In this document: piece by piece, positions 1 through 64,000 of the stretch
How positions within the stretch are numbered: the stretch's first letter is position 1
Layout of the letters: each line of letters starts with the position of its first letter
NCBI GenBank assembly: GCA_030583865.1
Contig: CP129479.1
Span: 1,540,744-1,604,743, forward strand
Reading direction: 5' to 3'
DNA from: Thermodesulfobacteriota bacterium
GTDB taxonomy: Bacteria > Desulfobacterota > GWC2-55-46
DNA length: 64,000 nt
Notes under the pieces: model-generated
The model's input: the letters and a program-made list of their open reading frames with translations, nothing else
The model's database searches: none
What the model was told of the DNA's origin: nothing
Position numbers and translations under genes: made by a program

Positions 1-118
1 TCTGGGGTTTTCCGCAAATCAAGGAGGGTGGCCGGGATTAAACAGGGAGCATATCCGATATACGGGCATTTTATCCCGTAACCTACACAGAGTCCGGGAA
101 AAAGACCGGATTCAGAGT
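1..118. repeat. Dispersed palindromic repeat family A, copy A1
   Basis: This is the first of seven copies of a family of about 125 bp. The shared blocks are AATCAAGGA near the left, GGAGCATAT in the middle and GAGTCCGGG near the right. It is the most diverged long copy and may be cut by the window edge. Its right end lies about 10 bp past the pilR stop codon, the same placement as other copies. Confidence 0.75.
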
Positions 119-127
119 TGCCTTAAG

Positions 128-1534
128 CTACTCGTCCTTGCCGCCGTCTATCGCGTATTTCTCGAGCTTATATCTCATTGACCTGAATGAAAGCCCCAAT
201 AGGCCTGCCGCCTTTTTCTTCACTCCGCCCGCTTTTTTGAGGGCGTCGGCGATTACGGCCTTTTCGAAATCCTCTACTGTCTTTTCGAGGTCCATCCCGG
301 TCTCCGGCACTTTTGCCTGCCCGTCCTGGGAAGGCAGAATGGCCTGGAACTGCGGCCTCTCGCCCCTCACGTGCTCCGGGAGGCTCCTGGCCCCTATCTC
401 CTGGCCCTCCTCGAGCGTTACGGCCCTCTCGACGATATTCTCTAGCTCCCTTACGTTGCCGGAATAATCATAGTCCATGAGCGCGCGCATGGCCTCGCCT
501 GAAAAGCCGCCTACTTTCTTTCCGAGCGCCCTGTTGTACTTCTCGAGGAAGTGCCTTGCGAGGTGCGGGACGTCCTCCTTCCGCTCACGCAGCGGCGGGG
601 TCGCTATCCTTATGACGTTCAGCCTGTAGAAGAGGTCCTCCCTGAACCGCCCTTCCCTAACCTCGGCCTCCACGTCCCTGTTCGAGGCCGCGATGAGGCG
701 TATGTCGACGGTCCTGTCCGACGAGCCGCCGACCGGCCTGAAGCGCCTCTCCTGTATGAAGCGCAGGAGCTTTACCTGCAGGTGGAGCGGCAGCTCCGTA
801 ATCTCGTCGAGAAAGAGCGTCCCCCCGTCAGCCTGGTCGGCAAGCCCTTCCCTGTTCGAGACCGCTCCGGTAAAGGCGCCCTTCACATGCCCGAATATCT
901 CGCTCTCAAGGAGGTTTTCAGGAATAGCGCCGCAGTTCACTGCCACGAACGAACGGTCCTTCCGGTCGCTCTCCTCGTGGATGGCCCTGGCCACGAGTTC
1001 CTTCCCAGTGCCGCTTTCGCCGGTAATGAAGACGTTGGCCTTTGTCCTGGCAACGCTCATTATGAGAGAGTATATCTCATACATCCTCGGGCTCGTGCCG
1101 ACAATCTTCGAAAACCCGAGCCGCGTCTTGAGCTCGTTCTTAAGGAGCCGGTTTTCGCGTGCGAGATTCTTAAGCTCAAGCGCCTTCCTGATCGTGAGCT
1201 TCACCTCGTCTATGTTGAAGGGCTTTATGAAGTAATCGTGCGCCCCGGCCTTCATGGCCTCTATCGCGGTCTCCACAGACGCGTAAGCCGTTATCATTAT
1301 GACGAGAGAATCGGGGTCCATCTCCTTCAGGGCCTTCAGGAACTCCATCCCGCCCATGCCAGGCATCCTTACGTCGGAGATTACGAGGTCCGCCCCCCTC
1401 TCGCGTATCTCGTCGAGCGCGAGCGCGGCGGAGTCGGCCCCGACCGCGTCGTAGCCTTCCTTTGCGAGCATTATCTCGAGGAACTCCCTCATGCTCTTCT
1501 CGTCGTCGACGATTACTATCCTGTGCCTGCCCAT
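128..1534 (-). CDS. pilR: PilR-like sigma-54-dependent response regulator
   Basis: An NtrC-family activator of sigma-54 promoters, expected to switch on pilin transcription when phosphorylated by the adjacent kinase. The receiver domain fills residues 1-120, with the acidic pair D10/D11 and phosphoacceptor D54 in SDVRMPG. An AAA+ domain follows, with Walker A GESGTGKE and the sigma-54 contact loop GAFTGA. A Fis-type helix-turn-helix ends the 468-residue protein. I chose the ATG at 1534 because AGGA lies six bases upstream; a TTG 14 codons earlier has no convincing ribosome site. It follows the kinase gene by about 90 bp. Known family: PilR/NtrC. The assignment to PilR rests on the pilB-T-C-S neighbours. 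Confidence 0.93.
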   Translation of the reverse strand: MGRHRIVIVDDEKSMREFLEIMLAKEGYDAVGADSAALALDEIRERGADLVISDVRMPGMGGMEFLKALKEMDPDSLVIMITAYASVETAIEAMKAGAHDYFIKPFNIDEVKLTIRKALELKNLARENRLLKNELKTRLGFSKIVGTSPRMYEIYSLIMSVARTKANVFITGESGTGKELVARAIHEESDRKDRSFVAVNCGAIPENLLESEIFGHVKGAFTGAVSNREGLADQADGGTLFLDEITELPLHLQVKLLRFIQERRFRPVGGSSDRTVDIRLIAASNRDVEAEVREGRFREDLFYRLNVIRIATPPLRERKEDVPHLARHFLEKYNRALGKKVGGFSGEAMRALMDYDYSGNVRELENIVERAVTLEEGQEIGARSLPEHVRGERPQFQAILPSQDGQAKVPETGMDLEKTVEDFEKAVIADALKKAGGVKKKAAGLLGLSFRSMRYKLEKYAIDGGKDE

Positions 1535-1624
1535 AAGCCGTCCTGCGCTGGATTTTGTTGATGGCGCGCCGCGCAACTCCGAATCCGTGTCATCTCCGGA
1601 TCTCCGGGTCCGGGCGCCCCAGTC

Positions 1625-3289
1625 TTAAGCCCTCGCGCCCTCGCTCTCTACCGGAAGGAGTATCCTGAAGGCCGCGCCCCTGCCCTCACCGCTCGAGACC
1701 TCGATGGTGCCGCTATGGCTCTCTATTATCCTGTGGACTATGGCGAGGCCGAGCCCCGTGCCCCTCTCCTTGGTCGAGAAGAAAGGGTCGAATATCCTGC
1801 ACGCGTCCTCGGGCCTTATGCCCTTGCCGGTATCGGATACCGTGACCTCGACAAAGCCCATTCCGGCATCGTCCGGAAGGCCGCCCTCCGGCCAGCGCCT
1901 CGCTGACACCGTCAGGGTTCCACCGCCTTCCATGGCGTGGAGGGCGTTAAGGAAGAGGTTCCAGAAGACCTGGCCGAGCTGCCTGTGGTCCCCGACTATG
2001 CTGAACCGCTCGCCTATTTTCGACTCTATGCGGATACCCGAGGCCTCCGGGCAGTTCCTTATGAGCCTCACCGTCTCGTCGATCACGGCCGAGAGGTCTA
2101 CAAGCTCCCTCTCGGCCTCCCTCGCGGGCTTGGCGAAAAGGAGGTAGTCGGTTATGAGGCTGTTTAGCCTGTCGGTCTCGGAGAGTATGATGTCCATGAG
2201 CCGCCTGTTCTCGCCCCCGGCGGATTCAGCCCGCAATAGCTGTATGGAGCCGCTAATCGAGGCGAGCGGGTTCCGTATCTCGTGCGCTATGCCGACCGAG
2301 ACCTCGCCCAGGGCCTTCATGCGCTCGTCCCTCCTGAGCGCCTCCTCCATCTGCTTGAGGCGCGTGAGGTCCTGGAAGATGATTATCCTCCCGACCTCGC
2401 CGCCCTGGCCCTGCGAGATGCTGAAGCCCAGGTATATCTCCTCCCCGGTCCTTTTCCTGAACCTCTCCTCCACTCTCCTCCCGCCCTGCGGGGCCAGGAG
2501 GCCCTTCCGTATCATGCCCGGGAATATCTCCTCGACGTCCTTGTAATAAACGTCCCGGAGCGTATAGCCTGTGACGCCCTCGGCCTCGCGGTTGAAGGAG
2601 GTTATCCTCATCCTGTCGTCGAGCGTCATTATGCCGCTCGTTATGTTCTCGATTATCTGCCTGTTCAGGGCCTCGAGCTTTTCGTAATCGATCTCCTTCT
2701 CTTCGAGCTCCCTTTCCACCCTCGCGGCCCTTTCGGCGAGATAGCCGGTAAGGTAGGCTACCGTGAAGAACGCGAGTATGTTGGTCGAGACCGTTACGAA
2801 GACGTATTTCCAGGGCGGCGCGAAGGCCGGTGAGACGAGCTTGTACTCCGCCGGGAGCATACCGTAGAAGTCGAGGTCGATGAGGACCCCGTAAGCTATG
2901 CTGGAGACCGAAGCCGCGTAGAACCCCGCGCGCTTTCCGAGGAGTATGGCCGCGCCTATCACGATAAGCGGATAGAGCGCGTGCATGTAGCTTTCGGTGC
3001 CGCCCGTTATGTAGACGATTACGGTGGCGAGGGCTATGTCTATGGTGACCTGGGCGTAGGTGAAGAGCTTGAGGTTCCGTACCCTGCCCAGGAGTAGCGC
3101 GTAGAGGATGGTGAGGAGCCCCACGGCCGCCGCAACGCCGTAGAGCGGATAGAAGTTGAGGAGCGCAAGGGACGCCCCTCTCACCTGGAACCAGGCGGTG
3201 ACTCCCAGGAAAGAGAGCGCAAGCACCACCCTCAAGACCATCATGGCCAGCAGCCTGGCCCCTAGAGCATCCTTCGGGTAAGCCTGCAT
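1625..3289 (-). CDS. pilS: PilS-like membrane sensor histidine kinase
   Basis: Sensor kinase partner of the downstream response regulator. The first 180 residues contain about six hydrophobic segments, as in PilS. A coiled linker and a PAS domain follow (about residues 205-315). Then comes a HisKA domain with phosphoacceptor H336 in IAHEIRNP, and a HATPase domain with DTGKG and GTGLGLAI boxes. The length, 554 residues, is normal for the family. The ATG at 3289 is preceded by AGGTCCGGA. It lies 12 bp after pilC, so pilC-pilS-pilR probably share a transcript. In PilS the membrane segments are thought to sense pilin level; nothing here contradicts that. Confidence 0.92.
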   Translation of the reverse strand: MQAYPKDALGARLLAMMVLRVVLALSFLGVTAWFQVRGASLALLNFYPLYGVAAAVGLLTILYALLLGRVRNLKLFTYAQVTIDIALATVIVYITGGTESYMHALYPLIVIGAAILLGKRAGFYAASVSSIAYGVLIDLDFYGMLPAEYKLVSPAFAPPWKYVFVTVSTNILAFFTVAYLTGYLAERAARVERELEEKEIDYEKLEALNRQIIENITSGIMTLDDRMRITSFNREAEGVTGYTLRDVYYKDVEEIFPGMIRKGLLAPQGGRRVEERFRKRTGEEIYLGFSISQGQGGEVGRIIIFQDLTRLKQMEEALRRDERMKALGEVSVGIAHEIRNPLASISGSIQLLRAESAGGENRRLMDIILSETDRLNSLITDYLLFAKPAREAERELVDLSAVIDETVRLIRNCPEASGIRIESKIGERFSIVGDHRQLGQVFWNLFLNALHAMEGGGTLTVSARRWPEGGLPDDAGMGFVEVTVSDTGKGIRPEDACRIFDPFFSTKERGTGLGLAIVHRIIESHSGTIEVSSGEGRGAAFRILLPVESEGARA

Positions 3290-3301
3290 TTTCCGGACCT
3301 G

Positions 3302-4522
3302 TTAGCCTCCCGCGGCGCCTGCTATCTGGAATATCGGCAGGTAAAGGGCTATGACAAGGCCGCCTACGACTATGCCGAGGAAGGCCATGAGCATGGGCTC
3401 TATGAGGGATGTAAGCGCCTCGACAGCCTGGTCCACCTCTTCCTCGTAGAAGTCGGCTATCTTCGAGAGCATGGCGTCGAGCGCGCCGGTGGACTCACCG
3501 ACCGCTATCATCTGGGTGACCATGCCAGGGAAGACCTTCGTCTCGGAAAGGGGCTCGGCAAGGGTCTTTCCCTGGCTCAAGCTCGTCCTGGCCTTTACGA
3601 CCGCCTCCTCGATTATCACGTTTCCGGCTGTCTTTGAGACTATCTCCAGGCTTTCGAGTATGGGCACTCCGCTCGAGAGCATCGTCCCGAGCGTCCTCGT
3701 GAACCTCGCCACCGCCGTCTTCCTGATCAGATCGCCGATAACGGGGGCCTTCAGGAAGACCTGGTCCATGACCCTGCGGCCCTTGGGGACCTTGTACAGC
3801 CTGTTGAGCCCTATGATGGTAGCCGCGATAACGCCGATGATGATATACCACGAGCTCTTGAGGGCGTTGCTCATGTTAACCACGAGCTGCGTCGGCGCGG
3901 GCAGGGCCTGGCCGAAGTCGGCGAACATGTCGTCGAATATCGGGACGACCCAGAGGAGGAGGCCCGCTACGACGAGGCAGGCGATGATTATGACGGCGAC
4001 AGGGTAAGTCATGGCGCCCTTTATCTTGCCCTTGAGCTTCTCGGACTTCTCCATGAAGCCCGAGAGCCTGTTGAGGATTGTATCGAGTATGCCGCCGACC
4101 TCTCCGGCGGCGATAAGGTTGACGTAGAGGTCGTCGAAGACCTTGGGGTGCTTCCTGAGGGCGTCCGCAAAGGTCGATCCGCCCTCGACCGAGGACTTGA
4201 CGTCAAGGAGTATCTTCTTGAATTCGGCGTTCTCCTGCTGGCCGGCGAGGATGTCCAGGCACTGGACGAGCGGCAGTCCCGCGTCTATCATGGTCGCGAA
4301 CTGCCTGCTGAATATGACGATGTCCTTCGTCTTGATGCCGCCGCCGAGGCCAGGTATCTTTATCTCGGAAAGAGAGCGCCTGGCCTTCTTGGGCCCTATC
4401 GAGGCCGGCACAATCTGCTGGCGCCTGAGCGACGCCGTCGCCTGCGCCACGCTTGCGGCCTCTATCTCGCCCTTTCTCGGCTCCCCGGCGAGCGTTTTTC
4501 CGCTGTAGACGAAAGTAGGCAT
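3302..4522 (-). CDS. pilC: Type IV pilus inner-membrane platform protein PilC
   Basis: Polytopic inner-membrane protein of the type II secretion F superfamily, on which the PilB and PilT motors act. It is 406 residues long with two T2SF domains (about 70-195 and 270-395). Each ends in strongly hydrophobic helices such as MTYPVAVIIIACLVVAGL and MLMAFLGIVVGGLVIALYL. The N-terminus FVYSGKTLAGEPRKGEI is the usual start of PilC/GspF. It follows pilT with a gap of three bases, which implies translational coupling. No irregularity seen. Confidence 0.95.
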   Translation of the reverse strand: MPTFVYSGKTLAGEPRKGEIEAASVAQATASLRRQQIVPASIGPKKARRSLSEIKIPGLGGGIKTKDIVIFSRQFATMIDAGLPLVQCLDILAGQQENAEFKKILLDVKSSVEGGSTFADALRKHPKVFDDLYVNLIAAGEVGGILDTILNRLSGFMEKSEKLKGKIKGAMTYPVAVIIIACLVVAGLLLWVVPIFDDMFADFGQALPAPTQLVVNMSNALKSSWYIIIGVIAATIIGLNRLYKVPKGRRVMDQVFLKAPVIGDLIRKTAVARFTRTLGTMLSSGVPILESLEIVSKTAGNVIIEEAVVKARTSLSQGKTLAEPLSETKVFPGMVTQMIAVGESTGALDAMLSKIADFYEEEVDQAVEALTSLIEPMLMAFLGIVVGGLVIALYLPIFQIAGAAGG

Positions 4523-4525
4523 GGT

Positions 4526-5647
4526 TTACATTGTCCTCCCTGCCGGCGCGCCTGGCCTCAGCACGCCCGCGTTGGCGAGCATCTGGCGGAACTCGTCAGG
4601 CTCGGAGCTCCTCCCGATGGCCTCCTCGAGGGTTATAAGCCTCCTCGAATACAGGTTCATGAGGCTCTGGTTCATGGTCTGCATGCCGAATTTGGTCTGG
4701 CCGACCTGCATCTGCGAGTATATCTGGTGGAGCTTGTCCTCCCTTATGAGGTTCCTTATGGCGGCGTTGGGGACCATCACCTCTATCGCGATGACCCGGC
4801 CCTTGCCATCCGCGCTCGGTATAAGGAGCTGCGAGAGCACGCCCTCGAGGACGAACGAGAGCTGCGCCCTTACCTGCGGCTGCTGGTTCGAGGGGAAGAC
4901 GTCCACTATCCTGTTTATGGTCTGGACGCAGGAGTTCGTGTGCAGGGTGGCGAAGCAGAGGTGGCCCGTCTCCGCTATGGTCAGGGCCGTCTCTATCGTG
5001 TCCATGTCGCGGAGCTCCCCCAGGAGCACCACGTCCGGGTCCTGCCTCAGCACGTACTTGAGCGCCTTCTTGAAGGCGAAGGTGTCGTACCCGACCTCCC
5101 TCTGGTTCACGAGGGCCATCTTGGAGCTGTGGAGGTATTCTATCGGGTCCTCTATGGTGATTATGTGCTCCGCCCTCTCGGAGTTTATCTTGTCTATGAT
5201 GGAGGCCAGGGTGGTGGATTTGCCGCTCCCTGTCGGCCCCGTTACGAGGACGAGGCCGCGCGGCTTCTTGGAAAGCTCTTCCATGATTGGCGGGAGCCCG
5301 AGTTCCTGGAACGATTTTATCTTGAAGGGGATGGTCCTGAAGACCCCGGCGACACTCCCCCTCTGGACGAACAGGTTGCCCCTGAAGCGGCTGAGGCCCT
5401 TAAGTCCGAAGGAGAAATCGAGCTCGTTCTCCTCCTCAAACTTGTGCTTCTGCACGTCCGTGAGGATGGAATAGCAGAGCTGCTTGGAATCTATCCCGGA
5501 AAGGACCGGCATGTTCAGTGGCGCGAGCTTGCCGTGGACCCTTATCCTCGGCGGCGACCCGGCGGTTATGTGCAGGTCGCTCCCGCCCTGCTCCGTCATC
5601 ACGCGCAGCAGCTCCTGCATGTTGTATTTGTTGCCTTCTACCGCCAT
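4526..5647 (-). CDS. pilT: Twitching motility retraction ATPase PilT
   Basis: Cytoplasmic hexameric ATPase that powers pilus retraction. At 373 residues it has the PilT N-terminal PAS-like domain (MQELLRVMTEQGGSDLHITAG), Walker A GPTGSGKST, an Asp box with ITIEDPIEYLH, Walker B-type VVLLGELRD and the His box of PilT. A short C-terminal extension ends the protein. It sits between pilB (139 bp upstream) and pilC (3 bp downstream). GELRD replaces the commoner GEMRD, a mild variant. Confidence 0.95.
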   Translation of the reverse strand: MAVEGNKYNMQELLRVMTEQGGSDLHITAGSPPRIRVHGKLAPLNMPVLSGIDSKQLCYSILTDVQKHKFEEENELDFSFGLKGLSRFRGNLFVQRGSVAGVFRTIPFKIKSFQELGLPPIMEELSKKPRGLVLVTGPTGSGKSTTLASIIDKINSERAEHIITIEDPIEYLHSSKMALVNQREVGYDTFAFKKALKYVLRQDPDVVLLGELRDMDTIETALTIAETGHLCFATLHTNSCVQTINRIVDVFPSNQQPQVRAQLSFVLEGVLSQLLIPSADGKGRVIAIEVMVPNAAIRNLIREDKLHQIYSQMQVGQTKFGMQTMNQSLMNLYSRRLITLEEAIGRSSEPDEFRQMLANAGVLRPGAPAGRTM

Positions 5648-5786
5648 CGGGGTCTCCTTTATCGAATATGGCCGCGCAGGCCGGAAGACGCAGCTAACAG
5701 AAGCGCTGCCGTCTTTCCCGTGAAATTCTATAATCAGGCGCTTTTTCGCGTAAGGACAAAAGTTACACCGCCGGTATGACCAGGCG

Positions 5787-7484
5787 TCAGTCCGCCATCG
5801 TCACCCTTAAGACCTCTTCTATGGTCGTGACGCCCTCGGCGACCTTGGTCACGCCGCTCATGCGGAGCGACTTCATCCCTTCCTTAATGGCCGTCCTCTT
5901 TAGCTCCGCGGAAGAGGCGCCGTTAAGCACCATGTCTTTTATGCCTTCGGTAAATGGCATGACCTCGTAGAGGGCGATCCTGCCCTTATACCCCGTGCCG
6001 CCGCACGTGGCGCAGCCTTTGCCCTTTGAGACCTCCATCCGCTTCGTCTCCTCCGGCGACGCGCCGAGGTCCAGGAGCACCTTCTCCGTTATCTGCACCT
6101 TCTCCTTGCAGTCCTTGCAGATCTTCCTCGCGAGCCTCTGTGCGAGTATGAGGTTGCTCGCGGACGAGACCAGGAACGGCTCTATGCCCATGTTGAGGAG
6201 CCTGTTGACCGTCGAGGGCGCGTCGTTCGTGTGGAGCGTAGAGAGGACCAGGTGGCCCGTCAGGGCCGCCTTCACCGCTATCTCCGCGGTCTCGTAGTCC
6301 CTTATCTCTCCGACCATTATGATGTCGGGGTCCTGCCTCAAAAAGCTCCTGAGGGCGGCGGCGAAATTCAGGCCTATGTCCTCGTGCATCTGCACCTGGT
6401 TTATGCCCATGAGGTTGAATTCGACCGGGTCCTCGGCTGTCGAGATGTTCTCGCTCACCTTGTTGAGCTCGGAGAGGGCCGAGTAAAGGGTGGTCGTCTT
6501 TCCGCTGCCGGTCGGGCCGGTGACGAGCACTATGCCCCAGGGCTTGTGTATGGCGCCCATGAAGTCCTTCAAGGCCTTCTCCTCGAAGCCCAGCTTGGTC
6601 ATGTCGAGCTGGAGGTTGCTCTTGTCGAGGAGCCTCAAGCAGACCTTCTCGCCGAAAAGGGTCGGTAGCACCGAGACCCTGTAGTCCATCTCCTTGCTCT
6701 TGGAGAGCTTTAGCTTTATCCTGCCGTCCTGCGGGAGCCTCCTCTCGGCTATGTCGAGGTTGCTGATAATCTTGAGCCTCGACACTATCGCGTTCTTGAG
6801 CTTCATCGGGGGCTTCATCATCTCCTGGAGGACCCCGTCTACCCTGTACCTTACGCGGAAGTGCTTCTCATAGGGCTCGATGTGGATGTCGCTCGCGCCC
6901 CTCTTTATGGCGTCGGTCAGTATGAGGTTCACGAGCTTGACGACAGGGGCGTCCTCCACGGCCTTTTTCAGGTCCGAGAGGTCGACCTCCTCCTCTTCCC
7001 TCACGACCTCCATCTCGCTCTCGTCGAACTCGGTGAGTACGCCGTCGAGCCCCATCTCGGGGGTCTCGTAATACTTCTCGATCGCTCCCTTTATGGCGGC
7101 GTCGGAGGCAAGTAGCGGCTCCACGTTGTAGCCGGTCAGGAACTTTATGTCGTCGATGGCGAAGATGTTCGAAGGGTCGGCCATTGCGACCACCAGGGTC
7201 GAGCCGGTCCTGCTGATCGGTATGACCTGGTACTTCCTGGCCACGTCCTCGGGGATGAGCTTTATTACCTCGTGGTCGACCTCCTGCGTGGAAAGGTCTA
7301 TGGTGGGTATCCCGTACTGCCTGCTCAGAAACGAGGTCAGGTCCTTTTCGGATATGAAACCGAGCTTCGAGAGGTTATAGCCGAGCCTCCCGCCGCCCTT
7401 TTTCTGCTCGTCTATCGCCTTGTTGAGCTGGTCCGGCGTTATGAGCCTTTCTCTTAATAAGAGCTCGCCTATTCTGTCTGTCAT
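5787..7484 (-). CDS. pilB: Type IV pilus assembly (extension) ATPase PilB
   Basis: Cytoplasmic ATPase driving pilin polymerisation. The 565-residue protein has an N-terminal MshEN/GSPII_E domain (about 1-150), a linker rich in acidic residues (about 155-175), and an ATPase core with Walker A GPTGSGKTTT, Walker B IIMVGEIRD and the tetracysteine zinc motif CKDC...CATC near residue 470. It leads the pil operon on this strand. A perfect palindrome lies about 15 bp upstream of the ATG (see the operator-like entry). Confidence 0.96.
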   Translation of the reverse strand: MTDRIGELLLRERLITPDQLNKAIDEQKKGGGRLGYNLSKLGFISEKDLTSFLSRQYGIPTIDLSTQEVDHEVIKLIPEDVARKYQVIPISRTGSTLVVAMADPSNIFAIDDIKFLTGYNVEPLLASDAAIKGAIEKYYETPEMGLDGVLTEFDESEMEVVREEEEVDLSDLKKAVEDAPVVKLVNLILTDAIKRGASDIHIEPYEKHFRVRYRVDGVLQEMMKPPMKLKNAIVSRLKIISNLDIAERRLPQDGRIKLKLSKSKEMDYRVSVLPTLFGEKVCLRLLDKSNLQLDMTKLGFEEKALKDFMGAIHKPWGIVLVTGPTGSGKTTTLYSALSELNKVSENISTAEDPVEFNLMGINQVQMHEDIGLNFAAALRSFLRQDPDIIMVGEIRDYETAEIAVKAALTGHLVLSTLHTNDAPSTVNRLLNMGIEPFLVSSASNLILAQRLARKICKDCKEKVQITEKVLLDLGASPEETKRMEVSKGKGCATCGGTGYKGRIALYEVMPFTEGIKDMVLNGASSAELKRTAIKEGMKSLRMSGVTKVAEGVTTIEEVLRVTMAD

Positions 7485-7498
7485 CGTCCCCGATAGCT

Positions 7499-7517
7499 GG
7501 TGACAAAAATTGTCACC
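7499..7517. promoter_or_regulatory. Perfect palindrome upstream of pilB, possible operator
   Basis: GGTGACA and TGTCACC form perfect 7-bp arms around a 5-base AT spacer. The palindrome starts 15 bases upstream of the pilB start codon, so it lies in the 5' leader or at the promoter. The layout fits a dimeric regulator site. It could also form a small RNA hairpin close to the ribosome site. No matching site was found elsewhere in the window. Confidence 0.45.
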
Positions 7518-7584
7518 CTATGTTAGTAGATTAGAAATGCGATGTCAAGGAAGCGCAGTGTCAGGGCGCACCTTTACGAAAATA

Positions 7585-7959
7585 TCATGCGTACTTCATG
7601 GCGGTACTTACTATCTCATCGGAAAAAAAGGGCTTTCTTATGTAAACGTCTATCATGCCTTCCTTTACTCCTTCGAAGATGGCCTTGTCCGCGTCCTTGA
7701 AATACCCGGTAAAGAGCACCACCCTGGTCCCGGGCCTGAGCTTTTTGATCTCCCTGAAGGCATCGAGACCGTTCATGCCCGGCATTACCATGTCCAGGAA
7801 AACCAGCGAATACTCAGCGTTTTTAATCTCATCCAGGGCTTGCGGGGCGCTGGTCACATATCTTGCGTCAAACCCGGCGTCCTTGAGCATTTCGGACATC
7901 CCTATGCCGACAGTCTCCTCGTCGTCTACCACGAGGACCTTTTTCGACCTGCAGTCCAT
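7585..7959 (-). CDS. Single-domain response regulator (CheY-like)
   Basis: A 124-residue stand-alone receiver. VVDDEE provides the acidic pocket (D12, D13), D56 in FLDMVMPG is the phosphoacceptor, LFTGY holds the conserved Thr and IRKPF the conserved Lys. There is no output domain, so it acts by protein contact or in a phosphorelay. It lies 106 bp downstream of a sensor kinase gene on the same strand and is probably its partner. Confidence 0.9.
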   Translation of the reverse strand: MDCRSKKVLVVDDEETVGIGMSEMLKDAGFDARYVTSAPQALDEIKNAEYSLVFLDMVMPGMNGLDAFREIKKLRPGTRVVLFTGYFKDADKAIFEGVKEGMIDVYIRKPFFSDEIVSTAMKYA

Positions 7960-8065
7960 GAAAGATCCTCCTTATATATCGGCACTGAGCTAAATACCTT
8001 GAAACCCCTTTTCGATTTTCTTGCGGGCTTGCCAGGGGGCGCATGAACTTCCGCCCTGCGCGCGG

Positions 8066-10051
8066 CTATCCTGCTGTTTTTTCGATGAAAACAGCGAGAT
8101 AGACCCTGAAAACAGCGCCTCCGGAGGGGTGGTTGTCCACTTCTATCCACCCGCCATGCTCCTTCAATATGCTCTGTGAGATGGAAAGGCCCAGGCCGAT
8201 ATTATTCCCACCGCCCTTCTCCTTGGTCGTGAAAAACGGGTCAAAGACCTTGTCCTTCATTTCCGCGGGCACGCCGGGGCCAGTATCCCTGAACTCGGCC
8301 AGCGAGTAAGCTTTTCCGTCGGCCTCGAATCTCCTGGTAGATATGAATATGGCGCCCTTGCCGCCCATCGCGTCCCTCGCGTTCTTGAGTATGTTCAGCA
8401 CGACCTCCATGACCTGCCCCTTGTTGCCGAACACCTTCGGGAGCGTCGGGTCGAAGTCCTCGATTATCTCTATGGACCTCGTCTTTATCTCGGATATGAA
8501 GATGGTGAGTGTTGCGCGTATGGCCTCGTTGAGGAACATGGGGGCATAATCGGCCCTCGAAGGCCTCGAATAGGTGAGTACGTCCATTATGATGTATTTG
8601 GAGCGCACGGCAGCGTCCCGTATCTTCTCAAGCAGGAAGTACTTCGGGTCGTCCTTCCCGGTCCGCTTCATCAGGACCTCGGTTATGCTGAGTATGCCCG
8701 CAAGGGGGCTGTTGAGCTCGTGGGCTATTCCAGCTCCCATCTCGCCCAGGCTTATGAGCTTGGCGGACTGTATGAACTTCTGCTCCGAGCTCTTGAGCCT
8801 GGCGTATGCGTCCTTAAGCTCCTCGAGGGAGCGGTCGAGCTCGGAGGTGCGCCTCCGCACCGTCTCCTCAAGCTCAAGGACGTGCCTCTTTATGGTCTCC
8901 TCGAGCGATTTCCTTTTCGATATGTCCCTCCATATCTCCTGTATGTACCGCCTTCCGTTCAGTTCGAGGAGAGAGGCCGCGACCTCGACAGGGACAAGCG
9001 CGCCGTCCTTGCGCCTTACGAGGAGCTCTTTCAGGGGCCCGACGCCCTTGCCGTCACCGGCGCAATCGGAGCCCAGGTAAAGCCGCAGGTCCCCGGGCTG
9101 GAAGAGGTCCCGTGGCGACATGCCCAGTATCTCCTCTTTCGCATACCCGAGGAGCGCAGAGGCCGCCGGGTTCGCGTCCGTGTACTGCCCAGCCTCCAGG
9201 TCGCGCAGCACTATGGTGTCCGCGGCGGTGCTCACGAGTTTCGAGTACTTCTCACCCATGTCCCTCAAGTCGGCCGTCGCCTTGATCAGGGTCCCGGCCA
9301 TGCGGTCGAAGGCCTCGGCGACCTGCTCGACCTCGTCCCCGGTCTTCAAACCCGCCCTGAAGTCCAGCCTGCCGTTAGATATGGCCTCAGCCCCCTCCCT
9401 GAGCTTCGCAAGCGGGACGAGGATGCGTTTTCTTACGAGGGCGAAGACGCCAAGCGTCGCTGCCAGGAATATCGCGCCGCCCCAGATCATTATGGCGTCC
9501 CTGTGCGATTCTATCACCCGCTCATGGTCCCTGAGCGATACGGTTACCGAGACCGCCCCTGTTACGGTCCCGGCCTGCCAGCCTTCATGGCAGGCCACGC
9601 ATTCGCCTGTTACAAGAACAGGCGTCACGTGCCGGGCCAGCCTGTACCCCTCCCCGGATATCCCGATATGCTCAGAGGCAGTGCCAGCAAGTGCAAGCCT
9701 GTCGAGCTCGTCAACCGGCGCGCCTTCCGCGGCCCTGCCGTACCCTCCTTCCACTGCACCACGGGTTTCGTTTGCCGCCCCGGCAGTTCGCATTACCCGT
9801 ATCTCCTCGATGCCGGGGATGCGCCTGAACCTTTCGAGGACGGCCGCATTTTCGTCATTTCCGCCGCCGAGCTTCATGGACGTGTGCAGCTGATCGAAAA
9901 CGGCTGCGGATAACTTCCTCGCCTCTCCAGCTCCCATCTCCTCGATAAGGGCGGAATGGGACCTTTTCTCCATGTGATGGAAGGCTGAAATTCCGGCGAG
10001 AAGAATGCCGCCGATGTAAAATGTGAACCGCCTTGAAAGACTGATGCGCAT
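8066..10051 (-). CDS. Sensor histidine kinase with CxxCH haem-type periplasmic domain
   Basis: A 661-residue membrane kinase. A signal-anchor helix (about 8-26) is followed by a periplasmic region that ends in CVACH (C151, C154, H155), a c-type haem motif as in DUF3365-like sensor domains. A second membrane helix (about 187-205), a HAMP linker and a PAS domain (about 265-380) follow. A long coiled coil precedes HisKA with GAGIAHELNSPLAGI, and a HATPase with DTGPGVP and GLGLSIS ends the protein. The family suggests redox or gas sensing. Haem attachment is inferred from the motif only. The downstream CheY-like gene is the likely partner. Confidence 0.88.
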   Translation of the reverse strand: MRISLSRRFTFYIGGILLAGISAFHHMEKRSHSALIEEMGAGEARKLSAAVFDQLHTSMKLGGGNDENAAVLERFRRIPGIEEIRVMRTAGAANETRGAVEGGYGRAAEGAPVDELDRLALAGTASEHIGISGEGYRLARHVTPVLVTGECVACHEGWQAGTVTGAVSVTVSLRDHERVIESHRDAIMIWGGAIFLAATLGVFALVRKRILVPLAKLREGAEAISNGRLDFRAGLKTGDEVEQVAEAFDRMAGTLIKATADLRDMGEKYSKLVSTAADTIVLRDLEAGQYTDANPAASALLGYAKEEILGMSPRDLFQPGDLRLYLGSDCAGDGKGVGPLKELLVRRKDGALVPVEVAASLLELNGRRYIQEIWRDISKRKSLEETIKRHVLELEETVRRRTSELDRSLEELKDAYARLKSSEQKFIQSAKLISLGEMGAGIAHELNSPLAGILSITEVLMKRTGKDDPKYFLLEKIRDAAVRSKYIIMDVLTYSRPSRADYAPMFLNEAIRATLTIFISEIKTRSIEIIEDFDPTLPKVFGNKGQVMEVVLNILKNARDAMGGKGAIFISTRRFEADGKAYSLAEFRDTGPGVPAEMKDKVFDPFFTTKEKGGGNNIGLGLSISQSILKEHGGWIEVDNHPSGGAVFRVYLAVFIEKTAG

Positions 10052-10079
10052 AGGATAGTGGCCGGTCCGTTCAGAAACT

Positions 10080-10132
10080 CTATCAGGGTGTCGAAAAAAA
10101 ACCCTGACAGGACTTTTTCAACGTCCTGATAG
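10080..10132 (-). terminator. Intrinsic terminator after pgsA, related to repeat family B
   Basis: On the minus strand CAGGAC and GTCCTG form a stem around GTTGAAAAA, followed by TCAGGG and eight T residues (10094-10101). Outer arms CTATCAGG/CCTGATAG enclose the whole structure. The segment GGACTTTTTCAACGTCCTGATAG-like on the plus strand resembles the right end of family B. It lies about 110 bp after the pgsA stop and upstream of the sensor kinase gene. Confidence 0.6.
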
Positions 10133-10239
10133 TGGCCGCTGCGTCTTTTTTTTTTTGAAAGCCAGGGATAGAGCGGGGGCGATGGGATAAGCGTGGATGA
10201 CTTCGTCTGTTGGAATTCTATCGGCCTCGGGGCCGCTTG

Positions 10240-10809
10240 TCAATTTCCGGCGGAGCGCCCGGACCTGAAGAAAGCCATGAAATAATCGATACCCGACCAC
10301 ATCGTAAGCACGAAGGCTATGACAAGGAGGCCCAAGCCGGCGATGTGGAGGTCCAATCCGAAATAGGGATAATGGATGATGAGCGGGACGAGGGCGACGA
10401 TCTGGGCCATGGTCTTCCATTTTCCGAGGCGGCTCGCCGCGATGACTATGCCAGAGTCGGCGGCGACGGCCCGGAGGCCCGTTACCGCCATCTCCCGCCC
10501 TATCATTAGCGCGACGACCCAGGCCGGGACCCTGCCGAGCGGTATGAGCATTATGAAGGCGGTCGTTATGAGGAGCTTGTCAGCGAGCGGGTCCAGGAAC
10601 TTGCCGAGCGAGGTTATTATGCCCCGTTTCCGGGCGATATACCCGTCCAGCCAGTCCGTGAGGCAGACGAGAGTGAAAAAGGCCGCTGCCGCCAGGCTCA
10701 TGCCCTTGCCAGGGGAAAGGAGCATAAGGACGAGGACCGGGGCAGCCGCGACCCTTACGAGAGATATGCTGTTCGGTAGGTTCAAGCCCCCATGCCGCTC
10801 CGCGCCCAT
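10240..10809 (-). CDS. pgsA: CDP-diacylglycerol--glycerol-3-phosphate 3-phosphatidyltransferase
   Basis: Membrane enzyme making phosphatidylglycerophosphate, the precursor of phosphatidylglycerol and cardiolipin. The 189-residue protein carries the CDP-alcohol phosphotransferase signature: DGYIAR, then G about nine residues later, then FLDPLADK. Four to five hydrophobic helices follow. The N-terminus LNLPNSISLVRV is typical. The annotated ATG (10809) is eight codons before a TTG just ahead of NLPN, and either could be used. It lies 12 bp after the transglycosylase gene, so the two may be cotranscribed. Confidence 0.92.
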   Translation of the reverse strand: MGAERHGGLNLPNSISLVRVAAAPVLVLMLLSPGKGMSLAAAAFFTLVCLTDWLDGYIARKRGIITSLGKFLDPLADKLLITTAFIMLIPLGRVPAWVVALMIGREMAVTGLRAVAADSGIVIAASRLGKWKTMAQIVALVPLIIHYPYFGLDLHIAGLGLLVIAFVLTMWSGIDYFMAFFRSGRSAGN

Positions 10810-10821
10810 GCCGAGCCCCGT

Positions 10822-11424
10822 CTACCGCGACCCGGAACTGTAGAGGTCATGGTAATGGAGCACCCTTTTGACGTAGGTCTGCGTCTCCGAGTAAGGCGGT
10901 ATCGTGCCGTACTTCAAGACCGCGTTCTCGCCGGCGTTGTACGCGGCGACCGCGAGCGGCACCTGCCACTTGAACATCTGAAGGAGCTTCGAAAGGTACT
11001 TTATCCCGCCCTCGACGTTCTCGACCGGGTCGTGTATGTTCCTTACGCCCATCCGAGACGCGGTCGCCGGCATCAGCTGCATGAGGCCGGTCGCCCCTTT
11101 TTTCGATACCGCTGCCGGGTCGAAGTCGGACTCGGCCTTTACTATGGCCTTTACGAGCATCGGGTCCACTCCGTACTTCTCGGCGGTGCTCCTTATCATC
11201 TCCTCGAACCTGCCCGCAGAGAGGTTCTTGAACGCCGGATTGGAGGGCGAGAGCACTGAAGGGACCCTCTCCTTCATCATCCACTTGTACTTCGCCGTGG
11301 TCGGCACGTTGGTGATGTGGACGACCCCGTTCTCGTCCGTATACTGATAAAAATCGGCCAGCGCCGCAACTGGCGAGCCGAAGGCCAGGACGGCCGACAG
11401 GATGACGTAATGTCGTAGCTTCAT
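10822..11424 (-). CDS. Lytic transglycosylase (SLT) with DUF4124-type N-terminus
   Basis: Periplasmic muramidase-like enzyme that cleaves peptidoglycan with anhydro-product formation. Residues 1-23 form a signal peptide ending ALA-D. A short DUF4124-like segment (FYQYTDENGVVHITN) comes next. The SLT domain (about 75-195) has catalytic Glu in VKAESDFDP, the GLMQLMPATA motif and AYNAGENAV. The length of 200 residues is typical of the short delta-type SLT proteins. There is no obvious membrane anchor after cleavage. Confidence 0.92.
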   Translation of the reverse strand: MKLRHYVILSAVLAFGSPVAALADFYQYTDENGVVHITNVPTTAKYKWMMKERVPSVLSPSNPAFKNLSAGRFEEMIRSTAEKYGVDPMLVKAIVKAESDFDPAAVSKKGATGLMQLMPATASRMGVRNIHDPVENVEGGIKYLSKLLQMFKWQVPLAVAAYNAGENAVLKYGTIPPYSETQTYVKRVLHYHDLYSSGSR

Positions 11425-11733
11425 AAGGGTCTTACTCGTTCCGGATGCCGAAATGCATTGAGTATTCCGCGCCCGGGCTGGTCGTTACGCTCGCCGGAAG
11501 GGGTATATTCCGCCCTGAACAGTCTACAATGCAGGTCTCAAAAGGGCAAGATTTTTTATAGCGGCCGGACGCTCTCATTTGAATTTGACAAAAAACCGGT
11601 CTTGCCTTAATCTGGGAATCATCTCTGTATCAATATCGCTGGAAGGCGCGGAAAGGTTTAGTATTTTTTTAGGCCCGCGCGGCCCGGCCCTCCCCTGGGG
11701 CACGGGCATTTTCCCAAAAAAGGAGCTGTCTTC
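11425..11733. other. Gene-free divergent region between slt and nadB
   Basis: These 309 bases separate two divergent genes. A plus-strand promoter-like pair (TTGACA, 17-base spacer, TAATCT) is at 11585-11613. The nadB ribosome site AAGGAG is near 11721. No repeat element, RNA fold or extra coding region was recognised. Confidence 0.6.
11585..11613 (+). promoter_or_regulatory. Putative sigma-70 promoter of nadB
   Basis: A perfect -35 TTGACA (11585-11590) is followed at 17 bases by TAATCT (11608-11613), a weak -10 that matches three of six positions. It lies about 120 bp upstream of the nadB start. Confidence 0.4.
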
Positions 11734-13326
11734 TTGGAGTTAAAATCCGATTTTCTGGTCATAGGCACCGGCATCGCCGGCCTCGCGTTCGCCCTTAAGG
11801 CTGCCGAGGCCGGGAGCGTCGCCATCGTAACCAAAAGGGACATGAGCGAGTCGGCTACCTACTATGCCCAGGGCGGGATAGCATCGGTCCTGAGCGCCGA
11901 GGACACCTTCGACGCGCACGTGAAAGACACGCAGGACGCCGGGGCCGGGCTCTGCAAAAGCGAAATAGTCGAGATGGTCGTGAGGGACGGCCCGGCAAGG
12001 ATACAGGAGCTAATCCAGCTCGGCGTGAAGTTCTCGAGCAGGAAGGGGAACGGGAGCGAGCTGGACCTCGGGAAAGAGGGCGGCCACTCGAAGAGGAGGA
12101 TAGTCCACGCCGAGGACCTGACCGGCAGGGCGGTCGAGGAGGCCCTTGTCTCCGCCGTAAGGTCACACCCGCGTATCTCGGTCCACGAGAACCACATCGC
12201 GATAGACCTCATCTGCCATACCAAGTTCGTAGGCCCTGCCCCCGGGGAGACGGTCTGGGGCGCGTATGTCCTCGACAAGGATACCGGCGAAATATCGACT
12301 TTCCTCGCGGGCGCCACGATACTCGCGACCGGCGGGGCCGGGAAGGTCTATCTCTACACGAGCAACCCTGACGTCGCCACGGGCGACGGAATAGCAATGG
12401 GCTACAGGGCCGGGGCCGAGATAGCGAACATGGAGTTCGTCCAGTTCCACCCGACCTGCCTCTACCACCCCAGGGCCAAGAGCTTCCTCATATCCGAGGC
12501 GGTCCGCGGCGAGGGCGGGGTTCTCCTTCTAAAGGACGGGACCCCGTTCATGAAGAAGCACCACCCGATGGCGGACCTTGCCCCCAGGGACATAGTCGCC
12601 AGGGCCATAGACTACGAGCTTAAAAAGAGCGGCGACGACTGCGTCTACCTCGACATAAGCTTCAGGCAGCCGGAGTTCGTAAGAGAGCGTTTCCCGAACA
12701 TTTACAGGAAGTGCCTCGAATTCGGCTTCGACATGACCAGGGAGCCGCTGCCGGTCGTCCCGGCGGCCCATTACACCTGCGGCGGTGTAAGGACCGACGG
12801 CTTCGGGAGGAGCAGCATAACAAGGCTATACGCAATAGGAGAGGCCGCCTGCACGGGCCTTCACGGGGCCAACCGCCTGGCCTCCAACTCGCTCCTCGAG
12901 GCCCTGGTCTTCGCGCACAGGGCGGCGGACGACGCGCGGAAACTCGTAATGACCGAACGCAAAAGCCTGCCCTCCATACCGCGCTGGCAGACCGGAGAGG
13001 CAGTCGTGAGCGAAGAGGCGGTCGTAATCACCCAGAACTGGGACGAGATACGTCGGTTCATGTGGAACTATGTGGGCATAGTGCGCTCCGACAGGCGGCT
13101 TGAGAGGGCCGAGAGGAGGATAGAGCTCCTTAAGAACGAGATAAACCAGTACTACTGGGATTTCACAATCACCAATAACCTTGTAGAGCTCAGGAACATC
13201 GCAACGGTCGCTGAGCTCATCATAAGGTCGGCCCTCACGAGAAAGGAATCCAGGGGGCTCCACTACAACCTCGACCACCCCGAAAGGGATGAGAAGTTCC
13301 TTCACGACACAATCCTGAGAATCTGA
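11734..13326 (+). CDS. nadB: L-aspartate oxidase
   Basis: FAD enzyme oxidising L-aspartate to iminoaspartate, the first step of NAD synthesis. The Rossmann motif VIGTGIAGLAFA is at the N-terminus. The flavoprotein body carries RRIVHAEDLTG, ATGGAGKVY and the catalytic-region motif HYTCGGV, and ANRLASNSLLEALVF near residue 390. The length of 530 is standard. Translation starts at TTG, supported by AAGGAG eight bases upstream. It is monocistronic here; nadA and nadC are not nearby. Succinate dehydrogenase flavoproteins are related, but size and motifs favour NadB. Confidence 0.95.
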   Translation: MELKSDFLVIGTGIAGLAFALKAAEAGSVAIVTKRDMSESATYYAQGGIASVLSAEDTFDAHVKDTQDAGAGLCKSEIVEMVVRDGPARIQELIQLGVKFSSRKGNGSELDLGKEGGHSKRRIVHAEDLTGRAVEEALVSAVRSHPRISVHENHIAIDLICHTKFVGPAPGETVWGAYVLDKDTGEISTFLAGATILATGGAGKVYLYTSNPDVATGDGIAMGYRAGAEIANMEFVQFHPTCLYHPRAKSFLISEAVRGEGGVLLLKDGTPFMKKHHPMADLAPRDIVARAIDYELKKSGDDCVYLDISFRQPEFVRERFPNIYRKCLEFGFDMTREPLPVVPAAHYTCGGVRTDGFGRSSITRLYAIGEAACTGLHGANRLASNSLLEALVFAHRAADDARKLVMTERKSLPSIPRWQTGEAVVSEEAVVITQNWDEIRRFMWNYVGIVRSDRRLERAERRIELLKNEINQYYWDFTITNNLVELRNIATVAELIIRSALTRKESRGLHYNLDHPERDEKFLHDTILRI

Positions 13327-13352
13327 CATATCCAGCTTTCCGGTCAATCAAC

Positions 13353-13520
13353 TTAACAGCTTGCTGAAAAACTCCGTTTTTATTCAGGCTGCTCAAAAAG
13401 CTCCGGATGCGAGGCCCCGCTGGAACAGGGAAGCGAGGAATGAGGCGTACTTTTCGTGTACGCCTTCGTAGCCAGCGACTTAGCCTTCTAAGCAGATGGA
13501 CTTTTTCAGCAGCCTGCTAA
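13353..13520. repeat. MITE-like repeat family B, copy B1
   Basis: A 168-bp element between nadB and the P-type ATPase gene. The left end TTAACAGCTTGCTGAAAAA is an imperfect inverted copy of the right end, whose complement reads TTAGCAGGCTGCTGAAAAA. Inside is the perfect hairpin GGCGTAC-TTTTCGT-GTACGCC. Copies B2 and B3 share the internal text GCTGCTCAAAAAGCTC. No coding region is present. Confidence 0.85.
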
Positions 13521-13575
13521 AACGCCGCCCAACCGGCTTAAAAACTGCTATCCTCAGAAAAAGGAGGTGCGGCGG

Positions 13576-15585
13576 ATGCACGAACACGTCCATGCCGGGC
13601 ACGGAAAAAAAATGATGCCGCCGGAGAGGGCGGGCACGGAGAGCCATGCCGGAATGACCGCCGACTACCGGAGGCGCTTCATCGTCTGCACAATCCTCAC
13701 GTTCCCGGTCCTCATGCTCTCTCCCATGCTCCAGGAGTGGACAGGGCTTGTCTTCAGGTTTCCTGGCGACACGCTTCTCCTTCTCGCCTTTTCGACCGCG
13801 ATTTACTTGTACGGCGGCACCCCTTTCATAAGGTCAAGCTTTGAGGAACTCCGGGCCAGGAACCCGGGGATGATGACCCTTATCGCGCTCGCGATAACCG
13901 TAGCCTTTCTCTACAGCGCCGCCGTGGCGTTCGGCTTCGAGGGAGCGGCGCTCTTCTGGGAGCTCGCCACCCTCGTGGATATCATGCTCCTCGGCCACTG
14001 GATTCAGATGAGATCGCTCCTGGGGGCCTCAAGCGCGCTTGACGCGCTCGCGCGGCTCATGCCGTCGGTCGCCCACAGGGTAGGCGCCGGCGGGAGCGTG
14101 GAGGACACCCCGATAGAGGAGATCAGGCCCGGCGACCGGGTGATGGTAAGGCCCGGGGAAAAGGTCCCGGCGGACGGGACGATAACCGAGGGGGAGAGCT
14201 CGGTCGATGAATCCATGCTGACCGGAGAATCAGTGCCCGTGGAAAAGGCCCCGGGTGACAAGGTCATAGGCGGCTCCATAAACGCCGAGGGCTCGCTCAC
14301 CGTAAGCGTCGACAAGAGCGGGGGCGAATCGTACCTCTCCGATATAATGGGGCTCGTAAGGGCGGCTGAGGAGAGCAGATCGAGGAGCCAGGACCTGGCG
14401 AACAGGGCCGCCAGATGGCTCACCTTCGTAGCCATAGTCGCGGGCGCCGCTACCTTCCTCGCCTGGTGGGCCGTATCCGGCCAGGAGTCCGCGTTCGCCA
14501 TAGAGCGCATGGTGACGGTCATGGTCATATCATGCCCGCACGCGCTCGGCCTTGCCGTGCCGCTCGTGGTGGCGGTCTCGACCGCGCTCTCCGCCGGGAA
14601 GGGGCTTCTCATACGCGACCGCATCTCCTTCGAGGAGGCAAGGCGCATACAGACGATCATATTCGACAAGACCGGCACGCTCACGGAAGGCAGGTTCGGA
14701 GTGACCGACACCGCCGGCTTCGGCGGCAGGGACGGAAAAGAAGCGCTCCTCCTCGCCGCCTCAATCGAGGCAAACTCCTCGCACCCCATAGCCAGGGCCA
14801 TAGCCGGTTCCGTAGAGGAGCGGCTGCCTGTGGAAGGCTTCAGGTCGCTTCCGGGAAAGGGCGCAGAGGGGACTGTCCGGGGCCGCGACGTCAAGGTAGT
14901 AAGCCCCGGCTACATGAGGGAGAACGGCATTGCGTTCGACTCGGGCGCGTACGAGAGGCTTACGGGCGAGGGAAAAACGGTCGTCTTCGTGGTCTCGGAA
15001 GGGAAAGCGGTCGGGGCCATTGCGCTTGCAGACAGGATACGGCCCGAGTCGATGGAGGCCGTAAGGCGGCTCAAGGAAATGGGGATAACGCCCGTGATGC
15101 TGACCGGGGACAACAGGAACGCAGCGGGGGCGGTCGCGAGGGAGCTCGGCATCGAGGAGTACTTCCCGGAAGTCCTGCCGGAGAAGAAGGCGGAAAAGGT
15201 CAGGGAGGTGCGGGCAAGGGGGCTCAAGGTGGCCGTGGTAGGCGACGGGGTAAACGACGCGCCAGCCCTCGCGGAGGCCGACGTAGGGATAGCGATAGGC
15301 GCCGGGACCGACGTGGCCGTGGAGGCGGCGGGCATAATACTCGTAAGGAACAACCCTCTCGACGCGGTCTCGATCATCGGCCTTGCCAGGGCGACCCACA
15401 GGAAGATGGCCGAGAACCTTGCCTGGGCTGCCGGCTACAACGTCTTCGCGATACCGCTAGCCGCCGGGGTGCTCTACGGATACGGGATACTCCTGAGCCC
15501 GGCTTTCGGGGCCGTACTCATGTCGCTAAGCACGGTCATAGTCGCGGTAAACGCAAGGCGGCTCAAGGTGCCGGAGGCGGGCTGA
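13576..15585 (+). CDS. copB: CPH-type heavy-metal (copper/silver) P-type ATPase
   Basis: A P1B-type ATPase that exports a soft metal ion, most likely copper, across the inner membrane. From the ATG at 13576 it is 669 residues. The start is set by AAGGAGG eight bases upstream; a GTG nine bases earlier overlaps that site. The N-terminus is His/Met-rich (HEHVHAGH) and lacks a CxxC metal-binding domain. TGES, the transmembrane metal motif SCPHALGL (CPH), phosphorylation site DKTGTLTEG and GDGVNDAPA are all present. CPH marks the CopB-like P1B-3 subgroup, whereas CopA has CPC. A family B element lies directly upstream. Confidence 0.93.
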
Positions 15586-15597
15586 TGCTTTCGCGTG

Positions 15598-16659
15598 CTA
15601 TCTTGCCGGATGGAGCCTTATCGTTACGGTCGTGCCCCTGCCCTTCTCGCTCTCGACCTCTATCTCTCCGCCGTGGTCCTGGACGATGCGGTAGGTGATG
15701 GTAAGGCCGAGCCCTGCGCCCTCGAACTTGGTCGACTGGAACGGGTTGAATATCTTCCTTATCTCCTCCCTGGTCATGCCCACGCCGGTGTCGGTCACGC
15801 GTATCGCGATTGCTTCGTCCGGGGCCGGTGCCGTCTCGACGGTTATCGCCCCCTCCCCCTCTATAGCCTCTACCGAGTTCTGGAGGACGTTGAATATGGC
15901 GGTCTTCATGTTGCCGTAATCGTAGCTCACGGGAGGGGGGTCAGGCATGAGCCTGGCCTTCACGTCAATCTTTCTACCGAGCCCCTCTATGTACTCCCTT
16001 ATGTCGTTTGCCGCGTCCCCGGCGACCTTGTTTATGTTGCCTTTCACGAGGGTGGAGACAAGTATCCTCTTGTACTCGTCTATCCTCCCGAGCATGCGCT
16101 CGAGCCGCTCGACCGACCTGATTATCCACTGGGCGTATTCCCTGTGCTGGGGGTCTGTCTCGTGCTCGTAAAGCCTTCTGGCTATGCCGCCGATGGCAGT
16201 AAGGGGGTTCCTTATCTCGTGGGCTATGCCGTCTACCATCTCGCCGAGGGCCGCGACCTTTTCGGTGTCCCTGAGCTTGGTCTGGAGGGCCCTCATCCTG
16301 AGGAGCGATTTGACCCTGGCCGCCACCTCCTGGAGGCTGTAGGGCTTGTTTATGTAGTCCTCGGCGCCGACCTCGAACCCGAGCACCTTGTCCTCGACCT
16401 CGGCCCTGCCCGTGAGCATGATGACCGGGATGTACCTCGTCTCCTCCCTCGATTTGAGGTGCCTGAGCGTCTCGTACCCGTCCATCTGGGGCATCATTAC
16501 GTCCATTATGACGAGGTCCGGGTGAAAGGTCGTCACCTTCTTGAGCGCCTCGAGGCCGTTGCCGGCGGTCTCGATCTCATAGCCCTCCCGTTCGAGCTTG
16601 GCCGAAAGGAGCGCGAGGTTCCGCTCGTCGTCGTCAACGGCAAGCACGCGGGGCTTCAT
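15598..16659 (-). CDS. Receiver-histidine kinase fusion (atypical two-component kinase)
   Basis: A cytosolic 353-residue protein. The N-terminal receiver (about 1-120) has D9-D11 and phosphoacceptor D53 in IMDVMMPQMDG. The HisKA has H147 in MVDGIAHEIRNPLTAIGG, and the HATPase has DTGVGMT and GAGLGLTI. There is no membrane segment. This order (receiver first) suggests a kinase whose activity is gated by phosphorylation from another kinase. The start overlaps the stop of the upstream TPR lipoprotein gene (ATGA), so the two are translationally coupled. Confidence 0.9.
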   Translation of the reverse strand: MKPRVLAVDDDERNLALLSAKLEREGYEIETAGNGLEALKKVTTFHPDLVIMDVMMPQMDGYETLRHLKSREETRYIPVIMLTGRAEVEDKVLGFEVGAEDYINKPYSLQEVAARVKSLLRMRALQTKLRDTEKVAALGEMVDGIAHEIRNPLTAIGGIARRLYEHETDPQHREYAQWIIRSVERLERMLGRIDEYKRILVSTLVKGNINKVAGDAANDIREYIEGLGRKIDVKARLMPDPPPVSYDYGNMKTAIFNVLQNSVEAIEGEGAITVETAPAPDEAIAIRVTDTGVGMTREEIRKIFNPFQSTKFEGAGLGLTITYRIVQDHGGEIEVESEKGRGTTVTIRLHPAR

Positions 16660-17567
16660 CTATCCCGCCTGCCGCCTTCCATTTTATTCAAAATATCCTC
16701 CTTGACTCCCGAGTAATATAGGGCCTTTTCGTCCTGGCCGAGCGCGCGAAGCACCTCGATGAGGCTTCCAAGCCCGTTTAGCGCGCCCTCTTCCGAGCCT
16801 GCCTCCCTGTAAGCGGCATATGAGCGCTCAAAGAGGAAGACCGCCTCCTCCTGCCTTCCCTTTTCGAGGCTTATCTCGGCCATCTTGCCGAGGCCGTATC
16901 CCACGTTTTCCATGTCGCCCGCCTCCCTGTCCAGCCTGTAGGCCTCCATGAAGAACGTGAGCGCGTCCGGGCTTTTCGCGGCCATGGCCGTGGACCCGAG
17001 CGCCCTGTATGATCTTGCAAGGCCGGCCTTGTCGCCCGAGCGCCGGTTCGCATCGAGAGCGGACATGAGGACTCTGGAGGCTTCCTCGTGCCTGCCGATT
17101 TCCATGAGCGCAAGCCCCCTCAAATTAAGCCTGGCGCCTGACTCATGCCCTGCCCCGGACCCCTTGCCGGCCTTATCCAATGCCCTTAGCGCCTTTTCCG
17201 GATTGCCGGAAAGAAGCCAGGCCTCGGCCTGCAAGTCATAAGCTGCTGAAAGCCCCTTCTCGTTATTGAGCTTCTTCCCAAGCCTCACGGCCTGTCCGGT
17301 TGTTTTTTCGGCCTCTACATACCTTCCGGCTGAGACGAGGGCCTTGCCCATATCCAGGAGCGCGGACAATTCCCCTTGCCTGTCGCCCCCCTTCCTCTTC
17401 TCATCCAGGGTTTTTCGAAGGCCGTCCAAGGCGTCCGAATTGCCGCCGGCCAGGGCCGGGCCCCTGGTTTCCACATCTCCAGCCCCAGGCGCCTTGAGCG
17501 CGCAGCCCTGAAAAGAAAATGAGGATATGAAAAGCAGCAATACTAACCTGAAAAGGCCGGTCCTCAT
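16656..17567 (-). CDS. TPR-repeat lipoprotein
   Basis: A predicted 303-residue lipoprotein. A hydrophobic signal (residues 5-20) ends in the lipobox SFQGC. The remainder is helical and alanine/leucine-rich, with several tetratricopeptide-like repeats (for example LDMGKALVSAGRYVEAEKT, LNLRGLALMEIGRHEEASR). TPR domains mediate protein contacts. Coupling by ATGA overlap to the receiver-kinase gene suggests it could act in signal input for that kinase. That role is inference. Confidence 0.8.
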   Translation of the reverse strand: MRTGLFRLVLLLFISSFSFQGCALKAPGAGDVETRGPALAGGNSDALDGLRKTLDEKRKGGDRQGELSALLDMGKALVSAGRYVEAEKTTGQAVRLGKKLNNEKGLSAAYDLQAEAWLLSGNPEKALRALDKAGKGSGAGHESGARLNLRGLALMEIGRHEEASRVLMSALDANRRSGDKAGLARSYRALGSTAMAAKSPDALTFFMEAYRLDREAGDMENVGYGLGKMAEISLEKGRQEEAVFLFERSYAAYREAGSEEGALNGLGSLIEVLRALGQDEKALYYSGVKEDILNKMEGGRRDR

Positions 17568-18239
17568 CTTGTCCTTAAAACGAGCTCTCGTACTTCATTA
17601 TCCATTTTCGCCATAAGCGCTTGATTTGTAAAGCCCCCGGGCAATACTTACACCCATTATGCCCGGCAGTCAAGAGGGTTTTTGCCCACGAACACTGACA
17701 TAAGTGCCCGTTTCTGAAAGCTTCCGGAGAATCGTCCTGCAAAGATGGATCTACCCCGTGGATTATAGCAGGGTATTGAAACACACCCTGCCAGGCAATG
17801 AACTGATGGATTGCCAAATTTGCGAAGACTATCCAAGTCGAGCAATTTGTGCCTGGACGGATTCATTCCGGCCAAGCCGTGGTTGAAAAGGTCCAGGAAG
17901 GCCTTTCATCCTGCCCAAGTCAGCGGCTGAGGGAAATGGATGGCTGCCCGGCTTGATATCCGGGCCATGATTTTTTCAGCTCAAAAGAAAGGCTCCCCTC
18001 CCCCGATAGAGGGAGGGGATTGCAAACGGAAGCGAGAAAGATTCCGGTTGGATTCAGAGGTGCATATGCTATCTGACAGCTTGCTGAAAAACTCCGTTTT
18101 TATTCAGGCTGCTCAAAAAGCTCCAGATGCGAGGCCCCCGTTGGAACAGGGAAGCGAGGAATAAGGCGTACTTTTCGTGTCCGCCGGGAGTGTCAAGCGA
18201 CATAGCCTTCGGCGCAGATGGACTTTTTCAGCAGCACTG
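17568..18239. other. Gene-free region with hairpin and family B repeat
   Basis: About 670 bases without a convincing gene, less GC-rich than the surroundings. Two overlapping minus-strand open frames of 72-80 codons have no recognisable family, signal or ribosome site. A strong hairpin TCCCCTCCCC/GAGGGAGGGGA is at 17994-18019. Repeat B2 fills the right end from 18074. The remainder shows nothing I can name. Confidence 0.6.
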
Positions 18240-18243
18240 TTAA
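18074..18243. repeat. MITE-like repeat family B, copy B2
   Basis: This 170-bp copy shares long identical stretches with B1, including AGCTTGCTGAAAAACTCCG and CTTTTTCAGCAGCA. The inner hairpin has one mismatch (GGCGTAC versus GTCCGCC). Its right end overlaps the TAA stop (read on the minus strand) of the outer-membrane protein gene that ends at 18240. Confidence 0.85.
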
Positions 18244-18980
18244 AAATCCGCCCTCAACATCACAAACGGCCCCTTGAGCGTCAGGTCCGCGAGGTCGGAG
18301 TCGTGCTCCGCGTGCAGCCTGAAATACCTGTAGCCCCCGGAGATGACCATGAACGGGATAGGCTCGAAGTTGATTGAAGCCTCCGCGTCAACAAGATAGG
18401 CCTCGCTCCCCAGCGTGATGCCCGTGACCTCGCCGCCCACGCTTAAGAGGAACGGGAGGGCAGCCTGTGCTGCCAGGCCGATTGTCGGGAGGGGCGCCTT
18501 GAAGTCCTCGGTCTCGTCCACCCCGGTCGTTTTGAGCGACGCCTTGCCGTCGAAATACTTCAACTCGAATATGACGCCCAGATGGTTGTCGAGGGTGTCG
18601 ATGATATTGTACTGATAGCCCAGGCGGTGGTAATCGACCCGGAGTTCCGAGTCGACCACATCACTGACCGAGAATATTGAATCCCCGAATTCTATGTCCC
18701 TGGTTATCGTGTTCCGCCCTTCCCACTTAAGGGGCATGAAGCCGTACCGAAGCCTGTGGCTCCCGAGCTCGAGCGTTATACGCGCGTCGATGAAGTTCTC
18801 GTCGTCTACCCCGAGGTCGTCGACAAGGTCGATATTCGTCCCTGTGCCGCCGTCCACAAACCTTATGTTCCCGTCGATGTCGGAAAACCAGTACCTCCCT
18901 TCGATGTCAACGAGCGCGAAAGCCGGACCGGCACCCAAAAGCATGAATAGCATCGTAAAGAACGCAGCCAGTTTTTTCAC
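18240..18980 (-). CDS. Predicted outer-membrane beta-barrel protein
   Basis: A 246-residue exported protein of unknown specific function. Residues 1-22 form a signal peptide (MKKLAAFFTMLFMLLGAGPAFA). The mature part alternates hydrophobic and polar residues in short strands and ends in ADF, the aromatic C-terminal signature of barrels inserted by BAM. No enzyme motif was seen. The stop codon is provided by the edge of repeat B2, so the present C-terminus may have been set by that insertion. Upstream lies the LPP20-like gene of the envelope cluster. Confidence 0.75.
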   Translation of the reverse strand: MKKLAAFFTMLFMLLGAGPAFALVDIEGRYWFSDIDGNIRFVDGGTGTNIDLVDDLGVDDENFIDARITLELGSHRLRYGFMPLKWEGRNTITRDIEFGDSIFSVSDVVDSELRVDYHRLGYQYNIIDTLDNHLGVIFELKYFDGKASLKTTGVDETEDFKAPLPTIGLAAQAALPFLLSVGGEVTGITLGSEAYLVDAEASINFEPIPFMVISGGYRYFRLHAEHDSDLADLTLKGPFVMLRADF

Positions 18981-19052
18981 GAACTACCTCCTTTTCATAC
19001 TTAAACAGTCAATATTGTCATTTCGGCGCAATCACAGGTGAGCTTTAGGTAT

Positions 19053-19898
19053 TCAGTCGAGGACGAATATTATCCGGGCGGCCTCCAGATACCTCCCGGA
19101 CTGGTTTGAGGCGAAGACGACGCTCGCTTCCGCCGCGCCAAGCTCCAGGTCGGTCGGTGATTTCGATACCCTGCCGGCCCTTAACACGATAGGGTTCATC
19201 GAGCCCCTCTGAAAAAGAAGCTCTCTTGCCCTTTCCAGGTCGCTCGTATATCCCGGAGCGCCGCCTTGGGCAACCATTTCGCGCGAAAGCCTCGAGGGGT
19301 CGTAGACCACCTCGCCCCCGGCGGTCACGACCCTGTTGAGGAGCGCAGGCTTGAACCCGATGCCGCGCGCGTCTATGATGAGCCCGTCAGGGCCGGACTG
19401 CGCTATGGCGATCCCGCGGTATTCCGGAAGCTGCGGCATCGTCCCCGAGATTACCGGCAGAATGGCGCCCAAGGCGTCCGGGATGCGAATCGCAAGATAT
19501 ACCGCTCCGGTGCCCGTCTCAGGGTCGTAGACCTCTTTTACGACCTCGGCGCCTGTTATTATTCCCTGGACTGACGTCCGCACCTGGTCCGAGGAGGCGG
19601 ATGCGTTGAAGAGAGTCGTCTCTCCTGAAATGGCCACCCCGTCGAGCCTCTCGGTTATCTCGCGATAGGCGGCTATCTTTGCGGCCCTCAGGGCAAGGAG
19701 ACGCTTCTGGGCATGCGAGAAACTTCCCTCAGGGGCGGCCCCCTCGCCCTTGACGGTCAGGACGCCTTTGACGAAGGCGTCCCTGGCCCCGTTTGTCTCT
19801 TCAGGGAAGGCGGCTTCGGTTGCCCTGGCCTCTGAAGGCGATGCCAGGATGGCAGCCAGCAGGCCGAAACAAATGGAAAGCAAAAGAAGCTTCTTCAT
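19053..19898 (-). CDS. Exported LPP20-family protein
   Basis: A 281-residue secreted protein. The start at 19898 (MKKLLLLSICFG) is preceded by AGGGAGG; an upstream frame of 22 codons lacks a signal. After a signal peptide ending around residue 26, the region RLLALRAAKIAAYREITERLDGVAI is typical of LPP20/FlgT N-domains. A second half (about 190-281) has the PALLNRVVTAGGEVVYDPS segment. Such domains occur in flagellar FlgT and in surface lipoproteins. No lipobox is visible. The context is the CsgG-like envelope cluster; the exact function is unknown. Confidence 0.72.
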   Translation of the reverse strand: MKKLLLLSICFGLLAAILASPSEARATEAAFPEETNGARDAFVKGVLTVKGEGAAPEGSFSHAQKRLLALRAAKIAAYREITERLDGVAISGETTLFNASASSDQVRTSVQGIITGAEVVKEVYDPETGTGAVYLAIRIPDALGAILPVISGTMPQLPEYRGIAIAQSGPDGLIIDARGIGFKPALLNRVVTAGGEVVYDPSRLSREMVAQGGAPGYTSDLERARELLFQRGSMNPIVLRAGRVSKSPTDLELGAAEASVVFASNQSGRYLEAARIIFVLD

Positions 19899-19940
19899 GC
19901 GTCCCTCCCTTTTAATAGATTGCCGAACAAAAAAAATCTC

Positions 19941-20070
19941 ATTCAGGCTGCTCAAAAAGCTCAAGATGCAAGGAGTCGAAAAATGAGGAATGAGGCGTAC
20001 TTTTATTGTACGCCGGAGTGTACAATTTTGAGACGACGCAGCAGATCGGGCTTTTTCAGCAACCTGCTAA
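19941..20070. repeat. MITE-like repeat family B, copy B3
   Basis: A 130-bp copy lacking the left terminal repeat. It keeps ATTCAGGCTGCTCAAAAAG and the hairpin GGCGTAC-TTTTATT-GTACGCC. The loop differs from B1 but the stem is intact, which suggests selection on structure. The right end CTTTTTCAGCAACCTGCTAA contains the stop codon (CTA, TAG on the minus strand) of the gene ending at 20067. Confidence 0.85.
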
Positions 20071-21260
20071 TGCATGTTGAGACGGTACTTGAGAGTCCTC
20101 ACCGCCATTATCGCCTCGGCGCCGTCAACGTACTCATCGGGCCTGAACTCTCCTGAGAGCGCGGTCTCCATGAGCCCCCGCGTGGTCACGCTCATGATGG
20201 CGTTATACCACGGCGATGAGGGCTCGACGTCCGGGAACGGCGAATTGCGGTGCCCGAGGAACGCCGTCGCGATCTTCTCGTCACCTGAAAGCTTTATGAC
20301 GATGTCTTCGAGCGCCAGGGCCAGCTCCTTCCTTTTAAGGGGCTCTTCGGGCCTGAAGAGATACGCCCTCGTCGTCTCGTCGTATACGGGCTCAAGGCCC
20401 CTTACACCAAGCCGGACGAGCATCGAGACCTCCTCCTTCAAGGGGCTCCCCAGCATATCGGCGGGAATGAACCCCGCCTCTTTCGCCTTTACGGGTATCC
20501 GCCCCTCAAACAGTTTTTCGACCTTGAGCTCGTCTATGAGGAGCGCCGCCATCTCGACCCTGCTTACGGTATCCCTGAGCGCTATCTCCTTCCCGATATC
20601 GCCGAAGGTCACCCCGGAAAGGGCCCTTACGACCTTGTCCGTCCTTTTCCAGGCCTGGTCAGCCGGGCCGTGCCACTTGCCGTCGCTCCCGGAGTCGAGG
20701 ACATGCTTGAACCTCTCCCCCGCCGGCTGGAACTCCCTCGCTTCGAGGTAGGCGGCGCCCATGAAGTAGTCCGCCGCTTCCCTGTCCCGGTAGAATGGAA
20801 GCCCCTGCCTTTCCTCCACCTTGAGCCCGGCTGCAGCCTTGTGCGACTTTTCCGCCTCCCTGAGCCAGTCCTTCTCCTTGAGTACCATAGCTACACGCAT
20901 CTCCGCGAGCCTGACCGCGAAAGAATCATCGGGCGAGGAGGAAAGCTTCCTTGCCTTTTCGAGGCGCTCGTTTATCCTCTTGACGTCCGTCCGCCTGTAT
21001 TCCTCGTCTTTCTGCGTGCCCGCCTTGATTGCCGCCGCTATCGCGGCGCCTGAGTGAGCTGGCGAGTACCTTTCGTCGCACCAGGATGCGCGGCTGAATT
21101 TCTCAAGGGCCGCGTCCGTCCTTCCCTTTTCCAGAAGCTCCATCCCGGCAAGATAATGGTGCATGGGGTTATCCTCGGGGGATGTGCACCTCATCTCGGG
21201 TTTCGAGCACCCGGACACGGCGAAAACGGCCATTGCAAGGAAAAGAGCGAACCAGCGCAT
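20067..21260 (-). CDS. Lipoprotein with TPR-like and S-layer homology segments
   Basis: A predicted 397-residue lipoprotein. The signal ends in the lipobox AVSGC. Residues 30-190 form TPR-like helices (HHYLAGMELLEKGRTDAALE). The C-terminal 200 residues contain about three SLH-like segments, seen as VTFGDIGKEIALRDTVSRVE, PLKEEVSMLVRLGVRGLEP and FPDVEPSSPWYNAIM...RGLM. SLH domains bind cell-wall or outer-membrane polymers. It lies between the LPP20-like and CsgG-like genes, 8 bp after the latter. In related clusters a small DUF4810 lipoprotein takes this position. The stop codon lies inside repeat B3. Confidence 0.78.
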   Translation of the reverse strand: MRWFALFLAMAVFAVSGCSKPEMRCTSPEDNPMHHYLAGMELLEKGRTDAALEKFSRASWCDERYSPAHSGAAIAAAIKAGTQKDEEYRRTDVKRINERLEKARKLSSSPDDSFAVRLAEMRVAMVLKEKDWLREAEKSHKAAAGLKVEERQGLPFYRDREAADYFMGAAYLEAREFQPAGERFKHVLDSGSDGKWHGPADQAWKRTDKVVRALSGVTFGDIGKEIALRDTVSRVEMAALLIDELKVEKLFEGRIPVKAKEAGFIPADMLGSPLKEEVSMLVRLGVRGLEPVYDETTRAYLFRPEEPLKRKELALALEDIVIKLSGDEKIATAFLGHRNSPFPDVEPSSPWYNAIMSVTTRGLMETALSGEFRPDEYVDGAEAIMAVRTLKYRLNMH

Positions 21261-21268
21261 CGGGCCTC

Positions 21269-22228
21269 CTATTGTTTAACCCTGATCACGTCCCCTGCCT
21301 TGAATCCACTCCCGGCGGTCGTACGGGCGACCGATATCCTTTCGCCCTGGTGCGAATCGAGCGCGACCTCTCCTATGAGCTTCTCTCTCTTGCCTATGAC
21401 CCTGCCGGTATCCGGGTCAACGAGGTCCTCGCCGGGCCTGTAGACGGAGAACACGGTGCCCGAGGCAAGGCGGCTCCTGGTCCCCGCGCGTATCGTAATT
21501 TCCGGGCCGTCCACATGGAGCACCCTGCCCTGGAAGGGCATCTGGTTGAGCTTCTCGGCCATCTTGGTCATGGCCTTGGAAAGCGCGTCCCTCAATGCGC
21601 CGTCGCGGAGGCCGGGGTCGGCGGTGGATTTGCCGCCGAGGCCGAATACCCCGCCCGTCGTCTTCGAGTACTCGCCCATGCCGGACTCGGCGAGAAGGCT
21701 CTTCCCGGTAGCCACGTCCACCAGGGCGTAGTCTACCTGCACCCTTGCTATGTGCTTTTTACGCTGGGCGACGAGCGTGTCCATCGATTCCTCGATCTCA
21801 TGGTAGGAGGTTACCGACCCTGTTATCCTGAAATCCACCGAGTCGAAGCCCCCGGACGTGTCCTTTATCCCCTTCTTAAGGGCCCCTGTCTGCTCAAGCT
21901 CCATGAGCCTTTCCTGCTGGCCTATCTCGCCCTTTGTAAGCACTATGGGCTCGAGCCCGGTCTGCTTCACGAGGGTCCTCAGGATATCGGTAGCCGCCTC
22001 GCCCACGCCGATGGTCTTGGCAGGGGTCTTGTTGTCGAACTCGAGTATGGCGACGTTATACTCAGGCCCCTTGTACATCGCACCGGCCTCCTCGAGCTTC
22101 TTGGTCTGGCCGGTAAGGGTGATATCGTCCTTGACCACCCCGGATGTCTTTACGCCACAACCGGCGCTCATAACGCCCGCCATGAAAATGCATATCAGAA
22201 AAACGACCTTTGCTGCGCTTGCCTTCAT
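21269..22228 (-). CDS. CsgG-family outer-membrane lipoprotein
   Basis: A 319-residue lipoprotein with lipobox MSAGC. The CsgG core spans about residues 55-230, seen in YNVAILEFDNKTPAKTIGVGEAATDILRT-type sequence and the ending in FRITGSVTSY...VDYALVDVATGKSL. A C-terminal extension of about 90 residues forms a small beta-rich domain (GRVLHVDGPEITIRAG...GDVIRVKQ). CsgG forms the curli secretion pore in E. coli. No curli subunit genes are seen here, so the substrate is unknown. ATGA overlap couples it to the DUF799-like gene upstream. Confidence 0.82.
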   Translation of the reverse strand: MKASAAKVVFLICIFMAGVMSAGCGVKTSGVVKDDITLTGQTKKLEEAGAMYKGPEYNVAILEFDNKTPAKTIGVGEAATDILRTLVKQTGLEPIVLTKGEIGQQERLMELEQTGALKKGIKDTSGGFDSVDFRITGSVTSYHEIEESMDTLVAQRKKHIARVQVDYALVDVATGKSLLAESGMGEYSKTTGGVFGLGGKSTADPGLRDGALRDALSKAMTKMAEKLNQMPFQGRVLHVDGPEITIRAGTRSRLASGTVFSVYRPGEDLVDPDTGRVIGKREKLIGEVALDSHQGERISVARTTAGSGFKAGDVIRVKQ

Positions 22229-23025
22229 TCCCGGTTACCTCCTTCGTTGTCCTTGCCGCCTTGAAGCCTTACCGGCCTTCCGGGCCCGGAGGGCATCCTT
22301 GCCATTACCCTTTTCATCATGCTGTCCGTCTCGAGCCAGAGGTGCACACCAAAGGCCTTTGTAAGGAGCTTCTCGCCGAACGACAGTATCGCGGCCTCCT
22401 CTATTTTTTTCGTGGCCCCCGCGATGAGCACGTGCCAGTCTTCGAGGCCGCTTATCCCGTCAAGCCCCTTTATGGCGCTATACGAATCAAGGCCGTCGTC
22501 AACGGCTTCCTTCAATATTGTCAGCCCGAGTCCCGCCTCGCTCCCGGCTATGAAGCTCTTTACGCCCAGGCCCCTCGACCATATCACCTCTCCGGTCCGG
22601 GCGTCCACCATCTTGAACCCGGCCCTGACCTTTTTCATGTTGTACACCCCGGTGGTCACGTTGTCGAAGTTGAGGACGTAGCCGTACACAAGGGCGTCCA
22701 CCCCGAGCAGTTCGCCTAATGCCAGGGGGTCGGTGAGCTCGAGCTGGCTCCCGAGCGTTATGCCCATCCGGTTAAGGAGGAGCGAGTCCACCTCCTTTAG
22801 CGGCATGGGCATGTAATGCATCCGCGCAGCCCTCCTCTGGAACTCCTCCCTTATGGCCATCGGCCCGCCTACGTCGTTAGTAGCGTTGTAGAACGGTAGC
22901 ACGGCCAGCGTGTAGACCGGTGTCGACGGGTTCGGCGGATATCTCGGGACGTGGGCGGCGCATGATGCCAGGAAGAGGAGGAGGACCGGAAGAAGCGCCC
23001 ATCTTGGGTCGAATAAATGTCTCAG
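22225..23025 (-). CDS. DUF799-like lipoprotein with probable CTG start
   Basis: A member of the DUF799/GNA1162-like lipoprotein family that usually accompanies CsgG. The first ATG/GTG/TTG start in frame (GTG 22902) begins at LPFYNATND and would delete the export signal. In-frame codons upstream encode RHLFDPRWALLPVLLLFLASC, a complete lipoprotein signal with lipobox LASC. The only plausible initiator there is CTG at 23025. It overlaps the upstream TGA (CTGA) and has GGAGG seven bases before it. With this start the protein is 266 residues. The body includes YVLNFDNVTTGVYNMKKV and ARTGEVIWSRG. Confidence 0.75.
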   Translation of the reverse strand: MRHLFDPRWALLPVLLLFLASCAAHVPRYPPNPSTPVYTLAVLPFYNATNDVGGPMAIREEFQRRAARMHYMPMPLKEVDSLLLNRMGITLGSQLELTDPLALGELLGVDALVYGYVLNFDNVTTGVYNMKKVRAGFKMVDARTGEVIWSRGLGVKSFIAGSEAGLGLTILKEAVDDGLDSYSAIKGLDGISGLEDWHVLIAGATKKIEEAAILSFGEKLLTKAFGVHLWLETDSMMKRVMARMPSGPGRPVRLQGGKDNEGGNRE

Positions 23026-24236
23026 TCGTACGCCTCCACCTCTATCGCGTTCTGGGCCGCTCCCGTTACCCTGAAGCCCCTGAGCCTTGATATATCGTCG
23101 GCGATCGCCTGGGCAGGCACCCTGGATTCGACTTCAAAGAAAGCCTCGTTGCCATCGAACCTCCGCTGGTAAATGGCGAGCACGCCCCTTGCGCCGGTGC
23201 GTAGAAGCCTCTTGAACTCGATCGCCCTGGCGTAATCGGCCCCTTTAAGCGTGATTGTGAACGAGACGGGGCCTACCCACTTCGAGCTGATGTCCTTTGC
23301 CAGCCCCTCCGCAAGCTCTTCCGAGGCCCTTGAGAGCGCGTCCATAGGGCCTTTATCAGCCGATATGTGCCTTGAGGTAGCGTGCCCTTTTCCTGAGGCA
23401 AGGAGGCTGCCGTCGTCGACCCTTACGGCCTGGGCCGTGACGTCGGCGAGCCAGGTGACCATTGCCGTGCCCCCGGTCCTCGGTCCTTCCGTTGCGACGG
23501 CCTTACCGAAGACCACGATCTCTGCGTTTACCTTGCCTGCAGCCTCCCTGGCGCTTTCGCCTGAAATGTCAGAGGGCCAGTACGGGTCAACGGGTGTTAT
23601 TGCCCCGGGGCTTCCGGCCATGTCCACCACGTTGAAGCCCTTGCGGAGGAAAAGCTCCATCAGGGCCGCGGTAGCCGCACCAACCGTGCGTTCCCCGGCA
23701 TCCCTCCCCATGTACGCCTCGGGCCGCCACCAGGAGGTAAAGCCCCTGTCGCCCGGCATCTTCTCGGAAATCATGAAGAGCACCCTTGGCCGCTCGGCCT
23801 TCCGCTGCAAAAGGCCCATTGCGTCGAGGTCGCCCTCGAGGCCTGCCGTCGAGACGACGGCCCTGACCCTGACCTGGTATACGCTGCCGGACCTCGATTC
23901 ATCCAGGACGTCATAGGACTTCACGTACCCGGCGGCGTTGGTGTAGACGGTATCGCGGAGCACCTCGAAGCTTTCGACCACGGTCTCGGAAGAGACCACC
24001 ATTCCGACGGCCTGCTCGACCGCCTTTCGGAGCGCGTCCGCTATCGCGCCGTCCCTCGCTGCAGGGATATTGGGACCGGCTACGGAAGCCGTGCCGATTG
24101 CCTCAAGGGTTATCGGGATATCGTCGCCAGCCAATGAACCTGAAACCTGGAAAAAAGGGATGAGCAGGATAAGCGCGGAAAAGATGAGGAGTATTTTTTT
24201 GCGGCTCAAGCAAACGCCCCATGTCCCTTCAAACAT
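23022..24236 (-). CDS. FlgT-like exported protein
   Basis: A 404-residue secreted protein that opens the envelope operon. The ATG at 24236 has AAGGAGG close upstream and is followed by a signal helix (KKILLIFSALILLIPFF). The N-domain (about 40-145) has the FlgT/LPP20 pattern ARDGAIADALRKAVEQAVG and a middle domain follows. The C-domain ends in SRVPAQAIADDISRLRGFRV. FlgT in Vibrio stabilises the flagellar basal body, but no flagellar genes are nearby, so a role with the CsgG-like pore is more likely here. That role is inference. Confidence 0.72.
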   Translation of the reverse strand: MFEGTWGVCLSRKKILLIFSALILLIPFFQVSGSLAGDDIPITLEAIGTASVAGPNIPAARDGAIADALRKAVEQAVGMVVSSETVVESFEVLRDTVYTNAAGYVKSYDVLDESRSGSVYQVRVRAVVSTAGLEGDLDAMGLLQRKAERPRVLFMISEKMPGDRGFTSWWRPEAYMGRDAGERTVGAATAALMELFLRKGFNVVDMAGSPGAITPVDPYWPSDISGESAREAAGKVNAEIVVFGKAVATEGPRTGGTAMVTWLADVTAQAVRVDDGSLLASGKGHATSRHISADKGPMDALSRASEELAEGLAKDISSKWVGPVSFTITLKGADYARAIEFKRLLRTGARGVLAIYQRRFDGNEAFFEVESRVPAQAIADDISRLRGFRVTGAAQNAIEVEAYD

Positions 24237-24722
24237 GAAACCCTCCTTTCCTGGGCCGCAAATATCACGCGAAGCGATGTGAAAGGCAAAGGTACTTACC
24301 CCGTATATATCACATATGGAGGAGAAAATCCAATGGGCTGACGCCCTGAAAGGCACCCGATATCAGTAACGGGTATGTCAGGCAGGAATCTTTTATCAAA
24401 AGACAATCGCAAAATGCCCTTGAACGCGCTGCCGCCCTTTTTGGGATAAGGCTCCGCGCACTTTCCGCCTCCATCCTCCGGGCTCGGCCCTTATGTCGCT
24501 CTGCCCCTTTGGGGCCTCGCTCCTGCTGCCCGCCTCGCACGCCCCTCCCCCAACCCAATGTTCGCTCCGCCTTATGCCCCGGGGTTGTTTTTGAAAGACG
24601 AAAAGAAACCGCGCGGATACGCGGAAAAGGCATTTCAGTACCTACTCTAATATCAAACGGGAGAGCAAAAAAGGGCTTTTGCGGTAAGGCGCATAAAACT
24701 ACTTGGGCCTGACTTGCGCTTC
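24237..24722. other. Gene-free region upstream of the envelope operon
   Basis: About 490 bases between the FlgT-like gene and the M20 gene, both on the minus strand. A promoter-like pair for the envelope operon (TTGGAT, 18-base spacer, TATATA) lies at 24304-24333. A minus-strand Arg/Gly-rich open frame of 107 codons (24310-24633) shows no family features and is probably chance. Nothing else was recognised. Confidence 0.5.
24304..24333 (-). promoter_or_regulatory. Putative promoter of the envelope (CsgG/FlgT-like) operon
   Basis: On the minus strand TTGGAT (24333-24328) and TATATA (24309-24304) are separated by 18 bases. It lies about 70 bp upstream of the FlgT-like start codon. The match is moderate. 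Confidence 0.35.
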
Positions 24723-25898
24723 CTATTCCGTTTCCCTGAAATCCTTCATTATGGCTTCGAGCGCCTCGGGGTTGAAGAATAGCTCTATCGCGGTTAGGCC
24801 CAATGCCTTCACGCCTTCCATGAGCGCCCTGTGTCCGTCGGGCGTTATTGTGGCGTCGGCAAAGTCGTGGGTGTGGATATTTATGCCCTTCCTTATGGGC
24901 ACGTGGGGATGGATGGTGGGTATGATCTGCGATACGTTCCCGATGTCGGATGAGCCGACGTTCTTTTCAGGGGCCTCTCCGTCTTCCTTGAGGCCCAGCT
25001 GCTCCAAGGCGCGCCTGTACACGCCGGCAAAGGCCATGTTTATCTTCATGGGCGCGTTGAGGTCCCCGCCTTCCGTGGCATCGAGCGTGCAGCCGGTCGA
25101 TTTGGCCGCGCCCCTTGCGCACTCGATGACCCTTTCCTTTACGGAGGCGAGCTCTTTCAAGTCCTTCGCCCTTACGTAGAAGCTCGCGGATGCCCTCTCC
25201 GGGATTATGTTCGGGGCCTTGCCGCCGTCGGTTATAATGCCGTGCACCCGGACGTCTCCCCTCATCTGCTGGCGGAGAAGCCCTATTGAAGTGAAAAGGA
25301 GTATCACCGCGTCAAGGGCGTTAACGCCCTCCTCCGGGTAGGCCGAGGCGTGGCTGGATTTGCCGTGGAAGGTGAAGTTGAGGCGGACGAGACCGAGGAA
25401 GTGCTTGACCACCCTCCGGCCCGACGAGCCGTGTACCATCATGGCCGCGTCAACTCCGTCGAAGACGCCGGCCTTTATCATCTCTATCTTCCCTTTGCCC
25501 AGCTCCTCCGCAGGGGTGCCCAAGACAAGGAGCGTGCCCTTGCCCGGCGAAAGCTTCCCGGCAATAGCCTTTGCGAGGGCCGCGCCAGCGCCGACAGAGG
25601 CCGTGCCGCCGAGGTTGTGGCCGCACGCGTGGCCGATGCCCGGAAGCGCGTCCATCTCGGCGAGAAGCGCGATGACGGGCCCGCCCGAGCCTACCGACGC
25701 CCTGAAGGCCGTCTCCATACCGGCCATGCCTGACTCCACATGGAAGCCGTGCTCCTTAAGGAGCGCCTGCATCATCGAAGAGGTCCTTACCTCCTTGAGC
25801 CCAAGCTCCGGGTTCCTGTAGAAGTCGTCGCTTAACGCGGTGAGTCTTTTTTCAAGCCCCTCGGCGGCGGCCAGGAACTCATTCCTTGCCTCGCGCAT
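24723..25898 (-). CDS. M20D-family metal-dependent amidohydrolase
   Basis: Predicted cytosolic zinc or manganese amidase of the aminoacylase/AbgB/IAA-amino-acid hydrolase group, 391 residues. Metal ligands are visible in LLAEMDALP and ACGHNLGG. Further boxes are GTPAEELGKGK, MMVHGSS and NVGSSDIGNVSQIIPTIHPH, where the last His is the second-site ligand. A lid domain is inserted at about 185-300. The substrate cannot be told from sequence; AbgB-like p-aminobenzoyl-glutamate cleavage is one option. It lies downstream of sat but is separated from it by repeat A2. Confidence 0.88.
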   Translation of the reverse strand: MREARNEFLAAAEGLEKRLTALSDDFYRNPELGLKEVRTSSMMQALLKEHGFHVESGMAGMETAFRASVGSGGPVIALLAEMDALPGIGHACGHNLGGTASVGAGAALAKAIAGKLSPGKGTLLVLGTPAEELGKGKIEMIKAGVFDGVDAAMMVHGSSGRRVVKHFLGLVRLNFTFHGKSSHASAYPEEGVNALDAVILLFTSIGLLRQQMRGDVRVHGIITDGGKAPNIIPERASASFYVRAKDLKELASVKERVIECARGAAKSTGCTLDATEGGDLNAPMKINMAFAGVYRRALEQLGLKEDGEAPEKNVGSSDIGNVSQIIPTIHPHVPIRKGINIHTHDFADATITPDGHRALMEGVKALGLTAIELFFNPEALEAIMKDFRETE

Positions 25899-25980
25899 AC
25901 CTTGCCCCTCTCACAAATTCGTCTTGGCAGCCGTAACCGCTGAAAGCTGGCCGCCTTGAAGGGCGGCCCTGGTCGCCTCT

Positions 25981-26104
25981 AAAATGTAAAATTTCCCGTA
26001 ATCAAGGAAGGCCGGGAATAAAAAGCGGAGCATACATGTGACAATGTGTGAGCGTTTTTATTCCCGTAACTACCCAGAGTCCGGGGAAAGATCGATTTTT
26101 AGAG
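25981..26104. repeat. Dispersed palindromic repeat family A, copy A2
   Basis: A long copy with the blocks TTTCCCGTAATCAAGGAAGG, CGGGAATAAAAAGCGGAGCA and CCGGGGAAAGATCGATTTTT. Arms GGAATAAAAAGC and GCGTTTTTATTCC pair across the centre. The outer TTTTCCC-like left arm pairs with the right GGGGAAA-like arm. It ends 8 bp past the sat stop codon. Confidence 0.85.
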
Positions 26105-26111
26105 GTGACCC

Positions 26112-27275
26112 TTAAGATTGGCCCTGCATCGCCTCTATAAGTATCTTCGCCACCTCCGGCCTGCTGAATTCGGGCGGCGGGTAGGTGCCGCTGCGAAGCA
26201 TCTCCCTTACCTTTGTCCCTGAAAGTATGACGTGCTCGGATGCGTCGTGAGAGCAGGTCTTGTACGACGCCATGCCGACGCACCTCTTGCAGTAGAAGGT
26301 GTGGTCGAAGAAAAGCGGGGTTATGCCTATGGCCTGCGGGTCGAAGTTCTCGAAGATGTAGTGCGCGTCGAAGGTGCCGTAGTAGCTGCCGACCCCTGCG
26401 TGGTCCCTGCCGATTATGAAATGCGTGCACCCGTAGTTCTTCCTTATGAGGGCGTGGAAAACGGCCTCCTTGGGCCCGGCATAGCGCATTGCCGCCGGGT
26501 TCACGACCAGCGCGACCCTGTCCTTCGGGTAATAGTTCTCTATGAGCGCCTTGTAGCACTTCATTCGGACAGCCGCGGGTATGTCGTCGCCCTTGGTCTC
26601 GCCCACGAGCGGGTGTATGAGGATGCCGTCGACTATTTCGAGCGCGCACTTCTGTATGTACTCGTGCGCCCTGTGGATGGGGTTCCGCGTCTGGAAGCCA
26701 ACGACCCTCTTCCAGCCCTTCTCCTTGAAGAGGGCCCTCGTGTCCCTGGGGTCGAGCCTCTCTTCCATGAACTGCGTGTGCACGGGCCTCTTTACGAGAG
26801 ATACCTTGCCGCCAAGGAGCATGTCCCCCATCTCGTAGACCTTTTTTACGCCGGGGTGCTTGTCCTCCGCGGTCCCGTAGACCTGGATGGCTTCCTTTTC
26901 CTTGTCGTGCGGGAATATCTCCTCGATGACGAGGGTGGCGAGTATGTCGCCGTCCCCGGCTGCGAGGGCCACTTCCATGCCGGGCTTTAATGAAGCCGCC
27001 TCATCCCCGGTGGCGGAGAGGGTTATCGGCATGGTCCAGGGAAGCCCGTTCTTAAGATGCATGGTGTCCATGACGGAATGGTAGTCGTCCCTGCACATGA
27101 AGCCATCGAGCGGGCTGAACGCGCCTATGGCGATCATCTCGATGTCCGAGATCTCCCTGTCGTTCAGGGTGAGCTTCCTGAGCCCGCCGGCCTTCCGGGC
27201 GAGCTCCTCCCTTTCCTTGCCTTCAAGCGCCCTGTTCACCAGGACGCCGCCGTGCGGCTTTATGAGTCCTTCCAC
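26112..27275 (-). CDS. sat: Sulfate adenylyltransferase (homo-oligomeric ATP sulfurylase)
   Basis: Converts sulfate and ATP to adenosine 5'-phosphosulfate. The 387-residue protein shows the nucleotide-binding motifs QTRNPIHRAHE and GRDHAGVGSYY, together with the N-terminal GAFSPLDGFM segment. Near the C-terminus FYCKRCVGMASYKTC resembles the zinc-ligand region of the bacterial/archaeal Sat form. This is the single-chain Sat type, not CysDN. Start is GTG at 27275 with AAGGAGG nine bases upstream. It is flanked by family A elements on both sides and follows cysH on the same strand. Assimilatory use is implied by the neighbours. Confidence 0.96.
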   Translation of the reverse strand: MEGLIKPHGGVLVNRALEGKEREELARKAGGLRKLTLNDREISDIEMIAIGAFSPLDGFMCRDDYHSVMDTMHLKNGLPWTMPITLSATGDEAASLKPGMEVALAAGDGDILATLVIEEIFPHDKEKEAIQVYGTAEDKHPGVKKVYEMGDMLLGGKVSLVKRPVHTQFMEERLDPRDTRALFKEKGWKRVVGFQTRNPIHRAHEYIQKCALEIVDGILIHPLVGETKGDDIPAAVRMKCYKALIENYYPKDRVALVVNPAAMRYAGPKEAVFHALIRKNYGCTHFIIGRDHAGVGSYYGTFDAHYIFENFDPQAIGITPLFFDHTFYCKRCVGMASYKTCSHDASEHVILSGTKVREMLRSGTYPPPEFSRPEVAKILIEAMQGQS

Positions 27276-27335
27276 TTCCTGCTACCTCCTTGGGAGTATG
27301 GTTTGGCGCGATTTCTTTGAGTACAGGCTGTCTTC

Positions 27336-27460
27336 AAAAATCGACTATTTTTTCTGAGGTCAAGGAAGGGCGGAAATAATAAGCGGAGCATATATGGCAA
27401 TATGTGAGCATTATTATTTTCGCCCTGACGCAGAGATCAGGAAAAAGAGCGATTTTTATT
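27336..27460. repeat. Dispersed palindromic repeat family A, copy A3
   Basis: A long copy with GTCAAGGAAGG, AAGCGGAGCATATATGG, ATATGTGAGCATTATTATTTT and GAGCGATTTTTATT. The cysH stop codon (27456-27458) lies inside its right end. The central arms changed together (AATAATAAGC with GCATTATTATT), a compensatory change relative to AATAAAAAGC/GCATTTTTATT in other copies. Confidence 0.85.
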
Positions 27461-28154
27461 TGTGCAAACCGCACTCGGTCTTCTGGAACCCGGCCCACCT
27501 TCCGGCCCTCGGGTCTTCGCCCGGCGCGACCGGCTTGGTGCAGGGCTCGCATCCTATGGAAGGGTAGTTCTGGTCGTGGAGCACGTTATAGGGAACGCCG
27601 TTGGCCTTTATGTAATTCCAGACGTCCTCGGATTTCCACCTTACGAGCGGGTTGACCTTCACGAGCCCGAACTTGGCGTCCCAGGACACGACCGGCGCGT
27701 TCGCCCTCGTGGGGGCCTGGTCCCTTCTTATGCCGGTTATCCAGCACTTCAAGCCTGAAAGGGCTTCTGCCAGTGGTATCATCTTCCTTATGTCGCAGCA
27801 CTTGTCCGGCTGGCTCTTCCAGAGCTCGGGCCCGTGCTCGGCGGCCATTTCCTCAAGCGTGGACTTCGCGCCGTACCTTTCGGGCTTTATGCCGTACTTC
27901 TCGATGAGCCTGTCCCTTACGCCGAGGGATTCCTTGAAGAGCAGGTCGGTGTCGAGATAGAACACCCTCGCGTCCGGCTTGATCTTTACTAGCATGTCGA
28001 CGAGGGCCACGTCCTCGGCCCCGAAGCTGCAGGCGAGCGAAAGGTCGCTCGTCGAGAAGTTCTCGACCGCCCACCTGATCGCCTCTTCAGGCGCCTTGCC
28101 TTCGAGACTTTCGCTGACTTTCCTAAGCTCTTCCTCTGTCCACTTCTTTGACAT
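27456..28154 (-). CDS. cysH: Assimilatory adenylyl-sulfate (APS/PAPS) reductase
   Basis: Reduces activated sulfate to sulfite with thioredoxin. At 232 residues it has the PP-loop-type start ACSFGAEDVALVDM and the iron-sulfur cysteine pair CCDIRKM. GCEPCTKP follows, and the C-terminal catalytic motif ECGLHK. The CC...CxxC set is the 4Fe-4S signature of enzymes that can use APS directly, which fits the absence of an APS kinase gene here. The ATG at 28154 has AAGGAGG upstream and overlaps the preceding gene by 32 bases. The stop codon lies in repeat A3. Confidence 0.95.
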   Translation of the reverse strand: MSKKWTEEELRKVSESLEGKAPEEAIRWAVENFSTSDLSLACSFGAEDVALVDMLVKIKPDARVFYLDTDLLFKESLGVRDRLIEKYGIKPERYGAKSTLEEMAAEHGPELWKSQPDKCCDIRKMIPLAEALSGLKCWITGIRRDQAPTRANAPVVSWDAKFGLVKVNPLVRWKSEDVWNYIKANGVPYNVLHDQNYPSIGCEPCTKPVAPGEDPRAGRWAGFQKTECGLHK

Positions 28155-28647
28155 CTTTCTTGTCCTCCTTTATAGGTCCCTGGCCGCCCGTAAAGACGAT
28201 GACCTCGCACGGCGCTTTCTCGGCCACTTCGTCCGCGTAGCTCCGCTGGAAGTACCTGAGAATCGCCCTCTCCTTCCTCTTCACGAGCACTGCCGTTGTT
28301 ATGCCCATCCCCTCTATCGCGGAGAGCACCTTTTCGACCGGCTCCCCGGCCTCCATGAGCGGCTCGAATGCCACCCCCTCCTCCATAGCCCTTATCTGAA
28401 CCTTCCCTAGCTCCTCGTAACCCCTCTGCCTGTACTCCTTCATCATGGCCTCGGAGACCTGCGATGAAGGCCTGTCGCCGATGAAGCCGATATCCGAGAA
28501 GGCGTCGAACACGTCGTCAGCGGCCCCGGCCGCTATGAGGTAGAGCGCCACGAGAGCGGCCTTATCCTCCCTGGCCCTCCTGACCGCCAAATCCAGCGCC
28601 TCGTCGGAGGATATATACGACGGGAGCACGAGAAGCACCTTTTTCAT
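28123..28647 (-). CDS. Universal stress protein-like protein
   Basis: A 174-residue alpha/beta protein with the UspA-like pattern: KKVLLVLPSYISSDEALDLAVRRA at the N-terminus, and the final strand CEVIVFTGG. The ATP-binding GxxGxxxxG(S/T) box of ATP-binding Usps is not clear; VKRKERAILRYFQRSYADEV stands in that place. It starts one base after the SLC13 gene and overlaps cysH by 32 bases, so it belongs to the sulfate operon. Its role there is unknown. Confidence 0.7.
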   Translation of the reverse strand: MKKVLLVLPSYISSDEALDLAVRRAREDKAALVALYLIAAGAADDVFDAFSDIGFIGDRPSSQVSEAMMKEYRQRGYEELGKVQIRAMEEGVAFEPLMEAGEPVEKVLSAIEGMGITTAVLVKRKERAILRYFQRSYADEVAEKAPCEVIVFTGGQGPIKEDKKDVKEVDRGRA

Positions 28648-28648
28648 C

Positions 28649-30076
28649 TCAATACCCCATGCCTATGAGCGGCCACCAGAAGGCCGCGACGAGGTTGAAG
28701 AGGACCCACGCCAGCACGTTCACGATGACGCCAGCCCTCATCATGTCCCGCATGGATATGTAGTTCGAGGACGCGGCCAGGGCGTTGGCCGGGGTGGACA
28801 TCGGAAACATGAATGCGAGCCCCGCCGGCACGGCGATGGCGAAGGTCACGAGCGCCGGGTCGAGCGCGAGCTTGTCCGCTATGGCTATGCTCGCCGGCAG
28901 GAGCACCGCTATCACGGCGGCGTTGCTCATGCCTTCCGTGAGGAAAAGGGCCAAGAGCGAAAACACCAGTATGACGCTCCACGGGCTCGTGGCCCAGCTC
29001 CCGACCATTCCGTTAACCATCCATTCCGCCGCCCCGCTCTTGTGGAGCGACGAGCCTAGGATTATGGCCCCGCCGTACATGAGTATTATACCCCAGTTGA
29101 CGTATTCTTCTATATCTTTCCAACGTACGAGCTTCAGGACGAAAAGGAAGACCACCGAGGTCAGGGCGATTGACGAGAGCCCGAGCCTCCTCCCCAGGAA
29201 CATCCATGCGAGGACGGTTGCCAGCATGACTACGCCAACGGCGTATTCCGTGTACCTTACCTTACCCAGGGCCTTGAGCTTCTTCCCGAGCGCCTCGGCA
29301 GCCCCCTCAACCCCCTGTATGTCCATGGGGAAGGACCTCATCAGGATGATGAACCCGAGGATGAGAAGGATGACGACCAAAGGGAACACCGCTACCGCGT
29401 AGTCGAGGAAGCCTATGGTCTGGCCCGTCATCTCGTTAAGTATCCCGACTGCGAGCGGCACCCTGGCACCGCCAAGGAAGGTCGCGATACCGCCTATGAC
29501 GCAGCCCCACGCAAGGGCGAGGAAAAGGAGCTTCCCGTAATTGGACCTCCCCGGCCTTATCCCGAGGCTCTTTGATATCTCAAGCACGATAGGGAACAGC
29601 ATGGCCGCTACCGCGTGCTCGGACATGAAAAACGAGAGCGCGGCGGAAAGGAGGAATATCGCCAGGACGAGTTTTTTGGGCGAACTCCCGAACCGGCTCA
29701 GCATATACAGGGCTATCCTTGTAGAGAGCCCGGAGCCCATGACCGCGCCGGCCAGTATGAACGCGCCCAGGATGAAGAAGACCGCCTCGTTCCCGAAAAG
29801 CGCATAGGTCTCCCTGGTCGAGAGGACGCCCAGGAACGGGACGAGCACGATTGCCAATATGCTCGTTATCGCGAGCGGTATCACGTTGGTGACCCATAGG
29901 ACGAGGCACACTGCGAAGACGGCTATTGCCTTCTGCCCCTCGGGCGTAAGCCCCTCCGGGGTGGTCATCCCGAGTATGTAGAGGAAGGACGCGGCGAGCG
30001 TGACGAAAAAGAGCGGCCTCAGGGCCTTAAGCCCCAGGAGCACCCATATGGGCCTCGTGTCTATTTTGACGCTCAA
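28649..30076 (-). CDS. SLC13/DASS-family anion transporter, probable sulfate permease
   Basis: A 475-residue inner-membrane protein with about 11-12 hydrophobic helices. It matches the divalent anion:sodium symporter family, with the helix-hairpin segments FLMSEHAVAAMLFP and the repeat LTEGMSNAAVIAVLLP. The family carries dicarboxylates, phosphate or sulfate. The position directly before usp-cysH-sat makes sulfate the likely substrate (inference). The start is TTG at 30076 with GGGAG seven bases upstream. Short repeat A6 separates it from the radical SAM gene. Confidence 0.85.
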   Translation of the reverse strand: MSVKIDTRPIWVLLGLKALRPLFFVTLAASFLYILGMTTPEGLTPEGQKAIAVFAVCLVLWVTNVIPLAITSILAIVLVPFLGVLSTRETYALFGNEAVFFILGAFILAGAVMGSGLSTRIALYMLSRFGSSPKKLVLAIFLLSAALSFFMSEHAVAAMLFPIVLEISKSLGIRPGRSNYGKLLFLALAWGCVIGGIATFLGGARVPLAVGILNEMTGQTIGFLDYAVAVFPLVVILLILGFIILMRSFPMDIQGVEGAAEALGKKLKALGKVRYTEYAVGVVMLATVLAWMFLGRRLGLSSIALTSVVFLFVLKLVRWKDIEEYVNWGIILMYGGAIILGSSLHKSGAAEWMVNGMVGSWATSPWSVILVFSLLALFLTEGMSNAAVIAVLLPASIAIADKLALDPALVTFAIAVPAGLAFMFPMSTPANALAASSNYISMRDMMRAGVIVNVLAWVLFNLVAAFWWPLIGMGY

Positions 30077-30114
30077 CGGGAAACTCCCAAAAAAAAGACT
30101 CCGGCAAACTGCTT

Positions 30115-30175
30115 AAAATCAGAGTTTACGCTCTTTTCCCGGCCTGACGCGGAGTCCGGGGAAAAGATCGTTTGC
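30115..30175. repeat. Short copy of repeat family A (A6)
   Basis: A 61-bp version with the middle deleted. TTTTCCCGGCCTGACGCGGA and GTCCGGGGAAAAGATCG match the right half of the long copies, and the left arm is AATCAGAG. It ends 3 bp past the stop of the radical SAM gene. Confidence 0.7.
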
Positions 30176-30177
30176 CA

Positions 30178-31368
30178 TCAATGCTCGTGCTCGGGGTCCT
30201 TGTCCACCACCCTGAGCTTCCTTCTGAGGGACGAAAGCCCCCAGGCGGTCTTCATGCCGAGCCTGGATTTGTAGAAGCTGTCCATAAGGCCGCCTTTCGA
30301 GTCGTCGACAAGGTCCTTTATCTCCGCCGGGGTCGTGACCATGCTCAAGTCCCTCACCCAGTTGAGGTTGACTTTCTTCTTCTTGATTGCCTTATACAGG
30401 TGCTTGTAGACCGGGAGTATTATCTCGGTCGTAAGCGGCTCTATCCGGAGGTCCTTCTCGGACGAGGGCCTGTATATAGGGAGCACTGGCACAACGCCCA
30501 TGTCGGTCAGGCAGTCTATGCCCATGCAGGTCGACCCGGGCGGCTCAAGCCCCACGATGAGGTGCGAGGCCACGGTCCCGTTCGGGAATATCTTCGCCGC
30601 GTACCCGAGGGCCTCCATGTACCGTTTCCTCCCTATGAGGGCCGCCCTGCCGGGGCATATTATCTCGAAGAGCTCCTTGTCGAATATCTCGAGGTTATAA
30701 AGGACCGAGTCGGCCCCGATGGCGTATGTCTCGTCTATCCAGCGGTTCTCCCTGGGCGGAAGGGCCTCCACCGCCACGAGGCAGTTGAAGTTCTTCTTTA
30801 CGGCGGTTATGTATGGCTTGAGGAACTCTATCCCTCCGTCGTCGCCGGGGCTGAAGCCTATTGAAAGGTATATTATGCCGGAGGCCTTCTCCTTCAAGAC
30901 CGCGCCGACCGTCTCTATTACCTCGTCGACCGTGTATACCCGGTCGGGCCCGCCTGCCACGTTGAAGTTCCCGGCGCAGTACCTGCACTCGATGCTCCGG
31001 TTGAAGAAGTCGCACCGCTTTGAAGGCGTAACTACCGTGTAGCTCCCGTGCGAGGCTGCTATGTCCCGGAAGGGAACTCCGGTGGAGGTGCTCCCGCCGC
31101 AGAAGGCCGGCTTCGGCACGAGCTTCACGGGGACCTCGCCCTTGCCGTCGGTTATGAAGTAATCCTCCCCCGACCGCCTTATGGTGTAAGGCGAGTTCCT
31201 GGTGAAGACCTCCCTGCACGGTATGTTCACCAGCGTGTCCCTCGGGAGGAGTATGTCAATGCCCGAGGAGCCGCACGCCCACGCCTGGACCACGGGGTCT
31301 TCTATCCTTATCCCCCGGAGCATGAGGTCGATCTTCAGGGAAGCCGGCTTATCTATGTACTTTCCCAT
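30178..31368 (-). CDS. Radical SAM-like protein with unusual CX8CX2C motif
   Basis: A 396-residue protein of unknown reaction. The iron-sulfur motif is C119-X8-C128-X2-C131 (RCDFFNRSIECRYC), wider than the canonical CX3CX2C. A barrel-like region follows with GIIYLSIGFSPGDDGGIEFL and VASHLIVGLEPPG, typical of radical SAM GGE and C-terminal strands. The first 110 residues form an N-terminal domain with C32, C51 and C90. It lies 28 bp downstream of the ThiF-type gene in the sulfur island. The family call rests on the overall pattern; a different Fe-S enzyme cannot be excluded. Confidence 0.75.
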   Translation of the reverse strand: MGKYIDKPASLKIDLMLRGIRIEDPVVQAWACGSSGIDILLPRDTLVNIPCREVFTRNSPYTIRRSGEDYFITDGKGEVPVKLVPKPAFCGGSTSTGVPFRDIAASHGSYTVVTPSKRCDFFNRSIECRYCAGNFNVAGGPDRVYTVDEVIETVGAVLKEKASGIIYLSIGFSPGDDGGIEFLKPYITAVKKNFNCLVAVEALPPRENRWIDETYAIGADSVLYNLEIFDKELFEIICPGRAALIGRKRYMEALGYAAKIFPNGTVASHLIVGLEPPGSTCMGIDCLTDMGVVPVLPIYRPSSEKDLRIEPLTTEIILPVYKHLYKAIKKKKVNLNWVRDLSMVTTPAEIKDLVDDSKGGLMDSFYKSRLGMKTAWGLSSLRRKLRVVDKDPEHEH

Positions 31369-31396
31369 TCACAATCCGATCTCGGGACAAAAGCCG

Positions 31397-32221
31397 CTAC
31401 TTCTCGCAGGTAACCGGCCTGAGCTCGCAGGCCTCTTCCTGGTAGGCCTTTAGCGTCGTTATTGTCGGCCGCTCCCCGCAGAGCGCGCACTCAGGGTCCT
31501 TCCTGACCTTTACCTTCCTGAAGGTCATCTTGAGGGCGTCGAATACCATGAGGTGCCCCTCAAGGGGGTCGCCTATGCCGAGGAGGAGCTTGATGGCCTC
31601 TACGGCCTGAAGGACCCCTATTACGCCGGCGAGCGCCCCCAGCACCCCCGCTTCCTGGCAGCTCGGAACCAGCCCTTTTGGCGGCGGCTCGGGGTAGAGG
31701 CACCTGTAGCACGGGAAGCCCTTTGCGGGGTGGAAGACCGAGACCTGGCCGTCGAACCTGAACATCGAGCCCGATACGAGCGGCTTCTCCTCGAAGAAGC
31801 AGGCGTCGTTCATGAGGAACCTTGTCGGGAAGTTGTCGCTCCCGTCAAGGACGACGTCGTATTCCCTGATTATCTCCCGGATATTATCCTCCGTAAGGCG
31901 GCCGTGAAACGGCAGGACATTGACGTCCGGGTTCAGCTTCCCTATGGTCTCCTTCGCCGAATGGACCTTGGGCTTTCCTATGCGCTCGGTATTATGTATG
32001 ACCTGGCGCTGCAGGTTGCTCAGGTCCACGCAGTCCCCGTCGGCCATGCCGATGGTACCCACGCCGGCGGCAGCGAGGTAAAGGAGGGCCGGGGAGCCCA
32101 GGCCGCCTGCGCCGAGGACAAAGACCCGGCTCTTAAGTAGCTTCGCCTGCCCCCTGCCTCCGACCTCCGGGAGTATGATGTGCCTTGAGTATCTTTCTAT
32201 CTGTTCCTCGTTGAAATCCAT
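31397..32221 (-). CDS. ThiF/MoeB-type sulfur-carrier adenylyltransferase
   Basis: An E1-like enzyme that activates the C-terminal glycine of a ubiquitin-fold sulfur carrier by adenylation. The 274-residue protein has ERYSRHIILPEVGG, the nucleotide loop GAGGLGSPALLYLAAAG, DLSNLQRQ and DGSDNFPTR. Zinc cysteines appear as CYRC and CALC. No rhodanese domain is fused, so the sulfur must come from another protein, plausibly TusA or the sulfite reductase branch. The ATG at 32221 starts directly at the domain; a TTG eight codons earlier overlaps the ribosome site. The probable substrate is the MoaD-like protein at 34456-34737. Confidence 0.92.
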   Translation of the reverse strand: MDFNEEQIERYSRHIILPEVGGRGQAKLLKSRVFVLGAGGLGSPALLYLAAAGVGTIGMADGDCVDLSNLQRQVIHNTERIGKPKVHSAKETIGKLNPDVNVLPFHGRLTEDNIREIIREYDVVLDGSDNFPTRFLMNDACFFEEKPLVSGSMFRFDGQVSVFHPAKGFPCYRCLYPEPPPKGLVPSCQEAGVLGALAGVIGVLQAVEAIKLLLGIGDPLEGHLMVFDALKMTFRKVKVRKDPECALCGERPTITTLKAYQEEACELRPVTCEK

Positions 32222-32265
32222 CTTCCGGAAACTCCTCCTCTGCAATGTCCGTAATGGCCTAATGC

Positions 32266-32285
32266 AAAAAAACCCCTCGCGGGGC
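32266..32285 (-). terminator. Intrinsic terminator between JAMM protease and ThiF genes
   Basis: On the minus strand CCCC-GCGA-GGGG forms a tight hairpin followed by seven T residues. It would end transcripts from cysK and the JAMM gene before the thiF-like gene. Confidence 0.8.
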
Positions 32286-32380
32286 AGAAGCGCCTTTTTA
32301 AGCGGGCGGCTCGATTATTTCTTTCAGAAAGGACGGTTCATTCAGGGCTCGTCAGGAAAAAGGCCAGAAACGACTGACGC

Positions 32381-32405
32381 GGCGGCGGGAATCGAACCCT
32401 CGTCC
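32381..32405 (-). other. Fragment resembling a tmRNA/tRNA 3' T-arm
   Basis: The minus strand reads GGACGAGGGTTCGATTCCC followed by GCCGCC. TTCGATTC is a T-loop, and the fragment is nearly identical to the 3' end of bacterial tmRNA. No acceptor 5' strand, D-arm or anticodon lies nearby, so this is a fragment and not a functional gene. Such fragments are often left by integrases as attachment sites. Confidence 0.5.
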
Positions 32406-32416
32406 GGCCCCGGCCG

Positions 32417-32872
32417 CTAGCCTTTCTCGTTTATCTTGATGCTCTCTTCCTTGAATGGCCCTTTCTCGTCCTCGATCATCCAGCTCCTTACCGATACGTC
32501 CTTGCCGCCCTTGACGGATATGATGAAATACGAATAGCCCGGCTGACCCCACTCCCTGTCGGTCGGCGAGGGCTTGTCAGGGTGGTCCGGGTGGGAATGG
32601 TAGAAACCCATCACGTCCATGCCCTGGGTCCTTGCTATCTTGTCTATGAGGTTCAGCTCCTTGGGGTCTATGATATACCTGTCATGGGCGCGCTCGGTAT
32701 TGACGTTAGACGCCCTCTGCGCCTCGAATATCCTCCGGGCCGTGTAAGTGGTCCCAACCAGCACACCGCAGCACTCGTGCGGGTAGGATTCCTTGGCGTG
32801 GTTTATTATCTCGTCGTAGGCGGACCTGGATATATGGATTACGCTCTTCCCTATGCCGAGGAACGAAAGCAC
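32417..32872 (-). CDS. JAMM/MPN metalloprotease (Mec+/HcyD-like)
   Basis: A 151-residue zinc protease. The JAMM motif is complete: E33 in HECCG, then H92-S-H94-P with S102 and D105 (HSHPDHPDKPSPTD). Relatives in sulfur pathways remove terminal residues from a ubiquitin-fold sulfur carrier or release cysteine from it (Mec+ in mycobacteria, HcyD in Wolinella, QbsD in Pseudomonas). Here the carrier gene ends in GG-AL, so trimming is needed. The start is GTG at 32872 with AAGGAG eight bases upstream. It lies 66 bp after cysK. Confidence 0.9.
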   Translation of the reverse strand: MLSFLGIGKSVIHISRSAYDEIINHAKESYPHECCGVLVGTTYTARRIFEAQRASNVNTERAHDRYIIDPKELNLIDKIARTQGMDVMGFYHSHPDHPDKPSPTDREWGQPGYSYFIISVKGGKDVSVRSWMIEDEKGPFKEESIKINEKG

Positions 32873-32938
32873 TTAAGTTTCTCCTTTAAGTATTTACTCT
32901 AACCACTTTAAAATCAAGCGATTTTAGACCTACTACAT

Positions 32939-33892
32939 TCAGGCTTCCCATAGCCGAGTGGAAAGGTACTTGTCCCCGCCGTCCGGGAAGATGGCGACCA
33001 CAACGCCTTTCTTAAGCTTCCTGGCGACCTCCATCGCTCCCCATAACGCCGCGCCCGATGACTGGCCGACGAGCAAGCCCTCTTCCCTCGCGAGCCTCTT
33101 TGCCATATCGTAAGACTCTTCCGTCGGGGCCGGGATCTTCTCGTCGAGCTCTTCCTCGTGGTATATGCCCGGCACTATCGAGGAGGCCATGTGCTTCAGG
33201 CCTTCAAGGCCGTGGAACGGGGTAGACGGCTCTACGGCTATGACCCTTATGTCCTTGCTGTACTCCTTGAGCCTTCTGCCTGTCCCCATGACAGTCCCGC
33301 CCGTGCCGATGGAGGCGACGAAATGGGTTACTCGGCCGCCGGTCTGCTCGTATATCTCGACACCCGTTCCGTTGAAATGCGCGAGCGGGTTCGAGGGGTT
33401 ATTGTACTGGTCGAGCTTGCAGTACTTCTCGGGGTCGTCCACATAGAGCTTCCAGGCGAGCCTTATCGCGCCGTCAGAGCCTTCGAGCGGGTTGGAGAAG
33501 ATGACCTTGGCCCCGAAGGCGTGGAGTATCTTCTTTCTCTCCTCGCTCACGTTGGCAGGCACGACCAGCTCGACCTTGTAGCCCTTCACGGCCCCTATCC
33601 AGGCATAGGCTATGCCGGTATTCCCCGAGGTAGAGTCGAGGATGACCTTGTCTTTCGTAAGCCTGCCGCTCGCCTCTGCGTCCTCAATCATGTTAAGGGC
33701 GGCCCTGTCCTTTACCGAGCCGCCGGGGTTGTAGCCCTCGAGTTTCGCGTATACCTCCACCTCGGTAGGAAGGTCCCTGGCGATATTGTTGATTTTTACA
33801 AGGGGGGTGTTGCCGACCAGGTCAAGAACCGAGTTTTTTGCCATGGAGAAAGCCTTTTCCGGCAGCGCTTCCAGAAGCCGTTGTCCTCTCAT
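32939..33892 (-). CDS. cysK: Cysteine synthase (PLP-dependent O-acetylserine/O-phosphoserine sulfhydrylase)
   Basis: A fold-type II PLP enzyme that makes cysteine from an activated serine and sulfide or a thiocarboxylate. K61 in GGSVKDRAA binds PLP, STSGNTG binds the substrate carboxylate, and GTGGTVMGTG binds the phosphate of PLP. The length is 317 residues. Two starts are possible: ATG 33892 has GGGGAGG eight bases upstream and was kept, while the ATG at 33844 begins at the domain (MAKNSVLDL). The sulfur-carrier genes nearby raise the option of CysM (CysO-dependent) activity. It has its own promoter with a repeated operator upstream. Confidence 0.92.
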   Translation of the reverse strand: MRGQRLLEALPEKAFSMAKNSVLDLVGNTPLVKINNIARDLPTEVEVYAKLEGYNPGGSVKDRAALNMIEDAEASGRLTKDKVILDSTSGNTGIAYAWIGAVKGYKVELVVPANVSEERKKILHAFGAKVIFSNPLEGSDGAIRLAWKLYVDDPEKYCKLDQYNNPSNPLAHFNGTGVEIYEQTGGRVTHFVASIGTGGTVMGTGRRLKEYSKDIRVIAVEPSTPFHGLEGLKHMASSIVPGIYHEEELDEKIPAPTEESYDMAKRLAREEGLLVGQSSGAALWGAMEVARKLKKGVVVAIFPDGGDKYLSTRLWEA

Positions 33893-33952
33893 TGCCTATA
33901 CCTCCCCAAACGGGGTGAAATTCCGCTCAAATGGACCGGTACTGACCGCGGT

Positions 33953-33993
33953 TAATACCTTAGTAAGCTTCTCAAGTTTATAATACCTTAGTA
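33953..33993 (-). promoter_or_regulatory. Duplicated operator-like word at the cysK promoter
   Basis: TAATACCTTAGTA occurs twice, at 33953-33965 and 33981-33993, exactly 28 bp apart. The distal copy overlaps the spacer of the cysK promoter and the proximal copy lies near the expected start of transcription. This layout fits repression. The half-site ATACC resembles sites of Rrf2-family regulators (IscR/CymR group); the regulator identity is inference. Confidence 0.6.
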
Positions 33994-34003
33994 TATTTGT
34001 CAA
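33977..34003 (-). promoter_or_regulatory. Promoter of cysK
   Basis: On the minus strand the -35 is TTGACA (34003-33998). The -10 is TATAAA at a 15-base spacer (33982-33977) or TAAACT at 17 bases. The duplicated operator word overlaps it. Confidence 0.55.
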
Positions 34004-34048
34004 CATATTTGGGCCGGCAAACCTTGAAAAAAAACCATATTGGAGCAC

Positions 34049-34089
34049 AAAAAAACCCCGTCCTCATGGGGCGGGGTTCAGGTTTTTTT
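34049..34089. terminator. Bidirectional intrinsic terminator after the NIL-domain gene
   Basis: The stem is AACCCCG/CGGGGTT with a short GC-rich interior. Seven A residues precede it and seven T residues follow a few bases after. It works best on the minus strand, ending the thrC-to-NIL operon about 135 bp after its last stop. Confidence 0.85.
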
Positions 34090-34222
34090 ATCCGTTCAGG
34101 CTCGCCGATGAGACCGGGCCGGCCAAGTCCAGGGGAAAGGCCGGGGCCCTTTATAATCGTCTGGGAAATCCTCGTTTTATATCCTGCGGCCCTCCTGATA
34201 CCTGGACCTTATTCCGGAACGG

Positions 34223-34459
34223 TCATTCGATGATATCGAGCTCTATGGGCTCGACCTTCACGCCCATCTCGATCAGATACTGTATCGCCTTTTCTATCTC
34301 CTCCGGCTCACCTTCGAGCTCGAGCGCGACAAGGCCTATCTTGTCGGACACCGTCGCCTGCCTGATGTTCGTCACCACCTCGAACTTCCTGCCGACATGG
34401 TAAAGCAGGGGCTCCTTTACCTGCTCCTTGGGATAGGTGAGATAGACCCTCTTTTTCAA
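34223..34459 (-). CDS. Stand-alone NIL-domain protein
   Basis: A 78-residue ferredoxin-like alpha/beta protein matching the NIL domain, known from the C-terminus of the methionine transporter ATPase MetN and from sulfur-assimilation proteins. Visible features are the first strand KRVYLTYP and the final VKVEPIELDIIE. The start is TTG at 34459, overlapping the stop of the sulfur-carrier gene (TTGA), with GGAGG about six bases upstream. It probably binds methionine or a related sulfur compound, or acts as a partner of the carrier. That function is not established. Confidence 0.82.
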   Translation of the reverse strand: MKKRVYLTYPKEQVKEPLLYHVGRKFEVVTNIRQATVSDKIGLVALELEGEPEEIEKAIQYLIEMGVKVEPIELDIIE

Positions 34460-34737
34460 AGCGCGCCTCCGGCGATGGCTGGGATTATGGAGAGCTCGTC
34501 GTTTTCCTTGAGCCTGGTGTCCATGTTCTCCTTGAACCTGATGTCCTCGTCGTTCAGGTAGATGTTCACGAACCTCCTGAGCTTGCCGTCCTCCTCGCAG
34601 ATCCTTTCCTTGAGGCCCGGGTAGTTCCTTTCCAGGTCCTCGATTATCTCTGCGACGTTCGCGCCGCTTGCGCCGACTTCATCCGAGCCGTTGGTGAGCT
34701 TCCTGAGCGGGGTCGGTATCCTGACCTTGATTACCAT
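34456..34737 (-). CDS. MoaD/ThiS-like ubiquitin-fold sulfur carrier with masked GG terminus
   Basis: A 93-residue beta-grasp protein. It starts at ATG 34737 with GGAGG ten bases upstream. The fold pattern is clear: MVIKVRIPTPLRKLT at the start, VNIYLNDEDIRF in the middle, LKENDELSIIPAIAGG at the end. The diglycine that carries the thiocarboxylate is followed by two extra residues, Ala-Leu, so the carrier is a pro-form. A JAMM protease is encoded 1.6 kb away. The context (TusA, sulfite reductase, ThiF, CysK) argues for sulfur assimilation, not molybdopterin synthesis. CysO and HcyS are the closest described functional analogues. Confidence 0.9.
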   Translation of the reverse strand: MVIKVRIPTPLRKLTNGSDEVGASGANVAEIIEDLERNYPGLKERICEEDGKLRRFVNIYLNDEDIRFKENMDTRLKENDELSIIPAIAGGAL

Positions 34738-34780
34738 ATTCTCTAATCCTCCTATCGGAATTCCTTGCTGTAGACAACCT

Positions 34781-34906
34781 CTAAAAATTAATCTTTTCCC
34801 CGGACTCTGTGTCAGGCCTGGAATAAAAATACTCACATATTCGCATATATGCTCCGCTTTTTATTCCCGGCCTTCCTTGATTGCGGGAAAAATCTCGAAT
34901 TTTTAG
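34781..34906. repeat. Dispersed palindromic repeat family A, copy A4 (inverted)
   Basis: A 126-bp copy in the opposite orientation to the others, between tusA and the sulfur-carrier gene. Read on the minus strand it has AATCAAGGAAGGCCGGGAAT, GCGGAGCATATATG and GAGTCCGGGGAAAAGAT. Its outer ends CTAAAAATT/AATTTTTAG are inverted repeats. Confidence 0.85.
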
Positions 34907-34977
34907 CGGTTGCCATTGGCTTCCCGCTTTAGCGTCCAGAGAGAGGACGGCTGCGGCTTCCGGAAAGACCCGCCCGG

Positions 34978-35214
34978 TCAGCCCTTCTCGACCTTGAGCC
35001 TGAAGAAGTCCCCTTCCTTCTTGACTTCGATTATCCTGTGGCCCTCTTCCTTGATGGACTTGGGCACGTTCTGTATGGGCTCGCCGGAATCGAGTATGAC
35101 TTCCAGCACCTCGCCCGGGCTCATCATCTCGAGCTTGAGCTTCGTCTTCACGAAATTTATGGGGCACATGACGCCCCGGAGGTCTAATGTAGCATGCGTG
35201 CCTGATTCGCTCAT
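34978..35214 (-). CDS. tusA: TusA/SirA-family sulfur transferase
   Basis: A 78-residue sulfur relay protein. The active Cys is in the family motif RGVMCPINFVKTKL, and the two-strand end is FFRLKVEKG. Such proteins pass persulfide sulfur between enzymes. It lies 8 bp after the sulfite reductase gene, so it may accept its product or feed the sulfur carrier. The order sir-tusA-carrier supports a relay (inference). Confidence 0.92.
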   Translation of the reverse strand: MSESGTHATLDLRGVMCPINFVKTKLKLEMMSPGEVLEVILDSGEPIQNVPKSIKEEGHRIIEVKKEGDFFRLKVEKG

Positions 35215-35222
35215 AATCGTCC

Positions 35223-36173
35223 CTATGCCTTTACGGTCTCGTTATTCCGGAAGACCGGCTCCATGAACTTGAGGTAATTATCGAGCCCCACCCTCTTAAG
35301 GGTGTTGCCGATCCTTTCGCCCCTCTTGCCGTTGGCGTTGTACCACTCTATGGTGAGCCTTATGGCGTCGGCGACCTTCTCATCCGGCAGGAAGCTGCAC
35401 ACCTCGACCGCCTCCATCGGGTGCCTTCCGTGCTTGCCGCCTATCCTCACTATGTGGCCGTACCTCTTGGGCCTCCAGGCCTCCGTGGGGCACGCCCTGA
35501 TGCAGTCGCCGCACCAGATGCACTTCAACGGGTCGAATATGGGCTTTCCGGTGTCCGGGTCGGACTCTATCGCCCCTTCCTTGCAGGCCTCCGAGCAGAT
35601 GGTGCAGCCGGTGCAGGCTTCCTCTTCCCATTTCGGGTCGACCACGCCCTGGAAGCCCAGGTCCATCTCCTTGGTCCTGGCGCAGTCTATGGGGCAGCCC
35701 GAAAAAGAGGTCTTGAACTTGTGCGGGGTCGGCGTGCCGAAGAATGTCTGATCGACCATCTCGGCCATCTTCTGCGTGTCCGTAAGGCCGTTCGGGTTGT
35801 ATTCGCACCCGCCGCAGGCCGTAGGGACCCTGACCCTCGGGCCGCAGGAGGCGACCTTCTGCCCTATTTTCTCAAGCTCCGCGACTATCGCGTTGAACTC
35901 CTTGTAGTCAACATAGAGTATCTCAAGGGACTGGCGGAAGCTGAAGTGGACTACGCCCTTTTTGCTGTACTTGTGGGCTATCTTAGATATCTCTATTAGC
36001 TTTTCGGTGGTGAGCTTGCCGCCCGGGCAGCGCAGGCGCACCGTGAAAAGGTCCTTCTGTCTCTGCTTTATGAAGCCGCCGGACTTAAGGTCGTTAAAGT
36101 CCATCTTCTGCTCGGCGCCTTCGAGGTTAACGGTAACCTTGGTTGTCTTATCCTGAATGAAATGGTCGGTCAT
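35223..36173 (-). CDS. Siroheme sulfite reductase with two ferredoxin clusters
   Basis: A single-chain 316-residue sulfite/nitrite reductase-fold enzyme. The substrate-binding half has RLRCPGGKL and HFSFRQSLEI. Cysteines for the siroheme-linked cluster appear as C120-X2-C123 and C160-X3-C164, with C110 nearby. The usual first half of this motif is CX5C, so the spacing is unusual. A di-cluster ferredoxin insert follows: C187, C190, C193, C197 and C218, C221, C224, C228. The size and layout resemble AsrC and assimilatory Dsr-like proteins. Operon context points to assimilation of sulfite into a sulfur relay. Confidence 0.88.
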   Translation of the reverse strand: MTDHFIQDKTTKVTVNLEGAEQKMDFNDLKSGGFIKQRQKDLFTVRLRCPGGKLTTEKLIEISKIAHKYSKKGVVHFSFRQSLEILYVDYKEFNAIVAELEKIGQKVASCGPRVRVPTACGGCEYNPNGLTDTQKMAEMVDQTFFGTPTPHKFKTSFSGCPIDCARTKEMDLGFQGVVDPKWEEEACTGCTICSEACKEGAIESDPDTGKPIFDPLKCIWCGDCIRACPTEAWRPKRYGHIVRIGGKHGRHPMEAVEVCSFLPDEKVADAIRLTIEWYNANGKRGERIGNTLKRVGLDNYLKFMEPVFRNNETVKA

Positions 36174-36304
36174 GACTGTTAAAGGATATCTCCCTTCATT
36201 TGGTGTAAAGGCTTTATTGACACCGGCCTTTGCCCAAGGCGCGCGCCCGGGCCGAACAGGTACTATGATAGCAGAAAAAACACGGGAAATAAAAGCGAAA
36301 AATC

Positions 36305-37558
36305 CTATGCCTTTACGGCGTATTCCCTGCCCCCGGCCTTTACGAGGTCGTCAAACTCCTGAAGTTTGGCGTTGATGACCGTGGGCTCCTTGAGCTTGCC
36401 GTAGAGGGCCTCCTGGGTCTTAAGCCCGTTCCCGGTTATAGAGACGACTATGGATTCGTCCCTCGGGATCCTGCCGGACTCGATAAGCTTCTTCGCGGCC
36501 CCGAGCGTCACGCCACCGGCGGTCTCCGCGAATATGCCCTCTGTCTCGGCAAGGAGCTTCATGGCCTCTATTATCTCCTCGTCGGTCACGTTCTCGCCCC
36601 AGCCGCCGGTTTCCCTCATGACCCTGGCCGAGTAGTAGCCGTCGGCTGGGTTTCCGATAGCCAGCGACTTGGCTATGGTATTGGGGCGGACCGGGCGGAT
36701 TAGCTCGCTCCCCTCCTTTACGGCGTTGACTATAGGCGAGCACCCTGCGGCCTGGGCTCCGTATATCTTCGCAGTGTTATCGGGGATGAGGCCCAGGGTA
36801 TGGAACTCCTTGAAGGCCTTGTGTATCTTGGTTATGAGAGATCCGCCCGCCATCGGCACCACAACGTGCCTCGGGGTCTTCCAGCCGAGCTGCTCGGCTA
36901 TCTCGTAGCCGAATGTCTTCGAGCCCTCGGCGTAGTATGGCCTTATGTTGATGTTAACAAAGGCCCAGCCGTATTTGCCGGCAATTTCGCTGCAGAGCCT
37001 GTTGACCTCGTCGTAGGTGCCTTTTATGCTGACGACGGTCGCGCCGTATACGAGCGTGCCGAGTATCTTGGTCTGCTCGAGGTCGTAGGGGATGAAGACG
37101 AAGCTCTCCATGCCGCAGGCCGCGGCGTTTGCGGCGACCGAATTCGCGAGGTTCCCTGTAGAGGCGCAGGAGGCCACCGTGAAGCCCAGCTCCCTTGCCC
37201 TCGAAAGCGCTACCGAAACCACCCTGTCCTTGAACGAGAGGGTGGGGAAGTTCACCGCGTCGTTCTTTATGTAGAGCTCCTTTACTCCGAGCGCCTTCGC
37301 GAGGTTCGTCGCGCGCACGAGCGGAGTGTACCCGACCTGGCCGCCGACCGTCGGCTCGCCCTCGATCGGGAGGAGTTCCTTATACCGCCACATGTTCGGG
37401 GCGCGCCCCTCTATCGCTTCCCTGGTGAGGACGCCCTTCATCCTGTCGTATTCGTACACGACCTCGAGCGGCCCGAAGCACAACTCGCAGACGTGGAGCG
37501 CCTCTTTGGGGTACTCCTTCCCGCACTCCCTGCATTTCAACGCCTTCATATAGCTCAT
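36305..37558 (-). CDS. thrC: Threonine synthase homologue under a SAM-I riboswitch
   Basis: A 417-residue fold-type II PLP enzyme with an N-terminal zinc ribbon (C9, C12, C24, C27). PLP is bound by K110 in PTLSFKDRVV, which differs from the common PTGSFKDRG. ACASTGNLANS and PMAGGS are the substrate and phosphate loops. By family it converts O-phosphohomoserine to threonine. It heads an operon with sulfite reductase, TusA, a sulfur carrier and NIL protein, and is controlled by a SAM riboswitch, which normally governs methionine genes. A homocysteine-forming activity on O-phosphohomoserine is therefore plausible (inference). AAGGAGG precedes the ATG at 37558. Confidence 0.9.
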   Translation of the reverse strand: MSYMKALKCRECGKEYPKEALHVCELCFGPLEVVYEYDRMKGVLTREAIEGRAPNMWRYKELLPIEGEPTVGGQVGYTPLVRATNLAKALGVKELYIKNDAVNFPTLSFKDRVVSVALSRARELGFTVASCASTGNLANSVAANAAACGMESFVFIPYDLEQTKILGTLVYGATVVSIKGTYDEVNRLCSEIAGKYGWAFVNINIRPYYAEGSKTFGYEIAEQLGWKTPRHVVVPMAGGSLITKIHKAFKEFHTLGLIPDNTAKIYGAQAAGCSPIVNAVKEGSELIRPVRPNTIAKSLAIGNPADGYYSARVMRETGGWGENVTDEEIIEAMKLLAETEGIFAETAGGVTLGAAKKLIESGRIPRDESIVVSITGNGLKTQEALYGKLKEPTVINAKLQEFDDLVKAGGREYAVKA

Positions 37559-37606
37559 TGGTACCCTCCTTTAAACTCCATGCGAGCGGTTCGATTTGAA
37601 CGGGCC

Positions 37607-37771
37607 AAAAAAAAACCTCTTCTCTGGTTGATAAGAAGAGGCGCCGTCCGTTACCTTTCTTATCTTCCAAGGCTTCAAGCCTTGCTGGAATTAGCACCTG
37701 GCGTCCCGCTTTTGGCGGAACCGGTTGCTGTGGCTTCACAGGGCCAGTCCCTCTGCCACTCTCGATAAGAG
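37607..37771 (-). ncRNA. SAM-I (S-box) riboswitch with intrinsic terminator
   Basis: The minus strand shows the S-box core in order: CTTATCGAGAGTGGCAGAGG, GACTGG, CCCTGTGAAGCCACAGCAAC, AGGTGCTAATTCCAGCAAG, and closing P1 strand GGAAGATAAG. Aptamer: 37771-37659. Downstream, CCTCTTCT/AGAAGAGG (37641-37616) plus nine T residues is a terminator. Its 5' arm TTCTTATC can instead pair with the P1 strand GATAAGAA, giving a classic antiterminator switch. High SAM should stop transcription before thrC and the sulfur genes. Confidence 0.95.
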
Positions 37772-37883
37772 CATCGAAATATTCAATTTTTGACCGCGGG
37801 CTGTCTCGCGGGTTGATGCAGTTCCTTCCTGCAGGTCCTCCGTTTCCGGCTTTTGACGAAAGGAAGGGATTTTACAGACGGGA

Positions 37884-37912
37884 TTTATAATACAACTCAT
37901 CTCCCGTGTCAA
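37884..37912 (-). promoter_or_regulatory. Promoter of the riboswitch-thrC sulfur operon
   Basis: On the minus strand a consensus TTGACA (37912-37907) and TATAAA (37889-37884) are separated by exactly 17 bases. Transcription would start near 37877, about 105 bases upstream of the aptamer and 320 bases upstream of the thrC start codon. Confidence 0.75.
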
Positions 37913-37995
37913 GAGCTATTTGCCTGGACCCGGTGGCTGGCGGCCCGGCGGCGCCTGCAGGCCAGGCTTTTCATAATAATTATAGCAGCTATTTC

Positions 37996-38895
37996 TCAGA
38001 ACCTGTAGTTCAGGCCTATCGAGAAGGCCGACGAATCCCAGCTTACCTCGTTCAGCCGCGTATCGACAGTCCCGCCCGAGGAGAAATATGTCCTGTCGGT
38101 CCCTGCGGAGGTGCGGAAGTCCTGGATGTCGAAAGAGCCCGCCAGAGTCCACCTGTCGTCCAGGGCGTATTCCGCGCCGAGACCGGCAACCACGCCCCTG
38201 CCGTCCGCCCACTGCTCGAAGCTGTTCGGGTGGGCGAAATCAGAGCGGAGGTTCCAGTTTGCGACCGCGTTGAAATCAACGACATGATATTCGACAGAGC
38301 CTGTTATGGTAAGCCTCCCGCGGGAGTAAACGGCGTCGACCCCGGCCCACGGGCCGGCCCACGATGCGGAGTAGGTGCTGTCCAGGCCCGGAAAAGGCCC
38401 CAGGGCCGGGATCGTCTGAAAACCGTCCGTGATCCTGAGGTTCTGCTTATGATAGGAAAGGCCGACGACCGGTATGAGGTCCAGCCTGCCTCCGGCAGGC
38501 GCGAACCTGAATACGTAGCCCGCCCCGCCTGAAACGTCCCAGAGATTGCCGCTGTCGGCCTTGTTGTTCGAGCGCGACCATTCAAGCGTCCTGTCGTTTC
38601 CGGCGTAGTCCGAATCCTGGTTCTCCCCTTCCACGATAAAGGCAAACGCCGCATGGCTTCTCAGATAGACCCGTCCGATGTATATGCGGGCCCTGCCCTT
38701 GATCTGATAGCTCTCAACGTCCTTCCAGGTAAGCTCTGAGAGGACATTGACGCCGCCCCCGGCTATCGACCAGTCGAGGTTATCTACCCTCTTTCCGGCT
38801 GAAAGGGCTATTCCGATTTCCTCTTCGGCTGCGAATCCAGGCCGTGGGATGCTGCAAAGGAGGAGGGCGGCTATTACGAAAAATGTTTTTCTCAT
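37996..38895 (-). CDS. Predicted outer-membrane beta-barrel protein
   Basis: A 299-residue exported protein. The chosen start (ATG 38895, MRKTFFVIAALLLCSIP) begins a signal peptide ending GFA. No strong ribosome site is visible, and an ATG nine codons earlier is possible. The mature chain has many amphipathic strands and ends in LNYRF, the barrel signature. WNLRSDFAHPNSFEQWADG and the general layout recall omptin-like or Protochlamydia-type barrels, but the catalytic residues of omptins cannot be confirmed. Function unknown. Confidence 0.7.
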   Translation of the reverse strand: MRKTFFVIAALLLCSIPRPGFAAEEEIGIALSAGKRVDNLDWSIAGGGVNVLSELTWKDVESYQIKGRARIYIGRVYLRSHAAFAFIVEGENQDSDYAGNDRTLEWSRSNNKADSGNLWDVSGGAGYVFRFAPAGGRLDLIPVVGLSYHKQNLRITDGFQTIPALGPFPGLDSTYSASWAGPWAGVDAVYSRGRLTITGSVEYHVVDFNAVANWNLRSDFAHPNSFEQWADGRGVVAGLGAEYALDDRWTLAGSFDIQDFRTSAGTDRTYFSSGGTVDTRLNEVSWDSSAFSIGLNYRF

Positions 38896-38942
38896 CAAGT
38901 AAACGGAGAACCGACTCCGCATGTGCGTCAGATTCAAGCTGG

Positions 38943-39284
38943 TCAGCCTTCCGTTATTCCGAACCTTGTCGCAGTTATACCCTCGGACCTGCATACCGGG
39001 CACTTTGAAGGCGTCCTGAGCCTTTCCCTTTTCCTGAATACAAAGCCGCACTCAAGGCACTCGGAAGGCTCGACCACGAAGACCCGTCCATCCGGCCTTC
39101 CCTTGTGGAACGACCTTGCGATATGCTCGAGGTGCTCGAGTACGTCCTTCTCGCGGATGCCGACCGCGCCGGAAATCTCCTTCGAGGTAAGCGTCTTCCC
39201 GGAGAGGGCCTCGATTATCGCCTGCCTGGTTGTAAGCTCTTTCTGGGACACGGTGTTCAAGGGAAAAGGGGCTTGGGCATGCAT
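38943..39284 (-). CDS. Small winged-helix/zinc-ribbon transcriptional regulator
   Basis: A 113-residue predicted regulator from ATG 39284. The N-terminal half is a helix-turn-helix (TTRQAIIEALSGKTLTSKEI and VGIREKDVLEHLEHIARS). The C-terminal half is a rubredoxin-like zinc ribbon (CLECGF and CPVCRSE). This combination is common in archaea and deltaproteobacteria. It lies 47 bp upstream of the outer-membrane protein gene on the same strand, so it may control it. The longer open frame upstream extends through a terminator and repeat A5 and is not credible. Confidence 0.82.
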   Translation of the reverse strand: MHAQAPFPLNTVSQKELTTRQAIIEALSGKTLTSKEISGAVGIREKDVLEHLEHIARSFHKGRPDGRVFVVEPSECLECGFVFRKRERLRTPSKCPVCRSEGITATRFGITEG

Positions 39285-39364
39285 AATGGAAGTCTCGTCT
39301 CTAATCCGAGTATAGCACAGGCCTGGCAAGGGAAGCAAAGCTATTCGGCTGCTCTGAGAGCCGC

Positions 39365-39397
39365 AAAAAAAAACGGCCCAGGCCGGGCCTGGACCGC
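39365..39397 (-). terminator. Intrinsic terminator downstream of the pyrophosphatase gene
   Basis: On the minus strand CCAGGCC/GGCCTGG forms a strong stem followed by nine T residues. Repeat A5 lies between it and the stop codon of the pyrophosphatase gene, so A5 is transcribed as 3' untranslated RNA if this terminator is used. Confidence 0.85.
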
Positions 39398-39423
39398 CAA
39401 AATGCATATATTCTGGCAAGCTC

Positions 39424-39548
39424 AAAAATTTGAGATTTTTCCCGTAATCAAGGAAGGGTGGGAATAAAAAGCGGAGCATATATGATAATATGTGAGCATT
39501 TTTATTCACGCCCTGACGCTGAGTCCGGGGAAAAGATCAATTTTTAGA
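39424..39548. repeat. Dispersed palindromic repeat family A, copy A5
   Basis: A 125-bp copy close to the consensus: ATTTTTCCCGTAATCAAGGA, GGGAATAAAAAGCGGAGCAT, ATATGTGAGCATTTTTATTC and GTCCGGGGAAAAGATCAATT. It ends 13 bp past the stop codon of the pyrophosphatase gene. Confidence 0.9.
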
Positions 39549-39560
39549 GCTTGCCACACG

Positions 39561-41198
39561 TCAGAATATCTCGTTAAAAACACTCAATATATGCGGCACC
39601 ACCTGCTTTTTACGGGATATCACGTTCTTGAGCTCAAACACGCCTTCCTTGAGCTTCGGGTAATTGAGCTTGTAGAGCACCTCGTTTTCGCCGACCGCCA
39701 GGAGAAGCGATGTGCCCTGCGAGATGTCGGTGACGAGGAGCCCGGCGAGCTTGAGCTCCTTTTTATCCCTGGCCTTCAGGAGCTCGCCCGTGAGGTTCGC
39801 GGCCTCCTGGTGGAACTCGTCGAAACCGATAATCTCTACCTGACCAATGCCGAATTTCCTGCCCTTGGCCTCGAACACCTTGAAGTCCCCGGCAACAACG
39901 GCCTCCGCGCCCCTTTTCCCGAGGCTCGCGCTCGCGCCGAATACCTCAGAGCCGAAGGCGGCGTGGTCGAGTCCGGATTTCTCCTCGAGCCACTTGATTA
40001 TGTCCCTGTCGCGGGCGGTAGTGGTCGGCGACTTGAGCATCACGGTGTCGGAAAGGACGCCGCCGAGGAGAAGCCCCGCGGTCTCCTTCTTTATGGGAGC
40101 CCCGGTCCTTTTATACAGCTCGGATACGAGCGTAGAAGTAGAGCCCACCGGCTCGCATATGAAGGGAATGGGCTGGGTGCAGGTGAAGTTGCCTATCCTG
40201 TGGTGGTCCACGACCTCCATTATGTTCACGGCTTCCGCGCCGTCCACGGCCTGCGATAGCTCGTTATGGTCGACCAGGACGAGGCTCGTGGAAGGCGGCT
40301 TCAGTATGTCGGTCTTCGTGATGACGCCCTGCATAACGCCTTCCGAGTCGAGCACTATGAGCCCGGCTGCAGAGGCGGCCTTGAACTTGAAATCATCTAC
40401 AAGGTCGTCGGGGGATACCGTATCGAAGCTCGTCTCGCATATCATCGATGCCGGTGTGCTCACCCTTACCAGTATCGAGGTAGTGGCCGAATCGAAAGGC
40501 GACACGATTATGCTTACGCCGCGCCTTGAGGCCTCCTTCGCGAGGCTCTCGTCGACGTCGAAGCCGCCGGATATTATGAGGAGCCCGACCCCCTTCTCGA
40601 CCGCCCTTTTCTGTATCTCCACCCTGTCGCCCACTATGAGCGCGCATTTGGACGGGTCTTCCTGCCCGAGGATGTACAGGAAGGCCTCCTCAGACATCGC
40701 CCCGATGTAGACCGTAAGCGTTATTTCCCTGCTGCCGAGCGAGTCGTTCCTTACCCTTGCGCCGAGCGTGTGGACTATGTTCCTGAGGGAAGTCGTCACC
40801 TCTATCGAGTGCTCGGCCTCCAGATACCTCTTTGCGAGCTCCATGAGGGTCAACACCCCCTTTGGCCTCCCGTCCTTGTCAAGGACAGGCATGAACCTGA
40901 CCTCTTCTTCCCTCATGAGCTCCAATACCCTGTGGAAGGGAGTGTCCTCGGTAACGGTCACGATGCCAGTGGACATGATGTCCCTTGCCTTCGGGCGTAC
41001 GTCGGATATGTATTTCGGCGGCTGCACGTTGAAGTAATTGAGTATGAACTCAGTCTGGGGGTTGAGGTCCCCTGCCCTGGCCGGCAGGAAATCTCCCTCC
41101 CCGAGCGCGTTCTTGAGCTCCGCGAGCGCTATCGCCGAGCATATCGAATCAGTATCCGGGTTCTTGTGGCCTATTACGTATGTCGCTTCCTTGCTCAC
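39561..41198 (-). CDS. ppaC: Family II Mn-dependent inorganic pyrophosphatase with CBS and DRTGG domains
   Basis: Hydrolyses pyrophosphate to drive biosynthesis. The DHH part begins GHKNPDTDS and continues after a regulatory insert, with the metal motif VVDHHRIGN and then the DHHA2 domain ending the protein. The insert has a CBS domain (about 70-130 and 245-305) around a DRTGG domain. In studied CBS-PPases these bind adenine nucleotides or diadenosine polyphosphates. GTG at 41198 was chosen (545 residues) because GGAG lies eight bases upstream; the ATG 14 codons earlier has no spaced site. Confidence 0.92.
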   Translation of the reverse strand: MSKEATYVIGHKNPDTDSICSAIALAELKNALGEGDFLPARAGDLNPQTEFILNYFNVQPPKYISDVRPKARDIMSTGIVTVTEDTPFHRVLELMREEEVRFMPVLDKDGRPKGVLTLMELAKRYLEAEHSIEVTTSLRNIVHTLGARVRNDSLGSREITLTVYIGAMSEEAFLYILGQEDPSKCALIVGDRVEIQKRAVEKGVGLLIISGGFDVDESLAKEASRRGVSIIVSPFDSATTSILVRVSTPASMICETSFDTVSPDDLVDDFKFKAASAAGLIVLDSEGVMQGVITKTDILKPPSTSLVLVDHNELSQAVDGAEAVNIMEVVDHHRIGNFTCTQPIPFICEPVGSTSTLVSELYKRTGAPIKKETAGLLLGGVLSDTVMLKSPTTTARDRDIIKWLEEKSGLDHAAFGSEVFGASASLGKRGAEAVVAGDFKVFEAKGRKFGIGQVEIIGFDEFHQEAANLTGELLKARDKKELKLAGLLVTDISQGTSLLLAVGENEVLYKLNYPKLKEGVFELKNVISRKKQVVPHILSVFNEIF

Positions 41199-41300
41199 TC
41201 GCCAATCTCCAGCTTTTCTGTTTTTTATTTTATACCGCATCCTCTCAAGAACCGATGAAACCCGGACAGGCCCCGTGAAGCAGAAGGGTCTTTTATGAAG

Positions 41301-42275
41301 CTACCACCCGAGGACCCACGCGAATATCAGGGGGGCCACTATGGTCGCGTCGGATTCGATCACGAACCTCGGGGTGTCGATTGAGAGCTTGCCCCAGGTT
41401 ATCTTCTCGTTGGGCACGGCCCCGGAGTACGAGCCGTAGCTCGTGGTCGAATCGGATATCTGGCAGAAGTAGGTCCAGAAGGAAATGTCCTTCATCTTGA
41501 GGTCCTGCCTCATCATGGGGACGACGCATATGGGGAAGTCCCCGGCTATGCCGCCGCCTATCTGGAAAAAGCCCACGCCCTGGCCGGAGCCGTTCTTGCC
41601 GTACCAGTCGGCGAGCGCCACCATGTACCCTATTCCGGACTTGACCGTCGTGGCCTTGAGCTCCCCGGTTATGCAGTACGAGGCGAAGATGTTCCCGAGT
41701 GTCGAATCCTCCCACCCGGGGACTATTATGGGGAGGCCCTTTTCGGCGGCCGCGACAAGCCAGCTGTCCTTCTCGTCTATCTGGTAGTACTGCTTCAAGA
41801 CGCCGCTTTTTATGAGCTCGTAGAAGAACTCGTGCGGAAGACGGCTCTCGCCCTTGTCGTTCGCGGCCTTCCAGAGGTCGAATATGTGGGACTCGATCCT
41901 CCTTATGGCCTCGTCCTCGGGTATGCATGTGTCGGTGACCCTGTTGAAGCCCTTCTCAAGGAGTTCCCATTCGTCCGCGGGGGAAAGGTCCCTGTAGCCG
42001 GGCACGCGCCTGTAGTGGTCGTGCGCCACGAGGTTGAAGACGTCCTCCTCGAGGTTCGCGCCCGTGCAGGAGATTATGCTCACCTTGTCCCTGCGGATCA
42101 TCTCGGCAAGGGATTTCCCGAGCTCCGCCGTGCTCATCGCGCCCGCAAGGGTGACCATCATCTTGCCGCCCTTGTCCATGTGGGCCTCGTAGGCCTTTGC
42201 CGCGTCAAGGAGCGCGGCCGCGTTGAAGTGCAGGTAGTGCTCCTCGATAAACCTGGATACGGCCCCTTTCTTCAT
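41301..42275 (-). CDS. Deoxyhypusine-synthase-family protein (bacterial)
   Basis: A 324-residue NAD-dependent enzyme of the deoxyhypusine synthase fold. Family segments seen are MMVTLAGAMSTAELGKSLAEM, STGANLEEDV-like CTGANLEEDVFN, VPGWEDSTLGN, and GGGIAGDFPICVVPMM. Bacteria have no hypusine on EF-P, and bacterial homologues are thought to make homospermidine or other polyamines. The specific role here is open. It lies 102 bp upstream of the pyrophosphatase gene on the same strand. Confidence 0.88.
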   Translation of the reverse strand: MKKGAVSRFIEEHYLHFNAAALLDAAKAYEAHMDKGGKMMVTLAGAMSTAELGKSLAEMIRRDKVSIISCTGANLEEDVFNLVAHDHYRRVPGYRDLSPADEWELLEKGFNRVTDTCIPEDEAIRRIESHIFDLWKAANDKGESRLPHEFFYELIKSGVLKQYYQIDEKDSWLVAAAEKGLPIIVPGWEDSTLGNIFASYCITGELKATTVKSGIGYMVALADWYGKNGSGQGVGFFQIGGGIAGDFPICVVPMMRQDLKMKDISFWTYFCQISDSTTSYGSYSGAVPNEKITWGKLSIDTPRFVIESDATIVAPLIFAWVLGW

Positions 42276-42382
42276 CTCTACCCCCTTTGCAGCTTCTTTA
42301 AAATGCCCGATTATGCTCCCGTTATTATGGAAGCGTTTTTCTCCTTCGAGTCCTCATTACTAAAAGGGGCCGGGGAGATTAT

Positions 42383-42445
42383 CTTGTAGGGTGCGCTATG
42401 CGCACCCCTTACAAATCCCCCTTAGTCCCCCTTTAAAAAGGGGGA
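42383..42445. repeat. Two adjacent hairpins between the DHS-like gene and prfC
   Basis: TTGTAGGGTGCGC-TAT-GCGCACCCCTTACAA-type arms form a long stem (about 42383-42413). A second hairpin CCCCCTTT-AAA-AAGGGGG lies at about 42428-42445. They occupy the 184-bp gap after the prfC stop and may act as 3'-end structures. The first resembles REP-like GGGTGCGC palindromes common in many genomes. Confidence 0.55.
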
Positions 42446-42459
42446 AACCCCGCTCCGGC

Positions 42460-44043
42460 TCAATTGTGCTCCCTCGTCCTGTGAAATGTTATATCCGGCC
42501 ACTGCTCGATAGTGTAATTGAGCTGCCACTCGCTCGGAGCGAGGTAGGCGAGGTTGCCTTCGGTATCCCTCGCAAGCCTCATCGAGTTCTTCTTCTCGAA
42601 CTCATCGAGCTTCTTTCTCTCCCCCTCTATCCACCTGGCGCGCTGCGCCTCGATCGGCTCATAGGCCGCGTCAACGCCGTACTCGTCCCTGAGCCTCGCC
42701 ATAGTCACGTCGAACTGGAGCGCCCCGACCGCGCCGAGTATGTAGTCGTTCCCGGCAACCGGCCTGAAGACCTGGACAGCGCCCTCTTCGGTAAGCTGCT
42801 CAAGCCCCTTCTGGAGCTGCTTTACCTTCATGGGGTTCTTGAGTATCACCCGCCTGAAGTGCTCGGGCGCAAAACTCGGGATGCCGGTGAACTTAAGGGG
42901 CTCCTTTTCGGTAAAGGTGTCCCCTATCATTATGGTGCCGTGGTTGTGGATGCCTATTATGTCGCCCGCGTAGGCCTCTTCGACGTTGGTCCTGTCCTGG
43001 GCCATGAATATGGTCGCGTTCGAAAGGATGAGCTCCTTGCCGGTCCTGTGGTGCACCACCCTCATGCCCCTCCGGAACCTCCCGGAACAGATCCTCATGA
43101 ACGCTATCCTGTCCCTGTGCGCCGGGTCCATGTTCGCCTGTATCTTGAATGCGAAACCCGTGAAGGCCTCCTCGTGGGGATTAACGACCCTCTCGACCGC
43201 CGCCCGCGGCCCGGGCGGGGGCGCAAGCTCGACGAACGCGTCGAGGAGCTCCCGGACTCCGAAGTTGTTTATGGCGCTCCCGAAAAAGACCGGCGACTGG
43301 CTCCCCTTCAGGTAGTCGTCAACGTCGAACGGGTTTGCCGCGCCTTCGAGCAGCTCTATATCGTGCCTGAGCTCCCCTGCCTGCCCGCCCAGAAGCTCGT
43401 CAAGGCGCTTATCTCCGATATCGGTGATCACTATCCCGGAGGAAGACCTCGTCTCCTCGCCCGGGGTAAAGAGCTGAAGCTCCTTCCTGTAGAGGCTGTA
43501 CACGCCCCTGAACGCCTTGCCGGAGCCTATGGGCCAGGATAGCGGCGCGCACTCGATCTGGAGCTTGTCCTCTATCTGGGCGAGTATGTCCAGGGGGTTC
43601 ATCCCCTCCCTGTCGAGCTTGTTTATGAAGGTCATGACGGGCGTGTTCCTCATGCGGCACACGCCCATTAGCTTCTCGGTCTGCGTCTCGACGCCCTTGG
43701 CCGAGTCTATGACCATGAGTGCGCTGTCGACCGCGGTAAGCACCCTGTAGGTGTCCTCGGAGAAGTCCTGGTGTCCGGGTGTGTCGAGAAGGTTCACCTC
43801 GAAGTCCCTGTAATTGAACTTCATGACCGAGGTGGTGACGGAGATGCCCCTCTCCCTCTCGATGGCCATCCAGTCGCTTGTCGCGTGGCGAGAGGCCTTC
43901 CTGGCCTTCACGGCCCCGGCAAGCTGTATCGCGCCGCCGTAGAGGAGGAGCTTCTCGGTAAGCGTGGTCTTCCCGGCGTCGGGGTGGCTTATTATGCCGA
44001 AGGTCCTCCGCCTCTCGATTTCCTTTTGAAGGTTCCTGGACAT
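42460..44043 (-). CDS. prfC: Peptide chain release factor 3
   Basis: A translational GTPase that recycles RF1/RF2 after termination. The 527-residue protein has the G1 motif [13 protein letters not shown]2/G3 region SVMKF and [19 protein letters not shown], and G4 NKLDREG. The C-terminal RF3 domain contains EGAVQVF. ATG at 44043 is preceded by AGGAAAAG. The promoter and an unexpected leader terminator lie directly upstream. Confidence 0.96.
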
Positions 44044-44098
44044 CTTTTCCTGTCGCTGAAAGCCCGGCTTAGTGGTCCCGGGCCGCTACGTAGAAAAT

Positions 44099-44127
44099 AA
44101 AAAAATGGGCCTGGGAAGAAGGCCCAT
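44099..44127 (-). terminator. Intrinsic terminator in the prfC leader
   Basis: On the minus strand ATGGGCCT/AGGCCCAT forms a perfect 8-bp stem around TCTTCC, followed by seven T residues. It begins only a few bases after the predicted transcription start of prfC and ends about 55 bp before the ATG. The poly-T side shows that it acts toward prfC. Confidence 0.8.
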
Positions 44128-44137
44128 TCGGAAAAGG

Positions 44138-44166
44138 ATTATACAATATCGGAGTACGCCGGTCAA
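44138..44166 (-). promoter_or_regulatory. Promoter of prfC
   Basis: On the minus strand TTGACC (44166-44161) and a perfect TATAAT (44143-44138) are separated by 17 bases. The expected start is near 44131, immediately ahead of the leader terminator. Confidence 0.8.
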
Positions 44167-44311
44167 CGGATAAAGAACCCGCGGGGAAAGGCGAGTTACA
44201 ACTTCGAGGACGGGTTGTAAGTATTACGACGCACTGATTGACTTTCAGGCGGCGGTATGATAATTCTCGCCATTGAAAACAGATGATTTCTCTCGGAAAA
44301 TCGCCGTCTCA

Positions 44312-45895
44312 ATGACACAGAAGACCGCCGTTATAATAGGTGCCGGGCCTGCCGGCCTTACCGCGGCCTTCGAGCTGCTTGAAAAAACGGACGTAAAGCC
44401 CGTCATTTTCGAGCAGACCGCCGACATAGGCGGGATTTCGAAAACGGTCAATTACAAGGGAAACAGGATAGACATCGGCGGCCACCGGTTCTTTTCCAAG
44501 TCCGACAGGGTGGTCGAGTGGTGGCTCAAGGTACTTCCTCTTCAAACCTCCCCTGCAAAAGACGATTCTCCTGAAAACGCGAGTTTTCTGACCGGCGGCT
44601 CTCAGCGGTTTTCCGCTCCACCAGGCAGCAGAAACTCCGACCCCGAAAAGACCGACCGGGTAATGCTCGCAAGAAAGCGGCTCTCCCGCATCCTATTCAT
44701 GCGGAAATTTTTTGATTACCCGATATCCGCGAACATGAAAACGCTGCGGAACCTCGGGGCCTTTCGCACGGCAAAAATTCTTGTGAGCTACTTCCGGGCC
44801 AGGCTCGCGCCGGTCGAGGAGAAGTCCCTTGAGGACTTCTTCATAAACCGGTTCGGGAAAGAGCTTTACGCGACTTTCTTCAGGGATTATACGGAGAAGG
44901 TCTGGGGCGTGCCGTGCAGCGAGATAGACCCGAGCTGGGGCGCCCAGAGGATCAAGGGGCTCTCAGTGACGAAGGCGCTGTTTCACGCGGCAAGGGGCAT
45001 GGTCTCCGACCGCTCCCTTGAGCAGAAGGACGTAGAGACGAGCCTGATCGAAAGGTTCATGTACCCCAAATTGGGCCCCGGCCAGATGTGGGAAGAAGCG
45101 GCGCGCATGATAAGGAAGCGGGGCGGCGAGGTGCACCTGAACCACCGCGTAGCCGGGCTGAAGGCAACCAGCGGGAGGATATACGAGGCCGTTGTTATCG
45201 ACGAATCGACCGGCGAAGAAAAGACGGTCTTGGGAGATTACTTCATATCGTCGATGCCCGTAAAGGACCTGATAGCCGCAATGGGACACGACGCGCCCCG
45301 GGAAGTTCGGGAAGTTGCCGGGAGCCTTGCCTACCGGGACTTCATGACAGTCGGGCTCCTCCTCAAAAAGCTCCTGGTCAGCCCGAAAGACGCCCCCAAC
45401 GGCATTATTCCCGACAACTGGATTTACGTCCAGGAAAATGACGTAAAGCTCGGGAGGATCCAGATATTCAACAACTGGAGCCCGTATATGGTGATGGACG
45501 GCGGCGCCGTCTGGATCGGCCTTGAATACTTCTGCAACGAGGGAGACGAACTGTGGCGGAAGTCCGACGATGAATTTGCCACGTTCGCGGGAGAAGAGCT
45601 GGAAAAGCTGGGCATGATAGTCAGGGAGGATATCCTTGACAGCACCGTCATACGCATGCCGAAGGCCTACCCCTGCTACTTCGGCTCCTACGAGCGGTTC
45701 GAGGTCGTAAGGAAATTCACCGACACCATTGAAAACCTGTTCCTTATCGGGCGTAACGGCATGCACAGGTACAACAACCAGGACCACTCGATGCTCACGG
45801 CCATGGTCGCGGCAGAGAACATAAAGAACGGGATCAGCACGAAAGAAAACATCTGGTCTGTAAACGCGGAAGAGGAATACCATGAGTCCAAATAG
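44312..45895 (+). CDS. FAD-dependent amine-oxidase/UDP-galactopyranose-mutase-like protein
   Basis: A 527-residue flavoprotein from ATG 44312, directly ahead of the dinucleotide motif [22 protein letters not shown] 13 codons earlier is an alternative; neither has a strong ribosome site. [17 protein letters not shown] and the end [20 protein letters not shown] resemble the UGM/protoporphyrinogen-oxidase-like group often found in surface-polysaccharide loci. The reaction is not known. The following gene, a broken membrane glycosyltransferase, overlaps it by 14 bases, which supports a polysaccharide role. Confidence 0.8.
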
Positions 45896-46602
45896 GGGAA
45901 CGGCAGCCAGGCTGGGAATCATGGCCGCGCTTTTCCTTCTCGGAATCACGGTCGGCACGCTCGCATGGGACAAAATCGTCCTTCCATTCAGCAACCCCTG
46001 GGGTGTTATCGGCCGAATGAGCCTTATGGGATACAATCCCGCCAACAACATCGCAAGGTTCGTGGTTTTCGTGCTCCTGCCGTCCCTATCTCTTGTCATG
46101 GTCTATCTGAGCGCCGGGAAGTGGCTCAGGGATTTTCTTTTCAGCACGGCTGTTCACAAGGTACTGCCTGAGGTCCGGTCCGGTCCGGTCCGGTCCGGCG
46201 CGCGAACGATGCTGCTCCTGATAGCGTTTTCAGTCGTGGTGGCCCTGAATTCCCCTGTCATGATGAGTCACGGAATCGACCCCTTTCACGAGGGCGAGAC
46301 CCTCGGAACGAGCGTTTCGTACATGGCAGGGCAAGTCCCCTACAAAGATTTCATATTCGCGCAGGGCGTATACCAGGACCCCCTGAGGGCTGTCCTCTCG
46401 TTTAAGCTCTTCGGGCGAGTGGGAATTAGTGTAGATGATGTACTTGACGTTGCCTCCGCCATTGACGAGGGCAAGAAATATTGCGGCTGACGGGGTCAGC
46501 AATCAGATGCGGCTCTACATGGTCAACGACTACATATCGAGGGAATACAAGCTTCACAGGCGTATCTACGATAATGAGATATGGATAAAAAAGACGCTTT
46601 AA
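45882..46602 (+). pseudogene. Decayed membrane glycosyltransferase (middle deleted)
   Basis: The first about 185 codons encode a membrane protein with at least three hydrophobic helices. They end in ...HGIDPFHEGETLGTS..., YKDFIFAQGVYQDPLR and LSFKLFGR, typical of the first part of GT39/ArnT-like transferases of 500-700 residues. After LFGR the text becomes unrelated and stops at 46490. Another frame from about 46488 to the TAA at 46602 encodes SNQMRLYMVNDYISREYKLH...IWIKKTL, which looks like the C-terminal tail of the same family. The middle is therefore deleted. A run of five GGTCC units is at 46172-46196. Confidence 0.65.
46172..46198. repeat. Pentanucleotide tandem repeat (GGTCC)5
   Basis: Five perfect copies of GGTCC followed by GG, inside the coding part of the decayed glycosyltransferase. 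A unit change of one would shift the reading frame, so this is a possible slippage site. Confidence 0.9.
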
Positions 46603-46690
46603 GAACCGCGGGGACACCGGTAGCGTAGAAGGAGAGTTTAGCGGCGTATCAGTATGGAGCTTCAAGTGACGCCTGCAGCGGCTCCGCATC

Positions 46691-47668
46691 CTATCGCGCG
46701 ACGATACCCGGCGCCTTCCCGCAAAGCTCCATTATGAGCCTCGGGAGCACCGTGGCAGACGGGGCCCTGCCGGACTTAAGGTCGGTATCCGCGGCAAGGA
46801 GCTTGAGGATCGCCGCCTTCAGCTCCGGCTCGCCAAAGAGCCTGCTCCTCTTCACATAGTCCTCGGCATGCCTGGGGAAAAGCCCGGCAACCGAGGCTAT
46901 CCTCGCCGCCGGCGTGCCCTTACGCAAGAGCGCCTTTACCCTGAGGAGCGTCCTCATCTGCCGCGCCACCGCGCCGAGCACCTTTATCGGCTCCTCGTCC
47001 GAGAGCCTCCGGTAGGCCTTCATGGCCTCCTTAAGGTCCTTCCTGCCGATCGCGTCGGAAAGGCCGAAAACAGACTCCTCCCCGCACTCAAGGCCCGACT
47101 CCTCTATGTCCTTTTCGTCTATGGCTGGCTTGTCGCCTATGAAAAGTATTATCTTGTCGAGCTCGCCTTTTACGTCACGGAGGCTGTTCCCTGCGATCTC
47201 AAGGAGCCTCCTGGCTGCCTCGCCGCTTGTTGACTTTCCCTGCCTCGATGATTCGTCCCGTATCCATTTCAGGAGCTCGGCATCGCGGAGGCGGTTGCAA
47301 GCCTTTAGATACCCTTTCTCCTCGAGCGCCTTTACGAGTTCCGAGCCCTTCTCAAGCTTTGCGGCGTTCGACATGAAAACGAGGCAGGTCGAGGGCGAGG
47401 GGTTTGCCACGTAAGAGGCGAGCCTCTTTTCCTCGGCCGCCTTGATGGCTTCGGCCCCCTTCACGACGACAAGCCTCCACTCGGCAAAGGCCGGAAGGGT
47501 CGAGGCCGTCGAGACAAGCTCTCCGGCATCCAGCCCCTTGCCTTCGAAGGCATGGAAGTTCATGGAGGCGAATGGGCCTGAAAGTGCCTCTTTTCGTATC
47601 TTGGCGAGGCTTTCCTCGACAAGGTAGCCGTCGGTGCCGTAGATGTAGTAGACTGGCTTTAAAGGCAC
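46691..47668 (-). CDS. holA: DNA polymerase III delta subunit
   Basis: A 325-residue clamp-loader subunit that opens the beta clamp. The start PVYYIYGTDGYLVEESLAKI and the middle segment ELDKIILFIGDKPAIDEKDIE are typical. The helical collar domain LLRVKALLRKGTPAARIASV...RHAEDYVKRSRLF ends the protein. It abuts lptE with no gap, and lptE overlaps leuS. The order leuS-lptE-holA is common in Gram-negative bacteria. Confidence 0.93.
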   Translation of the reverse strand: MPLKPVYYIYGTDGYLVEESLAKIRKEALSGPFASMNFHAFEGKGLDAGELVSTASTLPAFAEWRLVVVKGAEAIKAAEEKRLASYVANPSPSTCLVFMSNAAKLEKGSELVKALEEKGYLKACNRLRDAELLKWIRDESSRQGKSTSGEAARRLLEIAGNSLRDVKGELDKIILFIGDKPAIDEKDIEESGLECGEESVFGLSDAIGRKDLKEAMKAYRRLSDEEPIKVLGAVARQMRTLLRVKALLRKGTPAARIASVAGLFPRHAEDYVKRSRLFGEPELKAAILKLLAADTDLKSGRAPSATVLPRLIMELCGKAPGIVAR

Positions 47669-48169
47669 TCAGAACCTCACCAGCATGCGTTCTTTTATCA
47701 GCCTTGCCGTGTCCCTGGCCAATTTCACCAGGGCCGCTTCCTCCCTGTCCCTGGTCTCCGACGGGCTGGCCGTGTTTACGGTAAAGTCCTCGAAGTCCGC
47801 GACCCCGCTCGCCTGCCAGACGACCTCCCCGGTGGCCCTCCTCTGGATGCGGAGGTCCATTACGACGGTAAGCCTGTATTCCTGCACCACGTCGCTCCTT
47901 GAGAATGACACAGGCGCGATGTTGTACGAGGTTATGGCCCCTTCCATTATGAACGGGGCGTCTTCGGCGATGCTCACGGTGGTAAGGAACTCGTTTACGA
48001 ACGCGGTGGTCACGCTCGATTCGATATCCGGCTTCAGGGTGACATTGGTGAAGACCGGGATCGAGAGGCTCTCGACGCCGCCGGGCATATCACCGGCCTT
48101 GCCGGTCAGGTGGTAGCCGCAGCCGGAAAGGACGAGAAGGGAGAGGAGAAACGCGAAAAGGGGCCTCAT
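47669..48169 (-). CDS. lptE: LPS-assembly lipoprotein LptE
   Basis: A 166-residue outer-membrane lipoprotein that plugs the LptD barrel during lipopolysaccharide export. The signal ends in the lipobox VLSGC followed by GYHLTGKAG, the usual LptE opening. [18 protein letters not shown] and the late [20 protein letters not shown] helix match the family. ATGA overlap with leuS indicates coupling. Confidence 0.92.
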
Positions 48170-50760
48170 GCGACCACCATGTTCACTATCTTGTCCTTCA
48201 CGTAGACGAACTTCCTCACTGCCTTCCCTGAAGTAAGCTCAGCTATCTTCTCGTCCCGCATCACAAGCGACCGGACCTCTTCCTCAGCCGCGCCCGCTGG
48301 TATCATGACCCTTCCCCTCACCTTTCCGTTCACCTGCACGGGTATATCGACCGCCTCCTCCTTGACGGCCTCTTCGCTCCACACAGGCCACCTGGTCCTG
48401 TAGACGGGCTCCGTGTTGCCGAGCCTTTCCCATAGCTCCTCGGAGATATGCGGGGCGAAAGGCGCGAGGAGGAGTATAACGGCCTCTACGGCCTCCCTGA
48501 AGGCCCTGGCCTCGACCGAATCCGCCCCCTTGCCGTTGAGCGCTGCCTGGAACTGATAGAGCGCGTTCACGAGCTCCATTATCGCGCTTATGGCCGTATT
48601 GAAATGGAACCTCTCCTCTATGTCCTGGGTGACCTTCCTTATCGTCCTGTGAGTTGCCGCGTGGAGCTCCCTTGCCGCCCCTTCGGCCCTGGAGCCGGGC
48701 TGCATGGGCCGGGCCTCTTTCAAGAGCACCATGTTTTCGGCAACGAGCCTCCAAACCCTGTTAAGAAACCTGTACGAGCCCTCGACCCCTTCCTCGTTCC
48801 AGTCGAGGTCCTTCTCCGGAGGGGCCGCAAAGAGCGAAAAGAGCCTCGTTGTATCCGCCCCGTACCTCCCTATTATGCCGTCGGGGTCTATGACGTTCTT
48901 CTTGGATTTCGACATCTTCTCGACGGCCCCGGTTATGACGGGCTTCGAACAGAACTTGCACACGCCTCCCGCCGCCTCCTCGGGGTAGAGGTATCCGTGT
49001 TCCGGGCACCTCGTTATCTCCTTGCAGACCATCCCTTGCGTAAGGAGGTTCTTGAATGGCTCGTCAAAGCCGTGGAGCCCGAGGTCGCGTAGCGCCTTTG
49101 TGAAAAAGCGGGCGTAAAGGAGGTGCATCACCGCGTGCTCTATGCCGCCTATGTACTGGTCCACGGGCATCCAGTATCGGGCGTCCTCTTTCCTGAAAGG
49201 GACCCTGGTTTCCCTTGGCGACACGTACCGGAGGAAGTACCATGACGAATCGACGAAGGTGTCCATCGTGTCGGTCTCGCGGCGCGCTGTTCCGGCGCAG
49301 GAAGGGCATTTGGCGTTGACGAACGACTCAGATGAAGCAAGCGGCGAGAGGCCCTTCCCCGTAAGCGAGACGTCCTCCGGGAGTACCACCGGGAGCTCTT
49401 CATACGGGACCGGGACAGCGCCGCATTTTTCACAGTAGATAATCGGGATGGGGCATCCCCAGTACCTCTGCCTCGAAATGCCCCAGTCGCGAAGCCTGTA
49501 GGTTACCGCCTTTTTCCCCGCCTCTTTCTCCTCGAGGAGGCGCGTTATCGCCTCCTTCGCGTCTTCGCTCTTCATCCCGTCGACCTGGCCGGAGTTTACC
49601 ATTACCCCCGGCTCCACATAGGCCGCATCCATCGCCGCCGGGTCGAGCGCGGATTCGGGCGGGTTTATGACGACCTTCACCGGCAGGCCGTACTTCTTCG
49701 CGAACTCGAAGTCCCTCTGGTCGTGGGCCGGGACGGCCATGACAGCGCCTGTGCCGTACTCCATCAACACGAAATTTGCGGCGTATACGGGGACCCTCTC
49801 GCCCGTGAGCGGGTTTATGCAGTGCGCGCCGGTAAAGACCCCTTCCTTTTCGACCTCGTCAGGGTTCAGGGCCATGCGTTTTGCTTCATTACGTGCCCTT
49901 GCGGAGAACCTCTCCACCTCTTCCCGCCTCTCAGGGGCGGTAATCTTAGAAAGGAGCGGGTGGCCTGCCGCGAGAGACATGAATGTCACGCCAAAGAGGG
50001 TATCCGGCCTCGTCGTGAATATCCTTATCGTCTCGTCCGAGCCCTCGACCCTGAAATCAGCCTCTGCCCCGACGGATTTGCCTATCCAGTTCCTCTGCAT
50101 GACGAGCACGCGCTCGGGCCAGCCCGGGAGCTTATACGTATGCTCAAGGAGTTCCTCGGCGTACGCGGTTATCCTGAAGAACCACTGCTCGAGCTCCCTC
50201 GTCTCGACGAGCGTGCCGCACCGCCAGCACCTGCCGTCCTCGACCTGCTCGTTCGCGAGCACTGTCGCGCACTCCGGGCACCAGTTGACGGACGAGCGCC
50301 TCTTGTAGGCGAGCCCCTTCTCAAAGAGCTTGAGGAAAAGCCACTGGTTCCACCTGTAATACTCGGGGGAACATGTCGCGACCTCCCTGTCCCAGTCGTA
50401 AGAGAGGCCCATGCGCTTCAATTGAGCGCGCATGTTGGCGATGTTCTCGTATGTCCACTTAGCGGGGTGTATGCCGTGCTGGATGGCCGCGTTCTCTGCA
50501 GGGAGGCCGAAGGAGTCCCAGCCCATCGGGTGAAGGACGCTCCTGCCTTTCATCATGAGGAACCTGGCGACCACGTCCCCGATGGAGTAGTTCCTGACAT
50601 GGCCCATGTGTATCTTCCCTGAAGGATACGGGAACATCTCGAGGACATAGTATTTATCGCCTTCGGCTCCGGCCTTCCTGAAGGCCCCGCCCTTATCCCA
50701 TTCGGCCTGCCACCTGGCCTCGACCGACTTGTGGTCATACCTCTCGGACTTCTCTGCCAT
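48166..50760 (-). CDS. leuS: Leucyl-tRNA synthetase
   Basis: Class I synthetase of 864 residues. It has the HIGH motif as HMGH ([17 protein letters not shown]), a zinc-ribbon [13 protein letters not shown]...CWRCG, an editing domain with [12 protein letters not shown], and the KMSKS motif in [15 protein letters not shown]. The anticodon-binding domain and the C-terminal [11 protein letters not shown] domain are complete. It is the first gene of leuS-lptE-holA. Upstream, a TATAAT-like box lies near 50810. Confidence 0.97.
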
Positions 50761-50944
50761 CTGCCCTCTCTTAAGGTAAAAAACAGGTTTTAAAAAGGTT
50801 TTTTTAACATGGAATTATAGCATTTTTCAACGGGAAAGGGTTGAAGGGAATGCGCTTGTTCTTCTATTTTTCACGGGAGAGCTGCCCTATGCCCTTCCTT
50901 TCTCCCGGCCTCTTCTGGTATTATTACATTCCCGGAGGTGTTAT

Positions 50945-51481
50945 TTGAAAAAAATCCTGTTGCTTATCCTTCTGGCCTTTTTCGCTACGGCCTGCGGCGA
51001 AGGGCCCGGCAAAGTGGACGGGAGCCCTTACGAGCCGAGGCTCGCTCAAGGAAGCCCTGCAATTGACTTCCTGCACAAAGACATGGACGGGGCCCCGTTC
51101 AGGCTTTCGGAGGAAAAGGGCAAGGTGGTAATCCTCTATTTCTGGAGGATGAAATGCGAGGGATGCAAGGAGGAGCTCAAGTCCCTTGACGGCCTCCAGG
51201 GGAAATACCGGGAACGCGGGCTCGTTGTCGCCGCGATCGGGGCGGACTCCATGCACAGCGCGCCGCTTTTCAAGGTGCGCGGATTCCTCGACAAGGAAGG
51301 GTTCGGCTTCACGAATATAAGGGACGAGGACGGCTTCGTGGCTGAGGCGTACAGGGTCATGCGGGCCCCGGAGGCGTATATCATCGGGAAGGACGGCAGA
51401 ATCGCCCTCGTGGTCAAGGGCCTCTCCGACTGGACCGGCCCGGAGACGGCTGCCCTCCTCGAAAAACTCCTTTCAGAGTAG
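50945..51481 (+). CDS. TlpA/ResA-like thioredoxin-fold lipoprotein
   Basis: A 178-residue periplasmic thiol-disulfide protein. The signal MKKILLLILLAFFATAC ends in lipobox ATAC. The thioredoxin-fold domain has the redox pair C-E-G-C in FWRMKCEGCKEEL and cis-Pro region RAPEAYIIGKDGRIA. Such proteins reduce cytochrome c apoproteins or other exported disulfides. The start is TTG with GGAGG six bases upstream. The nitroreductase gene follows after 9 bp. Confidence 0.88.
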   Translation: MKKILLLILLAFFATACGEGPGKVDGSPYEPRLAQGSPAIDFLHKDMDGAPFRLSEEKGKVVILYFWRMKCEGCKEELKSLDGLQGKYRERGLVVAAIGADSMHSAPLFKVRGFLDKEGFGFTNIRDEDGFVAEAYRVMRAPEAYIIGKDGRIALVVKGLSDWTGPETAALLEKLLSE

Positions 51482-51490
51482 AGGTGTCGT

Positions 51491-52003
51491 ATGCTGAATG
51501 CCATAAGGAAACGGCGCTCGGTGAGGGCGTATCTCAGGCGCGAGGTCGAGGAGAGGAAATTAAAGGAGGTCCTGAAGGCCGCCATGTGCGCGCCCACCTC
51601 CTGGGGGACGAGGGCATGGGAGTTCGTGGTAGTGAGCGACCCTGAGGCGAAAAAGGCGCTCTCCGCCTCCACCGCACACGCCCGCTTCGTGAGGAACGCG
51701 CCTGTCGTGGTCGTAATCTGTTATAATATCAAAACGGGAAGGCGCTTCAGGGAGGACTCCTCCATAGCGGCGGAACACATACACCTTGAGGCCGTGAACC
51801 AGGGGCTGGCCTCCTGCTTCGTGCAGGTCGCCGACGCTGGCGAGCCCCCGGGTAGCGCCGAGCCTTTCGTTAAAAAACTCCTGGGCATACCCGAAGAATT
51901 CAGGGTACAGTGCATGATGCCTCTGGGATACGCCGTAAAAGAACTCGGAGAGCACACCGAAGACGAGTTCGACCCCGGGAAAATCCACTACGAGAGGTTC
52001 TGA
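51491..52003 (+). CDS. Nitroreductase-family flavoprotein
   Basis: A 170-residue FMN-binding oxidoreductase. Visible family marks are the N-terminal IRKRRSVRAYLRREV, the FMN region APTSWGTRAWEFVVV, HLEAVNQGLASCFV and the C-terminal MPLGYAVKE. The substrate is unknown; family members reduce nitro compounds, quinones or flavins. It is probably cotranscribed with the thioredoxin-like lipoprotein gene. Confidence 0.88.
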   Translation: MLNAIRKRRSVRAYLRREVEERKLKEVLKAAMCAPTSWGTRAWEFVVVSDPEAKKALSASTAHARFVRNAPVVVVICYNIKTGRRFREDSSIAAEHIHLEAVNQGLASCFVQVADAGEPPGSAEPFVKKLLGIPEEFRVQCMMPLGYAVKELGEHTEDEFDPGKIHYERF

Positions 52004-52009
52004 GCATCT

Positions 52010-52166
52010 CATCAAGGGCGGGCTTATCGGGCTTGGCCGCATGGGCGAGGCCTCGCCGTATCGCTTAATCGCCACTATTCGGCTGGCGTCGCAAAGTAGC
52101 TCTTTGACGCGGCCAGTATCAAAGGAGGCCGGGGAAGAAGACTTCTCGGCCGTTTGCATCGCGTAA
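52010..52166 (+). pseudogene. Possible relic of a 6-phosphogluconate dehydrogenase-type gene
   Basis: The frame GGLIGLGRMGEA closely resembles the N-terminal NAD(P) motif of gnd-type dehydrogenases (GLIGLGRMG). It runs directly into PYRLIATIRLAS, similar to the C-terminal RLIAALR helix of the same family, then stops. This would be a gene with its middle removed. The evidence is short and the call is tentative. Confidence 0.3.
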
Positions 52167-52186
52167 AAAATTTTTAAGGGTGTCAA

Positions 52187-52555
52187 ATGTCGGAAGCCGC
52201 GAAAGATACCATAAGGACAGAGGATTACAGGGAGGAGTTGGATGCCATCCTTGAGAATTACGGCTTCGGGCCTGCAAACCTCGAGTTTACGGACGTATTC
52301 CCCGAGGAGCCGCTCCGGGCCTCCAAATGCCAGAAGATAGCCGGGAAGATATACTTCAAGAGGCTTATTGGCAGCGCCGAGAAGGAAGCCGCGCTTGCGG
52401 AGCTCCGGCTCTTCCCCGGAGATGTGGATGAGCTCAAGGACGACTGGCTCTTCGTGAAACACACGCTTCTAAGGCACATCTACTCCATACAGCACCGCTG
52501 GCAGCCTGACCATGAATGCGCGAAGTGGGCCTTTTACCACCTTAAGCGCGTTTAA
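52187..52555 (+). CDS. Hypothetical protein, 122 residues
   Basis: I do not recognise a family. The protein is soluble and acidic, with no signal or membrane segment. It contains Cys in ASKCQKIAG and HECAKW, and a His-rich C-terminal stretch (HTLLRHIYSIQHRWQPDHEC) that could bind a metal. AAGGG lies six bases upstream of the ATG, and codon use resembles the neighbours, so it is probably real. Confidence 0.65.
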   Translation: MSEAAKDTIRTEDYREELDAILENYGFGPANLEFTDVFPEEPLRASKCQKIAGKIYFKRLIGSAEKEAALAELRLFPGDVDELKDDWLFVKHTLLRHIYSIQHRWQPDHECAKWAFYHLKRV

Positions 52556-52856
52556 AGCCGAAGGCCGTTGAACGAAAGGCAACTCCGCACTACAGCAGCC
52601 GTCATTGCGATGGACTTTAGTCCGAAGCGATCTTACTTCTTGCTGAAATAAGATCGCCAGCGCTGAAGCGCTCCGCCTTGGAAAGCGAGCTGAAAGCCCG
52701 ACCGAAAGTCAAATCACTCGACTTTGAGGCTAATACCCATCACCGACCCTCTCCGCAAGGAAGGAAGAAACTACTCAAATCTCCCATCCCCGTGGTTTAA
52801 TCAGGCGGGAGGGGACACTGGCGAGGGTGACAACAGATTGGGTTTCCAGCAGCCTG
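52556..52856. other. Gene-free region with repeat fragments
   Basis: These 300 bases contain the stretch GTCATTGCGA at about 52600, a perfect hairpin GCGATCTTA/TAAGATCGC (52627-52657) and AGCGCT palindromes, as in ubiquitous CGTCATTGCGA-type repeats. A partial family B end (GGTTTCCAGCAGCCTGCTA) closes it at 52841-52859. No coding region was recognised. Confidence 0.6.
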
Positions 52857-52860
52857 CTAT
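52841..52860. repeat. Partial right end of repeat family B (B4)
   Basis: TTTCCAGCAGCCTGCTA matches the right end of B1 except for the T run. It contains the stop codon (CTA, TAG on the minus strand) of the DUF302 gene, as in B3. Confidence 0.55.
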
Positions 52861-53249
52861 CCTATCTCGCCTATTATCCTTGCGAGCTTCTCTCGCATCT
52901 CCCTAGCGATTATCGCGAGCGCCGGGTTCTCTATCATGGACATGACAACGACCGGGTCGATTGCAGCCACCGTGGCCCCGCCCTCGTCGTTCTCGTATAT
53001 TACGATGTGAAACGGCAGGAGGAGCCCCGCCTCGGTCTCGACCGTCACGGCCTTGTGCACGAGCTGCGCGTGGCAGACGGAGAGGACCCTGTACTTCCTG
53101 AATTCCTTCCCGAGCCTCTGCCTGAAGAGGCCCGCCATGTCGAGGTCGTCCATGACGCCGAAGCAGTCCATCTCAAGGGCCGCGCGCACGCTCTCGACCG
53201 CCTGGTCGAAGCCGGAACCGACCTTTTTTGATATGGAATACTTTCCCAT
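52857..53249 (-). CDS. DUF302-domain protein
   Basis: A 130-residue protein of the DUF302 family, small alpha/beta proteins of unknown function. Family marks are the start KYSISKKVGSGFDQAVESVRAAL-type region, VCHAQLVHKAV, and LLPFHIVIYENDEGGATVAAIDP. There is no signal. Homologues often occur near redox or sulfur genes, but the context here says little. The stop codon is inside the partial family B end. Confidence 0.85.
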   Translation of the reverse strand: MGKYSISKKVGSGFDQAVESVRAALEMDCFGVMDDLDMAGLFRQRLGKEFRKYRVLSVCHAQLVHKAVTVETEAGLLLPFHIVIYENDEGGATVAAIDPVVVMSMIENPALAIIAREMREKLARIIGEIG

Positions 53250-53350
53250 GGCCTCTCTTTAAACTGATTCACACGGTCTCTTGCGGGTCCATTCGCGGCC
53301 AGCCGCCTTCGGACCGCCTGCTCTATGCCAGCCACCTGTCCGATGAGAGG

Positions 53351-53971
53351 TCAATCCAGCGAGAAGAAATCCGGCGGGAATTCCGGGTCGACTACGAGGC
53401 CCTCCATCCTGACGCGCTCGACGAGCCTGCCGCCCGAGTCATAGGCCTCGACCTTGACCGGGAGGCTGGTCTCATTGTCGAGCCAGAGCCTGTACAGATT
53501 CACCCCGTCCACCTCGCGGCCGCCCCGGCCCCTGACTTCGACGAGCAGGGCGCTTTTTCCGTCCGCTTCCTCTTCCCGGAGGATGTCGAGGCCCCCGTCC
53601 TCCCTCAGCTCGCTTACGTTCTCGAGGAGCGCCCCGATGGAAGACTCGTCCACCGTGTGCCCGCGCGAGCTCCTTATGAGCCTGTCTTCAGGCCCGAGGC
53701 GCATCTTGAACGACCTGAGGAACCTGAACGGGCGGAGGACGACTTCCCTTTCAACCGGGTCGTAGACGAGGACCGCCCCCCTGTGCGGCTCCTCGAATTC
53801 CATCCTGATATAGCCGGGTTTTTTGTAGTAATACCTGATGACTTCGGTCCTCTCGGACTCGGCCCTGAGAGTGACGCTGTAGGCCTCAAGACGCCTGAAG
53901 CTCTCAAGGGCGGCATCGACCGGGTCTCCGGCCGAGAGAGCTATGGAAACGGCAAGCAGTCCAAAAAGCAT
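53351..53971 (-). CDS. LolA-like/DUF1571-type exported protein
   Basis: A 206-residue protein with a short hydrophobic N-terminus (MLFGLLAVSIALSAG) that may be a signal peptide. The body has the LolA-like pattern of many strands: LRAESERTEVIRYYYKKPGYI, RGAVLVYDPVEREVVL, and the ending VVDPEFPPDFFSLD. LolA-fold proteins carry lipids or lipoproteins across the periplasm. Sequence resembles the DUF1571 branch more than LolA itself. Function unknown. Confidence 0.7.
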   Translation of the reverse strand: MLFGLLAVSIALSAGDPVDAALESFRRLEAYSVTLRAESERTEVIRYYYKKPGYIRMEFEEPHRGAVLVYDPVEREVVLRPFRFLRSFKMRLGPEDRLIRSSRGHTVDESSIGALLENVSELREDGGLDILREEEADGKSALLVEVRGRGGREVDGVNLYRLWLDNETSLPVKVEAYDSGGRLVERVRMEGLVVDPEFPPDFFSLD

Positions 53972-54028
53972 AGGCGCCCTCGCTTTGGAGGCGCAAAAGG
54001 AGCGCAGTCAGGCACGGGGCCGGCGGCC

Positions 54029-54088
54029 CTAAAAATCAGAGATTTTCCCGCTTTTCCCTGAAGGCCGGGACAAAATCAATTTTAGAGG
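54029..54088. repeat. Short copy of repeat family A (A7)
   Basis: A 60-bp version with CTAAAAATCAGAGATTTTCCC at the left (first 20 bases match long copies) and CAAAATCAATTTTAGAGG at the right, but the middle replaced by a short GC hairpin (CCCGCTT...AAGGCCGGG). It lies 59 bp past the Na/Pi symporter stop. Confidence 0.65.
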
Positions 54089-54146
54089 CTGCCCCATTCC
54101 GTTCTCTTTGGATTATAGCCGTAACCGCGCGGATTGCAAGGCTGGC

Positions 54147-55760
54147 TCAGCCCTTCTCGCGCTCGAGTATCGGGTAGGCGACGTTTGTAATGTAGGAATT
54201 TATGCGCTTGAGGTTCGTAAGGACGTCCAGGTGTATGGCGCTCGTGTCTATGGACTCCTTGAACCCCTTGTGGAGCCTGTTTATGTGGTTCTGCCTGAAC
54301 TCCCTTTCGAGCTCGGAGAGCCTCTGCTTGTGCGTGACAAGCCTTCTTGCGAGCTCGAGGTCGCTGCCGGCGAAGGCGGCGACCCCCATCTCGAAGTCCT
54401 CGACCACCCTCCTGTGGAGCTCCTTTATCTCCCTCATGCCCTCGGCCGAAAAGGACAGGCCGCCCTTTATCTTCTTCCGCGCAAGCTCCATGAGGTTCTT
54501 GTCTATCACGTCGCCGATGTTCTCGATGTTGTCGGAGAAGAGCATTATTTCTATCTCCCTCTTTGCCTGCTCATCGGTCAGGCTCTCCCTTGAAAGCTTC
54601 GTCAGGAAAAGCTTCACCTCCCTGTCCAGGAGGTCGACGTCGTCGTCTTTTTCCTGTATCTCCTCAAGGAGGTCCTGGTCGTCGTACTCGAAGACCCTAA
54701 TGGATTTCTCGAGCATCTCCTGGACCATGTCCGCGGACCTGAGAGACTCCCTGGACGCCTGCACGAGCGCGAGCGTCGGTGAGGAAAGGACAATGGGGTC
54801 CAGGTACTTGGCCCCGAACTTCGTCGGGCCCTTGGACTCCGGCATGAGCCTGGTAACGAGCCGGGTGAACGGGCCTGTAAATGGCAGAAAGAGGGCCGCA
54901 ATCCCTATATTGAAAAAGGTGTGCGCGTTCGCCACCTGCCTGGCCGGGTCGTCAGCCGAGGCCCCGACGAGCATGGCGAAAAAATCGAGGAAAGGGAGGA
55001 CTATGACGACGCCGAGCGCCTTGAAGAGCGTGTGCGCGAGCGCGACCCTTTTTGCCTCCACACCCGCCCCTATGGAGGAGATTACGGCTGTGAAGGTGGT
55101 GCCAATGTTCGCGCCGAGGACTATCGGCACCGCGGCCTCGAGCGAAAGAAGCCCCGAGAGCGCGGCAGTGAGCGCTATTCCGAGGGTGGCGGCGCTGCTC
55201 TGGAAAAGGGCCGTAAGGAGCGCGGAGACGATTATCCCGGCAAAGGGGTCCCTGCTCAAGCCCACCAGGAATTCCCTGAAGAGCGGGTTTGCCGACACCG
55301 GCTCGAAGGTCTCGATGAGTATCTTGAGGGCGAAAAACACGAGGCCGAAACCCAGCACCGCCTGGCCGATGTCTTTCCACCTCCCCCTGCCGAGCGAGGT
55401 CATTACTACGCCGAGCCCGATTACGCCTATGGCGTAGTCGTACACCTTGAACGCTATCACCTGGACGGTAATGGTCGTCCCTATGTCTGCGCCGAGGATA
55501 ACGCCCATCGTCTGGCCGAGGGTCATGAGCCCCGAGCCCACGAAACCCACGAGCATGACCGTCGTCGCGCTCGAGCTCTGGAGGAGGGCCGTTATGGCCG
55601 CGCCCACGCCCACGCCCTTCAAGCGGTTATCGGTGGCCGTAAGTAGAAAGCCCCTTAGCTTGGCCCCGGCGGTCCTCTGCAGCCCGTCTCCGGCAAGCCT
55701 CATCCCGAAGAGGAGCAGAGCTATGCCGCCGAAGAGGCTGAGTATCAATATGGTAGTCAC
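54147..55760 (-). CDS. Na/Pi cotransporter-family protein with PhoU domain
   Basis: A 537-residue inner-membrane transporter. Two inverted repeats of the NptA/PF02690 type are visible with the QSSSATTVMLVGFV and QSSAATLGIALTAAL signatures, plus GANIGTTFTA. The cytosolic C-terminal third (about 335-537) is a PhoU-like helical domain. Members import phosphate with sodium or modulate phosphate uptake. Monocistronic; repeat A7 lies downstream. Confidence 0.9.
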   Translation of the reverse strand: MTTILILSLFGGIALLLFGMRLAGDGLQRTAGAKLRGFLLTATDNRLKGVGVGAAITALLQSSSATTVMLVGFVGSGLMTLGQTMGVILGADIGTTITVQVIAFKVYDYAIGVIGLGVVMTSLGRGRWKDIGQAVLGFGLVFFALKILIETFEPVSANPLFREFLVGLSRDPFAGIIVSALLTALFQSSAATLGIALTAALSGLLSLEAAVPIVLGANIGTTFTAVISSIGAGVEAKRVALAHTLFKALGVVIVLPFLDFFAMLVGASADDPARQVANAHTFFNIGIAALFLPFTGPFTRLVTRLMPESKGPTKFGAKYLDPIVLSSPTLALVQASRESLRSADMVQEMLEKSIRVFEYDDQDLLEEIQEKDDDVDLLDREVKLFLTKLSRESLTDEQAKREIEIMLFSDNIENIGDVIDKNLMELARKKIKGGLSFSAEGMREIKELHRRVVEDFEMGVAAFAGSDLELARRLVTHKQRLSELEREFRQNHINRLHKGFKESIDTSAIHLDVLTNLKRINSYITNVAYPILEREKG

Positions 55761-55889
55761 GGTTTTAAATGAACCCTTTGAAAAAATGGCAGGTTTTTTA
55801 TTAAGGCAAAGCTACTCAATCTTATCGCCGTATGGCTGTGCGCGCAAGGGTTTTCACGGGTTCTGCGAAGGCATGGTACCTGATTTGCC

Positions 55890-55917
55890 TTGCAATTTTT
55901 CAAACTAAAAGTATAAT
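55890..55917 (+). promoter_or_regulatory. Putative promoter of eno
   Basis: TTGCAA (55890-55895) and a perfect TATAAT (55912-55917) are 16 bases apart. The eno start codon lies about 90 bp further on. Confidence 0.6.
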
Positions 55918-55967
55918 TACGGCACGCTTGGATAGGGCTCCCGGGCCGTATCCACGCCTTTGCTTGA

Positions 55968-57296
<1,329 letters not shown>

Positions 57297-57564
57297 ATCA
57301 CGCAGCAGGCGGGACCCGGGCCGAAGAGATCCGTTCCGCCTTTATTCCGGTTTGCCCCCGCGTTATGTTATAATCTCTTCAGCGGCCCGGATAACCCATC
57401 GTTATCTCTGCCGTTTTCAGCCAAACCTTGGACCGGTCCAATCCTGCCAAGGCCCTAGTAGCGAAAAAGAGTCCTGCGGGTTCCCAGGATAACCCGGCTT
57501 ATCGGCAGAAACGCTTCCATGATTGCCGGCGGCTCCTTTCGTCAACACCCAACCAGGAGGTTTT

Positions 57565-58893
57565 GTGTCGTTCGAAGTAGTCATCTTTGAAGTAATACTG
57601 ATACTGGTACTTATATTTTTCAACGGGTTCTTCGCGAGCGCCGAGATAGCCATAATATCGGCCAAACGGAGCATAATAGACAAGCTCGCCAAGGACGGGA
57701 ACCTTTCGGCGGAGCTCGTAAGCAATATGAAGGAGGACCCTGACAGGTTCCTCGCCACCGTCCAGGTAGGCGTCACAGTAGTCGGCACATGCGCCTCGGT
57801 CATAGGCGGCGTCATCGCCTCGGAGCACATCAAGCCTCTTTTCCACGCCATCCCGTTAATCCCCGTGCAGCTCGCCGACATACTCGCGCTCGGCTCCGTA
57901 GTGGCCATGATATCCTATACGAGCCTTATAATCGGCGAGCTCGTGCCCAAGCACCTCGCCCTGAGGCACGCCGAGAAGATAGCCTGTTTTTCGGCAAGGC
58001 CGCTTAACACCGTATCGAAGATCACCGACATCTTCGTGAGGTTTCTCACCGCATCGACGAGCGCCGTCCTGAGGATATTGGGGATAAAGGAGACGGGCCA
58101 GAAGGTGTTTGTCTCTGAAGAGGAAATAAAATACTTCATCAAGGAAGGCCGGGCCACCGGGGTATTCGAGGAGACCGAGGCCCAGCTCCTCCACGGCATA
58201 TTCGAGTTCGCGGACAAGACCGTGAGGGAGGTCATGGTCCCCAAGCACAAGATAAGCGGCATAGAGATAAACACCCCTCCCGGCGAGGCCCTGAAGTTCA
58301 TATCCGAATCCGGGTTCTCGCGTTACCCCGTCTACCGCGACAGCATAGACAGGGTCGTGGGGGTGCTCTTCAACAAGGACGTCTTCAGCTCCCTTGAGAA
58401 GGGAAGGACGCTGGACTTGAAGTCCATCATAAGGACGCCCTATTTCGTCCCCAACTCCATAATGATCAGCAAGCTCCTCAGGGAGCTCCAGAGGCGCAAG
58501 CTCCATATGGCGATAGTCGTCGACGAGCACGGCGACATAGACGGGATAGTGACTATCGAGGACATCCTGGAGGAGATAGTCGGGGAGATAGAGGACGAGT
58601 ATGACGTCGGCGCGGGCGGGCCGGTAGAGAAGCTCAAGGACGGCACGATGATAATAGACGCCTCCGCCTCGATAGGCGACCTCGCCAACCTCGGTTTCGA
58701 GATCGAGGAGGAAGAGGAAGAGGAATACAACACACTCGCCGGGTTCATGCTGGCCAAGCTTCAAAGGGTGCCGAGGGGCGGGGAGTTCGTCATCTACAAG
58801 GACAAGCGGCTTACGGTCGTGGACGTCGAGCAGAACCGCATAATCAAGGTGAAGGTCGAGCCGCTCGAGGCCGGGAGAAGGAAGGAAGCATAG
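57565..58893 (+). CDS. CNNM/CorC-type membrane protein (DUF21-CBS-CorC_HlyC)
   Basis: A 442-residue protein from GTG 57565, supported by AGGAGG just upstream. The DUF21 region (about 1-190) has four hydrophobic helices, starting VIFEVILILVLIFFNGFFAS. A CBS pair (about 210-330) and a CorC_HlyC domain (about 345-430) follow. Homologues are called hemolysin-like but are linked to Mg or Co export. The acidic run EEEEEEEYN before the last domain is a local feature. Monocistronic, with a TATAAT-like box at about 57367-57372. Confidence 0.9.
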   Translation: MSFEVVIFEVILILVLIFFNGFFASAEIAIISAKRSIIDKLAKDGNLSAELVSNMKEDPDRFLATVQVGVTVVGTCASVIGGVIASEHIKPLFHAIPLIPVQLADILALGSVVAMISYTSLIIGELVPKHLALRHAEKIACFSARPLNTVSKITDIFVRFLTASTSAVLRILGIKETGQKVFVSEEEIKYFIKEGRATGVFEETEAQLLHGIFEFADKTVREVMVPKHKISGIEINTPPGEALKFISESGFSRYPVYRDSIDRVVGVLFNKDVFSSLEKGRTLDLKSIIRTPYFVPNSIMISKLLRELQRRKLHMAIVVDEHGDIDGIVTIEDILEEIVGEIEDEYDVGAGGPVEKLKDGTMIIDASASIGDLANLGFEIEEEEEEEYNTLAGFMLAKLQRVPRGGEFVIYKDKRLTVVDVEQNRIIKVKVEPLEAGRRKEA

Positions 58894-58922
58894 AAGCCCG
58901 CTTCAAAGGCTTAAACCGTGCT

Positions 58923-59004
58923 TGCGAAGGGCGCGAGCCGAGCGGCAGTCTCAATAACGCCATGTGAGCGAGCTGAGACTGCTTCGGGCCAGGAGCCCTT
59001 CGCA
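58923..59004. repeat. Hairpin repeat of the CGTCATTGCGA type
   Basis: TGCGAAGGGC and GCCCTTCGCA (58923-58932, 58995-59004) enclose inner arms GCAGTCTCA/TGAGACTGC. CAATGACGGGG follows. A related fragment (GTCATTGCGA) lies at about 52600. It fills the gap between the CNNM gene and polX, which converge. Confidence 0.65.
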
Positions 59005-59065
59005 ATGACGGGGTTCCGCGCGGGCAGTTTCAAGCCGCAGCGCGCCTGCCGCATCTTTTGTCCGC

Positions 59066-60808
59066 TCACCCCGCTATTTTCAAAACCTTCATAAGCTCCT
59101 TAAGGGGCTTCGCGTTCAAGACGTCTTTTTTCTCAAGCCATCCCCTTCTGGCCGTGTGTATGCCGTAGGCGATGTTCTCCAGATGGTGTATGGAGTGCGA
59201 GTCGGTCGAGACGGCTACCATAACGCCCTTCTGCCTCGCTAACAGGCAGTGCACGTCGTTAAGGTCGAGCCTGTCCGGGTAGGCGTTAAGCTCCAGGGCG
59301 ACCCCATGCCTTTTCGCCTCGTCCATGACCTTCTCGAGGTCTATCTGGTACGGCTCCCTCTCGCCTATGAGCCTTCCGGTCGGGTGTCCTATGATGTTCA
59401 CAAGACCCGTCCGGACCGCCTTTATGACACGGGCCGTCATCTCCTTCATCTCCATGCGGAAACCCGAATGGACAGAGGCCACGACGCAGTCGAGTTTTCT
59501 GAGGGCCCTTTCCGGGTGGTCGAGCGAGCCGTCGGCCTTTATGTCGACCTCGGTAGCCTTCAAGGCCCTGAACCTCTTCCGCTGCCTCTTCATCCTGTCG
59601 TTGAACTCGTCCACTGCCCTTATCTGGGCGTTGAGGCGCGCCTCGTCGAGCCCCCTTGCTATGCCTACCGCCTTCGAGTGGTCGGTAACGGCCATGTACT
59701 CGTAGCCCATCTTCATCGCGGCCTCGGCCATCTGGTCGAGCGTGTACGTGCCGTCGCTCTCCTTCGTATGGACGTGCAGGTCGCCTTTTATGTCGGCCCT
59801 CTCGACAAGCCTCGGGAGGCTCCCCTCCTCCGCCGCCTCTATCTCGCCCCTGTTCTCGCGGAGCTCCGGCGGTATCCAGGGAAGCCCCACGGCCCCGTAA
59901 ACGTCCTCCTCGCTCTCGCCGGCTATCCATACCTCGCCTTTTTCCCTGAAGACCCCGTACTCGCTTATCTTGAGGCCCATCCTCCTGGCCCTCTCCCTCA
60001 AGGCCACGTTGTGCGCCTTTGAGCCCGTAAAATACTGGAGCGCGGAGCCGAAAGAACGCTCGTCGAGCGCCCTTATGTCAACCTGGAGCCCTGAGGCGAG
60101 CACCACCGTGGATTTGGTCTCCCCCTTGGATACCACCTCGGCTATGTCCGGGTGCCTGACAAAGTGGTCCATCACGGCGCGCGCGTCCGAGCAGGTGACG
60201 AGGATGTCGAGGTCGCCGACGGTCTCCTTCCACCTCCGGTAGCTCCCGGAAGGGGCTATCTTAGTGACGCCCGGGACCTCTCTTATGTATTTCGTGAAAG
60301 ACCGTTCGTAGGGCACTACCGCGGATAGCTTGAACTGCCGGGACCTGGTCTTCATCTCCCTTATGCCCCGGAGTATCTTCTGCTCGGTTGCCTCGCCGAA
60401 ACCGCGTATCCCCCGTATGAGCCCGGCCTCTGCCGCCCGCTCGAGCCCGGCGAGGTCGCTTATGCCGAGCTCCTTATGGAGGGCCGCTGCCTTTTTCGGC
60501 CCGAGACCCGAAACCTTTATCATCTCGAGCATGCCGTGAGGCATCTCTCCGAGCAGCTCGCGGTGGTATGAGCAGCTGCCGGTAGTCAGGAGCTCGATTA
60601 TCTTATTCCGCGTGCTCTCCCCTATGCCCGGAATCCCCTTAAGGCCGTCCTCTCCACCCCCGGCGTAAAGGGTCTTCAGGCTCTCGGGAAGCCCCTCAAC
60701 CACCATCGCCGCGTTCCTGTACGAGCGTATCCTGAAGGTATCGCCCCCCTTTATCTCAAGTAGGTCGGCTATCTCGAAGAAGACTTTGGCGATCTCCGCG
60801 TTCTCCAA
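59066..60808 (-). CDS. polX: DNA polymerase X family protein with PHP domain
   Basis: A 580-residue protein: HhH and polymerase-beta-like domains at about 1-320 (GIPGIGESTRNKI, VSGLGPKKAAAL, GDLDILVTCSD), then a PHP phosphoesterase domain (about 335-570) with HVHTKESDG, VTDHSKA, HSGF and STDSHS metal ligands. Such enzymes act in base excision repair with 3' exonuclease activity. The start is TTG at 60808, ten bases after GGAGG; the frame upstream runs through the murI promoter and is not credible. The polymerase catalytic Asp pair is GDLDIL. Confidence 0.92.
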   Translation of the reverse strand: MENAEIAKVFFEIADLLEIKGGDTFRIRSYRNAAMVVEGLPESLKTLYAGGGEDGLKGIPGIGESTRNKIIELLTTGSCSYHRELLGEMPHGMLEMIKVSGLGPKKAAALHKELGISDLAGLERAAEAGLIRGIRGFGEATEQKILRGIREMKTRSRQFKLSAVVPYERSFTKYIREVPGVTKIAPSGSYRRWKETVGDLDILVTCSDARAVMDHFVRHPDIAEVVSKGETKSTVVLASGLQVDIRALDERSFGSALQYFTGSKAHNVALRERARRMGLKISEYGVFREKGEVWIAGESEEDVYGAVGLPWIPPELRENRGEIEAAEEGSLPRLVERADIKGDLHVHTKESDGTYTLDQMAEAAMKMGYEYMAVTDHSKAVGIARGLDEARLNAQIRAVDEFNDRMKRQRKRFRALKATEVDIKADGSLDHPERALRKLDCVVASVHSGFRMEMKEMTARVIKAVRTGLVNIIGHPTGRLIGEREPYQIDLEKVMDEAKRHGVALELNAYPDRLDLNDVHCLLARQKGVMVAVSTDSHSIHHLENIAYGIHTARRGWLEKKDVLNAKPLKELMKVLKIAG

Positions 60809-60914
60809 CTCTATCCCGCCTCCTTTCAAACTGCAGCGGCTTATTATATAATATATTACAATGTTCCGCGCGGCCAGGCCAGCAGGACGGAATCCGGCCT
60901 CGCCAAATTTGGAA

Positions 60915-60943
60915 TTGACACAGGGGGCCGCATTACCTAAACT
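60915..60943 (+). promoter_or_regulatory. Putative promoter of murI
   Basis: TTGACA (60915-60920) and TAAACT (60938-60943) are separated by 17 bases. They lie about 50 bp upstream of the murI ATG in the polX-murI divergent region. Confidence 0.55.
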
Positions 60944-60989
60944 TAGCAGGACGCAGGGGTTCAACAATGGAAACCGGAGCCGTATCCAG

Positions 60990-61814
60990 ATGAAGCGCAA
61001 CCCGATAGGCGTATTCGACTCAGGAATAGGGGGGCTTACGGTCCTTCGCGAGATAACCTCGCTCCTTCCCAACGAGAGCACCATCTATTTCGGCGATACC
61101 GCCAGGGTGCCTTACGGCAGCAAGTCGCGCGAGACCATTGAAAGGTACTCCTTCGAGATCGCGGCCTTTCTTGCGAAACACGACATAAAGATGCTGGTGG
61201 CCGCATGCAATACGGCCTCGGCCTTCGCGGTGCCGGGCCTTGCAAGGGAGCTCCCCATCCCGGTCCTGGGCGTCATCCTGCCCGGAGCGCGCGCGGCGGC
61301 GGCGGCGACACGGACCGGCAGGGTCGGGGTCATCGGCACCGAGGGCACCATAAAAAGCGGCGCGTACGTCTCTGCCATAAAGGCCGAGAACCCGGCGGTG
61401 TCGGCCTTCGTAGAGGCCTGCCCCCTCTTCGTTCCGCTCGTGGAAGAAGGCTGGGCCGAGGACGAAATAACCGTGAAGGTTGCGGAGCGTTATCTTGCCG
61501 GGCTGAAGGAGGCTTCCATCGACACCCTGGTCCTCGGCTGCACGCATTACCCGCTCCTTAAAAAGACCATCGCCTCAGTCATGGGCGATGGGGTCACGCT
61601 CATAGACTCGGCCGCCTCGACAGCCGCCGAGGTCAAGAGGACGCTCGCGGAAAGAGGGTTGCTGAACGACTGCGCGGGCGCGGCGTCACACAGGTTCTTC
61701 GTGACCGACTCGCCAGAGAGGTTCATGGTCGTCGGCAAAAGGTTCTTCGGCGACAAGCTCTCCGAGGCCGTACTTGCAGTCCTTACCGAGGCCCAGGATG
61801 CCCAGAAGACATAA
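60990..61814 (+). CDS. murI: Glutamate racemase
   Basis: Makes D-glutamate for peptidoglycan. The start ATG 60990 begins directly at RNPIGVFDSGIGGLTVLREI, giving 274 residues, with GGAG ten bases upstream. Catalytic Cys are in VAACNTASAFAV and LVLGCTHYPLL. DSAAST and the phosphate-binding STIYFGDTARVPYG are present. A longer upstream frame would cross the promoter. The next gene overlaps its end by 17 bases. Confidence 0.95.
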   Translation: MKRNPIGVFDSGIGGLTVLREITSLLPNESTIYFGDTARVPYGSKSRETIERYSFEIAAFLAKHDIKMLVAACNTASAFAVPGLARELPIPVLGVILPGARAAAAATRTGRVGVIGTEGTIKSGAYVSAIKAENPAVSAFVEACPLFVPLVEEGWAEDEITVKVAERYLAGLKEASIDTLVLGCTHYPLLKKTIASVMGDGVTLIDSAASTAAEVKRTLAERGLLNDCAGAASHRFFVTDSPERFMVVGKRFFGDKLSEAVLAVLTEAQDAQKT

Positions 61815-62334
61815 AGGCGATAAGAACACCATTCTTGTAATTGCCGCTGCCGCTGTAACAGTAGTTATAGGCGTTTTGATCCTCGTCTGGCTTTCAGGAA
61901 GACCGGCCAAGGAGACGCGGGAGATAGACGTATTCTTCAGCGACGAGGAAGGGCTTTACCTGAAGGCCGAGAAGAGGAGCATCGGCAAGGGCCCTCTCGT
62001 CACAGAGGCCAGGGCTGCGCTCAACGAACTCATGGAGGGGCCTGAGAGCGCGTCATTCGCCACGCCGCTCCCGAGCGGAACGAGGCTCATCGGCCTCGGA
62101 ATCGAGGGCAAGACCGCAACCGTCGACCTCAGCAGAGAAGTCATCGAGAACCACCCCGGCGGCTCGTCATTCGAGATACAGACCGTCTATTCGGTCGTCA
62201 ATACGCTCGCACTGAACTTTCCCGAAATTGAAGACGTGCAGATCCTCGTGGAAGGCAAAAAGACCGACACCATCGCCGGCCATATCGACGTGACCCTGCC
62301 GCTCGGGCCGGACCCTAAGATAATCAGGAACTGA
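61798..62334 (+). CDS. GerMN-domain membrane protein
   Basis: A 178-residue protein with one N-terminal membrane helix (ILVIAAAAVTVVIGVLILVWL). The GerM/GerMN domain spans about 65-170, with EARAALNELMEGP, LPSGTRLIGLGIEGKTATVDL-type and the ending VDVTLPLG-like IDVTLPLGPD. In spore-formers the domain is in GerM; in Gram-negatives its role is unclear but often linked to murI. ATG 61798 has GAGG six bases upstream and overlaps murI, so they are coupled. Confidence 0.87.
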   Translation: MPRRHKGDKNTILVIAAAAVTVVIGVLILVWLSGRPAKETREIDVFFSDEEGLYLKAEKRSIGKGPLVTEARAALNELMEGPESASFATPLPSGTRLIGLGIEGKTATVDLSREVIENHPGGSSFEIQTVYSVVNTLALNFPEIEDVQILVEGKKTDTIAGHIDVTLPLGPDPKIIRN

Positions 62335-62339
62335 CCCGG

Positions 62340-63773
62340 ATGCGAAGAGAACGGACTTTCAGGCTGGAGAGGGACTCCCTCGGAGAAAGGGAAGTGCCCT
62401 TGGGCGCCTACTACGGCATCCAGACGCTACGCGCCTCTGAGAACTTCCGGATAAGCGGCTTAAGGGCCCCACGCGTCTTCGTCAGGGCTACCGGGGCCGT
62501 TAAGCTCGCCGCCTGCAGGGCGAACTCCTCCCTAGGCCTCCTCGAAAAAAGGATTGCCGGGGCCATATCAAAGGCCGCGGAAGAGGTAATCGAGGGCAGG
62601 CTCGACAGCGAGTTCATAGTGGACGTCTTTCAGGCAGGGGCCGGGACCTCCCATAACATGAACGCAAACGAGGTCATCGCGAACAGGGCCATAGAAATCC
62701 TCGGCGGGAAAAAAGGCGGCTACGGCCTCGTCCACCCCAACGACCATGTTAACATGGGCCAGTCCACGAACGACACCATGCCCACTGCCCTCCGGATAGC
62801 GGCCCTTTGGGAATCCAGCAGGCTCATCGACGCCCTCGGCTGCCTTGAGGCCGCGCTAAGGGCAAAATCCAGGGAGTTCAGGAACGTGATCAAGTCCGGC
62901 AGGACGCACCTGCAGGACGCGGTGCCAGTTACTCTCGGCCAGGAGTTCGGCTCCTGGGCAGCCGCCGTGAAAAGCTCCAGGAACAGGATAGAGCAGGCGC
63001 GGAAAGGGCTTAAGCGGATTGGGCTTGGCGGGACCGCCGTGGGGACAGGCATGAACACGCACCCCGGATACAGGGACAGGGCGCTACGCGAGCTCTCGAA
63101 AGCGGGCGGGATAAAGGGGCTCAGGAAGGCGGAGGACCCTTTCGAGGCGCTAAATAGCTTTACCGACTTCTCTTCCCTTTCCGGCGCGCTCAGGGACGCT
63201 GCCCTCGACCTCATACGGATAGCGAACGACCTCCGCCTCCTCTCTTCCGGGCCCATGACCGGACTGGCGGAGATAAAGCTTCCGCCGGTCCAGCCCGGGT
63301 CGTCGATAATGCCCGGCAAGGTCAATCCAGTGATGGCCGAGATGATGGACATGGCCGGCTTCCAGGTTATCGGCGCGGACGCCGCCATAGCCGCCGCCAC
63401 GCAGGCGGGCCAGCTTGAGCTAAATGTCATGCTCCCCGTCATAGGACACAACCTCCTGCACTCCATGGACATTCTCTCAAACGCGGCCCTCGCCTTTTCC
63501 GAGAGGTGCGTCAAGGGCATAAAGGCCGACACCGGGCGCTGCAGGCGGTATTTCGAGGCCTCCGGGGGGCTGGCGACAGCGCTCAATACCCTCATAGGAT
63601 ACGAGGGGGCAGCCGAGGTGGTAAAGGAATCCATGAAGACTGGAAAGACCATAAAAGAGACGGCTCTGGGAAAAGGCATACTCACCGGGCCGGAATGGGA
63701 CCGCCTTCTCGACCCGAAACGGATAACCCGCCCGGCTGTGGCGCCTGTTAAAAAAAGGAGGACCGGAAGGTGA
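62340..63773 (+). CDS. aspA: Aspartate ammonia-lyase (fumarase/aspartase superfamily)
   Basis: Interconverts aspartate with fumarate and ammonia. The 477-residue protein shows [16 protein letters not shown]-like catalytic segment [17 protein letters not shown], the mobile loop signature [16 protein letters not shown], and [14 protein letters not shown]. Start residue region is [21 protein letters not shown]. It follows the GerMN gene by 5 bp, so both may share a transcript. Class II fumarase (fumC) is a close relative; GSSIMPGK and the N-terminus favour AspA. Confidence 0.85.
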
Positions 63774-64000
63774 CGTCCTGGTTTTTCCTTCTACTTGCCG
63801 GGTTCTTCGAGGTAGTCTGGGCGGTGGAGCTCAAGCTCTCGCAGGGCTTCACCAGGCCCGTCCCGACAATAGCGACCATCGCCGCCATTGCCCTCAGCAT
63901 GGGCTGCATGGCCCTTGCATTGAAGACCATACCGATGGGCACGGCCTATGCCGTATGGACCGGCATAGGCGCTGTCGGGACTGTTATAATCGGCATGACG
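63770..64000 (+). CDS. sugE: SMR-family exporter, SugE/Gdx-like (truncated by window end)
   Basis: The first 77 codons of a small multidrug resistance family protein. GTG at 63770 overlaps the aspA stop (GTGA) with AAAGGAGG about 12 bases upstream. [20 protein letters not shown] has the conserved Glu of the transport site, and [14 protein letters not shown] is the signature of the SugE/Gdx branch, which exports guanidinium. Three hydrophobic helices are visible before the cut. No guanidine riboswitch was seen upstream, as the gene is coupled to aspA. Confidence 0.85.

Follow-up and report, generated by a model that had tools for sequence, protein, structure and literature searches.

In E. coli, the greA leader gives rise to the GraL RNAs, which are terminated transcripts of 37-59 nt, and roughly one third of transcripts are read through (Potrykus, Dylewski et al.; PMC6829880). 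A second leader terminator, the rimP-leader, is a lone GGGC..GCCC hairpin followed by a U stretch and located 4-130 nt from the gene, and feedback by NusA has been proposed for it (Naville & Gautheret 2010, PMC2965389; Rfam RF01770). In the B. subtilis nusA leader, termination is stimulated by NusA, resulting in NusA feedback (Mondal et al. 2016, reviewed in PMC12288461). The B. subtilis ABC-F gene vmlR is controlled by attenuation (PMC9226507). Control of the amount of peptide chain release factor 3 (RF3) in bacteria appears to be little studied, and we found no described attenuator of its gene, prfC, in the literature searched, whose searched main texts do not contain prfC.

We analyzed a prfC leader within a 64-kb stretch of a Thermodesulfobacteriota genome (the window). 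The gene (42460..44043, minus strand) encodes a protein of 527 aa, whose identity as RF3 is confirmed by scores far above cut-off for TIGR00503 (760 bits) and NF001964 (857 bits), along with an RF3_C domain (PF16658). Its upstream neighbor, a FAD/NAD(P)-dependent amine-oxidase-like protein of the PRK07208 family (44273..45895, plus strand), is divergent and lies outside the device. Directly 3′ of prfC is a gene for a deoxyhypusine synthase-like protein (41301-42275, minus strand; homospermidine synthase/DHS family, under equivalog cut-offs). Beyond it, 39561-41240 (minus strand) encodes a DHH-DHHA2 protein that also contains CBS and DRTGG domains, a domain composition seen in regulated family II pyrophosphatases, and a similar gene occurs 3′ of prfC in genome G007. 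The sole Rfam match at gathering level within the window is a SAM riboswitch (RF00162, 94 bits, 37657-37771, minus strand). A search for prfC in viral contigs found two distant relatives.

The prfC promoter consists of a -35 hexamer TTGACC (44161..44166) and a -10 hexamer TATAAT (44138..44143) on the minus strand, separated by 17 nt and agreeing with the consensus at 11 of 12 positions. Promoter geometry (7-9 nt past the -10) predicts a transcription start at 44129..44131. A hairpin, GAATGGGCCTTCTTCCCAGGCCCATTT (44103..44129, minus strand), begins about 8 nt past the -10. It reads GAATGGGCC-TTCTTCCCA-GGCCCATTT and has a stem of 8 perfect pairs, or 10 when an outer G-U and an inner U-A pair are counted, with the core GGGCC (44125-44121) / GGCCC (44111-44107). 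Its minimum free energy is -15 kcal/mol (z -4.6), and none of 200 shuffled sequences was equally stable. A U tract of seven T residues (44105-44099), followed by ATTTT (44094..44105 in all, minus strand), lies some 60 nt upstream of the prfC ATG (44043), which is preceded by a Shine-Dalgarno-like AGGA (44048..44051, minus strand). The plus strand lacks a T tract after the hairpin, so the terminator is directed to the minus strand only. The original prediction of a near-consensus promoter, followed near its start point by a perfect 8-bp hairpin and seven T residues directed at prfC, was thus correct. These features are those of an intrinsic terminator in a 5′ leader, namely a GC-rich stem with a direct U tract that faces the gene from within the promoter-to-gene interval. 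As expected of a 5′-leader attenuator in the broad sense, orthologous leaders also retain the element, and its stem shows compensatory changes among them.

We consider it probable that this intrinsic terminator is fused to the prfC start site and attenuates prfC in cis, with partial read-through. RNA polymerase would start at the base of the hairpin, which would be fully formed once the polymerase enters the T7 tract (approximately +25 to +32). A large fraction of polymerases would halt there and release a stem-loop RNA that would measure about 30 nt, while the remaining polymerases would read through to make prfC mRNA, such that the terminator would set the level of RF3. In this role, the conserved hairpin is probably an evolutionarily maintained brake on prfC that aborts most transcripts at about 30 nt. 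The start site, termination and partial read-through are what we infer from the arrangement of these parts.

Because the predicted transcript begins at the hairpin, there is no room for a leader peptide or an upstream antiterminator. The earlier observation that no leader peptide is apparent is thereby strengthened, and neither the leader ORF nor the mutually exclusive upstream stem of a classical attenuator is found at prfC. With this start, nothing is transcribed upstream of the hairpin and no ribosome or Rho could yet be loaded; therefore, read-through can depend only on polymerase and the factors bound to it. Possible inputs would be NusA, NusG, GreA and the ppGpp/NTP state. If a factor does regulate prfC read-through, NusA is the most natural candidate, although this choice is speculative. 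Neither an antiterminator nor an element for ligand binding is present, so regulation rather than constant damping finds no support, and a constant brake on prfC fits the data equally well. Regarding known elements, no riboswitch came near its gathering score in 43950-44350, and only sub-threshold Rfam matches occur at prfC, e.g., L20_leader with 17.7 bits versus a gathering score of 58.7.

Terminator-like sites are not enriched around prfC by themselves (4 observed versus 4.1 expected), but their combination with a promoter exceeds chance, as judged in the same genome from sampled stretches together with whole-genome searches. In a sample of 464 kb from the 2.75-Mb genome, we loosely called 493 terminator-like hairpins, and the sole hairpin with a promoter of at least 10/12 consensus positions within 20 nt upstream is that of prfC. 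The same sample contains 114 genes whose upstream neighbor is divergent; just 4 of them carry a terminator-like leader hairpin, the strongest being that of prfC. The whole genome contains the pattern TATAAT-N4-14-GGGC..GCCC-T5 a single time, at prfC, and a search of this genome with a covariance model of the element (R1) likewise yields prfC alone. R1 was built from chosen elements, so that its matches to those elements arise by construction; its independent results are the copies at ABC-F genes described below, a second copy in genome G003, and the absence of other matches in the genome of the window. A genome-wide habit of the lineage is ruled out, given that the 464-kb sample has no other case with such a promoter and R1 finds only prfC. 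Together with the conservation and covariation presented next, the genome-wide search also rules out a chance origin of the promoter-terminator.

An alignment of seven members of the genus and family shows TTGACC, TATAAT, the GGCCC 3′ arm and TTTTTTTATT of the U tract as the main invariant blocks, whereas the spacer, loop and leader diverge. The T run is also kept in homologous elements. Among 18 diverse elements, one pair of the stem is U-A in 10 rows and C-G in 7, and another switches from C-G to U-A. Paired cells amount to 94% across these elements, compared with 14-57% for slid controls. These data lend support to the original proposal that the layout could be an attenuation device for RF3.

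The distance from the -10 to the GGG of the stem is 13.2 ± 2.8 nt, bounded by the method in that elements were picked for having both parts and promoters were sought 3-20 nt upstream, whereas the distance from hairpin to coding sequence is 52 ± 28 nt. Because the former is kept and the latter is variable, the hairpin is tied to the promoter and not to the coding region. This bears on the possibility that the hairpin terminates an upstream transcription unit, its overlap with the promoter region of prfC being incidental. In some relatives (G004, G002 and G019), a same-strand gene does end 100-150 nt upstream, and Geobacter-type and Desulfovibrio-type loci may belong to this category. For the element as a whole, the conserved distance to the promoter argues against such a role, as does the divergent gene upstream in the window and in G007. 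In the window, the terminator has no immediately upstream gene on the minus strand that it could serve, and in both of these genomes only the prfC promoter, or stray antisense transcription, can feed it. An upstream-unit terminator thus has only the slimmest chance of being the explanation. The unit itself is constant, but the gene upstream of it differs between genomes: by eye, this gene is a divergent oxidoreductase in the window, a divergent ABC-F gene in G007, and a same-strand holA-like (G004), transporter-like (G002) or TPR-like (G019) gene. A Uup-like ABC-F gene is a divergent or upstream neighbor of prfC in several genera (L009, L010, L011, L015 and L247; also judged by eye).

Since its first base coincides with the predicted start or lies only a few nucleotides away, the hairpin has the geometry of protective 5′ stems, and it might be a 5′-end stabilizer that protects prfC mRNA from 5′-dependent decay, or an aid to translation initiation, with termination being minor. 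However, mRNA protection does not need the long T run that directly follows the stem and is kept in homologues, and the hairpin varies in its distance from the start codon, so we consider this explanation unlikely. In several relatives (L006, L007, L132 and L133), the gap between the hairpin and the match to the coding region is just 21-22 nt, which leaves no room for a second promoter, and therefore the prfC mRNA must cross the terminator.

The original prediction also raised the idea of a start-proximal sRNA. Under this idea, the element would primarily be a gene for a trans-acting RNA of about 30 nt, and the terminator would lie in the prfC leader incidentally. A short terminated RNA is indeed expected. 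On the other hand, it would be nearly all stem, and the loops vary in both length and sequence (UUCUUCCCA, UCCCA, UUCG, UGAC, AUGC and AAUUUCU), which implies that there is no conserved seed. Moreover, Hfq (PF17209) has no match in the complete, single-contig genome of the window, while the same search was positive in five control genomes. We reject an Hfq-dependent trans-acting sRNA given the lack of an Hfq match and of a conserved loop, and we consider it very unlikely that the element is primarily a trans-acting sRNA gene.

RF3 itself is patchily distributed: within the class, 18 of 63 genomes have it, and in the phylum sample, 74 of 247 do. The promoter-terminator unit is present in all six RF3-bearing genomes of the window's genus (L001-L005 and L008), all four of a second genus of the family (L006, L007, L132 and L133) and the one genome of a third (L009). 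Another member of the family, L014, has the unit with a longer gap. The hairpin is lost in L010, L011, L012 and L015, which represent four further genera of the family and retain a TTGACC..TATAAT-like promoter. Thus, the hairpin is not missing from close relatives, the condition under which the original proposal would have failed: every member of the genus that has prfC carries it, although the family also includes genera without it. In other families, the layout occurs in genus g54 of family f29 (L137-L140 and L143), in Desulfogranum (L036, the cultured Desulfogranum japonicum DSM 18378), in Smithellaceae (L037, L038 and L044), and in L033, L050, L053, L142, L144 and L149. A strict automatic rule recovers the layout in 10 of the 71 RF3 loci sampled from the phylum, representing 5 of 31 families, and we did not find it in the beta/gamma loci surveyed. 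Given these numbers and the losses within the family, the prfC hairpin is dispensable. On a tree of RF3, the trait clusters, with 10 changes against 18.6 for shuffled data, but there have been several gains or losses.

When 247 genomes were scanned with the covariance model, three g54 genomes (G078, G115 and G205) proved to have an unsought second copy of the unit, approximately 2.8 kb away from the one at prfC. The duplicated block of about 100 nt comprises the promoter, hairpin, U tract and a little of the leader, and the copies are 90-95% identical (positions 2010-2110 and 4826-4925 of L243; likewise in L244 and L245). The second copy precedes a YbiT-like ABC-F gene, whose best NCBIfam model is PRK15064 with 633 bits, below the cut-off of 762. 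The order in these genomes is a copy of the unit, the YbiT-like ABC-F gene, a gene encoding an RNase D-like exonuclease domain, and the prfC copy. In genomes G178 and G150, the prfC copy alone was found, and the contig of G178 ends nearby. Upstream sequences of ABC-F/uup genes inspected in other genomes contained no unit beyond g54. In g54, the unit behaves as though it were a movable promoter-terminator module at two ribosome-related genes. A tentative extension, which we think could be right but would not expect to be, is that it is a portable cassette without a sensor, in which the terminator lies at +1 and read-through is decided by polymerase state and bound factors alone. If so, the cassette would couple the amounts of RF3 and, in one genus, of a YbiT-like ABC-F protein to the state of the polymerase, e.g., free NusA or ppGpp.

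Membership in the rimP-leader family would make the prfC element a NusA-feedback terminator motif that is common to prfC and the rimP-nusA-infB operon. The core of the rimP-leader, a GGGC..GCCC hairpin with a U stretch and no antiterminator, is found at prfC, and is also present in some ordinary 3′ terminators. Terminator-like hairpins occur in the leaders of 32 of 38 rimP loci of the phylum (L290-L327), mostly of the GUGGGC..GCCCAC type, i.e., AAAGUGGGC..GCCCACUUU-U6-7. In Smithellaceae, prfC is divergent from rimP-nusA-infB, and the prfC element there reads AAAAGACGGGCAUAUGCCCGCUUUUUUU. In one such locus (L037), prfC runs from 2680 to 1 (minus strand) and rimP-nusA-infB starts at 3001 (plus strand), with leader terminators at both. 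With our own rimP-leader model (R2), built from 24 rimP leaders of the phylum, prfC scores 23.4 bits, whereas the true rimP leader reaches 44 bits. At least four further sites in this genome outscore prfC, and most of them are ordinary terminators at gene ends. Membership was first backed by a 467-kb control and then undercut by the whole-genome search. In addition, RF01770 has no match at the prfC element (E ≤ 1), and the characteristic AAAGUGGGC..GCCCACUUU stem is absent. The Rfam rimP model had no match above cut-off in the seven genomes searched with it. We consequently regard membership in this family as quite improbable.

Returning to cis attenuation as our preferred reading, the prfC element can be compared with each of the described systems. 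Leader translation is involved in the control of vmlR. The proposed prfC device would similarly act at the leader on a ribosome-associated factor, but the prfC leader cannot hold an upstream ORF. Like the B. subtilis nusA leader, the prfC leader has an intrinsic terminator without RNA switching, although modulation by NusA is reported there and conjectural for prfC. With the rimP-leader, it shares a single GGGC..GCCC terminator, the U stretch, the lack of an antiterminator, a translation-related gene and a variable distance to that gene. By contrast, the stems differ (GAAUGGGCC at prfC versus AAAGUGGGC), and the prfC hairpin lies at the start site, whereas the rimP hairpin of the same genome appears to lie at least about 30 nt past its likely -10.

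The layout of GraL is also similar, in that the gene encodes a housekeeping factor and its 5′ UTR has an intrinsic terminator right behind the promoter, with no leader peptide. However, the gene is prfC and not greA, such that the element does not have the greA-leader location that defines GraL, the phylum is different, and we claim no sequence relation. While about 19 nt precede the terminator structure in GraL, the corresponding distance at prfC is 0-8 nt. The upstream sequence of GraL matters for autoregulation by GreA, and prfC has no such sequence. A conserved terminator at +1 would approach the shortest possible attenuator, because ribosomes, Rho and RNA switching are excluded and polymerase-bound factors alone remain. 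It would therefore be a clean test object for the tuning of intrinsic termination by NusA, NusG or ppGpp in vivo. The prfC element resembles both the greA leader with its GraL RNAs and the rimP-leader in layout, and belongs to neither.
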